58,929 bases of DNA from Oscillatoriales cyanobacterium (GTDB lineage Bacteria > Cyanobacteriota > Cyanobacteriia > Cyanobacteriales > Laspinemataceae), in the NCBI GenBank assembly GCA_011390955.1, contig JAABRM010000045.1, forward strand, positions 1 through 58,929, written 5' to 3'. Below, piece by piece: positions 1 to 58,929 of the stretch (positions are counted from its first letter, which is position 1; every line of letters begins with the position of its first letter). Under the pieces are notes generated by a model. The model saw only the letters and a program-made list of their open reading frames with translations, ran no database searches and was not told the origin of the DNA. Both the position numbers and the translations under genes were made by a program.

Positions 1-14
1 GGACAAAGCCGGAA

Positions 15-186
15 GTAGGGTGGGCATTGCCCACCATAAACCCATATATATGAGAGAAGTAGGGTGGGCATTGCCCACCATAAACCCATATATATGAGAG
101 AAGTAGGGTGGGCATTGCCCACCATAAACCCATATATATGAGAGAAGTAGGGTGGGCATTGCCCACCATAAACCCATATATAGTCC
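15..186. repeat. 44-bp tandem array, four copies
   Basis: Four near-identical units begin at 15, 59, 103 and 147. Each holds the palindrome TGGGCATTGCCCA followed by an AT-rich spacer ending near TATATATGAGAGAA. The spacers are the same in every unit, so this is not a CRISPR array. The same palindrome family recurs at 53735-54070. Confidence 0.9.
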
Positions 187-475
187 CTGTAATTAAGCCA
201 GAAAACGTAAGTCTTCTTTCTGTAAAAATTCAGGAATTAATCAACCATCAAACCTGGAGAATTAAGAATGCTGGAATTTTTTAACCGGCGAGAATTCTTA
301 ATTCTCTTTTGGTCAGCAATCAGCGATTGGCCGGGTGCAGAGACGCGATCGCCGATCCGTCTCTACAGGTTGCGGCGGATGGACTTCAGGGTCAAGCATC
401 AACCTTTGATTCCTCATGGCTGATTTTTGACCGCTGATATCGAATCGCTGAAGGCTGACATTTTTTTCCGTTGCC

Positions 476-1513
476 TTAGCGCACTTGAATAGTTTTAGGC
501 GCTTCAAACATATGAACAGTATCGACAAACCGAGCGGTCTTAGATTGGCTGGAAATTACCAAACTTTCTGTCCGCGCACCGCCGTGGAAAAAGCGCACCC
601 CGTTCATCAATGGACCGGGGGTAATGCCACAAGCGGCAAAGAGTACGGTTTCGCCAGAAGCTAGTTCTTCAGCGTTATAGACTTTATCGGCATCGTTAAT
701 TCCCATGCTGGCCAAGCGTTCTAGGTTGCTTTCTTTGCTTTCGCCAATCAAGCCAGTTTTTACCACTTCGGGATCGTAGATCAACTGTCCTTGGAAATGC
801 CCACCCAAAGCTCGCATGGCAGCGGCGGAAATCACTCCTTCCGGTGCGGCCCCAATGCCCATCAGAGCATGAATATTGGTGCCGGAGAAAGCACAGCAAA
901 TGGCAGCGGATACGTCCCCATCACTGATCAGTCGGACGCGGGCACCAGCGGCACGGATTTCTTGAATCAGTTCTTTGTGACGAGGGCGATCCATCACTAC
1001 CACCACCAATTCGTCAACCGACCGATCCATACAATCGGAGAGAATCTTCAGGTTTTCTGTGGCGGATTTGCGAATATCTACATGATTTTTCGCCACCGCT
1101 GGGGCTGCCAGTTTTTTCATGTAAAAATCGGGAGCCGCAAACAAACCACCTTTTTCAGAAATCGCCAGCACAGCCATAGAACCGTTTTGGCCATAAGCTA
1201 CCAGGTTGGTTCCTTCGCAGGGATCGACGGCAATGTCGATTTCTAGTAATTGTTCTGGGTCGCAGAAATTTTTGGCATCGGGTTGGGTGCAAATTCCCAC
1301 TTCTTCTCCGATGTAGAGCATCGGCGCCTCATCCCGTTCCCCTTCACCGATGACAATTTTGCCCCGCATATGAATTTTGTTCATGCGTTGGCGCATGGCT
1401 TCTACGGCCACTTGGTCAGCAGTGTTTTTTTCGCCTTTCCCCATCCAGCGGGCTGACGCGATCGCTGCTTGTTCAACTACCTCAATAATCTCTAAACCAA
1501 TTGCATTATCCAT
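476..1513 (-). CDS. glpX: Class II fructose-1,6-/sedoheptulose-1,7-bisphosphatase (GlpX)
   Basis: This 345-aa protein hydrolyses fructose-1,6- and, in cyanobacteria, sedoheptulose-1,7-bisphosphate, serving the Calvin cycle and gluconeogenesis in the cytoplasm. Family motifs are visible in order: [18 protein letters not shown] near residue 55, the metal/phosphate motif DPCEGTNL near residue 97, SDGDVSAAI near residue 197 and [15 protein letters not shown] near 218. Length matches the family (about 340-350). The ATG is preceded by AGGAGA at 1521-1526, a good ribosome-binding site that supports this start. The gene is monocistronic in this view; the next gene diverges from it. Nothing looks abnormal in the coding sequence. 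Confidence 0.97.
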
Positions 1514-2136
1514 TTAGATATCTCCTAATTTCATAATCCATTTGCCGTCGTATTTGCTGCCTACGACCGTCTAAAAGTCTATCAGAGTCAGGTATCTTGT
1601 TTAACTTATGTAACGACAGATTATTGTTAAGTTTTGCTGCTAAGGGATAATTTGGCCGCAATTTATCAGTTATCTATTGTTAGCTATCTAGCTTTTAGTG
1701 TTGATGTCCGGTCATCTGGATCCCCTTTTTTCTCAAGGGGACTCAGCAAGTTGATCTCAGTGGCGAAATCGCGGATTTGATGTAACGTTTTGTAAATTTA
1801 TTTGTCAATTCTGCAAATTCCAGGGAGCGATCGCCTGTTCCCCAACCAGTTAGAGTAGGGTGCGTGTTTGCGGCGAAAATTTAAGTCGCCAGCCAGCCAA
1901 AAGATTAAAATCCTCCGCCGTAACCTACCAATATGGGATAAATTATCAGCCAGTTACAGTAGTTAGAGTAGGCGGCGTTACGGCAAGGATAGTCAGCGAT
2001 ACATCATCTACTCTGAAGAATTGTAAATTTTCCGGGTATCCAGCTTAAAGCATGAATCCCTATTTTTGGGGGAGAAAATATTCGCCCCCACCCAGACGGA
2101 AATATTGTTTTACAGCTAAAAAATAAGTAACTAATC
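1514..2136. other. Intergenic region without a convincing gene
   Basis: This stretch should hold the glpX promoter and the leader of the cell-wall hydrolase. It contains diverged copies of the GTAGGGTG...CGTTACGGC type repeat around 1855-1990. An open frame at 1860-2048 overlaps that repeat and resembles nothing, so it is not called. Confidence 0.6.
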
Positions 2137-3915
2137 ATGCTTTTTTCCTGGTTAGACTATGTGCGTGCCGTTGCTACCACCGAAGAAATTCCGACTCGGT
2201 ATCGTAAATTACGGGTTGTCCAATTAGCCCAGGCGATCGTTGAATCAGCGCGAGGAACCAGTCAACTATTTCAAGAAGCGGGAAACCCTGGTGGACTGAA
2301 ATGGCGAGACAAAATTGATGATAACTACACAGAGAAAATCACCCATCAAATTTGGTTGATAACTCCCACTGAACCCGAAGGATGTTATTGGTGCCACTGG
2401 AAAACCGCAGAACACGCGGCAATGGGCTACTGGCGATTCATCAGTCGCCCAAACTCCCCCTATCAAGGATGGGAAACCTATGGCACCGACCCGGAAGGAT
2501 ATCTGCAATATATCTGGGAAAAAGAATATGCCTCCGATCCCAACTATGTCGGTAAAGTGAAAAAAGTCTTTCCTGAAGCCCAGGAGTTACTAAACCAATA
2601 CAGTACCTCCAAACCCTTACCATCACGGCAATTTAAAGTTGCCATTATGCCCGGACATGGGGGCAGCGATCCCGGTGCAGTCAATGATAAGCTGAATTTA
2701 AAGGAAAAAGACTACAACTGGAAAGAAGCGGTTGAGATCAAATCTCGTTTAGAAGCGACAGGTAAGTATCAAGTTATTATCTGTCGGACGGAAAACGAAT
2801 CTGCCCCTCTAGCAACATTGCAACAACGGGCCAATGATAGTGGTGCTGATGTATGTTTGTGCCTGCACCATAATGCCGCGAATAAACAAGCACGAGGGTG
2901 GTGGTTGTTTTATGTCAACCGCAGTCCAGAATTTGAAAAGTTTACCAAGATTATGGATAAACATTTTCAAGGCTTGTCTTTACCAGGAAGGGGTTATCTT
3001 TATACAGGGCAGCCCTTTAGTCAGGATTGGCACAGCCGGGTCTGGAATTGTGTCCGCGATTGTACCATGCCCACAATTTTGTTTGAAAGTTGCTTCATTG
3101 ATAATGATGCCGATGCCACTTGGTTAAAAGATGGTGGCTATAAGCAAGTAGTCGAAAAGATTTGTGCCGGGGTTCAAGAATTTTTAGAAGGTCAAGCAAC
3201 GATCATCTATTCAACAGGATTTGAAAAAATCAAGGCTTTATCAGACACTTGGCTGAAAAAAGATTGGACAAAACAAGCCAGCGAACTCGACGATACTCAA
3301 AAAGCCTTTGTCCCCAAGGGTAACTCTTACCTAATTGAGAAGTTTCAAGAATATAGCTTGGAGACAAATTCAGGGGGACACGCCTTAGTTGAATTAAGTA
3401 ATGGCACGGGGAAATGGTTTATTTACCTAAAACATTGGCAATTACCTTGGACTCAGAAGCAGGAAGAATTAACAGTCCTAACTTTACCGGAATGGAATCA
3501 AGTGGACTGGCAAAATTGGTCATCTCCGGTGAGTCGTTATTTTAATGTGGGGGAAGTGACTTTACGAGAAGAAAGACGAATTCCAATGGATAAAACCCAC
3601 CGCCAAAATGTGATTGAAATTGCCCGCAAGTTGGACGAAGTGCGTGAATGGTGGGGTTCAGCTTTATTGGTGAGTTCTTGGTATCGGCCACCAGCGGTGG
3701 AAGCGGAAGTTGGCGGTAGTGGCGCTAATCATCCCTTCGGTTTTGCCGTGGATTTGTATCCGGCTCAAGGCTCGATCTGGGATTTTCAATCCCGGTTTGA
3801 GCACGAATGGTATAACACCGGAAAATGGCCAGATGGTTTTGGTCGCGGTGCCAAAAAAGGGTTTATCCATCTGGATTTAAATCCGAAATTTGGGCAGCGA
3901 ATCTGGGATTATTAA
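2137..3915 (+). CDS. Multidomain peptidoglycan hydrolase: glucosaminidase-like, amidase_3 and M15-like peptidase
   Basis: The 592-aa protein combines three likely cell-wall cutting modules. Residues about 1-160 resemble the FlgJ/LytG glucosaminidase fold (QAIVESARGTSQL, then the NPGGLKW segment). Residues about 165-365 are an N-acetylmuramoyl-L-alanine amidase of the amidase_3 type: zinc ligands fit H in IMPGHGGSDPGA, H in LCLHHNAA, and the catalytic E in ILFESCFIDN. A linker of about 110 residues with the DTWLKKDWTKQASEL pattern follows. The C-terminus (about 485-592) resembles M15A/peptidase_M15_3 (SSWYRPP, NHPFGFAVDL, FIHLDL). No signal peptide is seen, which resembles phage endolysins, yet no phage genes surround it. 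The start lacks an obvious Shine-Dalgarno sequence. Domain calls come from motif memory. Confidence 0.8.
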   Translation: MLFSWLDYVRAVATTEEIPTRYRKLRVVQLAQAIVESARGTSQLFQEAGNPGGLKWRDKIDDNYTEKITHQIWLITPTEPEGCYWCHWKTAEHAAMGYWRFISRPNSPYQGWETYGTDPEGYLQYIWEKEYASDPNYVGKVKKVFPEAQELLNQYSTSKPLPSRQFKVAIMPGHGGSDPGAVNDKLNLKEKDYNWKEAVEIKSRLEATGKYQVIICRTENESAPLATLQQRANDSGADVCLCLHHNAANKQARGWWLFYVNRSPEFEKFTKIMDKHFQGLSLPGRGYLYTGQPFSQDWHSRVWNCVRDCTMPTILFESCFIDNDADATWLKDGGYKQVVEKICAGVQEFLEGQATIIYSTGFEKIKALSDTWLKKDWTKQASELDDTQKAFVPKGNSYLIEKFQEYSLETNSGGHALVELSNGTGKWFIYLKHWQLPWTQKQEELTVLTLPEWNQVDWQNWSSPVSRYFNVGEVTLREERRIPMDKTHRQNVIEIARKLDEVREWWGSALLVSSWYRPPAVEAEVGGSGANHPFGFAVDLYPAQGSIWDFQSRFEHEWYNTGKWPDGFGRGAKKGFIHLDLNPKFGQRIWDY

Positions 3916-3936
3916 GGTGATTAAATAAGTAGAAAA

Positions 3937-4065
3937 TAAGTAGGTGGGCATAAATAAATGCACTACAGACCATACCAGAAGAAAAACTGTCATTCCCGCG
4001 AAGGCGGGAATCCAAAGCCTATTGGCGGAGAACGAAAAGTGCAATTAATTATGTTCACCTACTTA
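3937..4065. repeat. 129-bp MITE-like element (copy 1)
   Basis: It is bounded by the inverted ends TAAGTAGGTGGGC and GTTCACCTACTTA and carries an internal palindrome TTCCCGCGAAGGCGGGAA. An equally long copy lies at 22156-22284 and related copies lie in inverted orientation at 15150-15487. No transposase is encoded, so it would have to move in trans. Confidence 0.75.
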
Positions 4066-4113
4066 GCCCAGTAGAAAATAGCTAAGGATAAAATAGCTCA
4101 GGATAAAATAGCT

Positions 4114-4150
4114 AAGGGAAAATGGATCGTATTACGATCTATTTTCCCTT
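4114..4150. terminator. Strong hairpin, terminator-like
   Basis: AAGGGAAAAT pairs with ATTTTCCCTT around an inner GATCGTA/TACGATC stem. It follows three direct repeats of the AGGATAAAATAG type (4083-4112). It lies between the hydrolase gene and the convergent membrane-protein gene and probably ends transcription. The T content sits mainly inside the stem rather than after it. Confidence 0.5.
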
Positions 4151-4398
4151 ATTTGCTATTCACTCTCACGACAACCATCTTTTATATAAGTTTGGCAAAT
4201 TGATTCAGGTAAATAGATTTAATATTTAAAATATTGTAAAGATTTAATACATTTTTATTAAAAATTTTTGCCAACAACTTGACGAATTTATGCGGGTTGT
4301 GTTAGTTTAATAAAATCAAAAATCGAGCGGTTATTTTGTCTATTTGCTAAAAAAGCGGCTAAAAAACTGATTGTCTGGTGATTTAAGCGGTTTTTTGA

Positions 4399-4426
4399 GT
4401 AGGGGCGATTCGCGAATCGCCCCTAC
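4399..4426. repeat. 28-bp perfect palindrome
   Basis: The half-site GTAGGGGCGATTCG is followed by its exact reverse complement. An identical copy lies at 45625-45652, so this is an interspersed repeat rather than a local operator. Confidence 0.75.
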
Positions 4427-4534
4427 TGATGCGGCACAAATTTTGATCCGAAACGAGACGGCTTTTTTTGTCGCTACTTGACAAAAGCGCGATTGTATGT
4501 ATTTGCTCAATTATCAATTATCAATTGATAATTG

Positions 4535-5485
4535 TCAATTAGTAGGCTGATTATTGTTATCCCCACTCGGAATATCCGTGTCGAGAGTGGGGCGTAACTG
4601 AATCAGCCGATCGCCCTCACGACTGCGAGGAATCACCACCACTGGCGGACGGCGGGTTTCATCCCGTCTAGGAAGTGCCGGGAAAATATAATAATCTCCA
4701 TCCACATCAATCAGCAACCGCCAGACGCGATTCTGGCTGGGATTATTAATCGCCGCACTTAGGAGTTGCTGGTAGCTGGTGGCATCACCAATAATCCGGA
4801 TACCTTGGGGATTGCGAATATTATCCGGGTTCACCCCCAGGGGAAAACTATCCTCTCGCACCACTATCGTCACCACCGGGAGAGACGAAGTTTCATTCAC
4901 CGCATCCCGCCACGCATCCGCTTCTCCCTGCCATTGTGCCAGCCAGAAACAGCCCGCCAGTAGCCAACAGATAATCACCGTTTCATCCAACAGCGATCGC
5001 AGAAAGCCCAGGGATTGATACTCCAACAGGTGGAACTCCAGAAACGATTTCAGCAGTTGCAACAGTCCCCGATACAACCACAACAGCCCGCGTCTCCAGA
5101 AGTTTTTAGGCGGTTGGCCTTGGGCTAAACGACGATCCAGGCAATCCAATATCCGCCGATGGATGTTCTCCACTCCAGCTTGTAAACTTTGGGAGGGTTG
5201 ACCTTCCAGTAACCACAGACTGCAATAGACCCCCACCACAACCAAGGCAAAGGTTATAATAGTATGGAGAATTGCTCGAAAGCTGCCGAAAAACACTTGA
5301 AAGGCAGCAATATAAAACGACTCTAGGGGTAAAGGGAGGGTGGTGACTTCCAGTTGGAAAAACCCGAAGTAACTCCAGCGATAAGTCCACCCTGTGAAGT
5401 ATAGCACCGCCCCCAACATCACCAGTAAACTGGCAATTCTTCCCAGGGCAAAAGTTTCAGGGGGCAAACGCGGTGACTCACTCAT
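4535..5485 (-). CDS. Integral membrane protein of unknown function
   Basis: The function of this 316-aa protein is not recognised. Hydrophobic segments appear near residues 14-40 (IASLLVMLGAVLYFTGW), 57-95 (two segments, ending in FALVVVGVYCSLWLL) and 170-185 (VIICWLLAGCFWLAQW). A charged amphipathic part lies between them. The C-terminal 120 residues are hydrophilic, with a beta-like pattern (VWRLLIDVDGDYYIFPAL) and a Pro/Arg/Asp-rich end. This suggests a membrane anchor with a soluble C-terminal domain. It diverges from the lipoprotein gene at 5691, and the two might share a promoter region. The reading frame is long and clean, and codon use resembles its neighbours. Confidence 0.75.
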   Translation of the reverse strand: MSESPRLPPETFALGRIASLLVMLGAVLYFTGWTYRWSYFGFFQLEVTTLPLPLESFYIAAFQVFFGSFRAILHTIITFALVVVGVYCSLWLLEGQPSQSLQAGVENIHRRILDCLDRRLAQGQPPKNFWRRGLLWLYRGLLQLLKSFLEFHLLEYQSLGFLRSLLDETVIICWLLAGCFWLAQWQGEADAWRDAVNETSSLPVVTIVVREDSFPLGVNPDNIRNPQGIRIIGDATSYQQLLSAAINNPSQNRVWRLLIDVDGDYYIFPALPRRDETRRPPVVVIPRSREGDRLIQLRPTLDTDIPSGDNNNQPTN

Positions 5486-5690
5486 CTCAACCTTCTCCCA
5501 AAGATGACGACAAACCGATACGGTTTCTGAACCAGTCTAATCTGTCTGCAACCCCAACTCTCAATTCTATTTCTGGCAGTTCCCAGAAATGCCAGGGAGA
5601 AAGGGCTGTTTTTCTGAACTCCCCTCTCCAGAAGGGGAGAGGGGTCTGCCATCGTGAGGGCTTATTTCCCAATTGAATTAGGATGAACCG

Positions 5691-6263
5691 ATGAAATATC
5701 CAACTTGCCATATCTTGTCACTGATTTTAATGGTTTCCTCCCTGGGAATAGCGGGATGTAACATGACCCCTCCTTCCCAAACCGCTGAAGTGCCTGTCCC
5801 AGCGCAACGCAAGCAATCGGATATCATCTCCGTGATGCTGCCGGTGAATGTCATTATTGAGTTGAAAGCTGAGGGAAGTGGCAACCATGAATTGCTGGGA
5901 TTTAACCCAGAAACCCGCCAACTGCAATTGGCGGGACTCCCCCAAGGATTGCCCCTGACGAAAGTTGCCAAAATAAAGCGCGATCGCCAGAAAAATCAGG
6001 GGTCAGTTCTCGGAGGGCGGGCCAAAATTCGTGGGGAGGATATGGGCACCCCAGAAACTTGGCGGGTTCCCTTCTCTGCCATAGACTCTAAGGAGGAAAA
6101 AATGATGATGATTCGGGGTCAACAGGCTTGGGATAATGATGAGTTCCAGGGGAAACTCGAACTCCAGAACGATTATGAATTTGTGTTGGATCAGATTATC
6201 CCCCTGTCAGAGGATGAGATGGAAATTGTCGTGAGTAAAGTGCCTCGTGACGGGGAGGAGTAA
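5691..6263 (+). CDS. Putative lipoprotein
   Basis: This 190-aa protein begins with a typical lipoprotein signal peptide: a short n-region, a hydrophobic stretch (ILSLILMVSSLG) and a lipobox IAGC that would make Cys23 the lipidated residue. The mature part is hydrophilic with two weak beta-rich segments (INVIIELKAEGSG-like and DYEFVLDQIIPLSEDEMEIVV). No family is recognised. It is probably exposed at the periplasmic face of a membrane. It diverges from the membrane protein at 4535-5485. The intervening DNA holds a CCCCTCTCC/GGGGAGAGG hairpin at about 5621-5644. Confidence 0.75.
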   Translation: MKYPTCHILSLILMVSSLGIAGCNMTPPSQTAEVPVPAQRKQSDIISVMLPVNVIIELKAEGSGNHELLGFNPETRQLQLAGLPQGLPLTKVAKIKRDRQKNQGSVLGGRAKIRGEDMGTPETWRVPFSAIDSKEEKMMMIRGQQAWDNDEFQGKLELQNDYEFVLDQIIPLSEDEMEIVVSKVPRDGEE

Positions 6264-6280
6264 CTCATCCGAGTTAGGGT

Positions 6281-6313
6281 CGGTTGGGTGCAGCCAAGCG
6301 CGAAACCCAACCG
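6281..6313. repeat. Hairpin repeat downstream of the lipoprotein gene
   Basis: CGGTTGGGT pairs with ACCCAACCG across a 15-base loop. There is no T tract, so it is more likely an interspersed palindromic repeat than an intrinsic terminator. Confidence 0.5.
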
Positions 6314-6433
6314 GAACACCTCGGCTTCCCTGTCCTCTGACCTATGATAAGAGAAACAATGAATCCAGAGAGCGAAATTAATGCAAAATATGAGATGCTT
6401 GATTTGATTTCCTGAAAAAATGGGATAAATTTC

Positions 6434-6769
6434 TTGAAACTACCGAATTATGAACAAGCGATTGTTCCCCGGAAAAAAATTACCGAATATTTACTTTCAC
6501 TGACTCATCCTGACGGCAAAAGTAAAGCCAAATTTTTTCTCAAGTTTGGCTTTACCGTTGATTCCTGGGAAATTATGGCAAATGCTTTGCTCAATCATGC
6601 GGCTGACCATGAATTAGCTAAAATAGAATCATCCCCTTTCGGGACAAGGTATGTTGTTGAAGGTAGAGTGATTACGCCAGATGGCAGAAACCCAGAATTG
6701 CGGTCTGTTTGGTTTATTTCTACTGGAGATGATATCCCTAGACTGGTCAGCGCCTATCCACTCACCTAA
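6434..6769 (+). CDS. DUF6883-family small protein (copy 1)
   Basis: The 111-aa protein matches what I recall of the DUF6883 family: an N-terminal LPNYEQAIVPRKKITEYLLS segment, then HPDGKSKAKFFLKFGF, then a beta-rich half ending in PRLVSAYPL. It begins with TTG; no ATG fits upstream, and the paralogue at 45800 also begins with TTG. It is followed at once by a DUF4926 gene, the same order as at 45.8-46.5 kb. Conserved pairing of two small genes suggests a functional unit such as a toxin-antitoxin or immunity pair, but that is inference. No Shine-Dalgarno sequence is clear here. Confidence 0.8.
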   Translation: MKLPNYEQAIVPRKKITEYLLSLTHPDGKSKAKFFLKFGFTVDSWEIMANALLNHAADHELAKIESSPFGTRYVVEGRVITPDGRNPELRSVWFISTGDDIPRLVSAYPLT

Positions 6770-6781
6770 AATTTGAAAATC

Positions 6782-7012
6782 ATGATTAGTGAATTAGACC
6801 GAGTTGTTTTAACCGCAGATTTACCGGAATATGATTTAAAATCCGGCGATATGGGCACCGTTGTCTTAGTCCATCAAGAAGGTTTGGGCTATGAAGTAGA
6901 ATTTATGACCATCGCCGGAGAAACCATTGCGATTGTTTCTCTCTTGAGTTCTCAAGTTCGGGGAATTGGAGACAGAGAAATTGCTCAAGCGCGGGTTCTA
7001 GCATCATCATGA
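6782..7012 (+). CDS. DUF4926-family small protein (copy 1)
   Basis: This is a 76-aa protein from the ATG at 6782; an in-frame TTG at 6773 would add three residues. The pattern ELDRVVLTADLPEYDLKSGDMGTVV followed by a Gly/Tyr turn and YEVEFMT is the DUF4926 signature, a small beta-barrel-like fold. The gene is 12 nt from the upstream DUF6883 gene and is surely co-transcribed with it. The function of the family is unknown. A second copy sits at 46155 beside the second DUF6883 gene. The C-terminus ends normally, unlike the second copy. Confidence 0.8.
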   Translation: MISELDRVVLTADLPEYDLKSGDMGTVVLVHQEGLGYEVEFMTIAGETIAIVSLLSSQVRGIGDREIAQARVLASS

Positions 7013-7029
7013 ATGGGGGCTTGAAAAAA

Positions 7030-7245
7030 CTATAAATTGAAGACCTGTTCTCCGTCTATCACTTGTCCCTGTTCAATTTGAGTGGCACCGATCGCGATTT
7101 CCTGACGCAGTTCAGTCAGGTATTGCTGGCGTTGGTCCAGGAGTTCTAGGGCGGCTAAGATGACCTCATGGGCGGATTGGTAATGTCCTTGGTTGAGTTG
7201 ATCCGCAATCCGTTGTTCTATTTCTGGAGTGAGTGATAGGTTCAT
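7030..7245 (-). CDS. ParD-like antitoxin, orphan
   Basis: The 71-aa protein has the ribbon-helix-helix opening MNLSLTPEIEQRIADQLNQG followed by SAHEVILAALELLDQ, characteristic of ParD/CC2985-type antitoxins. These bind DNA and neutralise a ParE toxin. The frame is open upstream to 7389, but MNLSL at 7245 is the natural family start. No ParE-like toxin is adjacent: the neighbours are the convergent DUF4926 gene and the divergent TPR-CHAT gene. It is therefore either a solitary antitoxin or the remainder of a lost pair. Confidence 0.75.
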   Translation of the reverse strand: MNLSLTPEIEQRIADQLNQGHYQSAHEVILAALELLDQRQQYLTELRQEIAIGATQIEQGQVIDGEQVFNL

Positions 7246-7404
7246 GGCACCAGTAGGAGCGTTATAGATTACTTTGATTATAGTAGTGGAGAAACTGGGC
7301 GGCGATGAGGCTGATATCATGGCTCTGCCGTCCTTGGAGGGAGACTCAATTTCTGCGCCTTCGGGTAATAATAGAAGAGATAGAGTCACAGGGAGAGTCG
7401 GGCC

Positions 7405-10400
7405 ATGACTGGACGCTGGGTGAGTTCGCTGTTGACGGTTTCGCTGCTGTTGGGCATGGGGTCTCTGTCGCCTTGGGTGAGGGCACAGACGATTTTGGCG
7501 CAGGGGAGAATGTCGGCAAGGGAGGTTGAGGAACTGTTAGAGCAGGCCACTCAACAGACACAACAGGGGCAATCTGTGCAGGCGATTAAGAAATTTGAGC
7601 GTGTTTTAGAAGCGGCTCGACAATGGCAAGATCGGCAGTTGGAAGCTGTAGCCCTTTTCGGAATTGGTCGAAATTATAACCGGATCGGACAAAGACAAAA
7701 GGCCTTAGAGTCCTATGAACAAGCGCTGATTATTTGTCGAGAGACCAATAACAGGTCAGTGGAAGCGAGAACACTCAACGAAATTGGTTTGGTGTACAAT
7801 GCCTTGGGCGATCGCCGTCAAGCCCTGAACTACTTCAATCAAGCCTTGCCAATTTGGCGCGAACTGGGTCAGCGCCCTCGGGAAGCGGAGATTCTCAATG
7901 CAATTGGTCGAGTGTATGATGCCTTGGGCAACCGGACTGAAGCCCTAAACTACTTCAATCAGGCTTTGAAAATTAAGCGAGAGGTGGGCGATCGCTCTGG
8001 AGAAGCCACAACTCTCAACAACATTGGCTTCTTGTACAATGCTTTGGGCAACCGGACTGAAGCCCTAGACTACTACAATCAGGCTTTACCAATTATGAGA
8101 GAATTGGGTAATCGCTCTGGAGAAGCCACCATTCTCAATAACATGGGCTTGGTGTACCATGCCTTAAGCAAGTGGACGGAAGCCCTGAACTACTACAATC
8201 AAGCCTTACCGATTTGGCAAGAAGTGAGCCATCGCTCTCAAGAACATCGCTCTCGGGAAGCGGAGACTCTCCATCAGATTGGTGCAGCATATCATGCCTT
8301 GGTGAGCCGCCGTGAAGCTCTGAATTACTTAAATCAGGCGTTGTCGATTCGGCAAGAAGTCGGTGATCGCTCTGGAGAAGCCAAAACACTCAACGAAATT
8401 GGTTTGGTGTACAATGCCTTGGGCAACCGGACTGAAGCCCTGAAATACTACAATCAGTCCTTGGAAATTGACCGAGAAGTGGGCGATCGTCCAGGAGAAG
8501 CCACCACTCTCCATAACATTGGTGCTATGTACAATGCCTTGGGCAACCGGACTGAAGCCCTGAACTACTTCAATCAGGCTTTGCCAATCAGGCAAGAAGT
8601 GGGCGATCGCGCAGGAGAAGCCACTACTCTCAATAACATTGGTGCAGTGTACGATGCCTTGGGCAACCGGACTGAAGCCCTGAACTATTACAATCAAGCC
8701 TTGCCAATTCGGCGAGAAGTGGGCGATCTCGCTGGGGAAGCTGGAACTCTCAACAACATTGGTTTGGTGTACAATGCCTTGGGCAAGCGGACTGAAGCCC
8801 TGAACTACTACAATCAGGCTTTGCCAATTACGCGAGAATTGGGCGATCGCTCTGGGGAAGCCACCACCCTCAATAACATTGGTGCAGTGTACAATGCCTT
8901 GGGCAAGCGGACTGAAGCCCTGAACTACCTCAATCAGGCATTGTCAATTCTGCGAGATATCGGCGATCGCTCTGGGGAAGCCACCACTCTCCATAACATT
9001 GGTGGAGTCTACAATGCCTTGGGCAAGCGGACTGAAGCCCTGAACTACTACAATCAGGCTTTGCCAATTACGCGAGAAGTGGGCGATCGCTCTGGGGAAG
9101 CCACTACTCTCAATAGCATTGGTGGAGTGTACAATGCCTTGGGCAACCGGACTAAAGCTCTGAATTACTACAATCAGGCTTTGCTAATTAGGCAAGAAGT
9201 GGGCGATAGAGAGGGGGAAGCCACGACTCTCAACAATATTGGCATGGTACACAATGCCTTGGGCAAGCGGACTGAAGCCCTGAACTACCTCAATCAGGCA
9301 TTGTCAATTCTGCGAGATATCGGCGATCGCTCAGGAGAAGCCACCACTCTCCATAACATTGGTGCTATGTACAATGCCTTGGGCAACCAGACTGAAGCCC
9401 TGAACTACTACAATCAGGCTTTGCCAATTACGCGAGAAGTGGGCGATCGCTCCGGGGAAGCCGACACTCTCAATAACATTGGTGGAGTGTACGATGACTT
9501 GGGCAACCGTAGTGAAGCCCTGAACTACCTCAATCAAGCCTTGCCAATTCGGCGAGAAGTAGGCGATCGCTTAGGGGAAGCTGCCACTCTCAATAACATT
9601 GGTGCTGTGTACAATGCCTTGGGCAACCGCACTCAAATCCTAAACTACTTCAATCAGGCTTTGCTAATTACGCGAGAAGTGGGCGATCGCTCGGGGGAAG
9701 CCAGCACTCTCCATAACATCGGTGGAGTGTACTATGAATTAGGCAACCGAACTGAAGCCCTGAACTATTACAATCAGGCTTTACCTATTATGCGAGAAGT
9801 GGGCGATCGCCCTGGAGAAGCTGGCACCCTCAACAACATTGGTGCTGTGTACTATGCCTTGGGCAACCAGACTGAAGCCCTGAACTACTACAATCAAGCC
9901 TTGCCAATTCTGCGAGAGGTGGGGAATCGCCCTGGAGAATCAGCCACCCTCAGCAACATAGCCGCCGTCTACCGAGACACCAATCAACCCGACAAAGCCA
10001 TCACCTACTGGGAAGACTCCCTCAACATCCTCCTTGAACTCCGTAGCGAACTGCAAAAAGAATTCCGCGAAACTTTCCTCAAAACCAATCGCGGCAGATC
10101 CGTCGCCCTTGTTGACCTGCTCATCGACCAAAACCAGCCCCAACGCGCCTTTGAATGGGCGAACCGCGTCACCACCTACGAACTCGCCGACTATAACCGT
10201 CTCATCGGTGTGAGAGTCGCCAACCCGGAAGCCCAAGCCGCCCTTGATGACTGGAACGACCAATCCCAACAACTGCAAGCCCTCCGCCAACAACTGCAAG
10301 ACAACTTCAGCGCCGCCCTCGTGGACCAAATGCGCGACTTAGAAGCCCAAGTCAATCAACAAGCCGAAACCCTCGCCAACAACTACCCCGAAGTTGCCGA

Positions 10401-11640
10401 ACTCTTTGAAATCCAACCGGAAGACCTCAGCCAACTGCAAGCCAGCCTCCCCCCGGGAACCGTTGTCTTACAACCCGTTCTCCTCACAAACATCCAAAAC
10501 GTTCCCAACACCCTCGCCCTCTTCCTCCTCAGCCGCGACAGCCTCAGCGTCCAGAAAGTCCCCATCGATGCCGACCAATTCAACGAATTGGTCACAAACT
10601 ATCGCCAAATGCTCCAAAGCGGCGATTCCGGCTATCTTCCCCTTTCCGCCACCCTCTACGACCACCTAATCCGCCCCGTTGCCGCCGAGATTTCGGCCCT
10701 CAACCCCCAACAACTCGCCATCATCGCCACCGGGTCCTTGCGCCAATTCCCCTTTGAAACCCTCCGGGACTCGAAAAGTGGCCGTTTCCTGCTGGAACAG
10801 TACCCCATCCATTATCTCACTCGTCTCTCCAGTCGTTCCCTCCTCGCCAGTCCCTCCCCCTCCCCATCCCCAAGTTTCCCCCTGTGGTCGATTCCCCTCT
10901 TCCTGGGAGTCATCGGCGTTGGCGCAACGGTCAAACACCATTGGAAACTGGGGGGAACATTGCTCACTGCCGCCCTAGTCACCGCCACCCTTTCCCCGCG
11001 CTTCTCACCGGGCTACCAAGTGCTAGGCTTTGCCAATCCCCAACCCCAAGACCCCTTCAACCTGCCGGGAACCGAAGCCGAAGTCGATGCCCTCCTCCGC
11101 CTCGCCCCGGAGAGTGAGATTTACCGCCACGACAAGGCGACTTTGGAGGCGTTTAAACGTCAATCCCCCCGTTATCGCTATCTGCATCTCGCCACCCACG
11201 GCTGTTTTCAGGAACAGGGCTGCTGTTTTTTGGAGAAAGAGATTTGCAAGGATGAGAAACAACGAAAAACCCACATGAAGGCCAACACCCTGTTATTTGC
11301 CGATGGAGAATATCCCCTAGCGGACGCGGCCTTACTGGGGTTGAAGGATACGGACTTGGTAGCGTTAACCGCCTGTCAGACCGCATTACAGACCAACCGG
11401 GATGGGGATGCGATTATGGGAATGGCTTATATTTGGGAACGTGCTGGGGCCAGGGCGTTGATGGCGACCTTGTGGAATGTGGACGATCGGGCAACCAAGG
11501 CAGTGGTGACAGAGTTTTATCGCCTGATGATGGAGGAGGGGTTGAGTAAGGTGGAGGCATTGCGTCAGGCGAAATTAAGTCAGTCTCACCGTCATCCGTT
11601 TTTCTGGTCGCCGTTGGTGTTGATTGGCGATCCCCGTTAG
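7405..11640 (+). CDS. Secreted TPR-CHAT protein
   Basis: This 1411-aa protein starts with a signal peptide or membrane anchor (about residues 1-30, LLTVSLLLGMGSLSPWVRA). About 19-20 tetratricopeptide repeats follow, most exactly 40 residues (120 bp) long with the core ALNYYNQALPI and the turn GDRSGEA, ending near residue 860. A helical linker leads to a C-terminal CHAT (caspase-like) domain with His1265 in HLATHG and Cys1324 in LTACQT, the expected catalytic dyad. A Ser/Pro-rich stretch plus two hydrophobic segments (about residues 1148-1200) splits the CHAT domain, which is odd. The ATG has GGGAGAG upstream. Family members are peptidase-like or protein scaffolds; the partner here is unknown. 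Confidence 0.9.
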   Translation: MTGRWVSSLLTVSLLLGMGSLSPWVRAQTILAQGRMSAREVEELLEQATQQTQQGQSVQAIKKFERVLEAARQWQDRQLEAVALFGIGRNYNRIGQRQKALESYEQALIICRETNNRSVEARTLNEIGLVYNALGDRRQALNYFNQALPIWRELGQRPREAEILNAIGRVYDALGNRTEALNYFNQALKIKREVGDRSGEATTLNNIGFLYNALGNRTEALDYYNQALPIMRELGNRSGEATILNNMGLVYHALSKWTEALNYYNQALPIWQEVSHRSQEHRSREAETLHQIGAAYHALVSRREALNYLNQALSIRQEVGDRSGEAKTLNEIGLVYNALGNRTEALKYYNQSLEIDREVGDRPGEATTLHNIGAMYNALGNRTEALNYFNQALPIRQEVGDRAGEATTLNNIGAVYDALGNRTEALNYYNQALPIRREVGDLAGEAGTLNNIGLVYNALGKRTEALNYYNQALPITRELGDRSGEATTLNNIGAVYNALGKRTEALNYLNQALSILRDIGDRSGEATTLHNIGGVYNALGKRTEALNYYNQALPITREVGDRSGEATTLNSIGGVYNALGNRTKALNYYNQALLIRQEVGDREGEATTLNNIGMVHNALGKRTEALNYLNQALSILRDIGDRSGEATTLHNIGAMYNALGNQTEALNYYNQALPITREVGDRSGEADTLNNIGGVYDDLGNRSEALNYLNQALPIRREVGDRLGEAATLNNIGAVYNALGNRTQILNYFNQALLITREVGDRSGEASTLHNIGGVYYELGNRTEALNYYNQALPIMREVGDRPGEAGTLNNIGAVYYALGNQTEALNYYNQALPILREVGNRPGESATLSNIAAVYRDTNQPDKAITYWEDSLNILLELRSELQKEFRETFLKTNRGRSVALVDLLIDQNQPQRAFEWANRVTTYELADYNRLIGVRVANPEAQAALDDWNDQSQQLQALRQQLQDNFSAALVDQMRDLEAQVNQQAETLANNYPEVAELFEIQPEDLSQLQASLPPGTVVLQPVLLTNIQNVPNTLALFLLSRDSLSVQKVPIDADQFNELVTNYRQMLQSGDSGYLPLSATLYDHLIRPVAAEISALNPQQLAIIATGSLRQFPFETLRDSKSGRFLLEQYPIHYLTRLSSRSLLASPSPSPSPSFPLWSIPLFLGVIGVGATVKHHWKLGGTLLTAALVTATLSPRFSPGYQVLGFANPQPQDPFNLPGTEAEVDALLRLAPESEIYRHDKATLEAFKRQSPRYRYLHLATHGCFQEQGCCFLEKEICKDEKQRKTHMKANTLLFADGEYPLADAALLGLKDTDLVALTACQTALQTNRDGDAIMGMAYIWERAGARALMATLWNVDDRATKAVVTEFYRLMMEEGLSKVEALRQAKLSQSHRHPFFWSPLVLIGDPR
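7700..9960. repeat. 120-bp tandem coding repeats with phased HIP1 sites
   Basis: Eighteen or so 120-bp units encode the TPRs. The HIP1 core GGCGATCGC falls at the same codons (Gly-Asp-Arg) in most units. Near-identical adjacent units point to recent internal duplication. Confidence 0.85.
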
Positions 11641-11644
11641 AGGG

Positions 11645-11757
11645 GAAGAGGGGGTGTAGGGTGTAGGGTGTAGGGAATAATTGATAATTGATAATTGATA
11701 ATTGATAATCAAACATAATTAACAATTGTTAATTATCAATTGTTAATTGTTTCCCCC
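11645..11757. repeat. Short simple repeats downstream of the CHAT gene
   Basis: A GGGTGTA triplication is followed by ATTGATAATTGATA repeats and an inverted TTAACAATTGTTAA segment. Such AT-rich inverted blocks may help end transcription, but no standard terminator is evident. Confidence 0.6.
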
Positions 11758-11768
11758 GATGGCGGCCC

Positions 11769-11822
11769 CACACGAGGCAGAGCCTCGATTACTGGCATTC
11801 CCAGGGAGACCCTGGGAACGAG
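11769..11822. repeat. Palindromic repeat family C, intergenic copy
   Basis: Two adjacent stems are present: GAGGCAGAGCCTC and TTCCCAGGGAGACCCTGGGAA. The same family is translated in frame inside drmMI (41780-41890 and 42960-43195). Confidence 0.7.
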
Positions 11823-11862
11823 AAATCCTCTGCCCCTTATTTCACGGTTTAGGAGGTGACAA

Positions 11863-11931
11863 ATGACAGAAATTACCACCCATGAACTGCCCCAAATTCT
11901 CCAGAATCTATTTATAGAAGTCGAACTGTAA
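11863..11931 (+). pseudogene. Possible 5' remnant of a Phd-type antitoxin gene
   Basis: A 22-codon frame beginning MTEITTHELPQILQNLFIEV is preceded by a strong AGGAGGTGA site. The peptide resembles the first residues of cyanobacterial prevent-host-death antitoxins, which normally continue for about 50 more residues. No continuation was found downstream. It could equally be a genuine micro-ORF. Confidence 0.3.
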
Positions 11932-12045
11932 AACAACGTAATATCAAAACTTTGAGGCGACTTGTGTCAGGCAGTCAGGGAGGTTGGGGTATAGTGTAGT
12001 ATTAGGGTAAGTCTGTTTAGACTCACCTTTGAACAAGGGAGAACA

Positions 12046-12458
12046 ATGCCAGCAAAGGATACTTACCACAAAGTAGTTAAAAATGCTTTAATTAAGGATG
12101 GTTGGACAATTACTTTTGACCCTTATCCAATCAAGTATGAAGAAGTTAAATTAGTAGCTGATTTAGCCGCTAAAAAAACGATTGCTGCTACTCGACAAGG
12201 ACAAAACATAGTAGTTGAAATTAAGAGCTTTTTAAGCCGTTCACCAATGCGTGAGTTTGAGACAGCGTTGGGTCAATATCTGATTTATCAAACTTTTCTC
12301 TCTCTTACCCATCCAGACTATAAAGTTTATTTATAGGTGATGAAATTTATGAAAAGTTTTTTGAACAAATTGCAATTAAATTAATATTGATTAAATATGA
12401 AGTTCGCCTGTTGATTGTTGATATTGAAAAAGAAGAGGTCAGAAAATGGACAAATTAA
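12046..12458 (+). pseudogene. xisH: xisH, frameshifted
   Basis: XisH was described as a factor controlling fdxN-element excision in heterocystous cyanobacteria, but it is widespread as a pair with XisI and has an endonuclease-like fold. The first 96 codons (MPAKDTYHKVVKNALIKDGW through DYKVYL) match the family and carry VVEIKSF, the putative E-x-K core. A TAG at 12334 interrupts the frame. The rest of the protein (IGDEIYEKFFEQIAIK to EVRKWTN) continues in the -1 frame from about 12333 and stops at 12458, overlapping the xisI start. Loss of one base explains this. The usual full length is about 138 aa. Sequencing error is an alternative. Confidence 0.85.
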
Positions 12459-12787
12459 CCGATTATCAAAATATTATTAAAAAAATCTTAACTGAGTATG
12501 AAAGAATCTCAGCACAAGTCCCCGATCCTGATATAGATGAGGTCTTAATGTTTGACGATCGAAGGAGTCAATATCTTTGGTTTAATATTGGCTGGAAAAA
12601 TAAGCGACGAGTTAAGGCAATTTCTGTTTATGTTCGCATTAAAAATGAGAAAATTTATATTGAGGAAGATTGGACAGAGGAGGGAATTGCGACTGAGTTG
12701 TTAAGGGAGGGAGTGCCGTCCAAGGATATTGTGTTAGCGTTCCACGATCCTGAGAGTCGGAAGTTTACGGATTTTGCTATTGCTTGA
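12446..12787 (+). CDS. xisI: XisI family protein
   Basis: The 113-aa protein opens with MDKLTDYQNIIKKILTEY and contains the family pattern RRSQYLWFNIGW, then VYVRIKNEKIYIEEDWTEEGIA and the end VPSKDIVLAFHDPESR. XisI is the invariable partner of XisH, and its start codon overlaps the end of the shifted xisH frame, a typical translational coupling. XisI is intact here while XisH is frameshifted, so the pair may be inactive. No fdxN gene or excision element is near. Many XisH/XisI pairs sit in islands with other mobile or toxin-antitoxin-like genes. Confidence 0.92.
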   Translation: MDKLTDYQNIIKKILTEYERISAQVPDPDIDEVLMFDDRRSQYLWFNIGWKNKRRVKAISVYVRIKNEKIYIEEDWTEEGIATELLREGVPSKDIVLAFHDPESRKFTDFAIA

Positions 12788-12838
12788 GTCAGGTTGGTAA
12801 GGCGATCGCTATAGTTATTTTATCTGCATCGATCGCCA

Positions 12839-12904
12839 AGAAACCGGGTTTCTATGGTGGGCCGATCGCATAACTTTGGCCAGCCAAAAAGAAACCCGGT
12901 TTCT
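12839..12904. repeat. 66-bp family D element (AGAAACCGGGTTTCT ends)
   Basis: It has inverted ends AGAAACCGGGTTTCT and AGAAACCCGGTTTCT with a variable 35-bp core containing TGGCCAGCCA. It lies between xisI and the 3' end of htpG. Other full copies are at 32020-32083, 38697-38763 and 47021-47086, with many half copies elsewhere. Confidence 0.75.
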
Positions 12905-12957
12905 GGGAAATTATGAGAAATAACTTATTTAGAGTTATTTCTTAGACTTGTTTAGAC

Positions 12958-14943
12958 TTATTTAGTGGCGCGATCGGTTAAAGTGGTGAGCACTTGGTTT
13001 GACCGCTGGACAAAGGCTTTCATCCCATCAGCATCAAAGCCTTTTTGGGCCATTAAAGCCAGGTCATAAACGTGCTGACAAATCATGTTTGCCAGTTCCC
13101 CAGAGGGAGAAGTGCCATCGGCCCCAATAATACTGCCACTGCTGAGTTGCGCCAAATTTTTGATTAAGGGGTGGGCAGTATTTACTAATAAAATATGTTC
13201 GTCGGGGAATTTGGCGACTTCTTGGGACATGAGAGCACTCATATCTTGAATTCGGCGCATGAATTCCGGTAAGAGTACCATTGCCGGAGGACTGCCTTGG
13301 GGGTCGTCGGATTTGAGGGCTTCGGTACGAATATTGACCTTGGGTTTGTTCAGCGCTTTTTCAAAGATTTCTTTGATTTGTTCGCTGCGGGTTTTGTTGG
13401 TGGTAGGATCGACAATTTCTTTTTCTTGGTCTTTGTCCAGGAGTTTGTCGTCAATTTCCGAGTCTACCCGCGAGAATTTGACATCGGTGTGTTCCCGTTC
13501 CAGGAAGGAAATAAAGTGGGTGTCGATGAAGGAGTCCATAATTAGGACTTCTAAGCCTTGACTCTTATGGAGTTGAATGTAGGTGGCTTGTTGGGCTTCA
13601 TCGGTGGCATAGAACACCCGGTTTTCATGGCGTTCTTTGTTGCGGTCTAGGTAGTCTTGCAGGGTGCTGTAAGAACCCCATTGAGTCCCCCCTTTGCTAT
13701 TTTTTGGGGTGACATCTTGCCAAGCGTCCCCCACTTCGGACTGGACTTCCACTGCTGGGGTTTCCGGTTCGGCTGCACTGAGGTCAGCGGTGGTGCGGAA
13801 GATGACGATATCGTTGACTTGTTTTTTGAATTTCTCGTCGTTGAGGCAGCCAAATTTGACGAAAGTGCCAATGTCTTGCCAGCAACGGACGTATTCGTTC
13901 CAGTCTTGTTTGTAGAATTCGTTGAGGCGATCGCCTACTTTTTTGGCGACAAAATCGGCAATCTTGCGAACGGTGCGATCGACCTGTAAGGCACTGCGGG
14001 AGACGTTCAGAGGAATATCCGGGCTGTCAATCACCCCGCGCATGGGCAGCAAGAACTTGGGAATAATTTCCTCAACGTGCTCGCTGACAAAGACGTGATT
14101 GCAGTAGAGTTTAATTTCCCCTTTGGTCACATCCACATCAGGGCGCAGTTTGGGGAAATAGAGAATGCCGTTAATCTCAAACGGATAGTCGGTTTTTAAG
14201 TGTACCCACAGCAGGGGTTCATCTTGGAACGGATAAAGATAACGATAAAATTCTAGATAGTCTTCTTTGGTCAATTCACTGGGAGATTGACGCCAAGGAG
14301 ACTTTTGCTTGTTAATCGCTTCCCCATCGAGTTTGATGGGCACCGGCATAAAGTCGCAGTAGGTTTTCACCAACTGTTTGATCTGAGAAGCTTCAGCATA
14401 TTCTTTTTCTTCGTCGAGCAAATGTAGGGTGATGGTGGTGCCGCGAGTGGTGCGGGTGGACTCTTCCAAGGTGAAGGAGGGAGAACCGTCACAAGACCAG
14501 TGAACCGCTTGGGCGCCTGCTTGATAAGACAAGGTATCGATTTCTACTTTGCTAGAAACCATGAAGGATGAGTAAAAACCCAGCCCGAAGTGACCGATGA
14601 TTTGTTCTCCGGCAGATTTGTATTTTTCCAGGAATTCCTCGGCGCTGGAGAAGGCGACTTGGTTAATATATTTTTTCACCTCGTCAGCGGTCATGCCAAT
14701 GCCGTTGTCGGAAATGGAGAGGGTGTTTTTGCTGCTGTCGAGTTCGATGATGATTTCCGGTTCGCCTACGTCCCCTTTGAATTCGTCGCTGAAGGACACC
14801 ATTTTCATTTTGGTGATGGCGTCCACGGCGTTGGACATCAGTTCCCGAAAGAAGACTTCGTGACCAGAGTAGAGGGACTTCTTGATAATCGGGAAGATGT
14901 TCTCGGTATGGATCGTAATGTTGCCCTGTTCGAGTACGGTCAT
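12958..14943 (-). CDS. htpG: Molecular chaperone HtpG (Hsp90)
   Basis: The 661-aa cytosolic ATP-dependent chaperone has the expected N-terminal GHKL ATPase motifs: ELMSNAVDAI near residue 35, SDNGIGMT near residue 77 and GHFGLGFYSSFMV near residue 116. The middle domain contains PLNVSRSALQVDRTVRKI and the C-terminal dimerisation region is complete. Length matches cyanobacterial HtpG (about 660). The ATG is preceded by GAGAG. HtpG helps folding under heat and light stress. No CIRCE-type operator was recognised upstream. The gene stands alone, convergent with xisHI. Confidence 0.97.
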   Translation of the reverse strand: MTVLEQGNITIHTENIFPIIKKSLYSGHEVFFRELMSNAVDAITKMKMVSFSDEFKGDVGEPEIIIELDSSKNTLSISDNGIGMTADEVKKYINQVAFSSAEEFLEKYKSAGEQIIGHFGLGFYSSFMVSSKVEIDTLSYQAGAQAVHWSCDGSPSFTLEESTRTTRGTTITLHLLDEEKEYAEASQIKQLVKTYCDFMPVPIKLDGEAINKQKSPWRQSPSELTKEDYLEFYRYLYPFQDEPLLWVHLKTDYPFEINGILYFPKLRPDVDVTKGEIKLYCNHVFVSEHVEEIIPKFLLPMRGVIDSPDIPLNVSRSALQVDRTVRKIADFVAKKVGDRLNEFYKQDWNEYVRCWQDIGTFVKFGCLNDEKFKKQVNDIVIFRTTADLSAAEPETPAVEVQSEVGDAWQDVTPKNSKGGTQWGSYSTLQDYLDRNKERHENRVFYATDEAQQATYIQLHKSQGLEVLIMDSFIDTHFISFLEREHTDVKFSRVDSEIDDKLLDKDQEKEIVDPTTNKTRSEQIKEIFEKALNKPKVNIRTEALKSDDPQGSPPAMVLLPEFMRRIQDMSALMSQEVAKFPDEHILLVNTAHPLIKNLAQLSSGSIIGADGTSPSGELANMICQHVYDLALMAQKGFDADGMKAFVQRSNQVLTTLTDRATK

Positions 14944-15149
14944 AGTTATCTCTCGTCGATCGATCTGTTATGTTATTTAAGTATTGATTGTGGGCGATCG
15001 CTGCCCTTAGTTGGATCGCGGATAGCCCCCCGCTAGGGATGCGGATTTCCCTACACGCGATCGGGGATAGAGAGGGATAACTGGTCAAATGAGTTCTAGG
15101 TGGTTCGTCCCCATCGTTGACTCAAAATCTTGTTAATCCTCAAAATATA

Positions 15150-15304
15150 TAAGTAGGTGAACATAATTAATTGCACGTTTCGTTCCCCGCCGTAAATCCT
15201 TGGATTCCCGTCGGAGTTTACCCCCGCGAAGGCCGCCATCGGCGGGAATGACAGTTTTTCTTCTGATATGGTCTGTGGTGCATTTATTTCTGCCCACCTA
15301 CTTA
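15150..15304. repeat. 129-bp MITE family, inverted copy with enlarged centre
   Basis: The ends are TAAGTAGGTGAAC and GCCCACCTACTTA, the inverse of the copies at 3937 and 22156. The central palindrome is longer and rearranged, giving 155 bp. It fills part of the 610-bp gap between htpG and the methyltransferase. Confidence 0.7.
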
Positions 15305-15487
15305 ATTGCACGTTTCGTTCCCCGCCGATAGGCTTTGGATTCCCGCCTGTAGGAAGGAGAGAGAATAGAGATTCTTAGAGTAGAGAATTTTCCTTTGTCC
15401 TATGCACCTCTTTCCTCTTTCCTCTTTCCTCTTTCCTCTTTTCTTCTGATATGGTCTGTGGTGCATTTATTTCTGCGGGTCTACTTA
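15300..15487. repeat. Broken MITE copy containing CTTTCCTC repeats
   Basis: The left half (CTTAATTGCACG onward) and right half (TTCTTCTGATATGG to CTACTTA) of the same element are split by an unrelated segment and a run of CTTTCCT repeats at 15409-15440. It abuts the previous copy. Confidence 0.6.
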
Positions 15488-15553
15488 GAAGTTGAATCCC
15501 ATAATCTATCGATCTCTGAATACTGATAAATCGATTTAGGAGATGATGTTTAT

Positions 15554-16297
15554 ATGAGTCATTCGGTCAATCCTTTAAGTTATGATTCCCTGAAAAAGAT
15601 ATTTTATTCCCTTCGGGCTTATAACTATGATCTTCCCCAGATGCTTAAGTTTTTTAACCAATACTCGGCTAAAGACAAGAAACAGTCTAAAGTTTTAGAT
15701 GTCGGTTGTGGCTATGGGGAAAAACTGAAAGCGCTTCACCAAGCCGGTTATGATGTGTTGGGCATTGATGTGAATCCTCACTTAGTTGAAGCAAATCAAA
15801 AGAATGGTTTTAACTGCATAACATTGGCAGAATTTACCCAAAATACTGATAATTTTGATTTCATTCTGATGTCTCATATTGTGGAACATTTTTCCCCTAT
15901 AGACTTGAAAGAATTTATGGATTTTTATTTAGATCGCCTAAAAATAGGGGGATATTTAATTATTGCTACGCCGATTTTATCTAAAAGTTTTTATAATGAT
16001 TTCGATCATATAAAACCTTACTCTCCTCAAGGAATTTTAATGGTTTTTTCCGAGCGATACGACGATCAAGTGCAATATACATCTAGGAATAAACTAAAAC
16101 TCAAAGATATTTGGTTTAGACGACGGCATTATCGGCCTCAATTTTTTAGAAGCCAGTATATTAGAACTCCCTGGACAAAAGTTTTACAATTATTGGAAAC
16201 TTTTAGTAAAATATTGTGTATTGTATCAGGGGGAATCATTGGCACCACTGATGGTTGGATTGGTGTATTTGAAAAAGTTAAACCGATCGAGCAATAA
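15554..16297 (+). CDS. Class I SAM-dependent methyltransferase
   Basis: The 247-aa protein has a Methyltransf_11/23-type Rossmann domain: motif I VLDVGCGYGEKLKAL near residue 49, acidic motif II IDVNPHLVE near residue 72, and IIVEHFSP-like motif IV near residue 113. The C-terminal 80 residues are basic and aromatic (RRRHYRPQFFRSQYIR), probably for substrate binding. It is the first gene of a set with an MBOAT acyltransferase (3-nt gap) and an SGNH-like protein, so it likely modifies a sugar or lipid intermediate of a surface polysaccharide. The substrate cannot be read from the sequence. An AGGAGATGAT site precedes the ATG. Confidence 0.85.
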   Translation: MSHSVNPLSYDSLKKIFYSLRAYNYDLPQMLKFFNQYSAKDKKQSKVLDVGCGYGEKLKALHQAGYDVLGIDVNPHLVEANQKNGFNCITLAEFTQNTDNFDFILMSHIVEHFSPIDLKEFMDFYLDRLKIGGYLIIATPILSKSFYNDFDHIKPYSPQGILMVFSERYDDQVQYTSRNKLKLKDIWFRRRHYRPQFFRSQYIRTPWTKVLQLLETFSKILCIVSGGIIGTTDGWIGVFEKVKPIEQ

Positions 16298-16300
16298 AAT

Positions 16301-17773
16301 ATGCTATTTAACTCTTATGTTTTTATTTTAGGCTTTTTACCGATTACCCTGGTGATTTTTTTCGGGTTGCTGCGGTTGGGCGATCGCCAGTTTGCTCTCC
16401 TTTGGATGACGCTGGCTTCTTTGTTTTTTTACGGGTATTGGAATCCTGCCTATTTACCTTTATTGTTGATTTCTATTGGGGGAAATTATTGGTTTGGTCG
16501 GGAAATTAATCGCAGTGAACTGAAAAGTACCAATTCCCGAATTTTGTTAATTTTAGGGGTGGCTTTTAACTTGGGAATTTTGGGCTATTATAAATATGGC
16601 AACTTTTTTGTCAATTCTTTGAATGAACTTTGGTCAACCGATTGGCAATTGCCCACAATTATTCTGCCTTTGGCGATTTCTTTTTATAGTTTTACCCAAG
16701 TTGCTTACCTAGTGGATGCCTATCGTGGGGAAACCCAAGATTCCGATTACGATCTAATCACCTATACCCTATTTGTGGCGTTTTACCCCCAATTGATTGC
16801 GGGACCAATTTTGCGCCATGATGAGTTAATTCCCCAATTGCGCGATCGCCAGAAATTTTTCTTCTCTGAGGCGAAGTTTGCCCAAGGTTTAACCTTATTT
16901 ATTTTAGGACTTGCCAAAAAGGTTTTAATTGCGGATAATTTATCTCCTTGGGTGGCATTAGTTTTTGACAATGCCAATGATGTGGGTTTCTTAGAAGCTT
17001 GGGTCGGTGCTTTAGCTTATACCTTTCAGCTTTATTTTGATTTTTCTGGTTACTCTGATATGGCGATCGGGTTAGGATGGATGGTGAATATTGACCTGCC
17101 GTTAAATTTTAACTCCCCCTATAAATCTACCTCAATTATTGAATTTTGGCGGCGTTGGCATATTACCTTATCAAATTTTCTCAGAGATTATCTTTATATT
17201 TCCCTCGGTGGCAACCGCAAAGGGGAAATTCGGCGGTATATTAATCTCATTATTACCATGTTACTGGGAGGACTATGGCATGGGGCAGGCTGGACTTTTG
17301 TCTTGTGGGGTGGACTGCATGGGTTTTATTTGGCGATTAACCAAGCATGGCGCAAATTGGGAATATCTTTGCCTAAAATAGTGGCATGGATGATTACTTT
17401 TTTGGCGGTGGTCTTTAGTTGGGTATTATTTAGGGCTAGTAGTATTAGTGATGCCATATCTCTGGTCAGCGCTATGTTAGGATTTTCCGGAATCATTTTA
17501 CCGCATACCTTTAAAGGTTTTTTAGGTTGGTTGCCGATTGGTGGTATATTTAAAGGATGGGGTGAATTAATTTATTTACCGGAAATTGGCGGCAAAAATA
17601 GTTTAATTATGCTGGTAATTTTGAGCGGATTGGTCACTATTTTACCCAATACTAAGGAAATAATGGAACAGTTTAAGCCAACGGTTTGGCGATTATTATT
17701 AGTCAGTAGCGTTGCTGTATTTTGTTTTTTATCTATGAATCGTGTTTCCGAATTTCTCTATTTCCAATTTTAA
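16301..17773 (+). CDS. MBOAT family O-acyltransferase (AlgI-like)
   Basis: This 490-aa polytopic membrane protein of the AlgI/PatA/DltB type transfers acyl (usually acetyl) groups across the membrane to an exported polymer. The hallmark segments are present: PLAISFYSFTQVAYLVDAYRG, LYFDFSGYSDMAIG, the arginine/tryptophan block EFWRRWHITLSNFLRDYLY, and the histidine motif LLGGLWHGAGWTFVLWGGLHG split over about residues 320-340. About ten hydrophobic segments are visible. It directly follows the methyltransferase and precedes an SGNH-like gene, the usual MBOAT-AlgJ/X pairing. It probably O-acetylates an extracellular polysaccharide. Confidence 0.93.
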   Translation: MLFNSYVFILGFLPITLVIFFGLLRLGDRQFALLWMTLASLFFYGYWNPAYLPLLLISIGGNYWFGREINRSELKSTNSRILLILGVAFNLGILGYYKYGNFFVNSLNELWSTDWQLPTIILPLAISFYSFTQVAYLVDAYRGETQDSDYDLITYTLFVAFYPQLIAGPILRHDELIPQLRDRQKFFFSEAKFAQGLTLFILGLAKKVLIADNLSPWVALVFDNANDVGFLEAWVGALAYTFQLYFDFSGYSDMAIGLGWMVNIDLPLNFNSPYKSTSIIEFWRRWHITLSNFLRDYLYISLGGNRKGEIRRYINLIITMLLGGLWHGAGWTFVLWGGLHGFYLAINQAWRKLGISLPKIVAWMITFLAVVFSWVLFRASSISDAISLVSAMLGFSGIILPHTFKGFLGWLPIGGIFKGWGELIYLPEIGGKNSLIMLVILSGLVTILPNTKEIMEQFKPTVWRLLLVSSVAVFCFLSMNRVSEFLYFQF

Positions 17774-17824
17774 GCAATAATTGGAGTAAAAATAATTATT
17801 TTTCAGTTTGGCCAGAAATCCATA

Positions 17825-18973
17825 ATGATTAAATCATATCGACGATATAGTTTATATTTACTCGGATTATTCTTAATTCAGTCCGTTTTTTTTTCAGGGT
17901 TTAATTTGTTAATCGATCCTTATGGTATCTTCAAAAGCCCTGCAATGGTGGGGATAAATAGGATTAAGCCAGAAAAACGAAAACAAGTGCGGTTATTTAA
18001 GGCGATCGCGGTTTCCAGACTTAGACCGCAGATGGTTTTTTTGGGGTCTTCGCGAACTGAGTTTGGTTTAGGCACTTCTCATCCGGTATTACAGCCATTT
18101 CAACCGGCTTATAATCTGGCAATTCCTGCGCCAAATATGTATGAAGTCAGGCGCTATCTTGAACACGCGATCGCCAATAATCAACTGCAACAAGTGGTGC
18201 TAGGAATTGATTTTTTTATGTTCAATGTTTTCTTACCAAATACTCCAGATTTTAATGAAAATAGATTAGAAAAAACTGAAATAACTCTGCAAGATACCAT
18301 TAATTCTATCTATTCCATAGATGTGCTGTTAGCCAGCCTAGTAACGGTCAGACATAATCAGCAGAAACCGAATGGCTTAGATTATTTTCATCCTGATGGT
18401 AGTCGCACCGAAAATCGAGATATTATCTTTGGCAATCAACCCATGCGGGAAATAATGCGAGCGGGTTTACAACAAAATACATTTTTAGCGAGACAGAATC
18501 CAGCTAGAAGATATCAGCTATCCCAAGACCATTTAAACGAATTACAAAAAATCGTCAATTTGTGCCGGGAACATAACATCAATTTAAAAATTTTTATTTC
18601 CCCTGCTCATGGAACTCATTGGGAATCAATCCGCGTTGGGGGTTTTTGGCCAGTTTTTGAGCAGTGGAAACGGGAAATTGTCAAAATTTCCCCAATTTGG
18701 GATTTTTCTGGTTACAACAGCATCACCACTGAACCGATTAGTGATGATATGAAAAATTACTTAGACAGTTCTCATTATACTCAAGAAGTTGGCAAATTGC
18801 TCTTAAACCGAATTTTTCAAACTAATGAGGAAAAAGTCCCCAGGGATTTTGGCGTTCTCATTACCCCAGAAAACATTGAATCACATATCCAAAAAATTCA
18901 ACAAGACCGGGCTGTATGGGCTGAGAATAATCCAGAAATGGTCGAGTTTGTGGAGAAATTAAAGCCAGAATAA
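17825..18973 (+). CDS. SGNH/AlgJ-like protein, MBOAT partner
   Basis: The 382-aa protein has an N-terminal signal anchor (residues 8-30, LYLLGLFLIQSVFFSGFNLL) and then a periplasmic domain. The motif VFLGSSRTEFG near residue 72 provides a candidate nucleophile Ser, and DSSHYTQEVGKLLL near residue 318 provides a candidate Asp-x-x-His pair, as in SGNH/GDSL acyl-transfer proteins of the AlgJ/AlgX type. FISPAHGTHW lies between them. It is 51 nt downstream of the MBOAT gene. The inferred role is completing transfer of the acyl group to the polymer. Family placement rests on motif layout and neighbourhood. Confidence 0.75.
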   Translation: MIKSYRRYSLYLLGLFLIQSVFFSGFNLLIDPYGIFKSPAMVGINRIKPEKRKQVRLFKAIAVSRLRPQMVFLGSSRTEFGLGTSHPVLQPFQPAYNLAIPAPNMYEVRRYLEHAIANNQLQQVVLGIDFFMFNVFLPNTPDFNENRLEKTEITLQDTINSIYSIDVLLASLVTVRHNQQKPNGLDYFHPDGSRTENRDIIFGNQPMREIMRAGLQQNTFLARQNPARRYQLSQDHLNELQKIVNLCREHNINLKIFISPAHGTHWESIRVGGFWPVFEQWKREIVKISPIWDFSGYNSITTEPISDDMKNYLDSSHYTQEVGKLLLNRIFQTNEEKVPRDFGVLITPENIESHIQKIQQDRAVWAENNPEMVEFVEKLKPE

Positions 18974-19029
18974 AAGCCAGCAAAAAACCGTTTTTTTGGG
19001 TTTTGTCATGGGTTTTGCTTCGGGCTACC

Positions 19030-19115
19030 CTATTCCCTATTCTCTATTTCCTATTCCCTGTTCTCTATTTCCTATTTCCTATTCCCTGTTCCCTGTTCCC
19101 TGTTCCCTGTTCCCT
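19030..19115. repeat. CCCTGTTCCCTGTT simple repeat reaching into the esterase gene
   Basis: Alternating CTATTCC/CTGTTCC units run from the intergenic space into the 3' end of the minus-strand esterase gene, where they encode the peptide GNREQGTGNREQG. Confidence 0.85.
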
Positions 19116-19955
19116 GTTAGTGACATTTAACCAAGCATGAGCAAAATCTTCTCCCAGGGTGAGAATGCCATCAGAGTCAAAATGAATCAAGTCGCTGTCA
19201 AGGGACAGATTGTTGGTTTCCACTACAGCAGTAAAAGGAGTTTTTTCTGCTACCTGCACCTGGGCAGTTCTAACTATATCTCCGCAGCAGTTTACGGTAT
19301 TATTTGGCTTAATATGATGATTGCCAAAATGAACCATGCCATAAATAAAAGGCAGATTTGGTTGCTGAAAATCGCGGCGTACCTGACCGATTAAATTGGT
19401 TAAATTTGATTGGTAATCTTCAGCCCAATTTTCATTACTAGCGTCCGACTCACCCTGCATCCAAAAGAAACCAGAAATTTCTACTATGTATCCCCCAGAA
19501 TTCAGATCCGCGATCGCCCCTTCTACCCGTTCTTTCATTAAATGATATAGGGAATTAGAAATTTCTGGATTCCAGTCTTCAGCCAGACTTGTCCCTCCTT
19601 TAGCGTATTTTACCAAGGCAACGGTTTGATTTAACTGTTCGCTGATGGTTTGACCAAAGGAAATTTCTGGCCCAAAGCCAACTTTTTCCGCTGGCCACCA
19701 TTGAATCAGTGGGGAGGGTTCTGTAGGGGGTTGCAGCGCTGACCATTGATTGCTATTGTTATACCAAATAACTTTTTCTTGAGATTGTTTTAAGCGATCG
19801 GGTAAATCATTCATGTTTGACCGAAACCCAACCATGTTTGATTGTCCCGCTAATATAAACAGTTTGATAGAAATAGAGCGAGAAGCGGTGACAAAAAACG
19901 TAGAGAAACTGCAAGCAGCTATCAAGCCCAGTAATGAGGTGGGTCTGAGATACAT
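19065..19955 (-). CDS. Sialate O-acetylesterase-type carbohydrate esterase
   Basis: The 296-aa protein has a signal peptide (LLGLIAACSFSTFFVTAS) followed by the SASA/CE6 domain: FILAGQSNMVG with the nucleophile Ser near residue 39, SGFFWMQGESDA in the middle and a C-terminal LDSDLIHFDSDG supplying Asp and His. Such enzymes remove acetyl groups from polysaccharides outside the cytoplasm. It faces the MBOAT/SGNH genes, which likely add acetyl groups. The last about 14 residues (REQGTGNREQG pattern) come from an intergenic simple repeat that has entered the reading frame. Confidence 0.85.
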   Translation of the reverse strand: MYLRPTSLLGLIAACSFSTFFVTASRSISIKLFILAGQSNMVGFRSNMNDLPDRLKQSQEKVIWYNNSNQWSALQPPTEPSPLIQWWPAEKVGFGPEISFGQTISEQLNQTVALVKYAKGGTSLAEDWNPEISNSLYHLMKERVEGAIADLNSGGYIVEISGFFWMQGESDASNENWAEDYQSNLTNLIGQVRRDFQQPNLPFIYGMVHFGNHHIKPNNTVNCCGDIVRTAQVQVAEKTPFTAVVETNNLSLDSDLIHFDSDGILTLGEDFAHAWLNVTNREQGTGNREQGIGNRK

Positions 19956-20022
19956 ATAATTCCTCTGATTATGAATGATTGATATATTTTAATACCATTT
20001 ACAAAAAGTCATTCCACAGTAG

Positions 20023-20041
20023 GGGCGCAATGCTTGCGCCC
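20023..20041. repeat. GGGCGCAATGCTTGCGCCC palindrome
   Basis: A short interspersed palindrome lies in the gap between the esterase start and the glycosyltransferase end. No promoter was recognised. Confidence 0.5.
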
Positions 20042-20099
20042 AAATAAAACTCGAAATTGTAACAAGATTTTTTAAAATTGGTATAAGTTATATTTTAAG

Positions 20100-21068
20100 T
20101 CATATTTTAAGTTTTTTTTTAAATAAATTTTTAAGTTTTGCTAAGAATTGTTTTGCCGATGCCTGGGGCAGCAACATTCCCGCAACAATTTTGCAAAAAA
20201 CGATCGCCATTAAGCGCGATCGCCTCTTTAATATAGCTGGATCCTGCCAAACCATCTGGCAAAAATATCGGGCAGCGGCTAAGTTTTCTGACCGACCCGG
20301 ACGGCTTTCTAGGACTCTAAACATTAAATATTGATATAGATTAGCAATACTAACTGGTTTCAGGGGTTGCAATGAAGCCGGTGCTTGACTAAAAGCCCGA
20401 TCGATAATGCTTAAAGATTGACGTTCCATTTTAGACAAATTTGCCGAAGCGGCTTGCGGGGATAATCGATATAAAATTTGCCGCTGATGTACCGGAACAA
20501 ACTGATAATTTGCGGCCAATCTTAGCCATAAGTCCCAGTCTTCACCATGAGTCAGTTCGGGATTAAATCCACCCACGACTTGTAAAGCATCTCGCCGAAT
20601 TAAAGGATTAGATCCATTGGCGATAAAATTATTCAGCAGTAACTTTTCATAAACATTGCCACTGACGGTAATGCGATCGCCTGGACGTAAAAAATTACCA
20701 GATTCATCAATATAATCTGTCCAACTATAAGCCACCGCTGCTTGAGGATTATCTTGGAGTGCTTGTAACTGTTTTTCTAATTTATCCGGTGTCCAGATAT
20801 CGTCCGCATCTAAAAAAGCAATAAATTCACCGGAAGAGTGAGAAATTCCTCGGTTACGGGCTGCGGAAACTCCAGCATTACCATAAGAAAATACTTGAAT
20901 TCGCGGGTCTTCGATCTGACCTAAAATATCCAAAGTTAAATCTGTCGAGCCATCATTAATCACGATCGCCTCAAAATCAACAAAGGTTTGATTTAACACC
21001 GATTCAATTGTTTGGGCGATCGTTTTCTCAGCATTATACGCTGGGATAATCACGGAAATAACTGGCAT
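20100..21068 (-). CDS. Family 2 glycosyltransferase (copy A)
   Basis: The 322-aa enzyme has the GT-A fold: ISVIIPAYNAEKTI at the start, VINDGSTD near residue 37, RNRGISHSSGEFIAFLDADD with the metal-binding DAD near residue 88, and HGEDWDLWLRLA as the catalytic-loop ED motif near residue 180. It transfers a sugar from a nucleotide donor during polysaccharide assembly on the cytoplasmic face. The C-terminus is basic and helical. It lies 51 nt downstream of a close paralogue, evidence of tandem duplication. Donor and acceptor are unknown. Confidence 0.92.
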   Translation of the reverse strand: MPVISVIIPAYNAEKTIAQTIESVLNQTFVDFEAIVINDGSTDLTLDILGQIEDPRIQVFSYGNAGVSAARNRGISHSSGEFIAFLDADDIWTPDKLEKQLQALQDNPQAAVAYSWTDYIDESGNFLRPGDRITVSGNVYEKLLLNNFIANGSNPLIRRDALQVVGGFNPELTHGEDWDLWLRLAANYQFVPVHQRQILYRLSPQAASANLSKMERQSLSIIDRAFSQAPASLQPLKPVSIANLYQYLMFRVLESRPGRSENLAAARYFCQMVWQDPAILKRRSRLMAIVFCKIVAGMLLPQASAKQFLAKLKNLFKKKLKI

Positions 21069-21119
21069 CGAACCGCAACTCCTGAGATAAATTATTTTTA
21101 AATCTAAATTATTTTTAAA

Positions 21120-22115
21120 TTATTTTAAAGAGGCAGGATCTAATCGCAAAGACCCCAAAATCGTTTGGGTGTCTAACAATTTTTTCATCTTATTTACCGC
21201 TATAGTAGCCAGAGGAGGAGGAAGCAACACCAGCAGGGCAATTTTCATCATAACTTTCAACATCACCCGCTTTTGTAGCAGCATCGGGTCATTTTTTACC
21301 GCATTCCAAATCAATTTCATGGCTACTAACCCTTTTTTTGACGATGGTGGTTCTTGCAAAACTTTAAAGCTTAAATATTTGTAAAGATTACTCAGACTAT
21401 AGGGTTTCAAATATTGTAAAGATTCCGGGGCTTGTGCAAATGCTTTGGCAATCACTCGTAAACTACCAGTTTCTAACTTTTCATGGTTAGCGGATAATGA
21501 ATCACTAGAAACTCGATATAAAATTTGAGTTTTCGGCACTGTAACAAACTGATGTTTAACAGCTAAACGCAAATATAAATCCCAATCTTGTCCAGCGGGA
21601 AGAGACTCATCAAAACCCCCGATATCGAGAAAAGCCTGACGACGAATTAAAGGACTAGATCCGTTTTCCAAAATATCGGAGAGCAATAGATGAGCATAAG
21701 CATCCCCATTCACCGTAGTATAACCTCCCCGACGTAAAAACTGACTGGATTCATCAATACAGTCAGTCCAACTATAAGCTACATCACATTCGGGATGATT
21801 TTTCAGGGCTGCTAGTTGTGCTGCCAATTTATCTGGAGTCCACAGATCGTCCGCATCTAAAAATGCGATAAATTCACCGATAGAGTTTCTAAATCCCCGA
21901 TTACGACTTACTGAAGCACCAGCATTGTTGTAGGAAATTACCTTTAACCTGGGGTCTGTAATTTGCGAAATTATTTCTAAGGTTGCATCTTTAGATCCAT
22001 CATTAATCACGATTAATTCAAAGTCTGAAAAAGTTTGATTTAATACGGAGTTAATAGTTTCTTTAATCGTCTTTTCCGCATTGTAAGCGGGAATAATGAC
22101 TGAAATGAGTGGCAT
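21120..22115 (-). CDS. Family 2 glycosyltransferase (copy B)
   Basis: This 331-aa GT-A enzyme is paralogous to the next gene downstream. The signature MPLISVIIPAYNAEKTIKET, VINDGSKDATLE, AFLDADDLWTPDKL and AGQDWDLYLRLAVKH motifs are all present. I chose the ATG at 22115 rather than the in-frame ATG at 22139, because the paralogue starts at the same motif and AGGGGTG lies at a proper distance upstream. It is presumably the first of a two-gene unit. The closeness of the pair, especially over the first 110 residues, indicates duplication followed by divergence in the acceptor-binding half. Confidence 0.92.
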   Translation of the reverse strand: MPLISVIIPAYNAEKTIKETINSVLNQTFSDFELIVINDGSKDATLEIISQITDPRLKVISYNNAGASVSRNRGFRNSIGEFIAFLDADDLWTPDKLAAQLAALKNHPECDVAYSWTDCIDESSQFLRRGGYTTVNGDAYAHLLLSDILENGSSPLIRRQAFLDIGGFDESLPAGQDWDLYLRLAVKHQFVTVPKTQILYRVSSDSLSANHEKLETGSLRVIAKAFAQAPESLQYLKPYSLSNLYKYLSFKVLQEPPSSKKGLVAMKLIWNAVKNDPMLLQKRVMLKVMMKIALLVLLPPPLATIAVNKMKKLLDTQTILGSLRLDPASLK

Positions 22116-22155
22116 TAACTTTACACCCCTAATCAACATAGCTGCTGGAAATAAT

Positions 22156-22284
22156 TAAGTAGGTGGGCAGAAATAAATGCACCACAGCCCCCATTAGAAG
22201 AAAAACTGTCATTCCCGCGAAGGCGGGAATCCAAGGATTTACGGTGGGGAACGAAAAGTGCAATTAATTATGTTCACCTACTTA
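22156..22284. repeat. 129-bp MITE-like element (copy at 22.2 kb)
   Basis: It has the same length and ends as the element at 3937-4065 (TAAGTAGGTGGGC, GTTCACCTACTTA), including the internal TTCCCGCGAAGGCGGGAA stem. It sits upstream of the glycosyltransferase pair. Confidence 0.75.
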
Positions 22285-22287
22285 TTT

Positions 22288-22460
22288 ACTCTTTCCTCTT
22301 TCCTCTTTCCTCTTTACTCTTGACTCTTGACTCTTTCCTCTTTACTCTTTACTCTTTCCTATTTCCTCTTCCCCCTACACCCTACACCCTCTCTGCCCCC
22401 TACACCCTACACCCTACACCCTACACCCTCTTTCCTCTTTCCTCTTTCCTCTGTTGCCAT
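22288..22460. repeat. CTTTCCTC and CCCTACAC simple repeats
   Basis: Pyrimidine-rich tandem tracts of the TTTCCTC and CCCTACAC types fill the space before the HpsE-type gene. No coding content is seen. Confidence 0.8.
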
Positions 22461-22472
22461 ATTGTTGTCATA

Positions 22473-23426
22473 TTATTTGATCCTGGTGGCTATACCATAA
22501 AAAGGACTCATCAAACTTCCCCAATAAAATTCCATTGTAAAGGCGGGAATTAATTCAGTTTTCACGTCACTTCTATATTTTAACCGATATGCTAGTAAAC
22601 GACGCAAATTACCCAGTATTGTCCGCATAAAAATTATTGGTCTTTCACCAGGTTTAGCATTAATCATCCTAAGCTGATAGGTGGCTAAACCGCAACCGCG
22701 AGCAATAGAAAGCAGATAATCTCTTTCCAATCGCCAGTGGGGAATCTGATGATGAGTGTGCATCGCTGGATTATACCAAATTTCCCAACCAGTTTTATAT
22801 ATATAAAGCAATGGCTCGTAATCATCGCCCTGGATTAACAACCCTGGTAATTTTCCCGTTAACCGGGGGCGATCGGGTACACTTTCAAGCCACGCTTGCT
22901 TGCGAACAACTAAAGCAGCCGCTGGGGGTAGTCTAATATTTGCCGCATCAAAAATATACGGTTCTGAACCATGTTCTCTAATGGCTAGAAATTGTTGAAT
23001 TTTCTCAAAACCTGCCGGGGGTTGGACTTCAAAATCACCGTGGATCTGTCCGCCAATTGCACCAGCTTGAGGATGTGCTTGGGCAAAGGAATAACCCGCC
23101 GCGATCCAGTCGGGGTCAGGTAAATTATCATCATCAAGAAATCCAATCCATTCTCCTTGGGCTTCTCTAACTGCTTTCAGTCTAGCAAATGCTGCTCCCT
23201 GTTCTGGTTCAAAAAAGTATTTTAAAGCTACCCCAGGCATAGATTTTGACCAAGTTGCTTGATATTCTTGCACAACTTTGGCGGTGTCATCGCTGCTGTT
23301 ATTATCAACAATAATAATTTCCCAAGCAATATTTTCCATACCTGTTTGTTGTTCCAGCTTGGCCAATACTTTAGGCAACCGGCTGGCACCATTATAAGTC
23401 GGAATTGCTACGGTGAAGTCTGCCAC
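22473..23426 (-). CDS. hpsE: HpsE-type glycosyltransferase (copy 1)
   Basis: This 317-aa family 2 glycosyltransferase resembles HpsE of the Nostoc punctiforme hormogonium polysaccharide locus. Motifs: DFTVAIPTYNGASRLPKVL, IIVDNNSSDDT, EPEQGAAFARLKAVREAQG, GFLDDDNLPDPDW (metal-binding DDD near residue 97) and QIHGDFEVQPP. It begins with GTG behind a GGGGGA site. Its role would be assembling a secreted gliding-associated polysaccharide. A second copy lies directly upstream at 23510 and a third fossil at 25586. The hpsE symbol is a family-level call. Confidence 0.8.
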   Translation of the reverse strand: MADFTVAIPTYNGASRLPKVLAKLEQQTGMENIAWEIIIVDNNSSDDTAKVVQEYQATWSKSMPGVALKYFFEPEQGAAFARLKAVREAQGEWIGFLDDDNLPDPDWIAAGYSFAQAHPQAGAIGGQIHGDFEVQPPAGFEKIQQFLAIREHGSEPYIFDAANIRLPPAAALVVRKQAWLESVPDRPRLTGKLPGLLIQGDDYEPLLYIYKTGWEIWYNPAMHTHHQIPHWRLERDYLLSIARGCGLATYQLRMINAKPGERPIIFMRTILGNLRRLLAYRLKYRSDVKTELIPAFTMEFYWGSLMSPFYGIATRIK

Positions 23427-23509
23427 TTTTTCCCCCGATTAACTGAATGAATATTTGACTTGGTTTTAACTGTAGTTAAGTGATTCAAGCATGAGCGATC
23501 GCCGCCATA

Positions 23510-24463
23510 TTAGTCATGTTTTAAATAGCCATTTTTCCATAAATAAAATGGACTTTGCAAACTACTGACTAACAGTTGCAGTTCACAAGCGGCCACCAAG
23601 TCGGTTTTAATTTTGGTGCCATATTTTAGCAAATGTAGCAATATTTTGCGAATATCGTTGACGCTATAAGCTAAGACAACCAAAGGTTTAAGCCAAGATT
23701 TAACTCCTACCATTCTCGTGACATAGCGACTTAAACCAATGCCACGAAAGAAAGGAATTAAATAATCTTTTTCAAAGCGCCACTTAGGAATTTTATGTTT
23801 AATTTCCATTGCTGGATTATACCAAATTTCCCAGCCAGACTGTTGAATATAGGCTAAAACCTCCAAATCTTCACTGGTGAGCATACTACCAGGAACTCTA
23901 CCACTTAATATACAGTGTTGGGGAATATGGGTTAACCAAGCTTGTTTTCTCACCACCAGTCCAGCAGAAGGGGGTAATAAATTTTTGTGGGGCTGATATA
24001 ATCGGGGTTCGTCTCCTCTTTCTGTGATGGCTAAAAATGGAATTATCCGATGAAAGTTTGGCGGTGGTTCTACTTCAAATTCCCCATGAATTTGACTGGC
24101 ATAAGCCCCTGATTTGGGGTATTTTTGCCCAAATAAAAATGCTTGATTTACCCAATTATTTGCCGGTAAATTATCGTCATCGAGAAAACCAATTAAGTCT
24201 GATTTCGCTTCTTTAATCGCTCGTTTCCGGGCAAAAGCCGCCCCTTGTTGGGCTTCAAAAATATACTTTAAAGGATACTTTTCTGGCCAATTTTTTTGAT
24301 ATTCGCGCACGAGTTGGGCGGTGCCATCTTTGCTGTTATTGTCGATCGCCAGAATTTCCCAGGAAATATTTTCTGTGTTAATTTGCGATCGCAGACAGTC
24401 TAAAACTTCGGGCAATCGCTTTTCTCCGTTATAAGTGCAAATTGCTACGGTAAAATTGACCAT
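23510..24463 (-). CDS. hpsE: HpsE-type glycosyltransferase (copy 2)
   Basis: This 317-aa paralogue of the next gene downstream has identical length and the same motif order: VNFTVAICTYNGEKRLPEVL, AIDNNSKDGTAQL, EAQQGAAFARKRAIKEA, GFLDDDNLPANNW, QIHGEFEVEPPPNF, and VVRKQAW in the acceptor half. The 83-nt gap to copy 1 is compatible with one transcript. Two adjacent copies that differ mainly in the C-terminal half suggest different acceptors or linkages. It probably contributes to hormogonium or sheath polysaccharide. Confidence 0.82.
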   Translation of the reverse strand: MVNFTVAICTYNGEKRLPEVLDCLRSQINTENISWEILAIDNNSKDGTAQLVREYQKNWPEKYPLKYIFEAQQGAAFARKRAIKEAKSDLIGFLDDDNLPANNWVNQAFLFGQKYPKSGAYASQIHGEFEVEPPPNFHRIIPFLAITERGDEPRLYQPHKNLLPPSAGLVVRKQAWLTHIPQHCILSGRVPGSMLTSEDLEVLAYIQQSGWEIWYNPAMEIKHKIPKWRFEKDYLIPFFRGIGLSRYVTRMVGVKSWLKPLVVLAYSVNDIRKILLHLLKYGTKIKTDLVAACELQLLVSSLQSPFYLWKNGYLKHD

Positions 24464-24576
24464 AATTATCTGCTTTCCCTGAATATCATTGATGATTAAA
24501 CTAAATCAATTTTTACCCACTATTCATCATCTTTATCTTTCCGGCAAATCTCCGGTTCAAATATCCGTTTTTTTAG

Positions 24577-25473
24577 TTAAAATCCAGGATATCCGTTAAT
24601 GGCAAAAGGCTGCACAAACCGGCGAATTTGCTCAATTTGATCCGATTCTAACTTATTTTTCCACTTATCCGGTTCTGCGGATGTTATCCGTTGCGGGACA
24701 TAGGGCTTACCACTATCTTTGGTCATGGAACCATCAAGAACTGCTTGGGTTTCCTTCGTCCAAGGTAAATCCAGTTGAACGAATAATTTCTGGTATTCCG
24801 CCACTGGATCCAGACATAACTGTTCATGCTGAATCACGATCCAATTTGGATGTTTTTGTTGTTGAGATAGCATCACATAATAGGAAGCACCCCAAAATAG
24901 CCCTAATTTTTCCCACAAGCTTTGGGCATCTTTAAATAAGTGTTGAAAAGGTTGTAAATAATCCTCCATCAGACTGGGTTGGGAAGTAAATTGCTCCATA
25001 TTTCTGTCAATATTTTTATACAAACTCGACCAACTCAGGGCAAAGGCACAAGGATGCCGCATCATAATCACTGTCATGGGGACAATATGGCGATCGATCC
25101 ATTCCAGGGCTAGATTTGAATGGACATCTTTAACCACGATTCGACCAGGAAGCCAGGGGATTCTTTTGTAAGGTTGACAGAGTTGATGTTTGACAAATGG
25201 GTTATTACTTTTACCTGCAAAAGCATTTTGACAAAACTGGGCAAATTCTGGGTCATTGTCATTGGCCCGCAAATATTTCCGAATATGGGGCAGGGCTTCG
25301 GGAACGTGGTCAATATTAAAGGGTTCATTAAAATATTTAATTCCGGGTGCGGTATTCAAAATTGAAACTACCCAAGTAGTACCACTGCGAGGCAAAGCCA
25401 CAATATAAATCGGTGGTTTTTGGGAGTTTTTCAGACCCGTTAAGAGAGAATTAATCATGTTGTAAACCGCCAT
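24577..25473 (-). CDS. Sulfotransferase family protein
   Basis: This protein of about 298 aa has the PAPS-binding P-loop-like motif IYIVALPRSGTTWVVSILN near its N-terminus and a 3'-phosphate-binding segment MRHPCAFALSWSSLY near the middle, as in sulfotransfer_1/3 proteins. It likely sulfates a polysaccharide made by the neighbouring glycosyltransferases. The start is uncertain: the frame extends to an ATG at 25521, but that extension falls in a G-rich repeat (MAAPAPPFPKF), so the ATG at 25473 (MAVYNMINSL) is preferred. Neither has a clear Shine-Dalgarno sequence. Confidence 0.82.
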   Translation of the reverse strand: MAVYNMINSLLTGLKNSQKPPIYIVALPRSGTTWVVSILNTAPGIKYFNEPFNIDHVPEALPHIRKYLRANDNDPEFAQFCQNAFAGKSNNPFVKHQLCQPYKRIPWLPGRIVVKDVHSNLALEWIDRHIVPMTVIMMRHPCAFALSWSSLYKNIDRNMEQFTSQPSLMEDYLQPFQHLFKDAQSLWEKLGLFWGASYYVMLSQQQKHPNWIVIQHEQLCLDPVAEYQKLFVQLDLPWTKETQAVLDGSMTKDSGKPYVPQRITSAEPDKWKNKLESDQIEQIRRFVQPFAINGYPGF

Positions 25474-25502
25474 AAATTGATTTGATTCAAATTTGGGGAA
25501 CG

Positions 25503-25581
25503 GAGGTGCAGGGGCCGCCATCGGGTGCCCACCATCGGCGCCACGCCAGCCCTAGGGGTGCAGGGGTGCAGGGTGTAGGGG
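25503..25581. repeat. GGTGCAGGGG-type simple repeat
   Basis: Short repeats GGTGCAGGGG and GGGTGTAGGG flank a GGCGCCACGCC segment. The same composition recurs at the right end of the window (58898-58929) and, translated, inside drmMI. Confidence 0.7.
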
Positions 25582-25585
25582 GGAT

Positions 25586-25654
25586 ATGGAATAATCCGGT
25601 GAAATTTTTCCGGTGGTTATACTTCAAATTTGCCATTAATTTGACTGGCATACA
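25586..25654 (-). pseudogene. Fossil fragment of an hpsE-type gene
   Basis: Minus-strand translation gives YASQINGKFEV, a stop codon, then PPEKFHRIIPY. This aligns without gaps to YASQIHGEFEVEPPPNFHRIIPF of the intact gene at 23510-24463. Only about 69 bp remain. A third HpsE-type gene or a partial duplication therefore once existed between the two sulfotransferase genes. Confidence 0.8.
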
Positions 25655-25757
25655 GCTTGTTCAGAAATAATCCGATCTGCTTTCTTGCGTCCCTCTCTCT
25701 TTCTGGGAGAAGGATTTAGGGTAAGGGCAATGTATTAAGCGATTGGTGAACAAGCTG
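25652..25757. repeat. 106-bp inverted-repeat-bounded segment
   Basis: CAGCTTGTTCA at the left end and TGAACAAGCTG at the right end enclose about 85 bp with no gene. It abuts the hpsE fossil and may be the insertion that truncated it. No transposase is present. Confidence 0.5.
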
Positions 25758-25793
25758 GATTCAGATGTTTTCGTTATGATGCCATTTTTTGAA

Positions 25794-26609
25794 TTAAACG
25801 TCAAATTCTGGAAACAGAGAGAACAAGATTCTTTCTTTCTGTCTGACATACTTTTTGATCTCTGGCGTATAATACTTTTCCCATTTGTATTCAGTCCTCC
25901 TTTGACTTCCAGGGGGTAAGGCTGGTAAAACTTTCTCAGCATCAAGGATTATTTGTATTTTTTCTGCTTCATACCCTATGTGCAATAGAAAGTTATACAA
26001 ATCGCGGTTCAAATTTTCTGTTTTTATCCAATTAATTGGATAAAGATATTCTTTATATTTTCCTGAATCAATCAACTCTCTATCCAAGTTAGATAAAAAC
26101 TTTTCCATCGGTTGTTTACAGTAAAGCCTAAAGAATCTATCAGTTCCACAACCTATAGAGTCTTCTTCTTCTAACTTTCTTTTTATGCTTTTTAAGTGGT
26201 GATATTTATTTATCATTTTCAGATATTCTGCAAAACTAACCCTGGGAAAATGTGGGTATTCTTCCATCATTTCATTAATAGCGTAAAATATCGTTTCTGG
26301 ATAAACTTTCCAGTTGCCATACTCATACTGTGAAACATATTGATCGTAAGGATTTCTGATGGCAGACAGGATAGGTTTAGTTCTAAAAAGAATTGGAATT
26401 TCCCGACAAGTGGCGTGAACAGGTGGATAAATTTTATATAACGATGTATCGACTATTCCCCCACCTGTTTTACCTAAACAAACCCCAGCAAAACGGGAAA
26501 TTCTGGTGTTATATCCTTGCCCATTATGAATTCTTCGGAGCATTTCTCTGACAAAAGTTCCGCCGGTTTTAGGATTGTGTATGTAAACAAACTTATCTGT
26601 TAATAACAT
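25794..26609 (-). CDS. Sulfotransferase family 2-like protein
   Basis: This 271-aa protein opens with FVYIHNPKTGGTFVREML, the 5'-phosphosulfate-binding loop of sulfotransferase_2 type enzymes, and has SAIRNPYDQYVSQYEYGNW near residue 100 as the 3'-phosphate-binding motif. The C-terminal part is rich in Lys/Tyr with many short helices. It belongs to the polysaccharide region and most likely sulfates a glycan. Its AT-rich composition differs from the flanking genes, which may indicate a separate origin. It is not closely similar to the other sulfotransferase here. Confidence 0.82.
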   Translation of the reverse strand: MLLTDKFVYIHNPKTGGTFVREMLRRIHNGQGYNTRISRFAGVCLGKTGGGIVDTSLYKIYPPVHATCREIPILFRTKPILSAIRNPYDQYVSQYEYGNWKVYPETIFYAINEMMEEYPHFPRVSFAEYLKMINKYHHLKSIKRKLEEEDSIGCGTDRFFRLYCKQPMEKFLSNLDRELIDSGKYKEYLYPINWIKTENLNRDLYNFLLHIGYEAEKIQIILDAEKVLPALPPGSQRRTEYKWEKYYTPEIKKYVRQKERILFSLFPEFDV

Positions 26610-26667
26610 TTTTCATTTACTCAATCAATTTCCTCAAGGCATTTGCTGATTCAGTCTTGGTGATTGA

Positions 26668-26698
26668 CGCTTAACGGTTAACTGTTAACCGTTAAGCG
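26668..26698. terminator. Perfect inverted repeat between clpB and the sulfotransferase gene
   Basis: CGCTTAACGGTTAAC pairs with TTAACCGTTAAGCG and is followed on the plus strand by a six-base T tract. On the clpB (minus) strand the A tract precedes the stem, so it is at best a poor clpB terminator. Confidence 0.55.
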
Positions 26699-26702
26699 TT
26701 TT

Positions 26703-29597
26703 TTACTTCATCGGCTGGCTATTGATTTCGATGGTCTGTCCGGTAATGGGGAATGATTTACCCCGCTGAACCGCGACGGGTTCGGGTTCTGGGGATTCTT
26801 CCGACCAGGGGTCAGTTTCCGAGGTTGCCGTGACTTCAGTGACTTCTAAAACGTCTACTTCTAAAGTTTCGGCAGGGTCGGCAGCATTCACCGCTGAAGT
26901 TTCCCACAGATTCTCAGAGGTTTCTGAGGATGTTTCCGAACTTTCAGGCATATCGGCGCTCATATCGGCGCTAAATTTTAGCTGCCCGTCTCCGAGACTA
27001 ATATATATGGTGTCACCGGCGACAAACTTTTGCTCTAGGAGCAAGTTGGCAATGGGATTTTCTAATTCCCGCTGAATGGCTCGTTTGAGGGGTCTAGCCC
27101 CATAGACCGGATCGTACCCTACATCGGCAATATATTTCTGCGCTGCGGGCATTAAATTAAAAGTAATTTTTTGTTCGGCGAGGAGTTTTTCCAGTCGTTT
27201 GACCTGAATGGCGACAATTTGCGCCAGTTCTGCACGGTTGAGGGGGTGGAAAATAATCGTATCATCCACCCGGTTGAGAAATTCCGGGCGGAAATGTTTG
27301 CGTAAGGAATGCATGACTCTTTTCCGCATTTCCTCATATTTAGAGTCATCCCCCGAAACATCGAGAATATGGTCGCTGCCAATATTGCTGGTCATTACGA
27401 TGACGGTGTTGCGGAAATCTACTACCCGCCCTTGGGAGTCGGTAATGCGGCCATCGTCCAGGACTTGTAGGAGGATATTAAATACGTCCGGGTGGGCTTT
27501 TTCCACTTCATCAAATAGGACGACGGAGTAAGCATGGCGCCGCACTGCTTCCGTGAGTTGTCCCCCTTCATCGTATCCCACATAACCGGGAGGGGCGCCG
27601 ACTAACCGGGCGACGGAATGTTTTTCCATGTATTCGGACATATCGATGCGAACGATCGCCTCTTCGCTGTCAAACATAGCCTCTGCCAGGGTGCGGGCTA
27701 ACTCGGTTTTGCCCACTCCCGTCGGCCCCATAAATAGGAAAGAACCAATGGGACGGCTGGGGTCTTTCATGCCAGCGCGAGCTCGGCGAATGGCTGCCGA
27801 TACAGCGGTGACGGCTTCTTGTTGGCCGATTACCCGTTGATGCAAATAGGATTCCAGGTGCAGGAGTTTTTGGCGTTCCGATTCTAATAACCGATTTACG
27901 GGAATGCCGGTCCATTTGGCGACAATTTCCGCAATATCCGCTTCGGTAACTTGTTCCCGCAATAGGGTAGCGCCGCTAGATTGTAACTTCAGCAGTTCCG
28001 CTTCTTTGGCTTCGCGATCGCGCTGCAAAACTGCCAACTGTCCGTATTTCAACCGTGAAGCCCGTTCCAGTTCATATTTCCGTTCTGCTTGTTCGATTTG
28101 CACCCGGATTTGGTCTTCTTCTTCTTTCAAAGTATTGATGTCATCCAAAAGATGCTTTTCTGTTTGCCACTGAGAACTGAGGGATTCTTGTTTGGTTTTC
28201 AATGCGGCAATTTCTGAGTTAATTCGGGCCAACCGTTCTTTGGAGGAACGATAGGCACTCGACCCAGCGACTCCTTCCTCTTCTCCTTCCAGAGACAGTT
28301 TTTCCATTTCTAACTGCATTAACCGCCGGTCTACCCCTTCCAGTTCCGCCGGTTTGGAGGTAATTTCCATTTTTAGTTTGGCTGCCGCTTCGTCTACTAG
28401 GTCGATCGCTTTATCGGGCAAAAACCGCTCGGAAATATAGCGATCGCTCAAAGTAGCTGCTGCCACCAAAGCGGAGTCGAGGATTTTCACCCCGTGGTGG
28501 ACTTCATAGCGTTCTTTCAGACCCCGCAAAATGGAGATGGTATTTTCCACCGTGGGCTGACCCACAAACACTTGTTGAAAACGCCGTTCCAAGGCGGCAT
28601 CTTTTTCAATATGTTTGCGATATTCATCCAAGGTGGTAGCGCCAATACAGCGGATTTCTCCCCTAGCTAACATAGGTTTGAGCAGGTTACTGGCATCCAT
28701 TGTCCCCTGTCCGGCCCCCGCCCCGACGACGGTATGGAGTTCGTCAATAAATAGGACAATTTGCCCGTCGGATTGAATTACTTCCCGCAACACCGCCCGG
28801 AGTCGTTGCTCAAATTCCCCGCGAAATTTCGCCCCAGCAATCAAGCTGCCCATGTCCAGGGAAATCAACTGCCGATTTTTCAGGGATTCGGGCACATCCC
28901 CATTGAGGATCCGTTGGGCCAAGGCTTCGGCGATCGCGGTTTTGCCCACCCCCGGTTCCCCAATGAGTACGGGATTATTTTTCGTCCGTCGCGAAAGTAC
29001 CTGAATCACCCGGCGAATTTCTTCATCGCGACCAATTACCGGATCTAATTTACCTTTGCGGGCTTCTTCGGTTAAATCGCGGCCATATTTTTCCAGGGCT
29101 TCATATTGACTTTCTGGGTTTTGATCGGTGACTTTGGTATTGCCGCGAATGGCTTTGATCGCTGCTGCTAGTTGTTGCTGTTCAAAGGGAGTCCGAGGGT
29201 CTTGGGTGGCGGCTTTCATTACCCTTCGTCCGACTCGTTCTTCTTCTGCCAAAGCCAGCAGGATATGTTCCACAGAGATAAAATTATCGTTCCAGTTGGT
29301 GCGGGCTTCTTCCGCTTTGTCCAACATTACGTCTAAACTACGGCCTAAGTACAACTCTGTGGTGTTGGGGACTTTCGCCTGTCGGACGGCAAAGGCGTTG
29401 AGTTGTTGTAGCAGCTTTTCTGGGAGAATTCCCGCACGAGTCAGAATTCGGTTGGCTAATGATTTTTGTTCCACGAGGGCGATCGCCACGTGCTCCACTT
29501 CCAAATATTGATGTTGATAGCGACGCACAACTTCTTGGGATTTGACAATTGCTTCCCAAGCGGTATCGGTGAATTTACTAGGGTCGGTGGGCTGCAT
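26703..29597 (-). CDS. clpB: ATP-dependent disaggregase ClpB
   Basis: The 964-aa Hsp100 chaperone works with DnaK to resolubilise aggregates. The N-domain begins [20 protein letters not shown]1 has Walker [15 protein letters not shown] and Walker [18 protein letters not shown] coiled-coil M-domain (about 400-530) follows, then NBD2 with [29 protein letters not shown] and the [16 protein letters not shown] sensor 2. The usual ClpB ends near residue 875. Here about 88 acidic, Ser/Thr/Glu-rich residues follow (from about 877, including [15 protein letters not shown]), an unusual tail. No Shine-Dalgarno sequence is obvious at the start. Confidence 0.96.
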
Positions 29598-29839
29598 AGG
29601 GGGTAATTTCTTTATCGCTAACAGATATATTTAAGCTGACAGGCATCGTTGATTTAAACACGCTGGGGCTGCCAGCGGATCTACCTTTTGGGTCAGGGAT
29701 GCCGTTTCTTTATCAACAAATTATATCAAATTATCTCACATTATATCAAATAATTTGACCCTAGGAACAATTTCATTTTAGCTGACAATATTTTTGGTGG
29801 GCAATGCTCCTTTACTAATTTATCCTAGTCTTTATGTTT

Positions 29840-29901
29840 TATGGTGGGCAAAAGTCCACCGTAATATATGATAATATGGGTAATTTTTTTTGCCCACCAT
29901 A
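29840..29901. repeat. 62-bp inverted-repeat element, first of a tandem pair
   Basis: TATGGTGGGCAAAA at the left and TTTTTTTGCCCACCATA at the right bound an AT-rich core. A nearly identical copy is at 29919-29980. Both lie between the clpB start and the drmB end. Confidence 0.8.
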
Positions 29902-29918
29902 CGAGCCTTTTTATCTTG

Positions 29919-29980
29919 TATGGTGGGCAAAAGTCCACCGTAATATATGATAATATGGGTAATTTTTTTTGCCCACCATA
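29919..29980. repeat. 62-bp inverted-repeat element, second of a tandem pair
   Basis: This is the same element as at 29840-29901, separated by a 17-bp spacer. The pair marks the downstream edge of the defence island. Confidence 0.8.
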
Positions 29981-30001
29981 CGAATCTGAAGACCCAAACA
30001 A

Positions 30002-31903
30002 TTAATTAAAAAATGCGGCATTTTCTCTGGCGATGGTGTTGACTACTAAGGCGCGATCGAGAAAGTCGTTACTTCTTTCACAAGAATTTTCCGCAATTAA
30101 CACGCAACCATGACAAGCTGCCCCTTGTAATAAGGCATCGTCTTCGCGATCGCCGGGAATATGTTGAGCGCAAATCGGATCGTTAGAACATATTTCTCCG
30201 CTTTCTAAGGCTAGGTCGAGGTAATATTCTAAGCGATCGCCGATTTCAATTAATCCCCCTAAGGTGCCTTCAGACCCACTCGAACCCGTATAAATTAATA
30301 TACCATAACCGAGGTTATCATTAGCATAAATTCTTTCTTTAATTGCCGTAGACGAATAGCCGCATTTTAAGGAAATGGTAGTAATTAATAAATGGGATAA
30401 AGAATGCAGCATGATGTAGGGAATGCCGGGAAATTGTTCCTCTTTTTTGGGAATATTGTTAATTTCCAGCCAGGTTTTATAGCCTCTTTGTAAATCTTTG
30501 CAGCGTTCTATTACGGGCGATCGCTTTGCCCAAGTTTCGATTTTTTCTTGGTGGAAAGAAAAGAAAATTCCCTCTCCTTTATTGGCGATCGCGGGCACCC
30601 ATAAGTTTTCACTGGTTTCCCAATCTAAACTTGCCCGACGGACATTAATATCTAATTCCCCGTTAATATCCGGCATTACTGCTTCAAACCGCGTAAAACC
30701 TACTTGGGCAATTACTTCTCGGAGTCGGTGAACTAAGACAATTTTATCTAGCCAAGGTTGCCAGTTACTTTTGATAGGTTTTGTGCGTAGATATGCCTCA
30801 AAATCTACCTCATCAATGGGTTTACTTTGTGCTGCTTGGGGCTCCGAACCACAAGCTAACAGCACCTCTAATTCCGCCTCTTTAATGGTTTTTTCCACTT
30901 CGGGATCGTCGCTTTTTCGGCGTTCTAATTCTCCCCACAGTTTATCGATCTTAAATATTTTTAATTCAGCATATCTTTTCTTTTTTAATTCATATTGTAA
31001 ATCTTCAATACTTTCGACTTCCTCTAATTCATCGGGATAAAATTTATCCACGACTTTTCTTAATTCGTGGTCGGAGTCCGGCAAAGAAATCACGCTGAGA
31101 GTTTGACTAAAATAAGCGTTACTAGCCGATCGCACTAATAAACGGCTTTGTTCCGGTTCATTAGTAGGAATTAATTCCTCGGTTTCTGGATCTCGTTTAT
31201 AACCTTGGCATTCTTCTTTGGTATTTTTAGTTGGATTTAACCACGGGCGATCGCCCAAACATTTGCCTAATATTTTGGAATTAGGTAACTTAGCCAAAGA
31301 AAGGGGATAGCGTTTTTTACAAGCTTCACAACGGACGAAAATTTCCTCAAAATCATTCCCCGAACCCGCTTCATCTAACCAAATTTGTCCCGGGCAGTTG
31401 GTTTGAAAATCTTGATGGGCAAAAGCCCGCCAATTAATATCACTTAAATGGCCATTTACGCAAGCTTGGACAAAGCGAACGGGCACCGCATGGCATTTTT
31501 TACCTTCCCATTTACAGCCTTTTTTAATCCCACTCCAAGGGACGAGGGGACGAGTGCGATATCGCTTACCTTGAATAATAATATTGCGTTCGATTTGCAC
31601 TAGAAACCAGCGGGGAAATACAAAAGCATCGATACCAGAAATCGCCGCCCCCGTCGGGTCGGAATCATCCACAGGTGGGGCATAAAGTTGCACATTTTCC
31701 CCAGGATTTATCTTTAATATTTTTTGCACTTTTTGCCGTAAACGTTCTTCTTGAATTGGCTGTTTATATCCTTGCCAATAGGATAAACCGCTAATCACCA
31801 CCGACTGTTCTGGTAAGTCTACCATTGCCCCCGGCCCAAAGGTAGTAAGTAGTTGACTTTGCCGGAGTTCGCCATCAGGTTGGATGTTATTTGTATTTGC
31901 CAT
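30002..31903 (-). CDS. drmB: DISARM protein DrmB (DUF1998)
   Basis: This 633-aa core DISARM component forms a complex with the DrmA helicase that loads on unmethylated phage DNA. The N-terminus GELRQSQLLTTFGPGAMVDLP is typical of DrmB. A cysteine-containing segment near residue 190 (VRCEACKKRYP) may bind zinc. The DUF1998 region at 500-620 shows IMLHSLSHLLI, GSEGTLGGLIEIG and the cysteine cluster CSNDPICAQH / GAACHGCVLIAENSC. It is the last gene of the minus-strand defence array, and no DrmC (PLD nuclease) gene follows. A 214-bp gap with two repeat elements separates it from the restriction endonuclease gene. Confidence 0.9.
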   Translation of the reverse strand: MANTNNIQPDGELRQSQLLTTFGPGAMVDLPEQSVVISGLSYWQGYKQPIQEERLRQKVQKILKINPGENVQLYAPPVDDSDPTGAAISGIDAFVFPRWFLVQIERNIIIQGKRYRTRPLVPWSGIKKGCKWEGKKCHAVPVRFVQACVNGHLSDINWRAFAHQDFQTNCPGQIWLDEAGSGNDFEEIFVRCEACKKRYPLSLAKLPNSKILGKCLGDRPWLNPTKNTKEECQGYKRDPETEELIPTNEPEQSRLLVRSASNAYFSQTLSVISLPDSDHELRKVVDKFYPDELEEVESIEDLQYELKKKRYAELKIFKIDKLWGELERRKSDDPEVEKTIKEAELEVLLACGSEPQAAQSKPIDEVDFEAYLRTKPIKSNWQPWLDKIVLVHRLREVIAQVGFTRFEAVMPDINGELDINVRRASLDWETSENLWVPAIANKGEGIFFSFHQEKIETWAKRSPVIERCKDLQRGYKTWLEINNIPKKEEQFPGIPYIMLHSLSHLLITTISLKCGYSSTAIKERIYANDNLGYGILIYTGSSGSEGTLGGLIEIGDRLEYYLDLALESGEICSNDPICAQHIPGDREDDALLQGAACHGCVLIAENSCERSNDFLDRALVVNTIARENAAFFN

Positions 31904-31906
31904 AGG

Positions 31907-31926
31907 ATTTGATTTTCATGGTGGGT
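31907..31926 (-). promoter_or_regulatory. 20-bp leader motif shared with the methyltransferase gene
   Basis: On the minus strand the block ACCCACCATGAAAATCAAAT ends 3 bases before the drmB ATG. An identical block lies 9 bases before the methyltransferase ATG (34282-34301). It contains an ATG that opens a short out-of-frame reading frame overlapping the drmB start. Confidence 0.5.
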
Positions 31927-31929
31927 TAA

Positions 31930-32001
31930 GTAGGGTGTGTTAGGCGCGATGATAATTAATATTATAAACCATTAAATGAACTGTCCGCGCCGTAACGCAC
32001 C
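31930..32001. repeat. Family F element (GTAGGGTGTG ... CGTAACGCACC)
   Basis: It has inverted ends GTAGGGTGTGTTAGGCGC and GCGCCGTAACGCACC. Relatives occur at 40280-40455, 45237-45520 (three tandem copies), 47472-47543 and 49940-50010. Confidence 0.75.
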
Positions 32002-32019
32002 TGTTTAGGTAGAGGGTAC

Positions 32020-32083
32020 AGAAACCGGGTTTCTTAGTTAACCTTTGGATGTTTGCGTAAATTTTCGCAGAAACCCGGTTTCT
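32020..32083. repeat. Family D element, full copy
   Basis: The ends are AGAAACCGGGTTTCT and AGAAACCCGGTTTCT around a core with TTTGCGTAAATTTTCGC. It lies between the endonuclease gene and drmB. Confidence 0.75.
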
Positions 32084-32117
32084 TGGTTGCTTAATTAGCC
32101 TTTAATATTAAATGTTA

Positions 32118-33029
32118 TTAAAAATGACCCCGATCGAGAACATTCTCCATTGATGGGCTTGTATCATCAATCAGAGATTGAATCTTATCGATCATTCTTT
32201 GAAATACATCGCTATAGTATCTAGAGGAATCCAAAAACTCTATATATTCCTGTCTATGGTTTCGTCTTGCTTCTGGGGTTCTATACTCTTGACGAATATT
32301 AGAGGACATTCGCTTCGTCTTGCGGACGATTAGAACATCATCAATTTGAGTTGAGATCAGCGAAACTGGGGTCATGTCCAGAAATTCACAGACAATAAAA
32401 TATAAAGATCCAGGAACAGCAGTTTTTAAGTCTCGACTTGTCGCTACTGCTTCTTGAAACATCGTTTTGTCCAGATTTGTTTTACATTCTGCACAAACAT
32501 ATCCAAGATGTGACTCAATGAACTTACAATCTTGAAATTCTCGATCGAATGATGATTTTAGATATAATTTTTTACCCAAGATAAAGTCTTGGTCTTTACT
32601 TCTAATAATTGGTTCAGTACCTTGACCTAAATTTCCCAGAGATGATAAAAAACTTAATCCAGCAAACGTATTTCTCGGTCCCAACTCAAAAGAATCATCG
32701 ATTCCCCGCAAACTACGAAAAACTACTTGTGGCAAGAATTCTTCTAGGATAGTATTGTCTAGTTTTAACTGTCCTTTCTGTCTGTATAGAAAGTTGTCTG
32801 TACTATCAAAAATCAAATCGAGTTCGATAAAACGCTTGTATCGGTTGGTTGCCTCAACGAGTCTTTCAACCGTATCCGGTTGACCCCGTTCAATTGATTC
32901 CATATCCGATATCCATTGATGATACTTTTTGATGGCTTCTTCTAACCGTTCTCGATCGCATTCAGGTAAGCGACGGTTGTTAAGACAAGCGATTAACTTT
33001 GTGTAGTGAGGTCGAGAAATTTCAGGCAT
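32118..33029 (-). CDS. Restriction endonuclease, Bpu10I-like
   Basis: The 303-aa protein resembles Bpu10I/BbvCI-type type II restriction endonucleases. The likely PD-(D/E)XK core is the region around residues 170-200: KFIESHLGYVCAECKTNLDKTMFQEA, where E-x-K of AECKTNLDK would bind metal. The C-terminus carries VPGSLYFIVCEFLDMTPV and a helical end. It lies 34 nt downstream of a DNA methyltransferase gene in the same direction, the expected restriction-modification arrangement. Its site between drmA and drmB is unusual. Specificity cannot be read from the sequence, and the family assignment is from memory of the motif. Confidence 0.7.
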   Translation of the reverse strand: MPEISRPHYTKLIACLNNRRLPECDRERLEEAIKKYHQWISDMESIERGQPDTVERLVEATNRYKRFIELDLIFDSTDNFLYRQKGQLKLDNTILEEFLPQVVFRSLRGIDDSFELGPRNTFAGLSFLSSLGNLGQGTEPIIRSKDQDFILGKKLYLKSSFDREFQDCKFIESHLGYVCAECKTNLDKTMFQEAVATSRDLKTAVPGSLYFIVCEFLDMTPVSLISTQIDDVLIVRKTKRMSSNIRQEYRTPEARRNHRQEYIEFLDSSRYYSDVFQRMIDKIQSLIDDTSPSMENVLDRGHF

Positions 33030-33063
33030 AGAGTAAAGTTTTATTTCTATTTTATTTCTAATT

Positions 33064-34272
33064 TTACAATGATTTTATCTGATCGCTGACTATTTTTCGA
33101 TCTAAAATCGGGGTGCTGTTAATATATTCTACTTTATCAATAGCCTCTTCAAGCAAACCGATATTTTGGCGATCGCATAAAGACAGGCTACTCTTTAATA
33201 TATCAAAAGCTACCTCCCTGGCAATTTTTTCCACTGCTTCCTGTGATATTTTATTATCCAAGTTATAAAAACCAATAATATCTTCCCTGATTAATTGGCC
33301 GAACTTATTTTTGAATTCTCTTTTTTGCCTTGATTTTTCTTGAAATAAGTTAGCTTTTAACCCAATTGTTTCGATGATATCAGCATTATAAAATGGTACG
33401 CCCATTACATTAGATTTATGCCCGATAATCAGGACGATTCGGGCTGTTTCTCTGCTGACTCTAGAAATCTCTCTGAGAGTATCAGCCATGTCTAAACAGT
33501 ATTGAACGACTGTGTAAAATCGATTGCTTCTGTTCGCTCTATTGGAGCCAATTTCTGACCGGGCTATTTTTAAAATATCCCAGCCGAGTATTTCAGCGGA
33601 TTTCCGATAGTTTTGATGATAATTAAATACATTAATATAGGGAGGAGATGTGACGACAAAATCTATCGAATTGCTTTCTAAGGGAAGCGATCGCGCATCG
33701 GCTAAACCCATATTAATCGGCTTATGGGAATAAGGAATATTTTCCATAAGACTTACCAAATCAGCAAATTTTGCCTGGACAGATTCATTGGTGACAGTAT
33801 TATTGACGATATCGAGTAAAATTACCAATGCGTCAAATATCTTGATTGATTCTCGATCTAGCTGATGCCTAATATTGTTGATTTTTTCGGCAAAGTTATC
33901 CACTGGATCTTGGGCAAAAATTCTAAAAGGAAACTCTCGATCTATGACTTCTCTGAGCAGGTTAATCGATTGTTTTTTTCTGGAATGATTAATAAATTCA
34001 TAGATTGTGCTAAGTATCCAAGCTGCCGGATTAATATCAAATCCATAGGCTTCAAGCTGGAGAATTCCCGCTTCTAATAAAACAGTGCCGCTGCCTGCAA
34101 AAGGATCTAAAATTACCGAATCATGCAGGCAGTATTCATTCAGGATAACCTCAATAAGCTGAGGCGAAAATTGACCGCGCCAGGTAAACAAGTTAGATCG
34201 TTTTTTTCCCACGATGTCAAGTTTTTCTTTGGGAATTGGTTTGTCAAACTGCTTCAATGTTTGTTGGTACAT
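33064..34272 (-). CDS. DNA methyltransferase (N4-cytosine or N6-adenine)
   Basis: The 402-aa protein has the AdoMet motif DPFAGSGTVLLEAG near residue 61 and the catalytic motif VVTSPPYINVFNYH near residue 207. TSPPY is typical of amino-methyltransferases, more often N4-cytosine. The order (FxGxG before SPPY) places it in an alpha/gamma-like arrangement. It should protect host DNA against the neighbouring Bpu10I-like endonuclease. It sits 75 nt after drmA and 34 nt before the endonuclease gene. It is distinct from the DISARM methylase DrmMI, so the island has two DNA methylases. Confidence 0.87.
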   Translation of the reverse strand: MYQQTLKQFDKPIPKEKLDIVGKKRSNLFTWRGQFSPQLIEVILNEYCLHDSVILDPFAGSGTVLLEAGILQLEAYGFDINPAAWILSTIYEFINHSRKKQSINLLREVIDREFPFRIFAQDPVDNFAEKINNIRHQLDRESIKIFDALVILLDIVNNTVTNESVQAKFADLVSLMENIPYSHKPINMGLADARSLPLESNSIDFVVTSPPYINVFNYHQNYRKSAEILGWDILKIARSEIGSNRANRSNRFYTVVQYCLDMADTLREISRVSRETARIVLIIGHKSNVMGVPFYNADIIETIGLKANLFQEKSRQKREFKNKFGQLIREDIIGFYNLDNKISQEAVEKIAREVAFDILKSSLSLCDRQNIGLLEEAIDKVEYINSTPILDRKIVSDQIKSL

Positions 34273-34281
34273 TTGCTTAGA

Positions 34282-34301
34282 ATTTGATTTTCATGGTGGG
34301 T
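34282..34301 (-). promoter_or_regulatory. 20-bp leader motif shared with drmB
   Basis: This is identical to 31907-31926. Here the embedded ATG opens a five-codon frame (MKIKF, stop) just ahead of the methyltransferase ATG, so it could act as a leader peptide or be a fossil gene start. Confidence 0.45.
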
Positions 34302-34347
34302 ATTTTTTACCACAGAGACACAAAGGACACGAAGGGATTATATTGAA

Positions 34348-37300
34348 TTAATCCCGGCTAATCCAGATGTTAACGGTGGGTTCTACGTCCCTTAAACTGC
34401 GCGGGGTTTTGAATTTTTTCGCAGCTTCGGAAAGGTTGGCGGTTTTGGGGTCATTGGGATCGCACAATAGCGGGCCAATGTTTTCCGCTTCGGTCTGATT
34501 ATATTGCAGTATTTTATCGTTGCTTTCCCATAATTCTGTCCAAGTATCTAATAAATTCATTACCCGTTTTTCTATTTCTTGGCGAATTTTGGCGCTTTCT
34601 GCTGGGGACATGGGGGTATGACTCGCTGCCCGATCGCATATTGAAGCAGCCACCTGTTCGATAGTTGACCGGAGTTGGGCTATTTTACCTGCGCCCATAG
34701 GCGGAGTCATTTCGGCTAAATTTAAGCGGGTTAAGGCAACGGTGACAGCAGCTAAACCCCGATCTAAGGCCCGAACGGAGAAGGGAGTGACGCTGGTGAC
34801 TTCTACGGAACGATAGAAATTATTATGCCAATGCATGAATCTTTCATAATGTGAGCGATCGCGCGGTCGATGGATATTTAATAAAGTAATTACTAACCCC
34901 GGACGACTGGGGTCACGACCAACCCGGCTGCTACTTTGAATATATTCGGCGGCAGTTTTTGGTTGACCGAGAATCACCATTAATCCTAAACGGACAATAT
35001 CCAAACCCACAGAAATCATATTAGTCGCTAAAGCAATATCTACCCGTTCTTTTTTCGAGTCTTTTTCGGCAAAAGAACAGGATAAGCGGCGTTTGGTATT
35101 GGCGATTTTATCGGTAGTGACTCGCGAGGTGAGTTCTTGCTGATCGTCTTGGATTTTTCGGTTAGCAAATAAGCCGTCTTTTTCTCCATAACGCTGGCGG
35201 CTTTGATAGTTTTGCAGTCGAGAAACTACCTCATCTTCCACAATGCGACGACTGCCCCCTAATTCTCGCAAAGAGTTAAAATATCCCAGCAAGGTCATAT
35301 ATGGATCGACCGGGTTATTTGAATTTTTTTGGCCTCCAGCTAATTCCCATTGTTTTTGGGCTGCACTTAATAAGGCCAAATAGGTTCTTAATAAGACTAC
35401 TTTTAAACTACGGCCTTGGGCGGCTACTCCTATATATAGTCGTCCAGGGCTTTTTTTAGTCGGTATGGTTTGGGCAAAAAATGAATCATCCAAGTTTGGC
35501 CCCGGAGGAGGAAAAACTTGAATTTCCGTCCGATTAAATAGGGCTTGAATTTGTCGATCTGCCCTGCGGACTGTGGCAGTAGAGGCGATGATTTTTGGGC
35601 GAATTATTCTATCTCCCCCCTTTTCAAGGGGGGCAAGGGGGGCATCTCCTGCTGGGGTGAAAATTTTGCGGCTGCAAAGTTCATCGATCGCTGTTTCATA
35701 AAGTCCCACCATTGTCCCTAATGGCCCAGAAATTAGGTGCAATTCATCTTGAATAATTAAATCTGGGGGTGGCAAAGGTTGCTTGAGTTGAGTTCCTTTG
35801 ACACCTCGTCCTTTAATATTATCTGCGGTACTATAAAAACCATCACCAGTTTGATAATGGCTAACTTTACCAAATAAGGCCGCAGTTTGGCCAAACCACG
35901 GCAAACCCGCAAATTTATCTACGGTGGAAATGAGAAAACAAGGTAAACGCCGATAGATGGATTCATCGATCGCAATTATGGGTAAATGATTGTTTTCCTC
36001 AGAAAATTCACAGTCAAAGTTTTGACATTTAACTAATAGTTGCGTCGGGTGGCTTTCGTCCGGGTGTAACCAAAAAGAATCGGGCGTGAATTTTTCCCCA
36101 CACCAAGGACATTTTTCTAAGGGAATGGGCGATCGCGATCGCTTACTATCCTTTTTGAAATTAAGGGTAATTTGGCGGGCTGAATCGGGATTTTTATCGC
36201 CTTTTTTGCCCATACGGTTGGGGGTGGCGCTTTGTCCCACCCACAGGCCAATTTCAAACGGCCATTGTCCTAATTTTTTTAAGTTATCCGGGTGGTTTTT
36301 TCTGATTAATTCTAAGGCACAAATTAACCGAGTTGCCCTTTCTAATTGGTCTAAGGTTAGCAGGCGCAAAGTATAGCGCATGATGACACTAACTCCCGCC
36401 CCATATATGTCTTGATTGGTTAATCGGCGATAGACTAAAGTAAATGCTGCTAGTCCTAAATAGGCTTCGGTTTTACCGCCACCTGTGGGGAAAAATAGCA
36501 GGTCTACTATATCGCGATCGCTTTGATCCCCCCCTTCTTCCCCTGCCAAAGAAAGAGTTTGATTGTCATTCCCGCGCAGGCGGGAATCCATCTTATCGCG
36601 ATCGCTTTTATCCCCCCCTACCCCCCTTTGAAAGGGGGGAGTTTGATTGTCATTCCCGCGCAGGCGGGAATCCATCTTATCGCGATCGCTTTGATCTCCC
36701 CCTTCTTCCCCTGCCAAAGAAAGAGTTTGATTGTCATTCCCGCGCAGGCGGGAATCCATCTTATCGCGATCGCTTTTATCCTCCCCTACCCCCCTTTGAA
36801 AGGGGGGAGTTTGATTGTTGACAATACCGCCAATATTTAGTAAAATAAAAGCTAACTGAAATGGTCGCCAATTTGGGGCAGAAAAAGCATCCGCCGGTTG
36901 GTTAGTTTCTTGGGCTAACTGTTGGCGACGGGCTTGGGCTACCGCTTGATTGGCAAGTTTAAAGGCGTAAAATACTTGGTTATCTGTTAGTAAATCTATG
37001 CCTTGGTTGATGCGATCGCAGGCAATTTGCGCCCGACTTAGCAGTTTTTTGCTAGTTTCTGTTTGCTTCTCGGAGTCCACAGGAATCTTCTCTTGTTCGG
37101 CAATCCATTGGCGATAAGCAATAGTTAAAGGGCGGAGGTTTTCTTGCAAAGATGACCGTTGAGAAAATTGGCCAATTTTCTCCATATTTAACTCAACTTG
37201 GTCTAACTTTGCCGGGGCAACTTGGGCAACTTCTGCCGCAGGAACCCAAGTAGTTTTAATCAGCGGACAATAGGCGGAATTTTCCGGGTCAATTTGGGCA

Positions 37301-38595
37301 AAAGCGGAGGCATTGTGACCCACCGCAAACTCATAATTATGGCGATATTGGACAGCGGCAACTCTTTCGTCCCAATCATCATCATTGCCTTCTCGCAAGT
37401 CGGGACGAGGGAGAAATCCTTCCCTACATTCTAACTGTAATTGGGCTTGGAAAATATAGCTAGTATCTCGTTGTTTGCCTTCAGCAATTTTTCGTTTATT
37501 AACTAAAAATACGGATAAAATATTAGTATCGGCGAAAAGGCGACGATGATTTGCTTGAATATTTCCCTGGATATTTAAAGGGCGATTATTTATGGCTAAT
37601 TCTAACCCATTGCTATCGGGAATTGGCATATAAATTGTTTTTTCTGTGGTTCGCAGTTTTAGGGTTAATTCATATTTATGGGGAGTTCTTTGCCAATATT
37701 CTGGGTCCGAGAAACCGGGTTTCTCAGAAAGAGAATTGTCATTCCCGCGAAGGCGGGAATCCATATTTTCTGGTGTTAACTCGATCGCCTCATATATATT
37801 GTCATTCCCGCGAAGGCGGGAATCCATATTTTCTGGTGTTAACTCGATCGCCTTATATATATTGTCATTCCCGCGAAGGCGGGAATCCATATTTTCTGGT
37901 GTTAACTCGATCGCCTCACATATATTGTCATTCCCGCGAAGGCGGGAATCCATATTTTCTGGTGTTAACTCGATCGCCTCACATATATTGTCATTCCCGC
38001 GAAGGCGGGAATCCATATTTTCTGGTGTTAACTCGATCGCCTCACATATATTGTCATTCCCGCGAAGGCGGGAATCCATATTTTCTGGTGTTAACTCGAT
38101 CGCCTCATATATATTGTCATTCCCGCGAAGGCGGGAATCCATATTTTCTGGTGTTAACTCGATCGCCTCACATATATTGTCATTCCCGCGAAGGCGGGAA
38201 TCCATATTTTCTGGTGTTAACTCGATCGCCTCATAGTCTCCCCAAGTCACCGTCACCTCTAACTCTTCGATGGTATTTTTTAATAAGAAAGTCAGCCCTA
38301 CCGAGGAGGGAAACGGGGCAGTTCGGGCAGCTTTTTTTTCGGGACTGTAGCTATCTTCCCCGCGATCGCTTTTATTCAGGCTACTATTTAAATCATCTTG
38401 ACCGCGATCGTCATCAATGCGGTCTTTTATGGGGGCACCTTTGGGACAGAGAAAGCCGGTGAGATACCATTTAGTTGGGGGAGAATTAATAATTTCTCTC
38501 GCGTGTTCCATATCGTCGGGAGTTGGCCCGATTAAATCGAATTCTAAGGCATTAACCAGGATATCTCTAACTTGGGCTGAGGTAATTGAGGACAT
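34348..38595 (-). CDS. drmA: DISARM helicase DrmA with in-frame repeat arrays
   Basis: This 1415-aa helicase is the DISARM motor. Walker A is FFPTGGGKTEAYLG at about residue 700, Walker B is LIIQDELHLISGPLG, motif III is IIASTATVRRA, and the C-terminal motifs are ATNMISVGLDIV and SSSRVGRDPSRPG. Two repeat arrays interrupt it in frame: residues about 121-286 are eight 21-residue units (EAIELTPENMDSRLRGNDN plus two residues), and about 593-695 are 28-residue units ending just before Walker A. A third short insert lies near 982-996 (APLAPLEKGGD). All core motifs stay intact, so the protein may still work. The start is preceded by CAAC repeats. Confidence 0.93.
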   Translation of the reverse strand: MSSITSAQVRDILVNALEFDLIGPTPDDMEHAREIINSPPTKWYLTGFLCPKGAPIKDRIDDDRGQDDLNSSLNKSDRGEDSYSPEKKAARTAPFPSSVGLTFLLKNTIEELEVTVTWGDYEAIELTPENMDSRLRGNDNICEAIELTPENMDSRLRGNDNIYEAIELTPENMDSRLRGNDNICEAIELTPENMDSRLRGNDNICEAIELTPENMDSRLRGNDNICEAIELTPENMDSRLRGNDNIYKAIELTPENMDSRLRGNDNIYEAIELTPENMDSRLRGNDNSLSEKPGFSDPEYWQRTPHKYELTLKLRTTEKTIYMPIPDSNGLELAINNRPLNIQGNIQANHRRLFADTNILSVFLVNKRKIAEGKQRDTSYIFQAQLQLECREGFLPRPDLREGNDDDWDERVAAVQYRHNYEFAVGHNASAFAQIDPENSAYCPLIKTTWVPAAEVAQVAPAKLDQVELNMEKIGQFSQRSSLQENLRPLTIAYRQWIAEQEKIPVDSEKQTETSKKLLSRAQIACDRINQGIDLLTDNQVFYAFKLANQAVAQARRQQLAQETNQPADAFSAPNWRPFQLAFILLNIGGIVNNQTPPFQRGVGEDKSDRDKMDSRLRGNDNQTLSLAGEEGGDQSDRDKMDSRLRGNDNQTPPFQRGVGGDKSDRDKMDSRLRGNDNQTLSLAGEEGGDQSDRDIVDLLFFPTGGGKTEAYLGLAAFTLVYRRLTNQDIYGAGVSVIMRYTLRLLTLDQLERATRLICALELIRKNHPDNLKKLGQWPFEIGLWVGQSATPNRMGKKGDKNPDSARQITLNFKKDSKRSRSPIPLEKCPWCGEKFTPDSFWLHPDESHPTQLLVKCQNFDCEFSEENNHLPIIAIDESIYRRLPCFLISTVDKFAGLPWFGQTAALFGKVSHYQTGDGFYSTADNIKGRGVKGTQLKQPLPPPDLIIQDELHLISGPLGTMVGLYETAIDELCSRKIFTPAGDAPLAPLEKGGDRIIRPKIIASTATVRRADRQIQALFNRTEIQVFPPPGPNLDDSFFAQTIPTKKSPGRLYIGVAAQGRSLKVVLLRTYLALLSAAQKQWELAGGQKNSNNPVDPYMTLLGYFNSLRELGGSRRIVEDEVVSRLQNYQSRQRYGEKDGLFANRKIQDDQQELTSRVTTDKIANTKRRLSCSFAEKDSKKERVDIALATNMISVGLDIVRLGLMVILGQPKTAAEYIQSSSRVGRDPSRPGLVITLLNIHRPRDRSHYERFMHWHNNFYRSVEVTSVTPFSVRALDRGLAAVTVALTRLNLAEMTPPMGAGKIAQLRSTIEQVAASICDRAASHTPMSPAESAKIRQEIEKRVMNLLDTWTELWESNDKILQYNQTEAENIGPLLCDPNDPKTANLSEAAKKFKTPRSLRDVEPTVNIWISRD
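36511..36818. repeat. 84-bp tandem array inside drmA
   Basis: Four units begin at the HIP1-containing ATCGCGATCGC at 36511, 36595, 36679 and 36763. Two alternating types carry either a CCCCCCTTTGAAAGGGGGG stem or a CTTCTTCCCCTGCC segment. Three carry TTCCCGCGCAGGCGGGAA. The period is 28 codons, so the frame is kept. Confidence 0.92.
37738..38236. repeat. 63-bp tandem array inside drmA
   Basis: Eight units start at 37738, 37801, 37864, 37927, 37990, 38053, 38116 and 38179. Each holds the stem TTCCCGCGAAGGCGGGAA plus flanking sequence that encodes EAIELTPEN. The period is 21 codons. Units differ only at single bases (CATATA or TATATA). Confidence 0.95.
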
Positions 38596-38603
38596 AATTT
38601 ATT

Positions 38604-38665
38604 TGTTGTTGGTTGTTTGTTGGTGGTTGTTGGTTGGTGGTTGTTGGTTGGTGGTTGGTTGTTGG
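38604..38665. repeat. TTGTTGG/CAAC simple repeat at the drmA start
   Basis: On the minus strand a CAACCACCAACAA tract ends about 9 bases before the drmA ATG. Similar tracts touch the starts of drmMI and drmD. Confidence 0.85.
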
Positions 38666-38696
38666 TTGATATTATATCAAAGTTTGCAGCGTAATT

Positions 38697-39125
38697 AGAG
38701 AAAACGGGTTTCTTAATTATTTTTTAATGTTATCCGTAAATTTACGCAGAAACCCGGTTTCTTGGTTTAACTGCGAGGACTCAGAAACCGGGTTTCTTTT
38801 TGTATCCCACAGCGAGGGCGAAGCATTCCGGTAGATAAATTGTCGTTTATATATTAAATTACCCGCCGGAATGCTTTGCCCCTACATATCCCGAATAGAA
38901 ACCCGGTTTCTTGGTTTAACCGTAACGCACCATATTATTTTTTTACCACAAAGACACAAAGAAACACAAAGATATTTTGTAGGGGCAAAGCATTCCGGCG
39001 GATAAATTATTGCTGAAAACGTTAACCTCAATACCGGAATGCTTTGCCCTGATCCCATAGCGAGGGCGAAGCATTCCGGTAAATAAATTGTCGTTTATAT
39101 CCCAAAGATACCCTCAAGCAAACGC
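38697..39125. repeat. Cluster of family D and E repeats
   Basis: Contents in order: a full AGAAACC...GGTTTCT element (38697-38763), half copies, several GCATTCCGG/CCGGAATGC inverted pairs of family E, and an ACACAAAGA repeat. No gene is seen. The block leads directly into the small ORF at 39146. Confidence 0.75.
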
Positions 39126-39145
39126 CCCAGCCTTCTGTTGATGAG

Positions 39146-39358
39146 TTGTTATCTTCCAAGTGTAAGTTCAGCCACGCGGAAACCTTGGCAGCATTGGAAC
39201 ATCTACAGACAATGACAGAACAGAAAATTATTCAGGCGGTTGCCAGTCCGCCAAAACAATGGCAGATTACAATAGAGGAAAGGGTTGCTTTAATGGAATA
39301 CTTGATAGTACGGCAACAACAACTTTTATCAAACGATAATCTCTCAGACCAGGACTAG
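39146..39358 (+). CDS. Small protein of unknown function upstream of the DUF3037 gene
   Basis: A 70-aa frame from a TTG; an internal ATG (MTEQKII) at residue 23 would give 48 aa. The frame is open further upstream (KDTLKQTPQPSVDELL) but without ATG/GTG and runs into a family E repeat, so the native start may have been lost. The visible part is helical (HAETLAALEHLQ, ERVALMEYLIVRQQQLL). It ends 17 nt before the DUF3037 start and is probably co-transcribed. No family is recognised. Confidence 0.5.
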   Translation: MLSSKCKFSHAETLAALEHLQTMTEQKIIQAVASPPKQWQITIEERVALMEYLIVRQQQLLSNDNLSDQD

Positions 39359-39375
39359 GCAAGGGAGTGGCTATC

Positions 39376-40203
39376 ATGGCAAGTCGATATAGTGTAATTC
39401 AATATGTCCCCAATCCGATCGCCGATGAACGGATTAATATTGGAGTGCTTGCTTTTGACCAGCAAACCGTGAAAGTTCATTTTTTGTCGAACTGGGATCG
39501 GGTTCGGGTTTTTGGTCGGTCTCAAGATATGAGTACCTTAAAAAGCTTTGCCGATCGGATGCAGAAATCTGCGGCTGCTGGGCAACTATTTCCTGGGGAT
39601 GAACTCAACAACACCCCAAACTATGAAGGATTACTAAAAGTTGTCCAAGGTTGGATTAATCATATTCAATTCACTGAACCCAGAAAGTCTTTAGACACGG
39701 TAGATAATCTGTTAACTGATGCCATTGCCACTTATTTATTAGAACCGGAACCAAAACCAAAACTCAGAGATAGGCAGGCGGCTGCCCGAATTGCCCAAAA
39801 TAAAATTAAACAAGCTTTGATTAACAAATTGGGAGAAAATCGGGCGCAAGAATTGCTGAAACCTGACTATTTTATCTCTGGGCAACATCAAGCCCATGCT
39901 TTTGATGTGGCGATCGCCAACGATCGGCCATTATTAGCCGCGCATGGTCTTTCATTCGAGGTACAAACTTCTATCCAAGTCACCGATTCTTTAGCGTGGA
40001 TGATTGTTGATGTGAGAAATCATCAGCCTGATTTTCCATTAGGAATTTTGGCGTTACCGCCTCAAGAAAATAGTCCTCATTATCGGAAACTTAATGAATT
40101 TTATGACCAAACTATTTCTACTTATAAACGTTTAGGGGCAACCATGATTAATGAGAATAATATTGACCTTTGGGCGTCGGAAAATCTAGCCGCGATGACA
40201 TAA
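39376..40203 (+). CDS. DUF3037 family protein
   Basis: The 275-aa protein begins with YSVIQYVPNPIADERINIGVLAFD, the DUF3037 signature. The ATG at 39376 is chosen over the GTG at 39367 because AAGGGAG lies 8 nt upstream of it. Members often sit beside HipA-like kinase genes, but no HipA homologue is visible here. The gene runs opposite to the surrounding DISARM genes and lies between drmMI and drmA, so it looks like a separate insertion. Function is unknown. The N-terminal half is beta/alpha, and the C-terminal half has a SWMIVDVRNHQ-like segment. Confidence 0.78.
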   Translation: MASRYSVIQYVPNPIADERINIGVLAFDQQTVKVHFLSNWDRVRVFGRSQDMSTLKSFADRMQKSAAAGQLFPGDELNNTPNYEGLLKVVQGWINHIQFTEPRKSLDTVDNLLTDAIATYLLEPEPKPKLRDRQAAARIAQNKIKQALINKLGENRAQELLKPDYFISGQHQAHAFDVAIANDRPLLAAHGLSFEVQTSIQVTDSLAWMIVDVRNHQPDFPLGILALPPQENSPHYRKLNEFYDQTISTYKRLGATMINENNIDLWASENLAAMT

Positions 40204-40462
40204 ACGGGGACTCAGAAACCGGGTTTCTTGGTTTGGGATTTTTTTACCACAAAGACACAAAGAAACACAAAGTAAACGTAGGGTGTGTTAGGTGCGGCGA
40301 CAATATCCGATATCAACGATTATCTTAAAATCCGCACCGTAACGCACCATCGCCGCAATATTTTAATCATGCCAATAATCATGTTAAATGGTGCGTTACG
40401 CTGGATGATAATTTATCGGTTTTAATTCATAAATTTTCGCCAGCTAACACACCCTACGATCG
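40204..40462. repeat. Family D and F repeats between the DUF3037 gene and drmMI
   Basis: Contents: one AGAAACCGGGTTTCT half copy at 40216, an ACACAAAGAAACACAAAG segment and a long family F copy with GTAGGGTGTG and CGTAACGCACC ends. No gene. Confidence 0.7.
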
Positions 40463-43400
40463 CTATAAAAGATTAAGTTGATCGCTATCTCCCTCCTTTT
40501 TTACCTTCTTTTTCCGCTTACTTTGCTTCTTTTTCCCTTGGCTATGTTTGCCCAGGCGAATTTCCGCGTCATAGCGTCCCTGGTTCAGTTGCAAAAGTCG
40601 GGCCAAGATATCGTTATGGGTGGGTTCGTCCCAACGACGACGCCAGGGCAATTTGCGTTTGCCGGTTTGGACCGCGTTGGCAAATTCTAGGGCTGCGTCG
40701 GCGGTGGGGAAAAACAGGTCATGGCTATCTATGCGGTCTTGTATCTCCGGGGGATAGCTGTGGTCTGGGTCTGTGTCCAGGTAGTCCAGGGCAAAGCCGC
40801 ATTCCGGGGTCAGGTCCGACCAACCGTAGGCAGAGAAGACCGCTAGATCCATTTGTTCATGGAGTTCTCGCAGTTGCAGGATTTCTGGGTCGGTTTCGTT
40901 GGGGTCGTGAAAGCGGTTATAAGTGTCCGTAAGTCCCTGGTTATTTTCGATCATTAATTGGGCGCGAGTTTCGTAGTAGGTTTGGCCAATTTGTTCTAGG
41001 TTCGCGTCGGTTTCCCAGTTTTCAGGAAAGGGGAAGGTTTCAAAACAATCTGAGGGAGTGTAGCGGAGTCGATCTTCCAGAGATGATCCGAAAAATTGCA
41101 CCCAAGTTTCATGGATTCGGGATTGTAAAATAGTGAAACAAGCGTTTTTTTCATTGGCAATAATAACCAGTGAATCTGAATAAACTAATTCGCTAGGTAA
41201 AAATGTAAATGCCCCATGTTGGCCAACACGAGAAATAACTAAGACGCGGGAAAGAGGTGCGATCGCCTTAAACAATGCTGGTGTTGTTTCTCCAAATCGC
41301 CACCAATAGCGTTTACGAATTTCTCTATTTTGTTTTAATCGATCTGGCTTAACCTTTGCCTCAACGATCGCCATCAAATCAGGATAACCTTCTCTTGCTT
41401 CCTGTTCAGACATTTCCCCAAAATTAATCACATAGCGATGATGGGCATGAGTCGGACTAGAATTCACCTCAGACCCGCCAATATAGGGAAAAATCACCTC
41501 TTGATTCTTGGGATTTGCGGCAATTAAACGGTGCATTTCCGCGATCGGGGTCGCCTCCGCATTGCGATCGTCAAAAGTGAAACCCATCCCTAAAACATAA
41601 CTGCCAATAAAACTTTTTTCCGCATTAGCTAACAAAGGTTTCGGGTCATCATTTCCCCCGTCATTAAATAAGAATGCGGTAATTTTCTTCACCGGACGAC
41701 CATCAAGAATTGGCTGGGGCAATGGGTTTTGAACCCCCCCTTGCCCCCCCTTTTGAAGGGGGGGTAAATTTTTTTTCTCGTTCCCAGGCTCTGCCTGGGA
41801 ATGCCAGTTTAGAGGCTCTGCCTCGTGTGTATTAGGTTTGACTGGAGGCAGAGCCTCCGGGATAGCATTCCCAGGCAGAGCCTGGGAACGAGAGTTAGCC
41901 CCCCTTAAAAAGGGGGGTTGGGGGGTATCATCCGAAGCCCCCCTTAAAAAGGGGGGTTGGGGGGATTTCCCTACCTTAAAAATATGCACCAAACTAACCA
42001 CAACTGCCGCCATTCCCGGCCACCGATAACGCTGAGTTGCATGATAAATCATCCCGCCATGATTACAAATAAACCGTAAACCACTGCTGCGGGTATCCCC
42101 TTGAGAAATTGTATTCGTAGCAATTAAGCCAAAGGTGCCATAATCTCTAATTAAATTAAAAGAACGGCGGAAAAAATGCGCCACTAAATCCGCGTTTCCG
42201 TGGGATTCGGGATGAACTTCTTTTAACCAATCCACATATCCCTCTGGGTTGCCATTAATAATCGTATTTTTTCCCGCAAACGGCGGATTGCCCACAATAC
42301 AATCAAACCCAGGATTGGGGCGATTAAATACTTCGGGAAATTCCACCTCCCAATTAAACGGGGTGGGAATGATCCCCCCAACCCCCCTTAAAAAGGGGGG
42401 CTTTTCAGAAGTTTCTGTGTCTTTGCCCCCCCTTGATAAGGGGGGGTTGGGGGGGATCGAATTAGTTAAACTTTTCTCAACTAATTGCCGATATTTTTCC
42501 TCAATTTCTGCTTTTTCCGACTTATTTTTGCTTGCCCCCTCAAAGAAAGCCGCCACTTTTGCCCAAGCCGCAAACCGGACATTTTCTAACGCCGATTCTG
42601 ACTGATTCCACCGTTGGGCATTCGCCTCCGCGTCCGCATCAGTTTGGGTATCCGTTGCCTGAATTTGTAACCGAAAATCCTCGGACTTTTTCACCTGATT
42701 TCTGGTATATTCCCACAACGGTAAACCCGCCGTAACATCCACAAATGCGCCGATTTCTTTAGTAGTCAATCCTACCAAAGAATCCCCACATTTCAGGGCA
42801 TGATCCACAAAAGTAAACGGCGCATCTTTAGCTAAAGTAACTAACCATAAAGATAACTTAGCCAAATTCACCGCAAACGGGTTTTTATCCACTCCATATA
42901 AACACCGTTGGGCAATTTTCCGCCTCGCTTGAATAATGGGTATGGCTTTTGTATCTTTACCCTCGTTCCCAGTACCCTCGTTCCCAGGCTCTGCCTGGGA
43001 ATGCCAGTCTAGAGGCTCCGCCTCGTGTGTAGTAGTTTTGACTGGAGGCAGAGCCTCCGGGATAGCATTCTTCTCGTTCTTCTCGTTCCCAGGCTCTGCC
43101 TGGGAATGCCAGTTTAGAGGCTCTGCCTCGTGTGTATTAGGTTTGACTGGAGGCAGAGCCTCCGGGATAGCATTCCCAGGCAGAGCCTGGGAACGAGAAT
43201 ATTTCGCCCCTCCGCTCCCCTGCTCCTCTGCTCCTCCGCTCCCCTGCTCCCCTGCTCCTCCGCTCCCCTGCTTCTCCTCTGCAACTACCAACAATTCCGC
43301 CAATTGACGGCAAACTTCTACTAAAAATGCCCCAGACCCCATCGCTGGATCGCATATTTTTAAACTTAATATCTGTTCCGCTGTGGGCTGAGGCCCAAAC

Positions 43401-45055
43401 TGTGCTAATATCGGCTTTAAAGTATTAGCAACTATCGGCCCAGTTAAGGCGCGAGGGGTATAATGAGAACCGGATTTCCGCCGTTCTTCTCCCGGTTGTA
43501 AATATAAAGAACCTTTGGGCAATAAATTCTGAGTTCGGTCAGAAATTCGCCGCCCCAATGCTGCTAAAATATCCTCAATGGTTTTCGCCTGTTTTAACTC
43601 CGTTGCCCCTTTCGTGGGTAGGCTACATTCAGCCCAATCTTTCAATAATTTGGCGCGATCGCCCGGTTTTGCCGCCAACAATTCTGCCACATTAATCACA
43701 ATATCTTGGGGGGATAGGGCAATGGACAAACCAGGGGCGGTTTGCACTTCAAACCCCATAATTCCCTCATACACAGAACCAATATCTTCTACATCTAAAG
43801 ACCGATAAGATAAGCGATCGCCATTTAACATCACCAGCTTATCTAATATGCGATAGATCGTCCCATCAGGAATTTGGGGAACGTTCAAAGGTTCTTCGAT
43901 ATCCTTAAATTTACTCCCTTCCGGTCTGCCTTCCAAAAACCCATAAACATCAGGATCAAATAACTGCCCATGTCGGGCTGGTAAATAGTCTTCATAGGGC
44001 CCGCCCCCATCATAAACTAAGCGAAATAAACTCAACAATCCCGCATAAGCCCCATATCGCAAATCCATCGTATCCGGGTATTGCCCCGCATCATTTCGCA
44101 ACTTTTCATAAAGCCCGGACACCGCATAATAACGCTGATAAACGGGTTCGTCGGGCATTAATCCTTCATCTTCCGCATAGAGTAAAAAAACCAACCGCAT
44201 TAATATAGTAATTAAGCCGCCATAAATGTGGGTTTTTCCCTCTGGATTTTGCCGCAATTCCTTTAATAATTGCCCCTGAACTGCCGCGTCTGCGGTTTGC
44301 ATTCCCCGCAACAATTCCCACAAAGCATCTAATACTTGAACCGATAATTGGGTGGAAACTTCCGCTTGATATTGCCGACTATTTTCTAACAGCTTTGGCA
44401 GTCGATCTTTTGCGGGCACCGTATATAAACGGGATTTTCCTAGCAACATTTCTAATGCCCCTAAGATTAACCGCCCCGCGACTTCGGTCATAGCTTTTAC
44501 GGGAAAAGTGAGATAACCGGAAGATTCACCTCTGGGGGCATAAATTAATCTAATTTCTGTCCCATTACATAAGAGTCCGATGGGATTTTGGGTTTCTCGG
44601 AGAAGTCGTTCAAATTTTGCTTGGGGGGAAGCCTTCCAACCTTGTCCCGGTTTCTCCGTTTCTGCCCGGTCTAAATCCGTTCCCGGTGAGACTATTTTAA
44701 TTAAAAATAGCCACTCGTTGCCCTCCCGATTTTTTAACCCATAATCCGCTTGTAAAATTTCTCCATAGTCCCGTAAAAATACGCTTAATTCTGCGGGCAA
44801 TTCGCGAACAATGACTTTTTCGGGCCACTCTAATACTTGTTTGCCCATTGCTAATAAATCTGATATCCACGGTTCACCGTTGGGCAACGGTTCCGGGGCC
44901 AAGTATTCTTTAAATTTCTGCTGCAATTCGATCAGTTTGCCCCGATCTATATTAGCTTGGGCTTTAATTAATGCCGGTGGGGCCACTACTAAGCCAATGG
45001 GTTGCAGCAGTCCCAGCCATTCTTTGTGCTCAAATAAGGTGCGATCGATGTTCAT
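40463..45055 (-). CDS. drmMI: DISARM N6-adenine methylase DrmMI with repeat-encoded inserts
   Basis: This 1530-aa Eco57I/PglX-like methylase marks host DNA as self for class 1 DISARM. The AdoMet motif is DPAMGSGAFLVEVCRQLAE (about 565-583), and the amino-methylase motif is CIVGNPPFAG (about 920). Inserts from repeats keep the frame: about 589-698 (QGSGGAGEQ units and ALPGNAIPEALPPV), 865-894 (PPFLRGVGG type) and 1028-1110 (PPFLRGA plus ALPGNAIPEALPPV again). They fall between conserved blocks. The C-terminus is strongly basic (KKKQSKRKKKVKKE), perhaps DNA-binding. The ATG is directly preceded by CAAC repeats, with no Shine-Dalgarno sequence. Confidence 0.9.
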   Translation of the reverse strand: MNIDRTLFEHKEWLGLLQPIGLVVAPPALIKAQANIDRGKLIELQQKFKEYLAPEPLPNGEPWISDLLAMGKQVLEWPEKVIVRELPAELSVFLRDYGEILQADYGLKNREGNEWLFLIKIVSPGTDLDRAETEKPGQGWKASPQAKFERLLRETQNPIGLLCNGTEIRLIYAPRGESSGYLTFPVKAMTEVAGRLILGALEMLLGKSRLYTVPAKDRLPKLLENSRQYQAEVSTQLSVQVLDALWELLRGMQTADAAVQGQLLKELRQNPEGKTHIYGGLITILMRLVFLLYAEDEGLMPDEPVYQRYYAVSGLYEKLRNDAGQYPDTMDLRYGAYAGLLSLFRLVYDGGGPYEDYLPARHGQLFDPDVYGFLEGRPEGSKFKDIEEPLNVPQIPDGTIYRILDKLVMLNGDRLSYRSLDVEDIGSVYEGIMGFEVQTAPGLSIALSPQDIVINVAELLAAKPGDRAKLLKDWAECSLPTKGATELKQAKTIEDILAALGRRISDRTQNLLPKGSLYLQPGEERRKSGSHYTPRALTGPIVANTLKPILAQFGPQPTAEQILSLKICDPAMGSGAFLVEVCRQLAELLVVAEEKQGSGGAGEQGSGGAEEQGSGGAKYSRSQALPGNAIPEALPPVKPNTHEAEPLNWHSQAEPGNEKNEKNAIPEALPPVKTTTHEAEPLDWHSQAEPGNEGTGNEGKDTKAIPIIQARRKIAQRCLYGVDKNPFAVNLAKLSLWLVTLAKDAPFTFVDHALKCGDSLVGLTTKEIGAFVDVTAGLPLWEYTRNQVKKSEDFRLQIQATDTQTDADAEANAQRWNQSESALENVRFAAWAKVAAFFEGASKNKSEKAEIEEKYRQLVEKSLTNSIPPNPPLSRGGKDTETSEKPPFLRGVGGIIPTPFNWEVEFPEVFNRPNPGFDCIVGNPPFAGKNTIINGNPEGYVDWLKEVHPESHGNADLVAHFFRRSFNLIRDYGTFGLIATNTISQGDTRSSGLRFICNHGGMIYHATQRYRWPGMAAVVVSLVHIFKVGKSPQPPFLRGASDDTPQPPFLRGANSRSQALPGNAIPEALPPVKPNTHEAEPLNWHSQAEPGNEKKNLPPLQKGGQGGVQNPLPQPILDGRPVKKITAFLFNDGGNDDPKPLLANAEKSFIGSYVLGMGFTFDDRNAEATPIAEMHRLIAANPKNQEVIFPYIGGSEVNSSPTHAHHRYVINFGEMSEQEAREGYPDLMAIVEAKVKPDRLKQNREIRKRYWWRFGETTPALFKAIAPLSRVLVISRVGQHGAFTFLPSELVYSDSLVIIANEKNACFTILQSRIHETWVQFFGSSLEDRLRYTPSDCFETFPFPENWETDANLEQIGQTYYETRAQLMIENNQGLTDTYNRFHDPNETDPEILQLRELHEQMDLAVFSAYGWSDLTPECGFALDYLDTDPDHSYPPEIQDRIDSHDLFFPTADAALEFANAVQTGKRKLPWRRRWDEPTHNDILARLLQLNQGRYDAEIRLGKHSQGKKKQSKRKKKVKKEGDSDQLNLL
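41725..41975. repeat. Family B and C palindromes inside drmMI (block 3)
   Basis: CCCCCCTTAAAAAGGGGGG-type stems occur three times around a CTCGTTCCCAGGCTCTGCCTG-type stem with its GAGGCTCTGCCTC partner. All are translated in frame. Confidence 0.88.
42374..42460. repeat. Family B palindromes inside drmMI (block 2)
   Basis: Two CCCCCC/GGGGGG stems (TTAAAAA and TTGATAA loops) lie in tandem and encode PPFLRGVGG and NPPLSRGGK. They fall just upstream of the NPPF motif. Confidence 0.88.
42960..43290. repeat. Family C palindromes and CTCCTCTGC repeats inside drmMI (block 1)
   Basis: Two family C units, one partial spacer copy and a run of CCCCTGCTCC-type repeats give about 110 inserted codons between methylase motif I and the LYGVDKNPFAV block. 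Confidence 0.88.
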
Positions 45056-45170
45056 GGTTGTTGGTTGGTTGTTGGTTGTTGGTTGTTTGTTGGTGGTTGT
45101 TTGTTGGTGGTTGGTGGTTGTTGGTTGGTTGTTGTTGGTTGTTGGTTGGTTGTTGGTGGTTGGTGGTATT
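45055..45170. repeat. TTGTTGG/CAAC simple repeat at the drmMI start
   Basis: About 115 bp of GTTGGTTGTT units begin at the base next to the drmMI start codon. Confidence 0.9.
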
Positions 45171-45228
45171 AATTATTATGCCAAAATTTGCACCGTAACG
45201 CACCACATTATTTTTTTATTTACCAATT

Positions 45229-45520
45229 TACCAGAAACGTAGGGTGTGTTAGGTGCGGCGACAATTTCTGATATCAACGATTATATCAAAGTCCGCACCG
45301 TAACGCACCATATTATTTTTTATTTACCAATTTACCAGAAACGTAGGGTGTGTTAGGTGCGGCGACAATTTCCGATATCAACGATTATATCAAAATCCGC
45401 ACCGTAACGCACCATATTATTTTTTTATTTACCAATTTACCAGAAACGTAGGGTGTGTTAGGTGCGGCGACAATTTCCGATATCAACGATTATATCAAAG
45501 TCCGCACCGTAACGCACCAC
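45229..45520. repeat. Three tandem copies of a 104-105-bp family F repeat
   Basis: GTAGGGTGTGTTAGGTGCGG recurs at about 45240, 45344 and 45449, each followed by ATATCAACGATTATATCAAA, the inverted end CCGCACCGTAACGCACC and an AT-rich linker ending in ACCAGAAAC. Confidence 0.88.
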
Positions 45521-45799
45521 ATTATTTTTTTACCACAAAGACACAAAGAAACACAAAGATATTTTGTAGGGGCGAAGCATTCCGGCAGATAGTTCAGAAA
45601 CCGGGTTTCTTTTTATATCCCACAGTAGGGGCGATTCGCGAATCGCCCCTACATATCCCGAATAGAAACTCGGTTTCTTGATTCTAGAAAATTTACGCAA
45701 AAACCGATTTTTTGATTAATTTTTGATATAATATCATATATTAACGCAAAAGCCCAGTTTATTAAGCTTAAATTTTTTATCTATCATGAGGGGCATAAA
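45521..45799. repeat. Mixed repeat block with 28-bp palindrome
   Basis: An ACACAAAGA segment, a family E half (GCATTCCGG), family D halves and the same 28-bp palindrome as at 4399 (here 45625-45652). AT-rich DNA ahead of the TTG start at 45800 presumably contains the promoter. Confidence 0.65.
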
Positions 45800-46147
45800 T
45801 TGCAATTACCAAGTCGAAATAATGCTTTTATTCAGCCTTCCAAGTTGACTGGCTATTTGCTTTCAGAGATTCATCCAGTTGGCAAATCAAAAGCTAAGTT
45901 TTTTCGTGATTTGGGGTTTAATGACGCCAATGTACTTCAGTTAGAAAGCGAGTTATTAAAAATTGCTCGTTTCTGCGAAGTTACAGAAGTTATGACCAAT
46001 CAACATGGGAATAAGTATGTCATAATTGGATCTATTGATACTCCTTGTGGTAAAAGTGTAACTGTTTTGACGGTATGGATTATTAATGCTGGTAAAGAAA
46101 ATCCGCGATTTGTCACCGCTAGACCATTTTTAGAAAGTAAGGGATAA
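45800..46147 (+). CDS. DUF6883-family small protein (copy 2)
   Basis: This 115-aa paralogue of the 6434 gene shares HPVGKSKAKFFRDLGF with HPDGKSKAKFFLKFGF and the ending PRFVTARPF. It begins with TTG behind GAGGGG (about 7 nt spacing), so the rare start is well supported here. A DUF4926 gene follows after 7 nt. It lies on the plus strand inside the minus-strand DISARM array, between drmMI and the ATPase/nuclease genes. It is a candidate toxin or immunity component; nothing in the sequence fixes the activity. Confidence 0.8.
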   Translation: MQLPSRNNAFIQPSKLTGYLLSEIHPVGKSKAKFFRDLGFNDANVLQLESELLKIARFCEVTEVMTNQHGNKYVIIGSIDTPCGKSVTVLTVWIINAGKENPRFVTARPFLESKG

Positions 46148-46154
46148 CATAAAT

Positions 46155-46478
46155 ATGCTGAAAGAGTTAGATGTGGTGATTTTAACCAACGATCTGCCAG
46201 AACATGATTTAAAAAAAGGCAGTCAAGGGGCGATCGTGCATTGTTATGAAGACGAACAAGCATTTGAAGTAGAATTTTTGAGTGAAACCGGGGAATTTAT
46301 CGCCTTGTTAACCTTGGATAGAAATCACATTCAACCAGAACGAGAAATGATTAAACATCGAGTGGTTGAGTTGATTGATGCTTTCCCGGTTGAATTGTTG
46401 GCAGAAGTCCGAGATTTTGCTGAGTTTTTGCAATATCAGCGGCAAAATTTTGTAGGGGCAAAGCATTCCGGCAGATAG
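46155..46478 (+). CDS. DUF4926 protein with a DUF2281-like, repeat-truncated tail
   Basis: Residues 1-70 match the DUF4926 pattern (ELDVVILTNDLPEHDLKKGSQGAIV, FEVEFLSETGEF) and the copy at 6782. Unlike that copy, it continues with HRVVELIDAFPVELLAEVRDFAEFLQYQRQ, which looks like the start of a DUF2281/VapB-type antitoxin. The last residues VGAKHSGR are encoded by a family E repeat (GTAGGGGCAAAGCATTCCGG) that provides the stop. The gene thus seems to be a fusion of two small proteins cut by a repeat insertion. An internal ATG before IKHRVVEL could be the old start of the second part. Confidence 0.75.
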   Translation: MLKELDVVILTNDLPEHDLKKGSQGAIVHCYEDEQAFEVEFLSETGEFIALLTLDRNHIQPEREMIKHRVVELIDAFPVELLAEVRDFAEFLQYQRQNFVGAKHSGR

Positions 46479-46670
46479 TTCAGAAACCGGGTTTCTTTTT
46501 GTATCCCACAGATAACTGTCATATCCCGAATAGAAACCCGGTTTCTTGAGTTAACTGTGGGGACTCAGAAACCGGGTTTATTGATTAATTTGTGATTTTT
46601 CCCCAAATTTACCCAGAAACCCGGTTTCTTGGGTTATAATAAAAATTAGTTAAAATTTCCCAATAAATAG
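46479..46670. repeat. Family D repeats between the DUF4926 and DUF433 genes
   Basis: Four AGAAACC/GGTTTCT palindromes, two of which form a 65-bp pair with a TTGTGATTTTTCCCC core (about 46565-46631). Confidence 0.75.
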
Positions 46671-46675
46671 TAACA

Positions 46676-47014
46676 ATGACTCTAAAAGATTTAGAACGGG
46701 AATTGTTAGCTTTAAATTCCCATGAGAAAGCCCAAATTATTCAATTGTTAGTCCGTAGCTTAAGCAATGTTTGGCAAGGGATTGAGAAAACCCCTGGAGT
46801 TTGTGGAGGTGATGCGCGAATTGCTAATACTCGTATCCCTGTTTGGTCGTTGGTGAATTATCGTCGTTTAGGGGCTTCCGACCTACAAATATTACAAGAT
46901 TTTCCTCAATTAAACGCCGAAGATTTAGTCAATGTTTGGGCGTATGCGGACAATCACCAGGAAGAAATTGATGCCGCGATTAAGAGAAATGAGGATAACG
47001 ACGAAACTGAATAA
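46676..47014 (+). CDS. DUF433 antitoxin-like protein
   Basis: This 112-aa protein ends in a DUF433 domain: CGGDARIANTRIPVWSLVNYRRLGASDLQILQDFPQLNAEDLVNVWAY is the winged-helix-like signature. The first 40 residues form an additional helical segment (LKDLERELLALNSHEKAQIIQLLV), as in VapB45-type antitoxins. The partner is the DUF5615 PIN-like gene that follows. A family D repeat (47021-47086) now separates the two, whereas such pairs normally overlap or nearly touch. Together they form a VapBC45-like toxin-antitoxin locus. Confidence 0.82.
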   Translation: MTLKDLERELLALNSHEKAQIIQLLVRSLSNVWQGIEKTPGVCGGDARIANTRIPVWSLVNYRRLGASDLQILQDFPQLNAEDLVNVWAYADNHQEEIDAAIKRNEDNDETE

Positions 47015-47020
47015 AATGTT

Positions 47021-47086
47021 TCAGAAACCGGGTTTCTTAATTAATCTGTGATTTTGTCCCCAAGTTTACGCAGAAACCCGGTTTCT
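47021..47086. repeat. Family D element inserted at the toxin start
   Basis: CAGAAACCGGGTTTCT and CAGAAACCCGGTTTCT bound a core with TCTGTGATTTTGTCCCC. It lies immediately 5' of the conserved LYADENFP codons of the DUF5615 gene and has apparently replaced its start codon. Confidence 0.85.
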
Positions 47087-47133
47087 CTCGTCTTTATGCT
47101 GACGAAAATTTCCCTTTACCCATTGTTAAATTA

Positions 47134-47439
47134 TTGCGAGAAGCGGGTCACGATGTCCTGACCACGGAAGAGGCTGGAAATTCTGGCTTAGGAATTCCTG
47201 ATGAAGAGGTTTTAGAATTTGCCATTAAAAATGAACGGGCAATTTTAACTCGAAATTGGGATGATTTTCGACGACTACACCGAGTGCAATCTGACCATTT
47301 TGGGATTATTCTTTGTAAAGAAGACTTAAATATTGAACGACAAGCGGCAAGTATTAATGACGCAATTATGGGTCAAGAAACTTTGCGTTTTCAGTTAATT
47401 AAAATTATTCGTCCTCAGAAACCCGGTTTCTTGGGTTAA
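47134..47439 (+). CDS. DUF5615 PIN-like toxin, disrupted at both ends by repeats
   Basis: The conserved region begins at 47092 with LYADENFPLPIVKLLREAGHDV, whose DEN acidic residues are part of the PIN-like active site. The frame upstream contains no ATG, GTG or TTG because a family D element ends just before it. The first usable start is the TTG at 47134, which omits the acidic motif. The interior is normal (LTRNWDDFRRLH, FGIILCK). The last residues QKPGFLG come from another family D repeat that supplies the stop. Probably inactive unless an unusual start such as ATT is used. Confidence 0.75.
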   Translation: MREAGHDVLTTEEAGNSGLGIPDEEVLEFAIKNERAILTRNWDDFRRLHRVQSDHFGIILCKEDLNIERQAASINDAIMGQETLRFQLIKIIRPQKPGFLG

Positions 47440-47868
47440 CTGCGGGTGTTTAGTTAATTTTTTCCCACAAACGTAGGGTGTGTTAGGTGCGGCGACAATG
47501 TAATTTATTAACCATTATATCAAAATCCGCACCGTAACGCACCATATTATTTTTTTACCACAAAGAGACACAAAGATATTTTGTAGGGGCAAAGCATTCC
47601 GGCAGATAAATTATTGCTGAAAACGTTAACCTGAATACCGGAATGCTTCGCCCTAACACCACAGCGAGGGCGAAGCATTCCGGTAAATAAATTGTCGTTT
47701 ATATATTAAATTAACTGCCGGAATGCTTTGCCCCTACAAAATGAAAATTCAATAAAAATTTACAATGAGGGCGAAGCATTCCGGTATTTAAATTGTCGTT
47801 TATATATTAAATTAACTGCCGGAATGCTTCGCCCCTACATATCCCGAATAGAAACCCGGTTTCTTGAG
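47440..47868. repeat. Family E and F repeat block
   Basis: One family F copy (47472-47543) is followed by five to six inverted CGAAGCATTCCGG / CCGGAATGCTT pairs with TAAATTGTCGTTTATAT spacers. No gene. Confidence 0.75.
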
Positions 47869-47870
47869 TA

Positions 47871-48455
47871 TTAGTTGCCGATTAAGCGGTTAAATAATAA
47901 GGTACTAGGTGAATATATTTTTAACATATTTTCTGGCCGATCGCATTTTTGGGGCGATGGTTTTTCCCGGGTCGATCGCTTAGGGATATTGATATGTTTC
48001 AGGCTAACAAACCGATATTCATACCCGGTGAGAAAATTTGGGCTGTCCCAAAATAGCTGACCAATTTTCTGACAATAGGCGATTAAGCATTCTGCCCCCT
48101 TAAGTTGTTGAATTACTTCCTTTTCTATGGCTTTACCCGCTTTCATTTCAATAAAAATCATAAATTTTTGCTGATTTTTTTGCTGATTTTTTTGCTGACT
48201 ATCATCGGAAATTAAAATATAGTCAGCCCGTTTACATTCTCCCTGGTTTCCCTGAAAAAAATCTTTCAGGGTCGGAAACTTATCAGATTTAATCACTAGG
48301 GTATTTTTTGGCACTTGGATAATCGGAACTTGGTAGTTTATGCCATGATCTTCCGTTAAAATAACTTGGAATTTATCATATTTTTGAATTAAGGGTACTT
48401 TAGCACTATCTTGAATCAGGCGATCGAGCATATTTAGGTCTGCCGAATCATACAT
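47871..48455 (-). CDS. Candidate PD-(D/E)XK nuclease
   Basis: This 194-aa protein has no family I can name. The stretch CKRADYILIS, a Gln/Lys linker and FMIFIEMKAGKAIEKEVIQQLKGAE fit the D-(x)n-E-x-K core of PD-(D/E)XK nucleases, with a following helix. The linker QQKNQQKNQQK comes from a 12-bp tandem repeat at about 48172-48204. The gene starts one base after the stop of the ATPase gene, so the two are translationally coupled. ATPase plus nuclease pairs are typical of defence systems such as Septu, Gabija or PARIS, but this pair is not one I recognise. Confidence 0.65.
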   Translation of the reverse strand: MYDSADLNMLDRLIQDSAKVPLIQKYDKFQVILTEDHGINYQVPIIQVPKNTLVIKSDKFPTLKDFFQGNQGECKRADYILISDDSQQKNQQKNQQKFMIFIEMKAGKAIEKEVIQQLKGAECLIAYCQKIGQLFWDSPNFLTGYEYRFVSLKHINIPKRSTREKPSPQKCDRPENMLKIYSPSTLLFNRLIGN

Positions 48456-48456
48456 A

Positions 48457-49839
48457 TTACTCGCCCCAAATAATCTGTTCTTGAATGCGGTTCATATCCG
48501 CGATCGCGCTATCAAAACTTTTGACTTCAATGCCCAATTCTGGGCTAATATCCGCTGGGGTAAGAGTTTGGCAGCGAGTTCTTTTTTGTTTACCGTCCAG
48601 TTTCAATAATGCTGCTTCGGCAATATACACTTTGAGGCGATCGGCTGAAAGTAATTCATCAGAACCATAGCCCTCAGTTTCCGCAATTTCTTTTAAATAG
48701 GACTTATCCTGATTTAGCATAATCAGCGTATTCAACTCTTTAATCAAATAGTCACTATGGGTCGTAACAAAAACCCGAACTCCCAAATTAACTAAGCGGG
48801 CCAAAATGCGGGCAATGCGGCGTTGATTTTCCGGGTGCAGATTTAATTCCGGTTCATCAATTATCAGTAAATTTCCCGGTTGGGCAATATGCTTTAAATA
48901 AAAGCCAATATCCAACAAAGAACGCACCGCACTAGAACTTTCATCCATTGATATTTTCACTTTTTTGCCCTGGGGAATATAATAGAGTTCATCATTCTGG
49001 GTCACGAGATAATCCCCACCGATAATTTCAGCAAAACTTTTGATTAAATCCGGGTGATGTTCGGCAATAAAACTATTTTGTTTAAAAATAGTTTCTAGGT
49101 TGCGAGTAAATTCTACATTTTTTTTAATGGGTAGGGGATAATCATCATAACCTTTCAATAATAACTCCATTGGATCGACATTTTTATCCACTTGACTCAA
49201 CTCTTCTAATAGTCGGTTGCGGGCAAAATTTAACTCTTTTCTAAAAATAGCCGTGCCAGTTCTTTCCGCGCTGGCAATAAAAGGAGTTGGGAAAATATCC
49301 CCGAAAAGCACATTTTTGAGATTATCACTAATTATTTGCTTAATAATGTCGCGAGGAATTTTAATGGTTTCTTTCTTGGAAAGCAAAGTAATGATAAAAT
49401 CCGCACTATTAGCAGTTTTCACCAGAGAAAATAAGTCAATATTCGCCGATCCTATTGACTGCTGATATTCTCGCTGTATATAGTTTGGTTCAGCCGTAAG
49501 CTGGACTTGAAACTCTGTATTTTTAAACCGACTTTCTGGGGCAGCAAAAACCCTAGGCAAGAACTGCGTATATTGCTGGCAACCTTGGGCGATAATTCTA
49601 GGAATTTCTCGCCCATATTGAGAAATATCTAGATGAATTACCCCATCAGTGAGCAATTGGGTAATAATTGCATCTTGGACATCAATTGAAATTGCTTCCT
49701 GCCAGTAAAGAAGAAAACCAAATAGGGCATAAGTAGCATAAGTTTTTCCCGTATTATTGCCACCACAAATAATCGTAAAATCCCCTAGGGTAAATTCCGC
49801 TTCTTTTAAGATACCGAGGTTTTTTATTTTGATTTTCAT
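48457..49839 (-). CDS. OLD/ABC-type AAA ATPase, candidate defence sensor
   Basis: The 460-aa protein has an SMC/RecF-like ATPase: FTIICGGNNTGKTYATYALFG (Walker A, residue about 25) and LLIIDEPELNLHPENQRRI (Walker B with the signature helix, about residue 325), then VFVTTHSDYLIKEL (H-loop). No TOPRIM domain follows, so it is not a full OLD nuclease. The C-terminal 80 residues lead to the stop, and the nuclease-like gene starts one base later. It lies between drmD and drmMI in the same direction as DISARM. The start sequence ATGAAAATCAAAAT resembles the leader motif before drmB. Confidence 0.85.
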   Translation of the reverse strand: MKIKIKNLGILKEAEFTLGDFTIICGGNNTGKTYATYALFGFLLYWQEAISIDVQDAIITQLLTDGVIHLDISQYGREIPRIIAQGCQQYTQFLPRVFAAPESRFKNTEFQVQLTAEPNYIQREYQQSIGSANIDLFSLVKTANSADFIITLLSKKETIKIPRDIIKQIISDNLKNVLFGDIFPTPFIASAERTGTAIFRKELNFARNRLLEELSQVDKNVDPMELLLKGYDDYPLPIKKNVEFTRNLETIFKQNSFIAEHHPDLIKSFAEIIGGDYLVTQNDELYYIPQGKKVKISMDESSSAVRSLLDIGFYLKHIAQPGNLLIIDEPELNLHPENQRRIARILARLVNLGVRVFVTTHSDYLIKELNTLIMLNQDKSYLKEIAETEGYGSDELLSADRLKVYIAEAALLKLDGKQKRTRCQTLTPADISPELGIEVKSFDSAIADMNRIQEQIIWGE

Positions 49840-50324
49840 AATTAGGGTGTGGGGGGAAAACGGGGTTAATTAATTAATTTTTGATATTTTAGCATAAATC
49901 GATTTTTTTTTACCACAAAGACACAAAAAAACACAAAGGTAGGGTGTGTTAGGTGCGGCGACAATGTAATTTATTAACCATTATATCAAAATCCGCACCG
50001 TAACGCACCAGATTATTTTTTTATTTACCAATTTCCCATAAACGTAGGTTGTTGGTTGTTTGTTGTTTGTTGTTTGTTGTTTGTTGTTTGTTGTTGGTTG
50101 TTGGTTGTTTGTTGTTTGTTGTTTGTTGTTGGTTGTTGGTTGTTGGTTGTTTATTGTTGGTTGGTGGTATTAATTATTATATCAAAATCCGCACCGTAAC
50201 GCACCATCACCGCAATATTTAAATCATGCCAATAATCATGCTAAATGGTGTGTTACGCTGGACTATAATTTATTGGTTTTAATTCATAAATTTTGGCCAG
50301 CTAACACACCCTACCGATGGGTTA
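49840..50324. repeat. Repeat block between drmD and the ATPase gene
   Basis: One ACACAAAG segment, a family F copy (49940-50010), a long GTTTGTTG/GTTGGTTG tract (50044-50165) and a second family F copy reaching 50315. Any ATPase promoter must lie within it. Confidence 0.75.
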
Positions 50325-53300
50325 TTAACTAGAAGTCGGCCATAAATAGACGACCCCAACGGGTTCTATGCGGATGGCTTTTACTTGGTAGCTTTGTTCG
50401 ATCCGTTCCGGTTCCGTATTAATTTCTTCGGTTAGTTGGTCTAACCGAATTTCCCAGTAACGGCGATCGGCTTCTATTTGTCGCTTTTCATCGGTATTAA
50501 ATAGAGAAAGTTGATAGGCTTCGATTTTTTGTCGATCGAGGATGCGATCGCGTTGTTCGGTTAAAAGTTGCTGCATTTCTTTGGCTTCTTGTTCCCCCCG
50601 TTTGGTGAGTTCTCGAATGGCCCGATCGCTGATAATTTCTGCCCGTTTTGCCAAATGCCCTTTTAATTCGGCAACATCTTGAGAAACATAAGCCTTAAAT
50701 CGGTCTAATAACTGGTCGGGGACATTGCGTAAAAAGCGATCGCCCAGACAAGTTTCTAACTCGTCCATCACATTGGCTTTTTCGGTTTCTGACAAAGGCC
50801 GTAATTTGCCTCGCCCCCGACTTTCTGGGTTATTCCATTGGGCAGCAACGGCCAAAATTTCGTCATGGAGTCGGGCTGCGCGATCGCCATATAAAGATAA
50901 CCGCCCCAAAATAACCACTTTAGGAATAGCATCATTAGTGAAGCAAACGCAAGCGCGAGTTAACTGGTCTTGGGCAAAACCTTGAGATAAAAATCGCCCT
51001 AATAATCGCTGAACTAAACGATGTTCTAAATGTAGATGGACAACTTCCCCGTCTAAAGTTCCAGGGTCACGAAATACCACGGGACGAATCGGAGTTTCTC
51101 GGCGCCAGTCCCAGAGAGTTTTGCCCTTGGTTCGCGGCGATCGCAAACTATCAAGAGTATTTGCCCAAGTTGCATCCCCAGTTTGTTGGTCTAAGTTCGG
51201 CAAAATATAGCGATCGGCGGAATTCGGGGCAGAACTTTCAAGCTGTAAACCTTCAGCCCCCATTAACTGCAAAGAGACAGAAAGGGCATGGCGAAAATGA
51301 ATGTCATCAAGTCCTAACCATTGCCGGGACTTTTGCAAAATTTCCTCTAATTCTTCCTGCTGCTGATAGAGTTTTTGCTGTTGTTCCCGAATCGGTTCAA
51401 GTTCTCCTTGAATGACGCGAGTTTTTTCATCAAATCCGGTTTCGCTGGATTGGGCGATCGCCTCAGTAAGTTTCCCCTCTTCTTTTGCGGAAATGCCCGC
51501 ATCCAAAATTTGGGTTAAATTTTTCTCCACTACGGGGGATAAACTGCCCAACTCTTGCAAAATAGTCTGGGTTTTTTGCACCAACACATCCAAAACCCGG
51601 TCTTCGGAACGTTGCTGCAAAATAAAATAGTGACAGCGGACAATTGTCTCTCGTTGCAACTTGCGATCGATGCGACCATTGCGCTGTTCCATGCGGCTAG
51701 GATTCCAGGGTAAATCAAAGTGAAATAAATCGGCGCAATAGTTTTGTAAATTCACCCCTTCTCTCGCAGCATCGGTAGCAATTAAAATCCGTAACGGATG
51801 CTGGGCTGGATTCTCATTAAATGCTTTTTTAATCTCCTCGCGGCGATCGTCCCCAATACCCCCATGAAACGTCCCTATCCGGTCTTCGGCTTGGTCAGAA
51901 TTCGCGATCGCCTGTTTTAGCTGCTGTTCTAAATAGCGTTTAGTATCCGCATATTCGGTAAAAATCAATACGCGGCGATCGTGCCATTGCGCCCCAGGTT
52001 GCCCTAAATTAGGACAAAGGTTTTCCCGCACCCACTCAATTAATTTTACCATCCGACTATCGGACTGATAGCGGGAATTTTCCGCAATATCCGCCATAGT
52101 TGCTAATAACTGTAACTCCTGGGGAGAAAGTTGCCCCAAATCTTGAGCAATTGCCTGAGAAGCGGCGGTCATTTGGACTTCTTCTTCTACCTCCACTTCC
52201 GCTTCCTCTAAATCGGCGCGATCGTCATCACTGCTAATACTTTCCTGCAATAAAGCATAACGCCCAGAATCAGCGGAAAAAGCGGAAAAACTCGCTAAAT
52301 TAGTCGATTTTGACTTCTCTATTGCCCGTTCAATGGACTGCCGATGCACCCGCAAAGTCCGGGCAAAAGCCTCAATAGAAGACAATAGCCGTTTTTGCAA
52401 AGAAGTTAACACCAACATAGCCGTAGTTTGGGTTGACTTCTTAGCAGTTTTTAACCGTTCTTCTCGACTACTGCGATAAGCTTGCAATAATTCCGCTAAT
52501 TTTAACTCTGGGGCATCCTTGGGCAACCCATCAATTATAATCGGAATCACCTGACGTTCGGGAAAATCCGCTGGATCGATCGCCCGTAAATCTTGTTTTA
52601 ACCGCCGTACCATCACCGCTGCTAATAGTCTCTTATCGACGGAAATACCGCGACAAAACCGCTGCGGATCGAGAATTTCTAATAAGGTAGAGAAACTATT
52701 AGAATGGCCATTATGGGGGGTCGCACTTAAGAATAATTTATGCTCAAATTTCGGGGCAATTTCCCGGACAACTTTGGTTAAATGGGAATCCACGGCATAA
52801 CGAGAACTGCTAGATGGGGCCGCATGATGGGCTTCATCTAATATTAGCAAAGAACCGGCAGAAAGATTATCTTTATCTAACCAATCTCGTAAAAGAGAAG
52901 CATAAATTTCATCCCGTAATAAAGCATGAGAAATAATAAATCGGTTGTGAGTTTTCCAAGGATTAATTCCATAACCCCGTTCTCTTCTTTTACTAGCCAT
53001 AAATTCGCGATCGAAGATTTGAAACAGCAAACCAAAGCGATGTTCCATTTCTTCTTGCCATTGTTGTACCACCGAAGGAGGGCAAGAAATCACCACTCGT
53101 TTCACTTTTTGCCGCAAAATCATTTCCCGCAAAATTAAGCCCGCTTCAATGGTTTTTCCCAATCCCACATCATCGGCAATAAACAAAGAAACCCGTGGCA
53201 TTGATAAGGCTTTCCGCAGGGGTTCTAACTGATAAGTTTTAATTTGAATACCCGCCCGATAGGGAGATTGAAATAATTCTTTTTTCGTGGAAGTAACGCA

Positions 53301-53567
53301 ATTCCAACGCAAAGTATGCAAATAAGCAGAAAAATCATCGGGGCGATCGAACCCTCTTTTTGCCACTAAATCCCAAGAGGACTCAGGCAAAATTTTGGCA
53401 TCAAGTTCTCGATGCCAAAATACGGTCAATTCTTCCCCGATCGCATCATCATCCACACAAGCTAAACTGACACTTTCATCCTTTCCTGCTTCCGTCGGTG
53501 GGATAATTTCCTGAACTAAATAATGGCGCGATCGGACTTTAACAATTTGCCCTAAAGATATATTCAT
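50325..53567 (-). CDS. drmD: DISARM SNF2-like helicase DrmD
   Basis: The 1080-aa protein is the class 1 DISARM helicase. SNF2 motifs: IADDVGLGKTIEAGLI (Walker A, about residue 132), LLILDEAHHAA (DEAH), LFLSATPHNGH (motif III), FTEYADTKRYLEQQL (motif IV), ATDAAREGVNLQ and MEQRNGRIDR (motifs V and VI). An acidic insert (DLEEAEVEVEEEVQ) lies between the lobes. The C-terminal part is long and helical. Unlike drmA and drmMI, it has no repeat inserts. The ATG is preceded directly by GTTG/CAAC repeats, without a Shine-Dalgarno sequence. It is the first gene of the island on the minus strand. Confidence 0.92.
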   Translation of the reverse strand: MNISLGQIVKVRSRHYLVQEIIPPTEAGKDESVSLACVDDDAIGEELTVFWHRELDAKILPESSWDLVAKRGFDRPDDFSAYLHTLRWNCVTSTKKELFQSPYRAGIQIKTYQLEPLRKALSMPRVSLFIADDVGLGKTIEAGLILREMILRQKVKRVVISCPPSVVQQWQEEMEHRFGLLFQIFDREFMASKRRERGYGINPWKTHNRFIISHALLRDEIYASLLRDWLDKDNLSAGSLLILDEAHHAAPSSSSRYAVDSHLTKVVREIAPKFEHKLFLSATPHNGHSNSFSTLLEILDPQRFCRGISVDKRLLAAVMVRRLKQDLRAIDPADFPERQVIPIIIDGLPKDAPELKLAELLQAYRSSREERLKTAKKSTQTTAMLVLTSLQKRLLSSIEAFARTLRVHRQSIERAIEKSKSTNLASFSAFSADSGRYALLQESISSDDDRADLEEAEVEVEEEVQMTAASQAIAQDLGQLSPQELQLLATMADIAENSRYQSDSRMVKLIEWVRENLCPNLGQPGAQWHDRRVLIFTEYADTKRYLEQQLKQAIANSDQAEDRIGTFHGGIGDDRREEIKKAFNENPAQHPLRILIATDAAREGVNLQNYCADLFHFDLPWNPSRMEQRNGRIDRKLQRETIVRCHYFILQQRSEDRVLDVLVQKTQTILQELGSLSPVVEKNLTQILDAGISAKEEGKLTEAIAQSSETGFDEKTRVIQGELEPIREQQQKLYQQQEELEEILQKSRQWLGLDDIHFRHALSVSLQLMGAEGLQLESSAPNSADRYILPNLDQQTGDATWANTLDSLRSPRTKGKTLWDWRRETPIRPVVFRDPGTLDGEVVHLHLEHRLVQRLLGRFLSQGFAQDQLTRACVCFTNDAIPKVVILGRLSLYGDRAARLHDEILAVAAQWNNPESRGRGKLRPLSETEKANVMDELETCLGDRFLRNVPDQLLDRFKAYVSQDVAELKGHLAKRAEIISDRAIRELTKRGEQEAKEMQQLLTEQRDRILDRQKIEAYQLSLFNTDEKRQIEADRRYWEIRLDQLTEEINTEPERIEQSYQVKAIRIEPVGVVYLWPTSS

Positions 53568-53735
53568 TGTTGTTTGTTGGTGGTTGTTTGTTGGTGGTTG
53601 TTTGTTGGTGGTTGTTGGTTGGTGGTTGGTTGTTGTTGGTTGTTTGTTGTTGGTTGGTTGTTGATTGTTGCCCCCCTTTGAAGGGGGGGTTGGGGGGGGT
53701 CGTTGTTGGTTGTTGGTTGTTTGTTGGTTGTTGGG
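53567..53735. repeat. TTGTTGG/CAAC simple repeat at the drmD start
   Basis: GTTG-type units run from the drmD start codon to about 53735 and are interrupted at 53670-53700 by a family B CCCCCC/GGGGGG stem. Confidence 0.88.
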
Positions 53736-54070
53736 TAGATTGTAGGGTGGGCATTGCCTACGAATATTTGCGATTAAAACGAAAAAATGTGGGCAATACC
53801 CACCCTACGAAATGGCTATTAAATTATAGCATTTTTTTGAGAAATATGCTATATTATGGTGGGCAATGCCCACCCTACCAACTATTTGCAATTACAACGA
53901 AAAAAATGTGGGCAATGCCCACCCTACGAATTACAGTTAAAACAAAAAAATGTGGGCAATGCCCACCCTACGAACTGGCTATTTACAATTAAAACAAAAA
54001 AATGTGAGCAATGCCCACCCTACGAACTTTGGTTAGAAATTAATTGTAGGGTGGGCAATGCCCACCTACG
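53736..54070. repeat. GGGTGGGCAATGCCCACCC palindromes, several copies
   Basis: Six copies of the stem TGGGCAATGCCCA occur at intervals of about 50-60 bp, separated by AAAACGAAAAAAATG-like spacers. They are related to the array at 15-186. Spacers are not unique, so this is not CRISPR. Confidence 0.85.
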
Positions 54071-54114
54071 AACTAACTACAAATAACCAACAACAATGAA
54101 CTAACAACCAACAA

Positions 54115-56100
54115 CTAAATTACTCGATCGTTGCCCCCATCAACGGGGATGTGAGAACCTGTAGTTTTAGCAAATAATGCCCCACACATTTCGGCGGCCA
54201 ATTCTGCTACATCATGGCTGGTGACTTCCACTTTCAAGACATTATTAGTCTTATATTCTGACACCGTTAAACCATAGGATTCTGCCCGGGATTTTAAGAC
54301 TTCTTCTGTCCAAATTCCGGTATCAAATACGGCATTTGGATGAATAGAATTAATCCGAATATTGTCACGACCCCATTCGAGGGCAGCGACTCGCGCTAAT
54401 TGATTTAAAGCTGCTTTGGAGGCGGAATAAGCCGCTGCCCCCGGCCCTGGGGCGTTGACATTTTTGGAACCGATCGCAACAACTCGCCCGCCTTTGGGTG
54501 CTAATTTTAAAAATGGGTGACATTCGCGCATCAAAGTAAGATTAGCATCGAGGTTGATCGCCATTACTTTTCGCCATTGTTCTGTTGCCAAAGAATCAAT
54601 GGGGCAACCGCCGGGAAAAATGCCCGCATTTAGGACTAAAATATCGATGCCGCCAAATGCCCGAACTGCTTTTTCTATGGCCTCGGTAATGGCTTTTTCG
54701 TCGGTGACATCACAGGGAATGCCGCAAAAGTCCGGGCGTTTATGGAGTTCTTGAATTGCGGGGTTGATATCCAAGCCGACCACCGCAGCCCCCCGTTGCC
54801 ATAAAGAATTGACGCAAGCTTTGCCAATTCCCGAAGCCGCCCCAGTGACGAGGGCAACTTCCCCGGTAAACATAGGGGTCTTGCCGCCGCTGCGGAGTTT
54901 CGCTTGTTCTAAATCCCAATATTCCACATCAAAAATATCTTGGCTGGGGAGGGCTTGGTAGCCGCCGAGTTTGGTGGCTGCGGCGACGACTTCCATTGTG
55001 TGATGGTAAATGTCCGCAGCGATCGCGGCATCTTTGGCGGTTTTGCCCAGGGTTAGCATCCCCAATTCCGGGTCAAGAATGACGCGGGGTGCGGGGTCAA
55101 GCATGGTTTTAGGTTGTTTCGCGGTGGCGCTATATTGGCTAAAGTACCCTTGATAAGCGGCTGCATAAGCTTTAACATCAGTACCCACCATAGGCAACTG
55201 TTTTGTTCTAATCACATGATCCGGGGTAGCAGGGCCTTGTTGGGAAATTTCTCCTAAATCTTTTCGCTGCACAAAAGCCCAAACGCGATCGCTTTTATCT
55301 TGGGTCATAATCATCGGAAATCCGGCAACTTCCGACACTTCATGGCGCAATGTGGCTAAAGTTTTCGCGATCGATTTTTCACTCTTATTTTCACTCTTAA
55401 CCGCAGGAGGCAAAGGATTTTCCCCAGCCCCATGTTTGGTTAAATAATCTTCCGCCATTGAGACTAATTGAATCATCCTTTCGTAGGATTCTTGGGCAGT
55501 TTCCCCAAAAGAAAACATTCCATGATTCATTAACAGCATCCCGATAGTATTTTCTCCGGCTTCAGCGGGAAACTTAGCGGCGCAAAACCGGGCTAAATCA
55601 AAACCGGGCATCACATAGGGAATAATCACCACTTTATCCCCATAAATTTCTTGGACTCGGGCCAATCCGTTGGGGGTATTGGTGACAGCAATCACCGCAT
55701 CCGCATGGGTATGATCCACATATTTATAAGGCAGGATAGCATGGAGAATCGCTTCCACCGAAGGGGATGGGGCAGAAGCGCGGGTCATCTGAGTTTTTAG
55801 TTCATTGACCATTTGCGGGTCGGACAAAGATGCTAATTTGGCTAATCCTAATAAATGCCGCATTCTGACTGGAGAAAACCCGGCGGCTTCAATAGTAGAT
55901 AAGTCCCAGCCGCTGCCTTTGACATAGAGAATATCTTCTGTTTCTCCGATGAGATTTTTTTCCTGAATTTTGACGGAAGTGTTGCCGCCCCCATGCAAAA
56001 CTAAGGAGCGATCGCGCCCTAATAAACGGGATGTATAAACTCGTTGGGCTAAGTCTCCTTGATACTGGGCAGCTTCTCGATCGTTCCACAAACTTTTCAT
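54115..56100 (-). CDS. Bifunctional class II aldolase / short-chain dehydrogenase
   Basis: This 661-aa fusion has a class II aldolase/adducin domain (about 1-370) with HGGGNTSVK, the metal-binding pair DHTHADAVIAV and LMNHGMFSFG. A classical SDR domain (about 415-661) follows with ALVTGAASGIGKAC, LVLNAGIFPGG and the catalytic YSASK. This architecture is known from rhamnulose-1-phosphate aldolase/dehydrogenases and related deoxypentose enzymes: the aldolase splits a ketose 1-phosphate to DHAP and an aldehyde, which the SDR oxidises or reduces. An MtnX-like phosphatase gene lies 35 nt upstream. The substrate is uncertain. Confidence 0.93.
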   Translation of the reverse strand: MKSLWNDREAAQYQGDLAQRVYTSRLLGRDRSLVLHGGGNTSVKIQEKNLIGETEDILYVKGSGWDLSTIEAAGFSPVRMRHLLGLAKLASLSDPQMVNELKTQMTRASAPSPSVEAILHAILPYKYVDHTHADAVIAVTNTPNGLARVQEIYGDKVVIIPYVMPGFDLARFCAAKFPAEAGENTIGMLLMNHGMFSFGETAQESYERMIQLVSMAEDYLTKHGAGENPLPPAVKSENKSEKSIAKTLATLRHEVSEVAGFPMIMTQDKSDRVWAFVQRKDLGEISQQGPATPDHVIRTKQLPMVGTDVKAYAAAYQGYFSQYSATAKQPKTMLDPAPRVILDPELGMLTLGKTAKDAAIAADIYHHTMEVVAAATKLGGYQALPSQDIFDVEYWDLEQAKLRSGGKTPMFTGEVALVTGAASGIGKACVNSLWQRGAAVVGLDINPAIQELHKRPDFCGIPCDVTDEKAITEAIEKAVRAFGGIDILVLNAGIFPGGCPIDSLATEQWRKVMAINLDANLTLMRECHPFLKLAPKGGRVVAIGSKNVNAPGPGAAAYSASKAALNQLARVAALEWGRDNIRINSIHPNAVFDTGIWTEEVLKSRAESYGLTVSEYKTNNVLKVEVTSHDVAELAAEMCGALFAKTTGSHIPVDGGNDRVI

Positions 56101-56135
56101 AGTTCTTCCTCTCTTTTTGTTATAGCGGTTATTGT

Positions 56136-56849
56136 CTACATTACAGAGATTTTCTGGATTCCCGCCTGCGCGGGAATGACAGTTTTCTTTGAATCAGATA
56201 ACTTTAAATTAGCGGATAAATAGTCCCGCACATCGAAAAAGTTATCCCAGGGGATATAAGAATGTTGCTGTTGGTCTAAATACTGAATCAAACGACTCCG
56301 GGCAAAAACTAAATCTGCGTGCATGGCCATATTTACATCCGTGACAGAATCACCAATAGCGATCGCCACTTCTGGATGATATTGGGAAATCACTTTAACT
56401 TTATCCAGCAATTCAATTTCACCGATATAATCGGAACTTAGGCGTAAATATTCCCCAGTGGGGTCAACGTCCAAAGCATAAATCGCCGCAACGCGATCGA
56501 CCAAATCACCTAATATAGTTTCTATCATAAAACGTAGCCCACCAGAAACTACCACCAAAGGAATATTCTCCCCGGCTAAAAAATCTAATAACTCAACAAA
56601 ACCCGATCGAATTTTTTTCGTCCGGGAAACGGCGATCATTTCTGGATAGCGGCAGGCAGGAATCGATTCCCAAACTTGGGGAATTCCTACTTTTAGCGGC
56701 AACGTGCGATCGAAAATTTGGGGCAAAATTTTGGCGGACATTTCCGGGGCAAATTGCTGCATCATTGCCACAGCGGTTTCTTCTGCGGTGATGGTGCCAT
56801 CAAAATCACAAAAAACCATAATTTTTGGTGATTTACTCAAAGATTTCAC
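56136..56849 (-). CDS. MtnX-like HAD phosphatase
   Basis: The 237-aa cytosolic HAD-IB phosphatase has motif I VFCDFDGTITAEE, motif II VVVSGG, a Lys in LLDKVK and motif IV IAIGDSVTDVNMA. It resembles 2-hydroxy-3-keto-5-methylthiopentenyl-1-phosphate phosphatase (MtnX) of methionine salvage and phosphoserine phosphatases. Translation starts with GTG behind AGGAGA. The last residues (KKTVIPAQAGIQ and five more) are encoded by the TTCCCGCGCAGGCGGGAA repeat at about 56158-56181, so the native C-terminus was replaced. It is likely co-transcribed with the aldolase/SDR. Confidence 0.85.
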   Translation of the reverse strand: MKSLSKSPKIMVFCDFDGTITAEETAVAMMQQFAPEMSAKILPQIFDRTLPLKVGIPQVWESIPACRYPEMIAVSRTKKIRSGFVELLDFLAGENIPLVVVSGGLRFMIETILGDLVDRVAAIYALDVDPTGEYLRLSSDYIGEIELLDKVKVISQYHPEVAIAIGDSVTDVNMAMHADLVFARSRLIQYLDQQQHSYIPWDNFFDVRDYLSANLKLSDSKKTVIPAQAGIQKISVM

Positions 56850-56966
56850 GGATTCTCCTAAAAAATAAAGTGAATAGTTAATTTTAAAGGTCTGATGGCC
56901 GATTTTTCAATTGCCCATTGATTCAAAAAGCTGAATTATACACCAATGAATCTTTATGGGATAGAT
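56850..56966. other. Leader of the phosphatase gene
   Basis: AT-rich DNA with AGGAGA (56854-56859) ahead of the GTG. A promoter probably lies here, but no clear -10/-35 pair was singled out. Confidence 0.4.
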
Positions 56967-57363
56967 TCGTAGGGTGTTGTTCCGAGCAGTAACGCCCCAA
57001 AACCCCATATATAGAGTAGTTATTCGTAGGGTGTTGTTCCGAGCAGTAACGCACCAACAGCCCATATATAGAGTAGTTATTCGTAGGGTGTTGTTCCGAG
57101 CAGTAACGCACCAACAGCCCATATATAGAGTAGTTATTCGTAGGGTGTGTTAGCGAAGCGTAACGCACCAACACCCCATATCTAGAGTAGTAATTCGTAG
57201 GCCGTGTTAGCGAAGCGTAACGCACCAAAACCCCATATCTAGAGTAGTTATTCGTAGGGTGTGTTAGCGAAGCGTAACGCACCAACACCCCATATCTAGA
57301 GTAGTTATTCGTAGGGTGTGTTAGCGAAGCGTAACGCACCAACACCCCATATATAGGGTAGTT
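56967..57363. repeat. 57-bp tandem array, seven copies in two sequence types
   Basis: Units begin with TCGTAGGGTG at about 56967 and then every 57 bp. The first three contain TTGTTCCGAGCAGTAACGC, the last four GTGTTAGCGAAGCGTAACGC; the AT-rich linkers (CCCATATATAGAGTAG) are shared. The identical linkers rule out a CRISPR array. Confidence 0.92.
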
Positions 57364-57601
57364 GCGTAAGTCCTACAGCCGTCAGCAGTCAGAGGTCACA
57401 GGTCAGGCGCGATCGCCGATCGCCTGAACATTGGCAATTTCGGCAAATCTTTGGCAAGATAGTCAAAACTTGGCATATCATGTCAAAATTCGGCTAAATT
57501 TACCACATCTAGCCATGATGTCGTCCTTTTTTCCAGCCGTAGTTTCCAGCGCTAATTTCCAACCATAATTGTTCCACGATTAATCAACCCAAACAAATCA
57601 A
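57364..57601. other. Upstream region of the transporter gene
   Basis: No gene. Notable are short GTCAGCAGTCAGAGGTCACAG direct repeats at about 57380-57405, overlapping HIP1 sites at 57408-57424, and repeated TTGGCAA/TTGGCAT words. A promoter for the MFS gene is expected here. Confidence 0.4.
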
Positions 57602-58897
57602 ATGAACTCAGACAATATCACCTCAGAAAAAACACCACCTAAAAATCCTTGGTGGTATATCCCCACCCTTTATTATGCCGAAGGACTCCCTTACGTCATC
57701 ATTAATAGTGTTTCGGTCATCATGTATAAAAAAATGGGGATTGACAACACTCAAATTGCCTTTTGGACAAGTCTCCTTTACCTACCTTGGGTCATCAAAA
57801 TGCTTTGGGGGCCGTTTGTAGATATCTACTCTACTAAAAGAAATTGGGTAATTTACACTCAAATTGCCATGATGATTTGTTTAGGAACCGCTGCTTTTTC
57901 CTTGCAACTACCCAATTTCTTTCTCATCTCTTTAGGCATATTTACCATTGGTGCCTTTATCTCCGCAACCCATGACATTGCCGCCGATGGATTTTATATG
58001 TTGGCCTTAAATCCAGAACAACAAGCCCTCTATGCCGGAATTCGTTCAGTTTTTTATCGCATGGCGGTTATTTTTGGCACTGGAGTTTTAGTTGTCTTCG
58101 CGGGTTTAATGGAAGAAAATATAGGAAATATTCCCTTAAGTTGGTCTCTGACTCTGGCTAGTAGTGCCGTAATTTTTGCCGGTTTATTCCTTTATCATCG
58201 ATTAATTTTACCCTTTCCCGATAGTGACAATCAAAACCGGGAAGTCGAAGACAATAATAAAATTCCTTTTGTCGATATTATTAACTCATACTTTAAGCAA
58301 CCAAAAATTTTAGCGATCGTCGCATTTATCTTGTTTTACCGCTTTGGTGAAGCCATGCTGCTGAAGCTGGTCAGCCCATTTTTGTTAGATCCCATATCCG
58401 AAGGGGGATTAGGGTTGAAAACTACCGAAGTGGGCTTAGTTTATGGCACGGTGGGAACACTTTCGTTGATTATTGGCGGGATTGTCGGTGGGGCAATTGT
58501 GGCTAAATATGGGCTGAAAAAGACGATATTTCCTCTAGCATTAGCCTTGAATTTGCCCAATTTATTTTATGTCTATATGGCTTATAACCAGCCGTCAATT
58601 TACTTAGTTTATCCCCTAGTTTCCTTGGAGCAATTCGGCTATGGATTAGGTTTTACATCATTTATGATTTACTTGATGTATGTCTCTCAGGGAGAATATA
58701 AGACCTCCCATTATGCGATTTCCACTGGGATTATGGCATTGGGCATGATGGTGCCGGGAATGGTCAGCGGTAAGCTTCAGGAATTGGTTAATTATCCGCT
58801 GTTTTTTGTCATTGTTTGTTTACTGACAATTCCTGGTATGTTGACCATAAGCTTTTTGCCTTTAGCCGAAGAAAAAGCAGAGGAGCAGAGGAGATGA
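57602..58897 (+). CDS. MFS transporter, AmpG/PAT-like
   Basis: The 431-aa protein has about 12 hydrophobic segments in two halves, separated by a hydrophilic loop at about residues 205-230. The opening WWYIPTLYYAEGLPYVIINSVSVIMYKKMG and the LYLPWVIKMLWGPFVD loop are typical of the AmpG/acetyl-CoA transporter-like branch of the major facilitator superfamily. The substrate is unknown; muropeptides are possible by family analogy. The C-terminus (EEKAEEQRR) is charged and encoded by the start of a GAGG-type repeat that continues to the window end. It is complete within the window. Confidence 0.88.
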   Translation: MNSDNITSEKTPPKNPWWYIPTLYYAEGLPYVIINSVSVIMYKKMGIDNTQIAFWTSLLYLPWVIKMLWGPFVDIYSTKRNWVIYTQIAMMICLGTAAFSLQLPNFFLISLGIFTIGAFISATHDIAADGFYMLALNPEQQALYAGIRSVFYRMAVIFGTGVLVVFAGLMEENIGNIPLSWSLTLASSAVIFAGLFLYHRLILPFPDSDNQNREVEDNNKIPFVDIINSYFKQPKILAIVAFILFYRFGEAMLLKLVSPFLLDPISEGGLGLKTTEVGLVYGTVGTLSLIIGGIVGGAIVAKYGLKKTIFPLALALNLPNLFYVYMAYNQPSIYLVYPLVSLEQFGYGLGFTSFMIYLMYVSQGEYKTSHYAISTGIMALGMMVPGMVSGKLQELVNYPLFFVIVCLLTIPGMLTISFLPLAEEKAEEQRR

Positions 58898-58929
58898 GGG
58901 GCGGAGGGGCAGGGGGGCAGAGGTGCAGG

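Follow-up and report, generated by a model that had tools for sequence, protein, structure and literature searches.

Palindrome-bearing tandem arrays in the reading frame of the DISARM helicase gene drmA of Planktothricoides

The nearest precedents for the translated palindromic DNA that we describe here are, judged from the cited parts of those papers, intragenic REPs (PMC3733652) and Rickettsia palindromic elements (RPE; PMC10969869). Intragenic REPs are likewise short, high-copy palindromes lying in reading frames, many of them in genes of DNA synthesis and repair, and the quoted results give clusters in Thauera and R. conorii that encode 43 to 82 residues (PMC3733652). Compared with the clusters as portrayed there, the drmA array encodes 166 residues as a homogeneous tandem of a palindrome plus neighbouring DNA, its unit number varies from one sister genome to another, the palindrome ends of the drmA copies carry no GTAG or CGTC tag, and no transposase linked to this family was found. 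RPE also place palindromic DNA in frame in unrelated protein genes, but the relevant section gives them a length of about 150 bp and a conserved peptide (PMC10969869), whereas the drmA palindrome measures 24-30 bp and is used in three frames. PARCEL repeats share with our case dyad-symmetric tandem repeats that code for protein domains in variable number; in the cited excerpt they form a 25-residue amphipathic motif recognized at the protein level, with many members in membrane-targeted proteins (PMC2996958), whereas the drmA peptide is not kept. Strain-variable intragenic tandem repeats of bacteria resemble the array in that copy number differs (PMC2639597, cited part), although here each unit centers on a dispersed palindrome. 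The drmA array thus differs from the REP and RPE precedents in tandem size, homogeneity, strain variability and the lack of a kept peptide. Among the matches listed, literature searches for the palindrome letters and for variable repeats in genes of defence gave nothing on this case.

The window, by which we mean the whole stretch of 58,929 nucleotides analysed, is part of the 7.12-Mb draft genome, in 113 contigs, of a filamentous cyanobacterium of the genus Planktothricoides, and it carries an anti-phage DISARM cluster (Table 1). Class 1 DISARM is defined by drmA, drmB, drmMI and drmD together, and also includes drmC; the first four genes are all present in the window. The identity of DrmA is given by NCBIfam NF038325, with 1197.8 bits against a cut-off of 950, and by the PADLOC DrmA profile. 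The drmMI product, assigned by PADLOC, has only BREX matches in NCBIfam, all below cut-off. No PADLOC match to DrmC was obtained among the 19 different ORFs scanned (for two of these ORFs, among the matches listed), one of the two scans of 10 ORFs each having covered E values up to 1e-8. A Bpu10I-type restriction-modification pair (32118-34272) is embedded in the cluster, and a gene pair between drmMI and drmD (47871-49839) matches the PADLOC candidate system PDC-M47.

Table 1 Features of the window, in window positions
Feature	Position	Strand	Basis
drmB	30002..31903	-	PADLOC; NCBIfam NF038324 above cut-off
Bpu10I-type restriction endonuclease, between drmB and drmA	32118-33029	-	
DNA methylase, between drmB and drmA	33064-34272	-	
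drmA, DISARM helicase, 1415 aa	34348..38595	-	NCBIfam, PADLOC
Third extra drmA stretch, TPAGDAPLAPLEKGG, before STATVRR	35614..35658	-	Homologue alignment
Array 2, three copies of the array-1 palindrome, between GGIVN and SDRDIVDLLFFPTGGGKTE	36510..36818	-	Tandem Repeats Finder, pattern match
Second palindrome family, GAGAAACCGGGTTTCTC, adjoining array 1	37709..37725	.	Sequence
Array 1, 63-bp unit x 7.9, palindrome-bearing units	37735..38233	-	Tandem Repeats Finder, pattern match
drmMI methyltransferase, 1530 aa	40463..45055	-	PADLOC
In-frame array in drmMI, 105 bp	42977-43175		
In-frame array in drmMI, 24 bp	43209-43276		
drmD, SNF2-like DISARM helicase	50325..53567	-	PADLOC; NCBIfam NF038317 above cut-off

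Tandem Repeats Finder describes array 1 as 7.9 copies of a 63-bp period with 98% matches and no indels, and each of its eight units, as assembled in the draft, contains an exact copy of the palindrome CATTCCCGCGAAGGCGGGAATCCA (starting at 37740, 37803, 37866, 37929, 37992, 38055, 38118 and 38181). The palindrome consists of 8-bp arms around a 4-nt loop, and its copies in drmA read TTGTC-ATTCCCGC-loop-GCGGGAAT-CCA; with up to 3 mismatches allowed, 100 shuffled versions of the window contained no match to the pattern. The drmA frame crosses array 1 free of stops, and the predicted translation consists of EAIELTPENMDSRLRGNDNI[CY]-type repeats in frame with the rest of the protein. An earlier note on this DNA had proposed an eight-copy, 63-bp array within the DrmA frame, and the repeat search, the exact palindromes and the open frame confirm it. 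The note was also right that the array adds coding residues, although the count is 166 and not about 168, and its view that the palindrome was inserted once in drmA must be amended, as array 2 is a second site in the gene; it is plausible that the 36 bp separating the palindromes are host sequence throughout. The computed peptide is hydrophilic and acidic, with a GRAVY of -0.97. We read the opposite-strand ORFs that span the array (37551-38462 and 37646-38236) as by-products of the period being a multiple of three. In these genomes the GAGAAACCGGGTTTCTC family that adjoins array 1 also neighbours REP-associated tyrosine transposase-like genes.

As RNA, array 1 folds far better than shuffled sequence (z = -4.89) and forms eight 8-bp stems, in keeping with the idea that the repeats act as nucleic acid, their hairpins altering operon transcription, RNA stability or replication. 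We regard such a role as very doubtful, because hairpins come with the palindrome itself and because most palindrome clusters in this genome (30 of the 35 examined) lie outside genes.

Array 2 is located directly N-terminal of VDLLFFPTGGGKTE, just before Walker A; its palindromes are 84 bp apart in the window, and Tandem Repeats Finder gives a period of 168 bp. The third extra stretch of drmA, TPAGDAPLAPLEKGG, is missing from all four aligned homologues of other genera. Within drmMI, the 105-bp and 24-bp arrays are both absent from one sister genome (G002, below), where other inserts occupy the same loops.

Two sister genomes of the genus were available for comparison: Planktothricoides sp. 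SR001, a short-read draft, and G002, a single 7.2-Mb contig. Array 1 has eight units in the window and five in each sister (166, 103 and 103 residues), and array 2 has three palindromes in the window, one in SR001 and three in G002, where the spacing is 96 bp against 84 bp in the window; errors in copy number are possible in both draft assemblies, the SR001 array (about 315 bp) being longer than the 251 bp that its reads averaged (PMC5460452). All three drmA alleles are open, with 1415 residues in the window, 1284 in SR001 and 1348 in G002, and once the inserts are subtracted DrmA has 1151 residues in every genome. The dN/dS values of this remainder (0.163 for window and SR001, 0.151 for window and G002, 0.098 for SR001 and G002) are low, an indication that purifying selection acts on drmA while the inserts are in place. 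At the nucleotide level SR001 is closer to G002 (98.8% identity) than either is to the window (97.1 and 97.5%), and the unit number that the two sisters have in common fits this relationship.

The comparison bears on two other explanations. In a draft of 113 contigs with several arrays at contig ends, and with reads as short as those of SR001, a multi-unit array could be an assembler artefact; we consider this highly unlikely, as three assemblies made separately, including the single contig of G002, are multi-unit at the same place and the unit variants differ between strains. The earlier note took the near-identity of the units as a sign of copy-number change that could phase-vary the protein, and near-identical tandem units that vary in number would fit on/off switching of drmA by unit number. 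Such phase variation is not supported, and we find it extremely unlikely: in each of the three genomes the palindromes of drmA are spaced by multiples of three, steps of 63, 84 or 96 bp cannot shift the frame, every allele is open, and the array lies in the coding region rather than in a promoter.

To place the arrays on the protein, DrmA of other genera was examined. Searching the C-terminal part of DrmA in 59 relatives gave matches in 15, including the own genome and both sisters, and a scan of named genomes for DrmA gave eight loci, SR001 among them. The palindrome is absent from all 21 drmA loci of other genera (L037-L043, L047-L060), a set that includes several fragments and three loci from one genome; this supports the expectation of the earlier note that homologues lack the segment. 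Within the genus, none of the three genomes has a drmA site free of the palindrome, and because the array is present in all of them the insertion step is one that we infer. Between GDY and the W.R motif that follows it, the linker has 7-48 residues in the 15 other-genus loci where the motif search worked, compared to 179 in the window; ahead of the Walker A strand, it has 15-20 residues in other genera, where measurable, compared to 110 in the window. The first linker of Serratia DrmA (PDB 7s9v) has about 20 residues, counted on the alignment. These lengths indicate that both arrays occupy linkers, and that the first linker is variable across genera in any case.

An AlphaFold2 model of residues 1-1013, built with five homologues (six sequences), is poor overall, with a mean pLDDT of 45. 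Values are about 20-30 along both arrays and fall below 50 for residues 125-301 and 594-707, and also for 1-98 and 876-1013. In the model, strands 111-124 and 300-313 flank array 1, which contains one 9-residue helix (128-136) and 3-residue turns; array 2 is nearly structureless. The model gives a hint that the arrays are probably disordered, and the hint is a faint one because stretches that are expected to fold also score below 50.

The trigger loop of Serratia DrmA comprises residues 176-232, and its deletion changes the choice of DNA substrate (PMC9142583). The segment of our protein that aligns with it, within a stretch of only 9.8 bits, stops some 30 residues short of array 1, and on that alignment array 1 would lie outside the trigger loop, in a different loop. 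It is conceivable that the arrays tune DISARM, with one long, flexible acidic tract near the autoinhibitory trigger loop in sequence, another tract beside Walker A, and unit number under selection, acting through changed DNA loading or ATPase activity. The proximity to a loop whose removal alters substrate choice favours this, as does the strongly acidic character of array 1 in each genome (net charge -22 in the window, -21 in SR001 and -15 in G002). Against it stand the apparent placement of array and trigger loop in different loops, the variation in array length between strains, and the wider distribution of the palindrome, to which we now turn.

With any 4-nt loop allowed, the palindrome occurs in 426 exact copies in this genome (7.1 Mb; the reversed control gave 0), 155 times in SR001, 181 times in G002 and 12 times in a fourth genome, G003. 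Among relatives it is rare, being present in 7 of 148 genomes of the order, these four included, and in 6 of 117 genomes of a phylum sample that includes the own genome. In length and abundance it corresponds to a REP, a palindrome of 20-40 bp at high copy number. There are 40 + 77 direct pairs of the palindrome in this genome, compared to 7 + 13 in SR001 and 8 + 12 in G002, counts that include pairs skipping a unit and, for the short-read draft of SR001, may reflect collapsed arrays. Tandem pairs are thus about six times as frequent here as in either sister, so that the bigger drmA array accompanies a genome-wide excess.

Genes with a Y1_Tnp domain (PF01797) were considered as mobiliser of the drmA palindrome and dropped, as ATTCCC-N8-12-GGGAAT was found near none of the 15 Y1_Tnp places of the three genomes (loci of 2.2-3.3 kb; the 15 include split hits of one gene). 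Nine of the 15 loci hold other palindromes, AGAAACC-GGTTTCT or GTGGGCA-TGCCCAC, and the same two families flank two REP-associated tyrosine transposase genes (NF047646; L099 4253-4900 and L098 7707-8420). Elsewhere in the assembly, contigs C69 and C56 (L070 1-347; L080 4357-4458) end in one common 44-bp palindrome array. Since G002 has a 44-bp array with the same spacer and three palindromes, the assembly probably broke there inside a longer array.

Across the 35 clusters in the examined stretches of this genome, all spacings are multiples of three in 5/5 clusters within a long frame and in 8/30 others (p = 0.004), where a long frame means at least 300 further residues, a threshold chosen after a first look at the data. 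The corresponding figures for the sisters are 5/5 and 2/14, and are not independent because several loci appear in both genomes. This test is conditional and partly circular, since a frame-breaking array would count as lying outside a gene. A stricter test on palindrome arrays gave 3/3 in genes against 10/30 (p = 0.052), with two in-gene arrays near contig ends scored as outside. When all tandem repeats in 42 stretches of this genome are considered (the window included; picked for palindromes or transposases and hence non-random), the period is divisible by three for 25/27 in genes against 40/99 elsewhere (p = 5e-7). These counts show that the mutational process accepts any period.

Arrays of the palindrome occur in the reading frames of drmA, a TPR/GT61 glycosyltransferase gene, two CHAT proteins and a kinase-FGE protein, and in-frame palindromic insertion into unrelated genes is a feature of RPE as well. 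The TPR/GT61 gene has seven palindromes in this genome, 63 bp apart, in frame and with the inverted loop TTTC, and a single palindrome with the loop GAAA in the sisters (DNA was aligned for G002; the SR001 protein is identical there). Here the two steps proposed in the history of drmA are visible in another gene. The first duplication was not simple, as part of the amplified unit has no sister counterpart. Together with the 8, 5 and 5 units of drmA, the step from one palindrome to seven bears out the copy-number change suggested in the earlier note, which is seen here among close relatives, and it supports amplification of the palindrome with flanking DNA in 21-codon steps. In the kinase-FGE protein (L104 3160-5268; L106 3521-5815) the interdomain linker is a PVIPAQAGIH-type repeat; G002 has 3 intact palindromes there, and SR001, where the linker is longer, has 7. 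The palindrome is translated in three frames across its host proteins (MDSRLRGND, SFPRMREST and VIPAQAGIH), which rules out a conserved repeat peptide.

These observations also bear on the tuning of DISARM by the arrays. The same palindrome is amplified in unrelated host genes (kinase, CHAT and glycosyltransferase) and for the most part in non-genic DNA, the peptide frame is not constant between host genes, and this genome has more arrays overall, with its roughly six-fold excess of tandem pairs. Tuning is less likely for these reasons, and we hold it improbable.

The arms of the palindrome are invariant in all 18 array-1 units of the three genomes, and in 3 of the 18, all in SR001, the loop has changed as a block from CTTC to GAAG, replacing LR with EG. 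Palindromes with a reversed loop (CTTC or CTGC, usual orientation) number 18 in this genome and 8 in each sister. Inversion of the spacer of an inverted repeat via template switching is described for yeast coding DNA in the cited part of PMC8604942; the likeness lies in the block reverse-complement between inverted-repeat arms and the swapped residues, and the difference in the setting, which is inverted repeats in genes there and units of an amplified array plus other palindrome copies here.

Taking the evidence together, we are fairly confident that the arrays are explained by insertion of a palindrome, amplification driven by its hairpin and inversion of its loop, with selection for the reading frame as a filter. 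A very abundant short palindrome would have been inserted in two linkers of drmA before the divergence of the three genomes, given that both sites are filled in all of them. Its 8-bp arms may fold as a single-strand hairpin, and misalignment at such a hairpin during replication would duplicate or delete a unit made of the palindrome and flanking DNA. Template switching would invert the 4-nt loop, and the products of both kinds of change are seen. Changes that are not multiples of three would break drmA and be lost, whereas whole-codon changes would survive because the repeat peptide is hydrophilic, probably disordered, and located in linkers whose length differs from one DrmA protein to another in any case. 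The outcome would be a conserved helicase of 1151 residues with inserts whose lengths depend on the strain.

The drmA array looks like tolerated repeat growth and not like a switch; its effect on DISARM is most likely small, and we infer neutrality. A further possibility, which we see as a long shot, is that arrays seeded by palindromes keep supplying new protein length in this genus, and that in drmA the strain-variable acidic tracts near the trigger loop and before Walker A have been co-opted as adjustable autoinhibitory arms. If that were true, unit number and block loop inversions, of which the change from LR to EG lowers the charge by 2 per unit, would set how readily DISARM is loaded onto DNA. 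Several steps are caught in close relatives, from a single palindrome through whole-codon tandem growth to block inversion of the loop, with the genes still open, and the growth of proteins by palindromic DNA becomes directly testable. Differences in DrmA length and charge between sister strains may be mutational and not adaptive.
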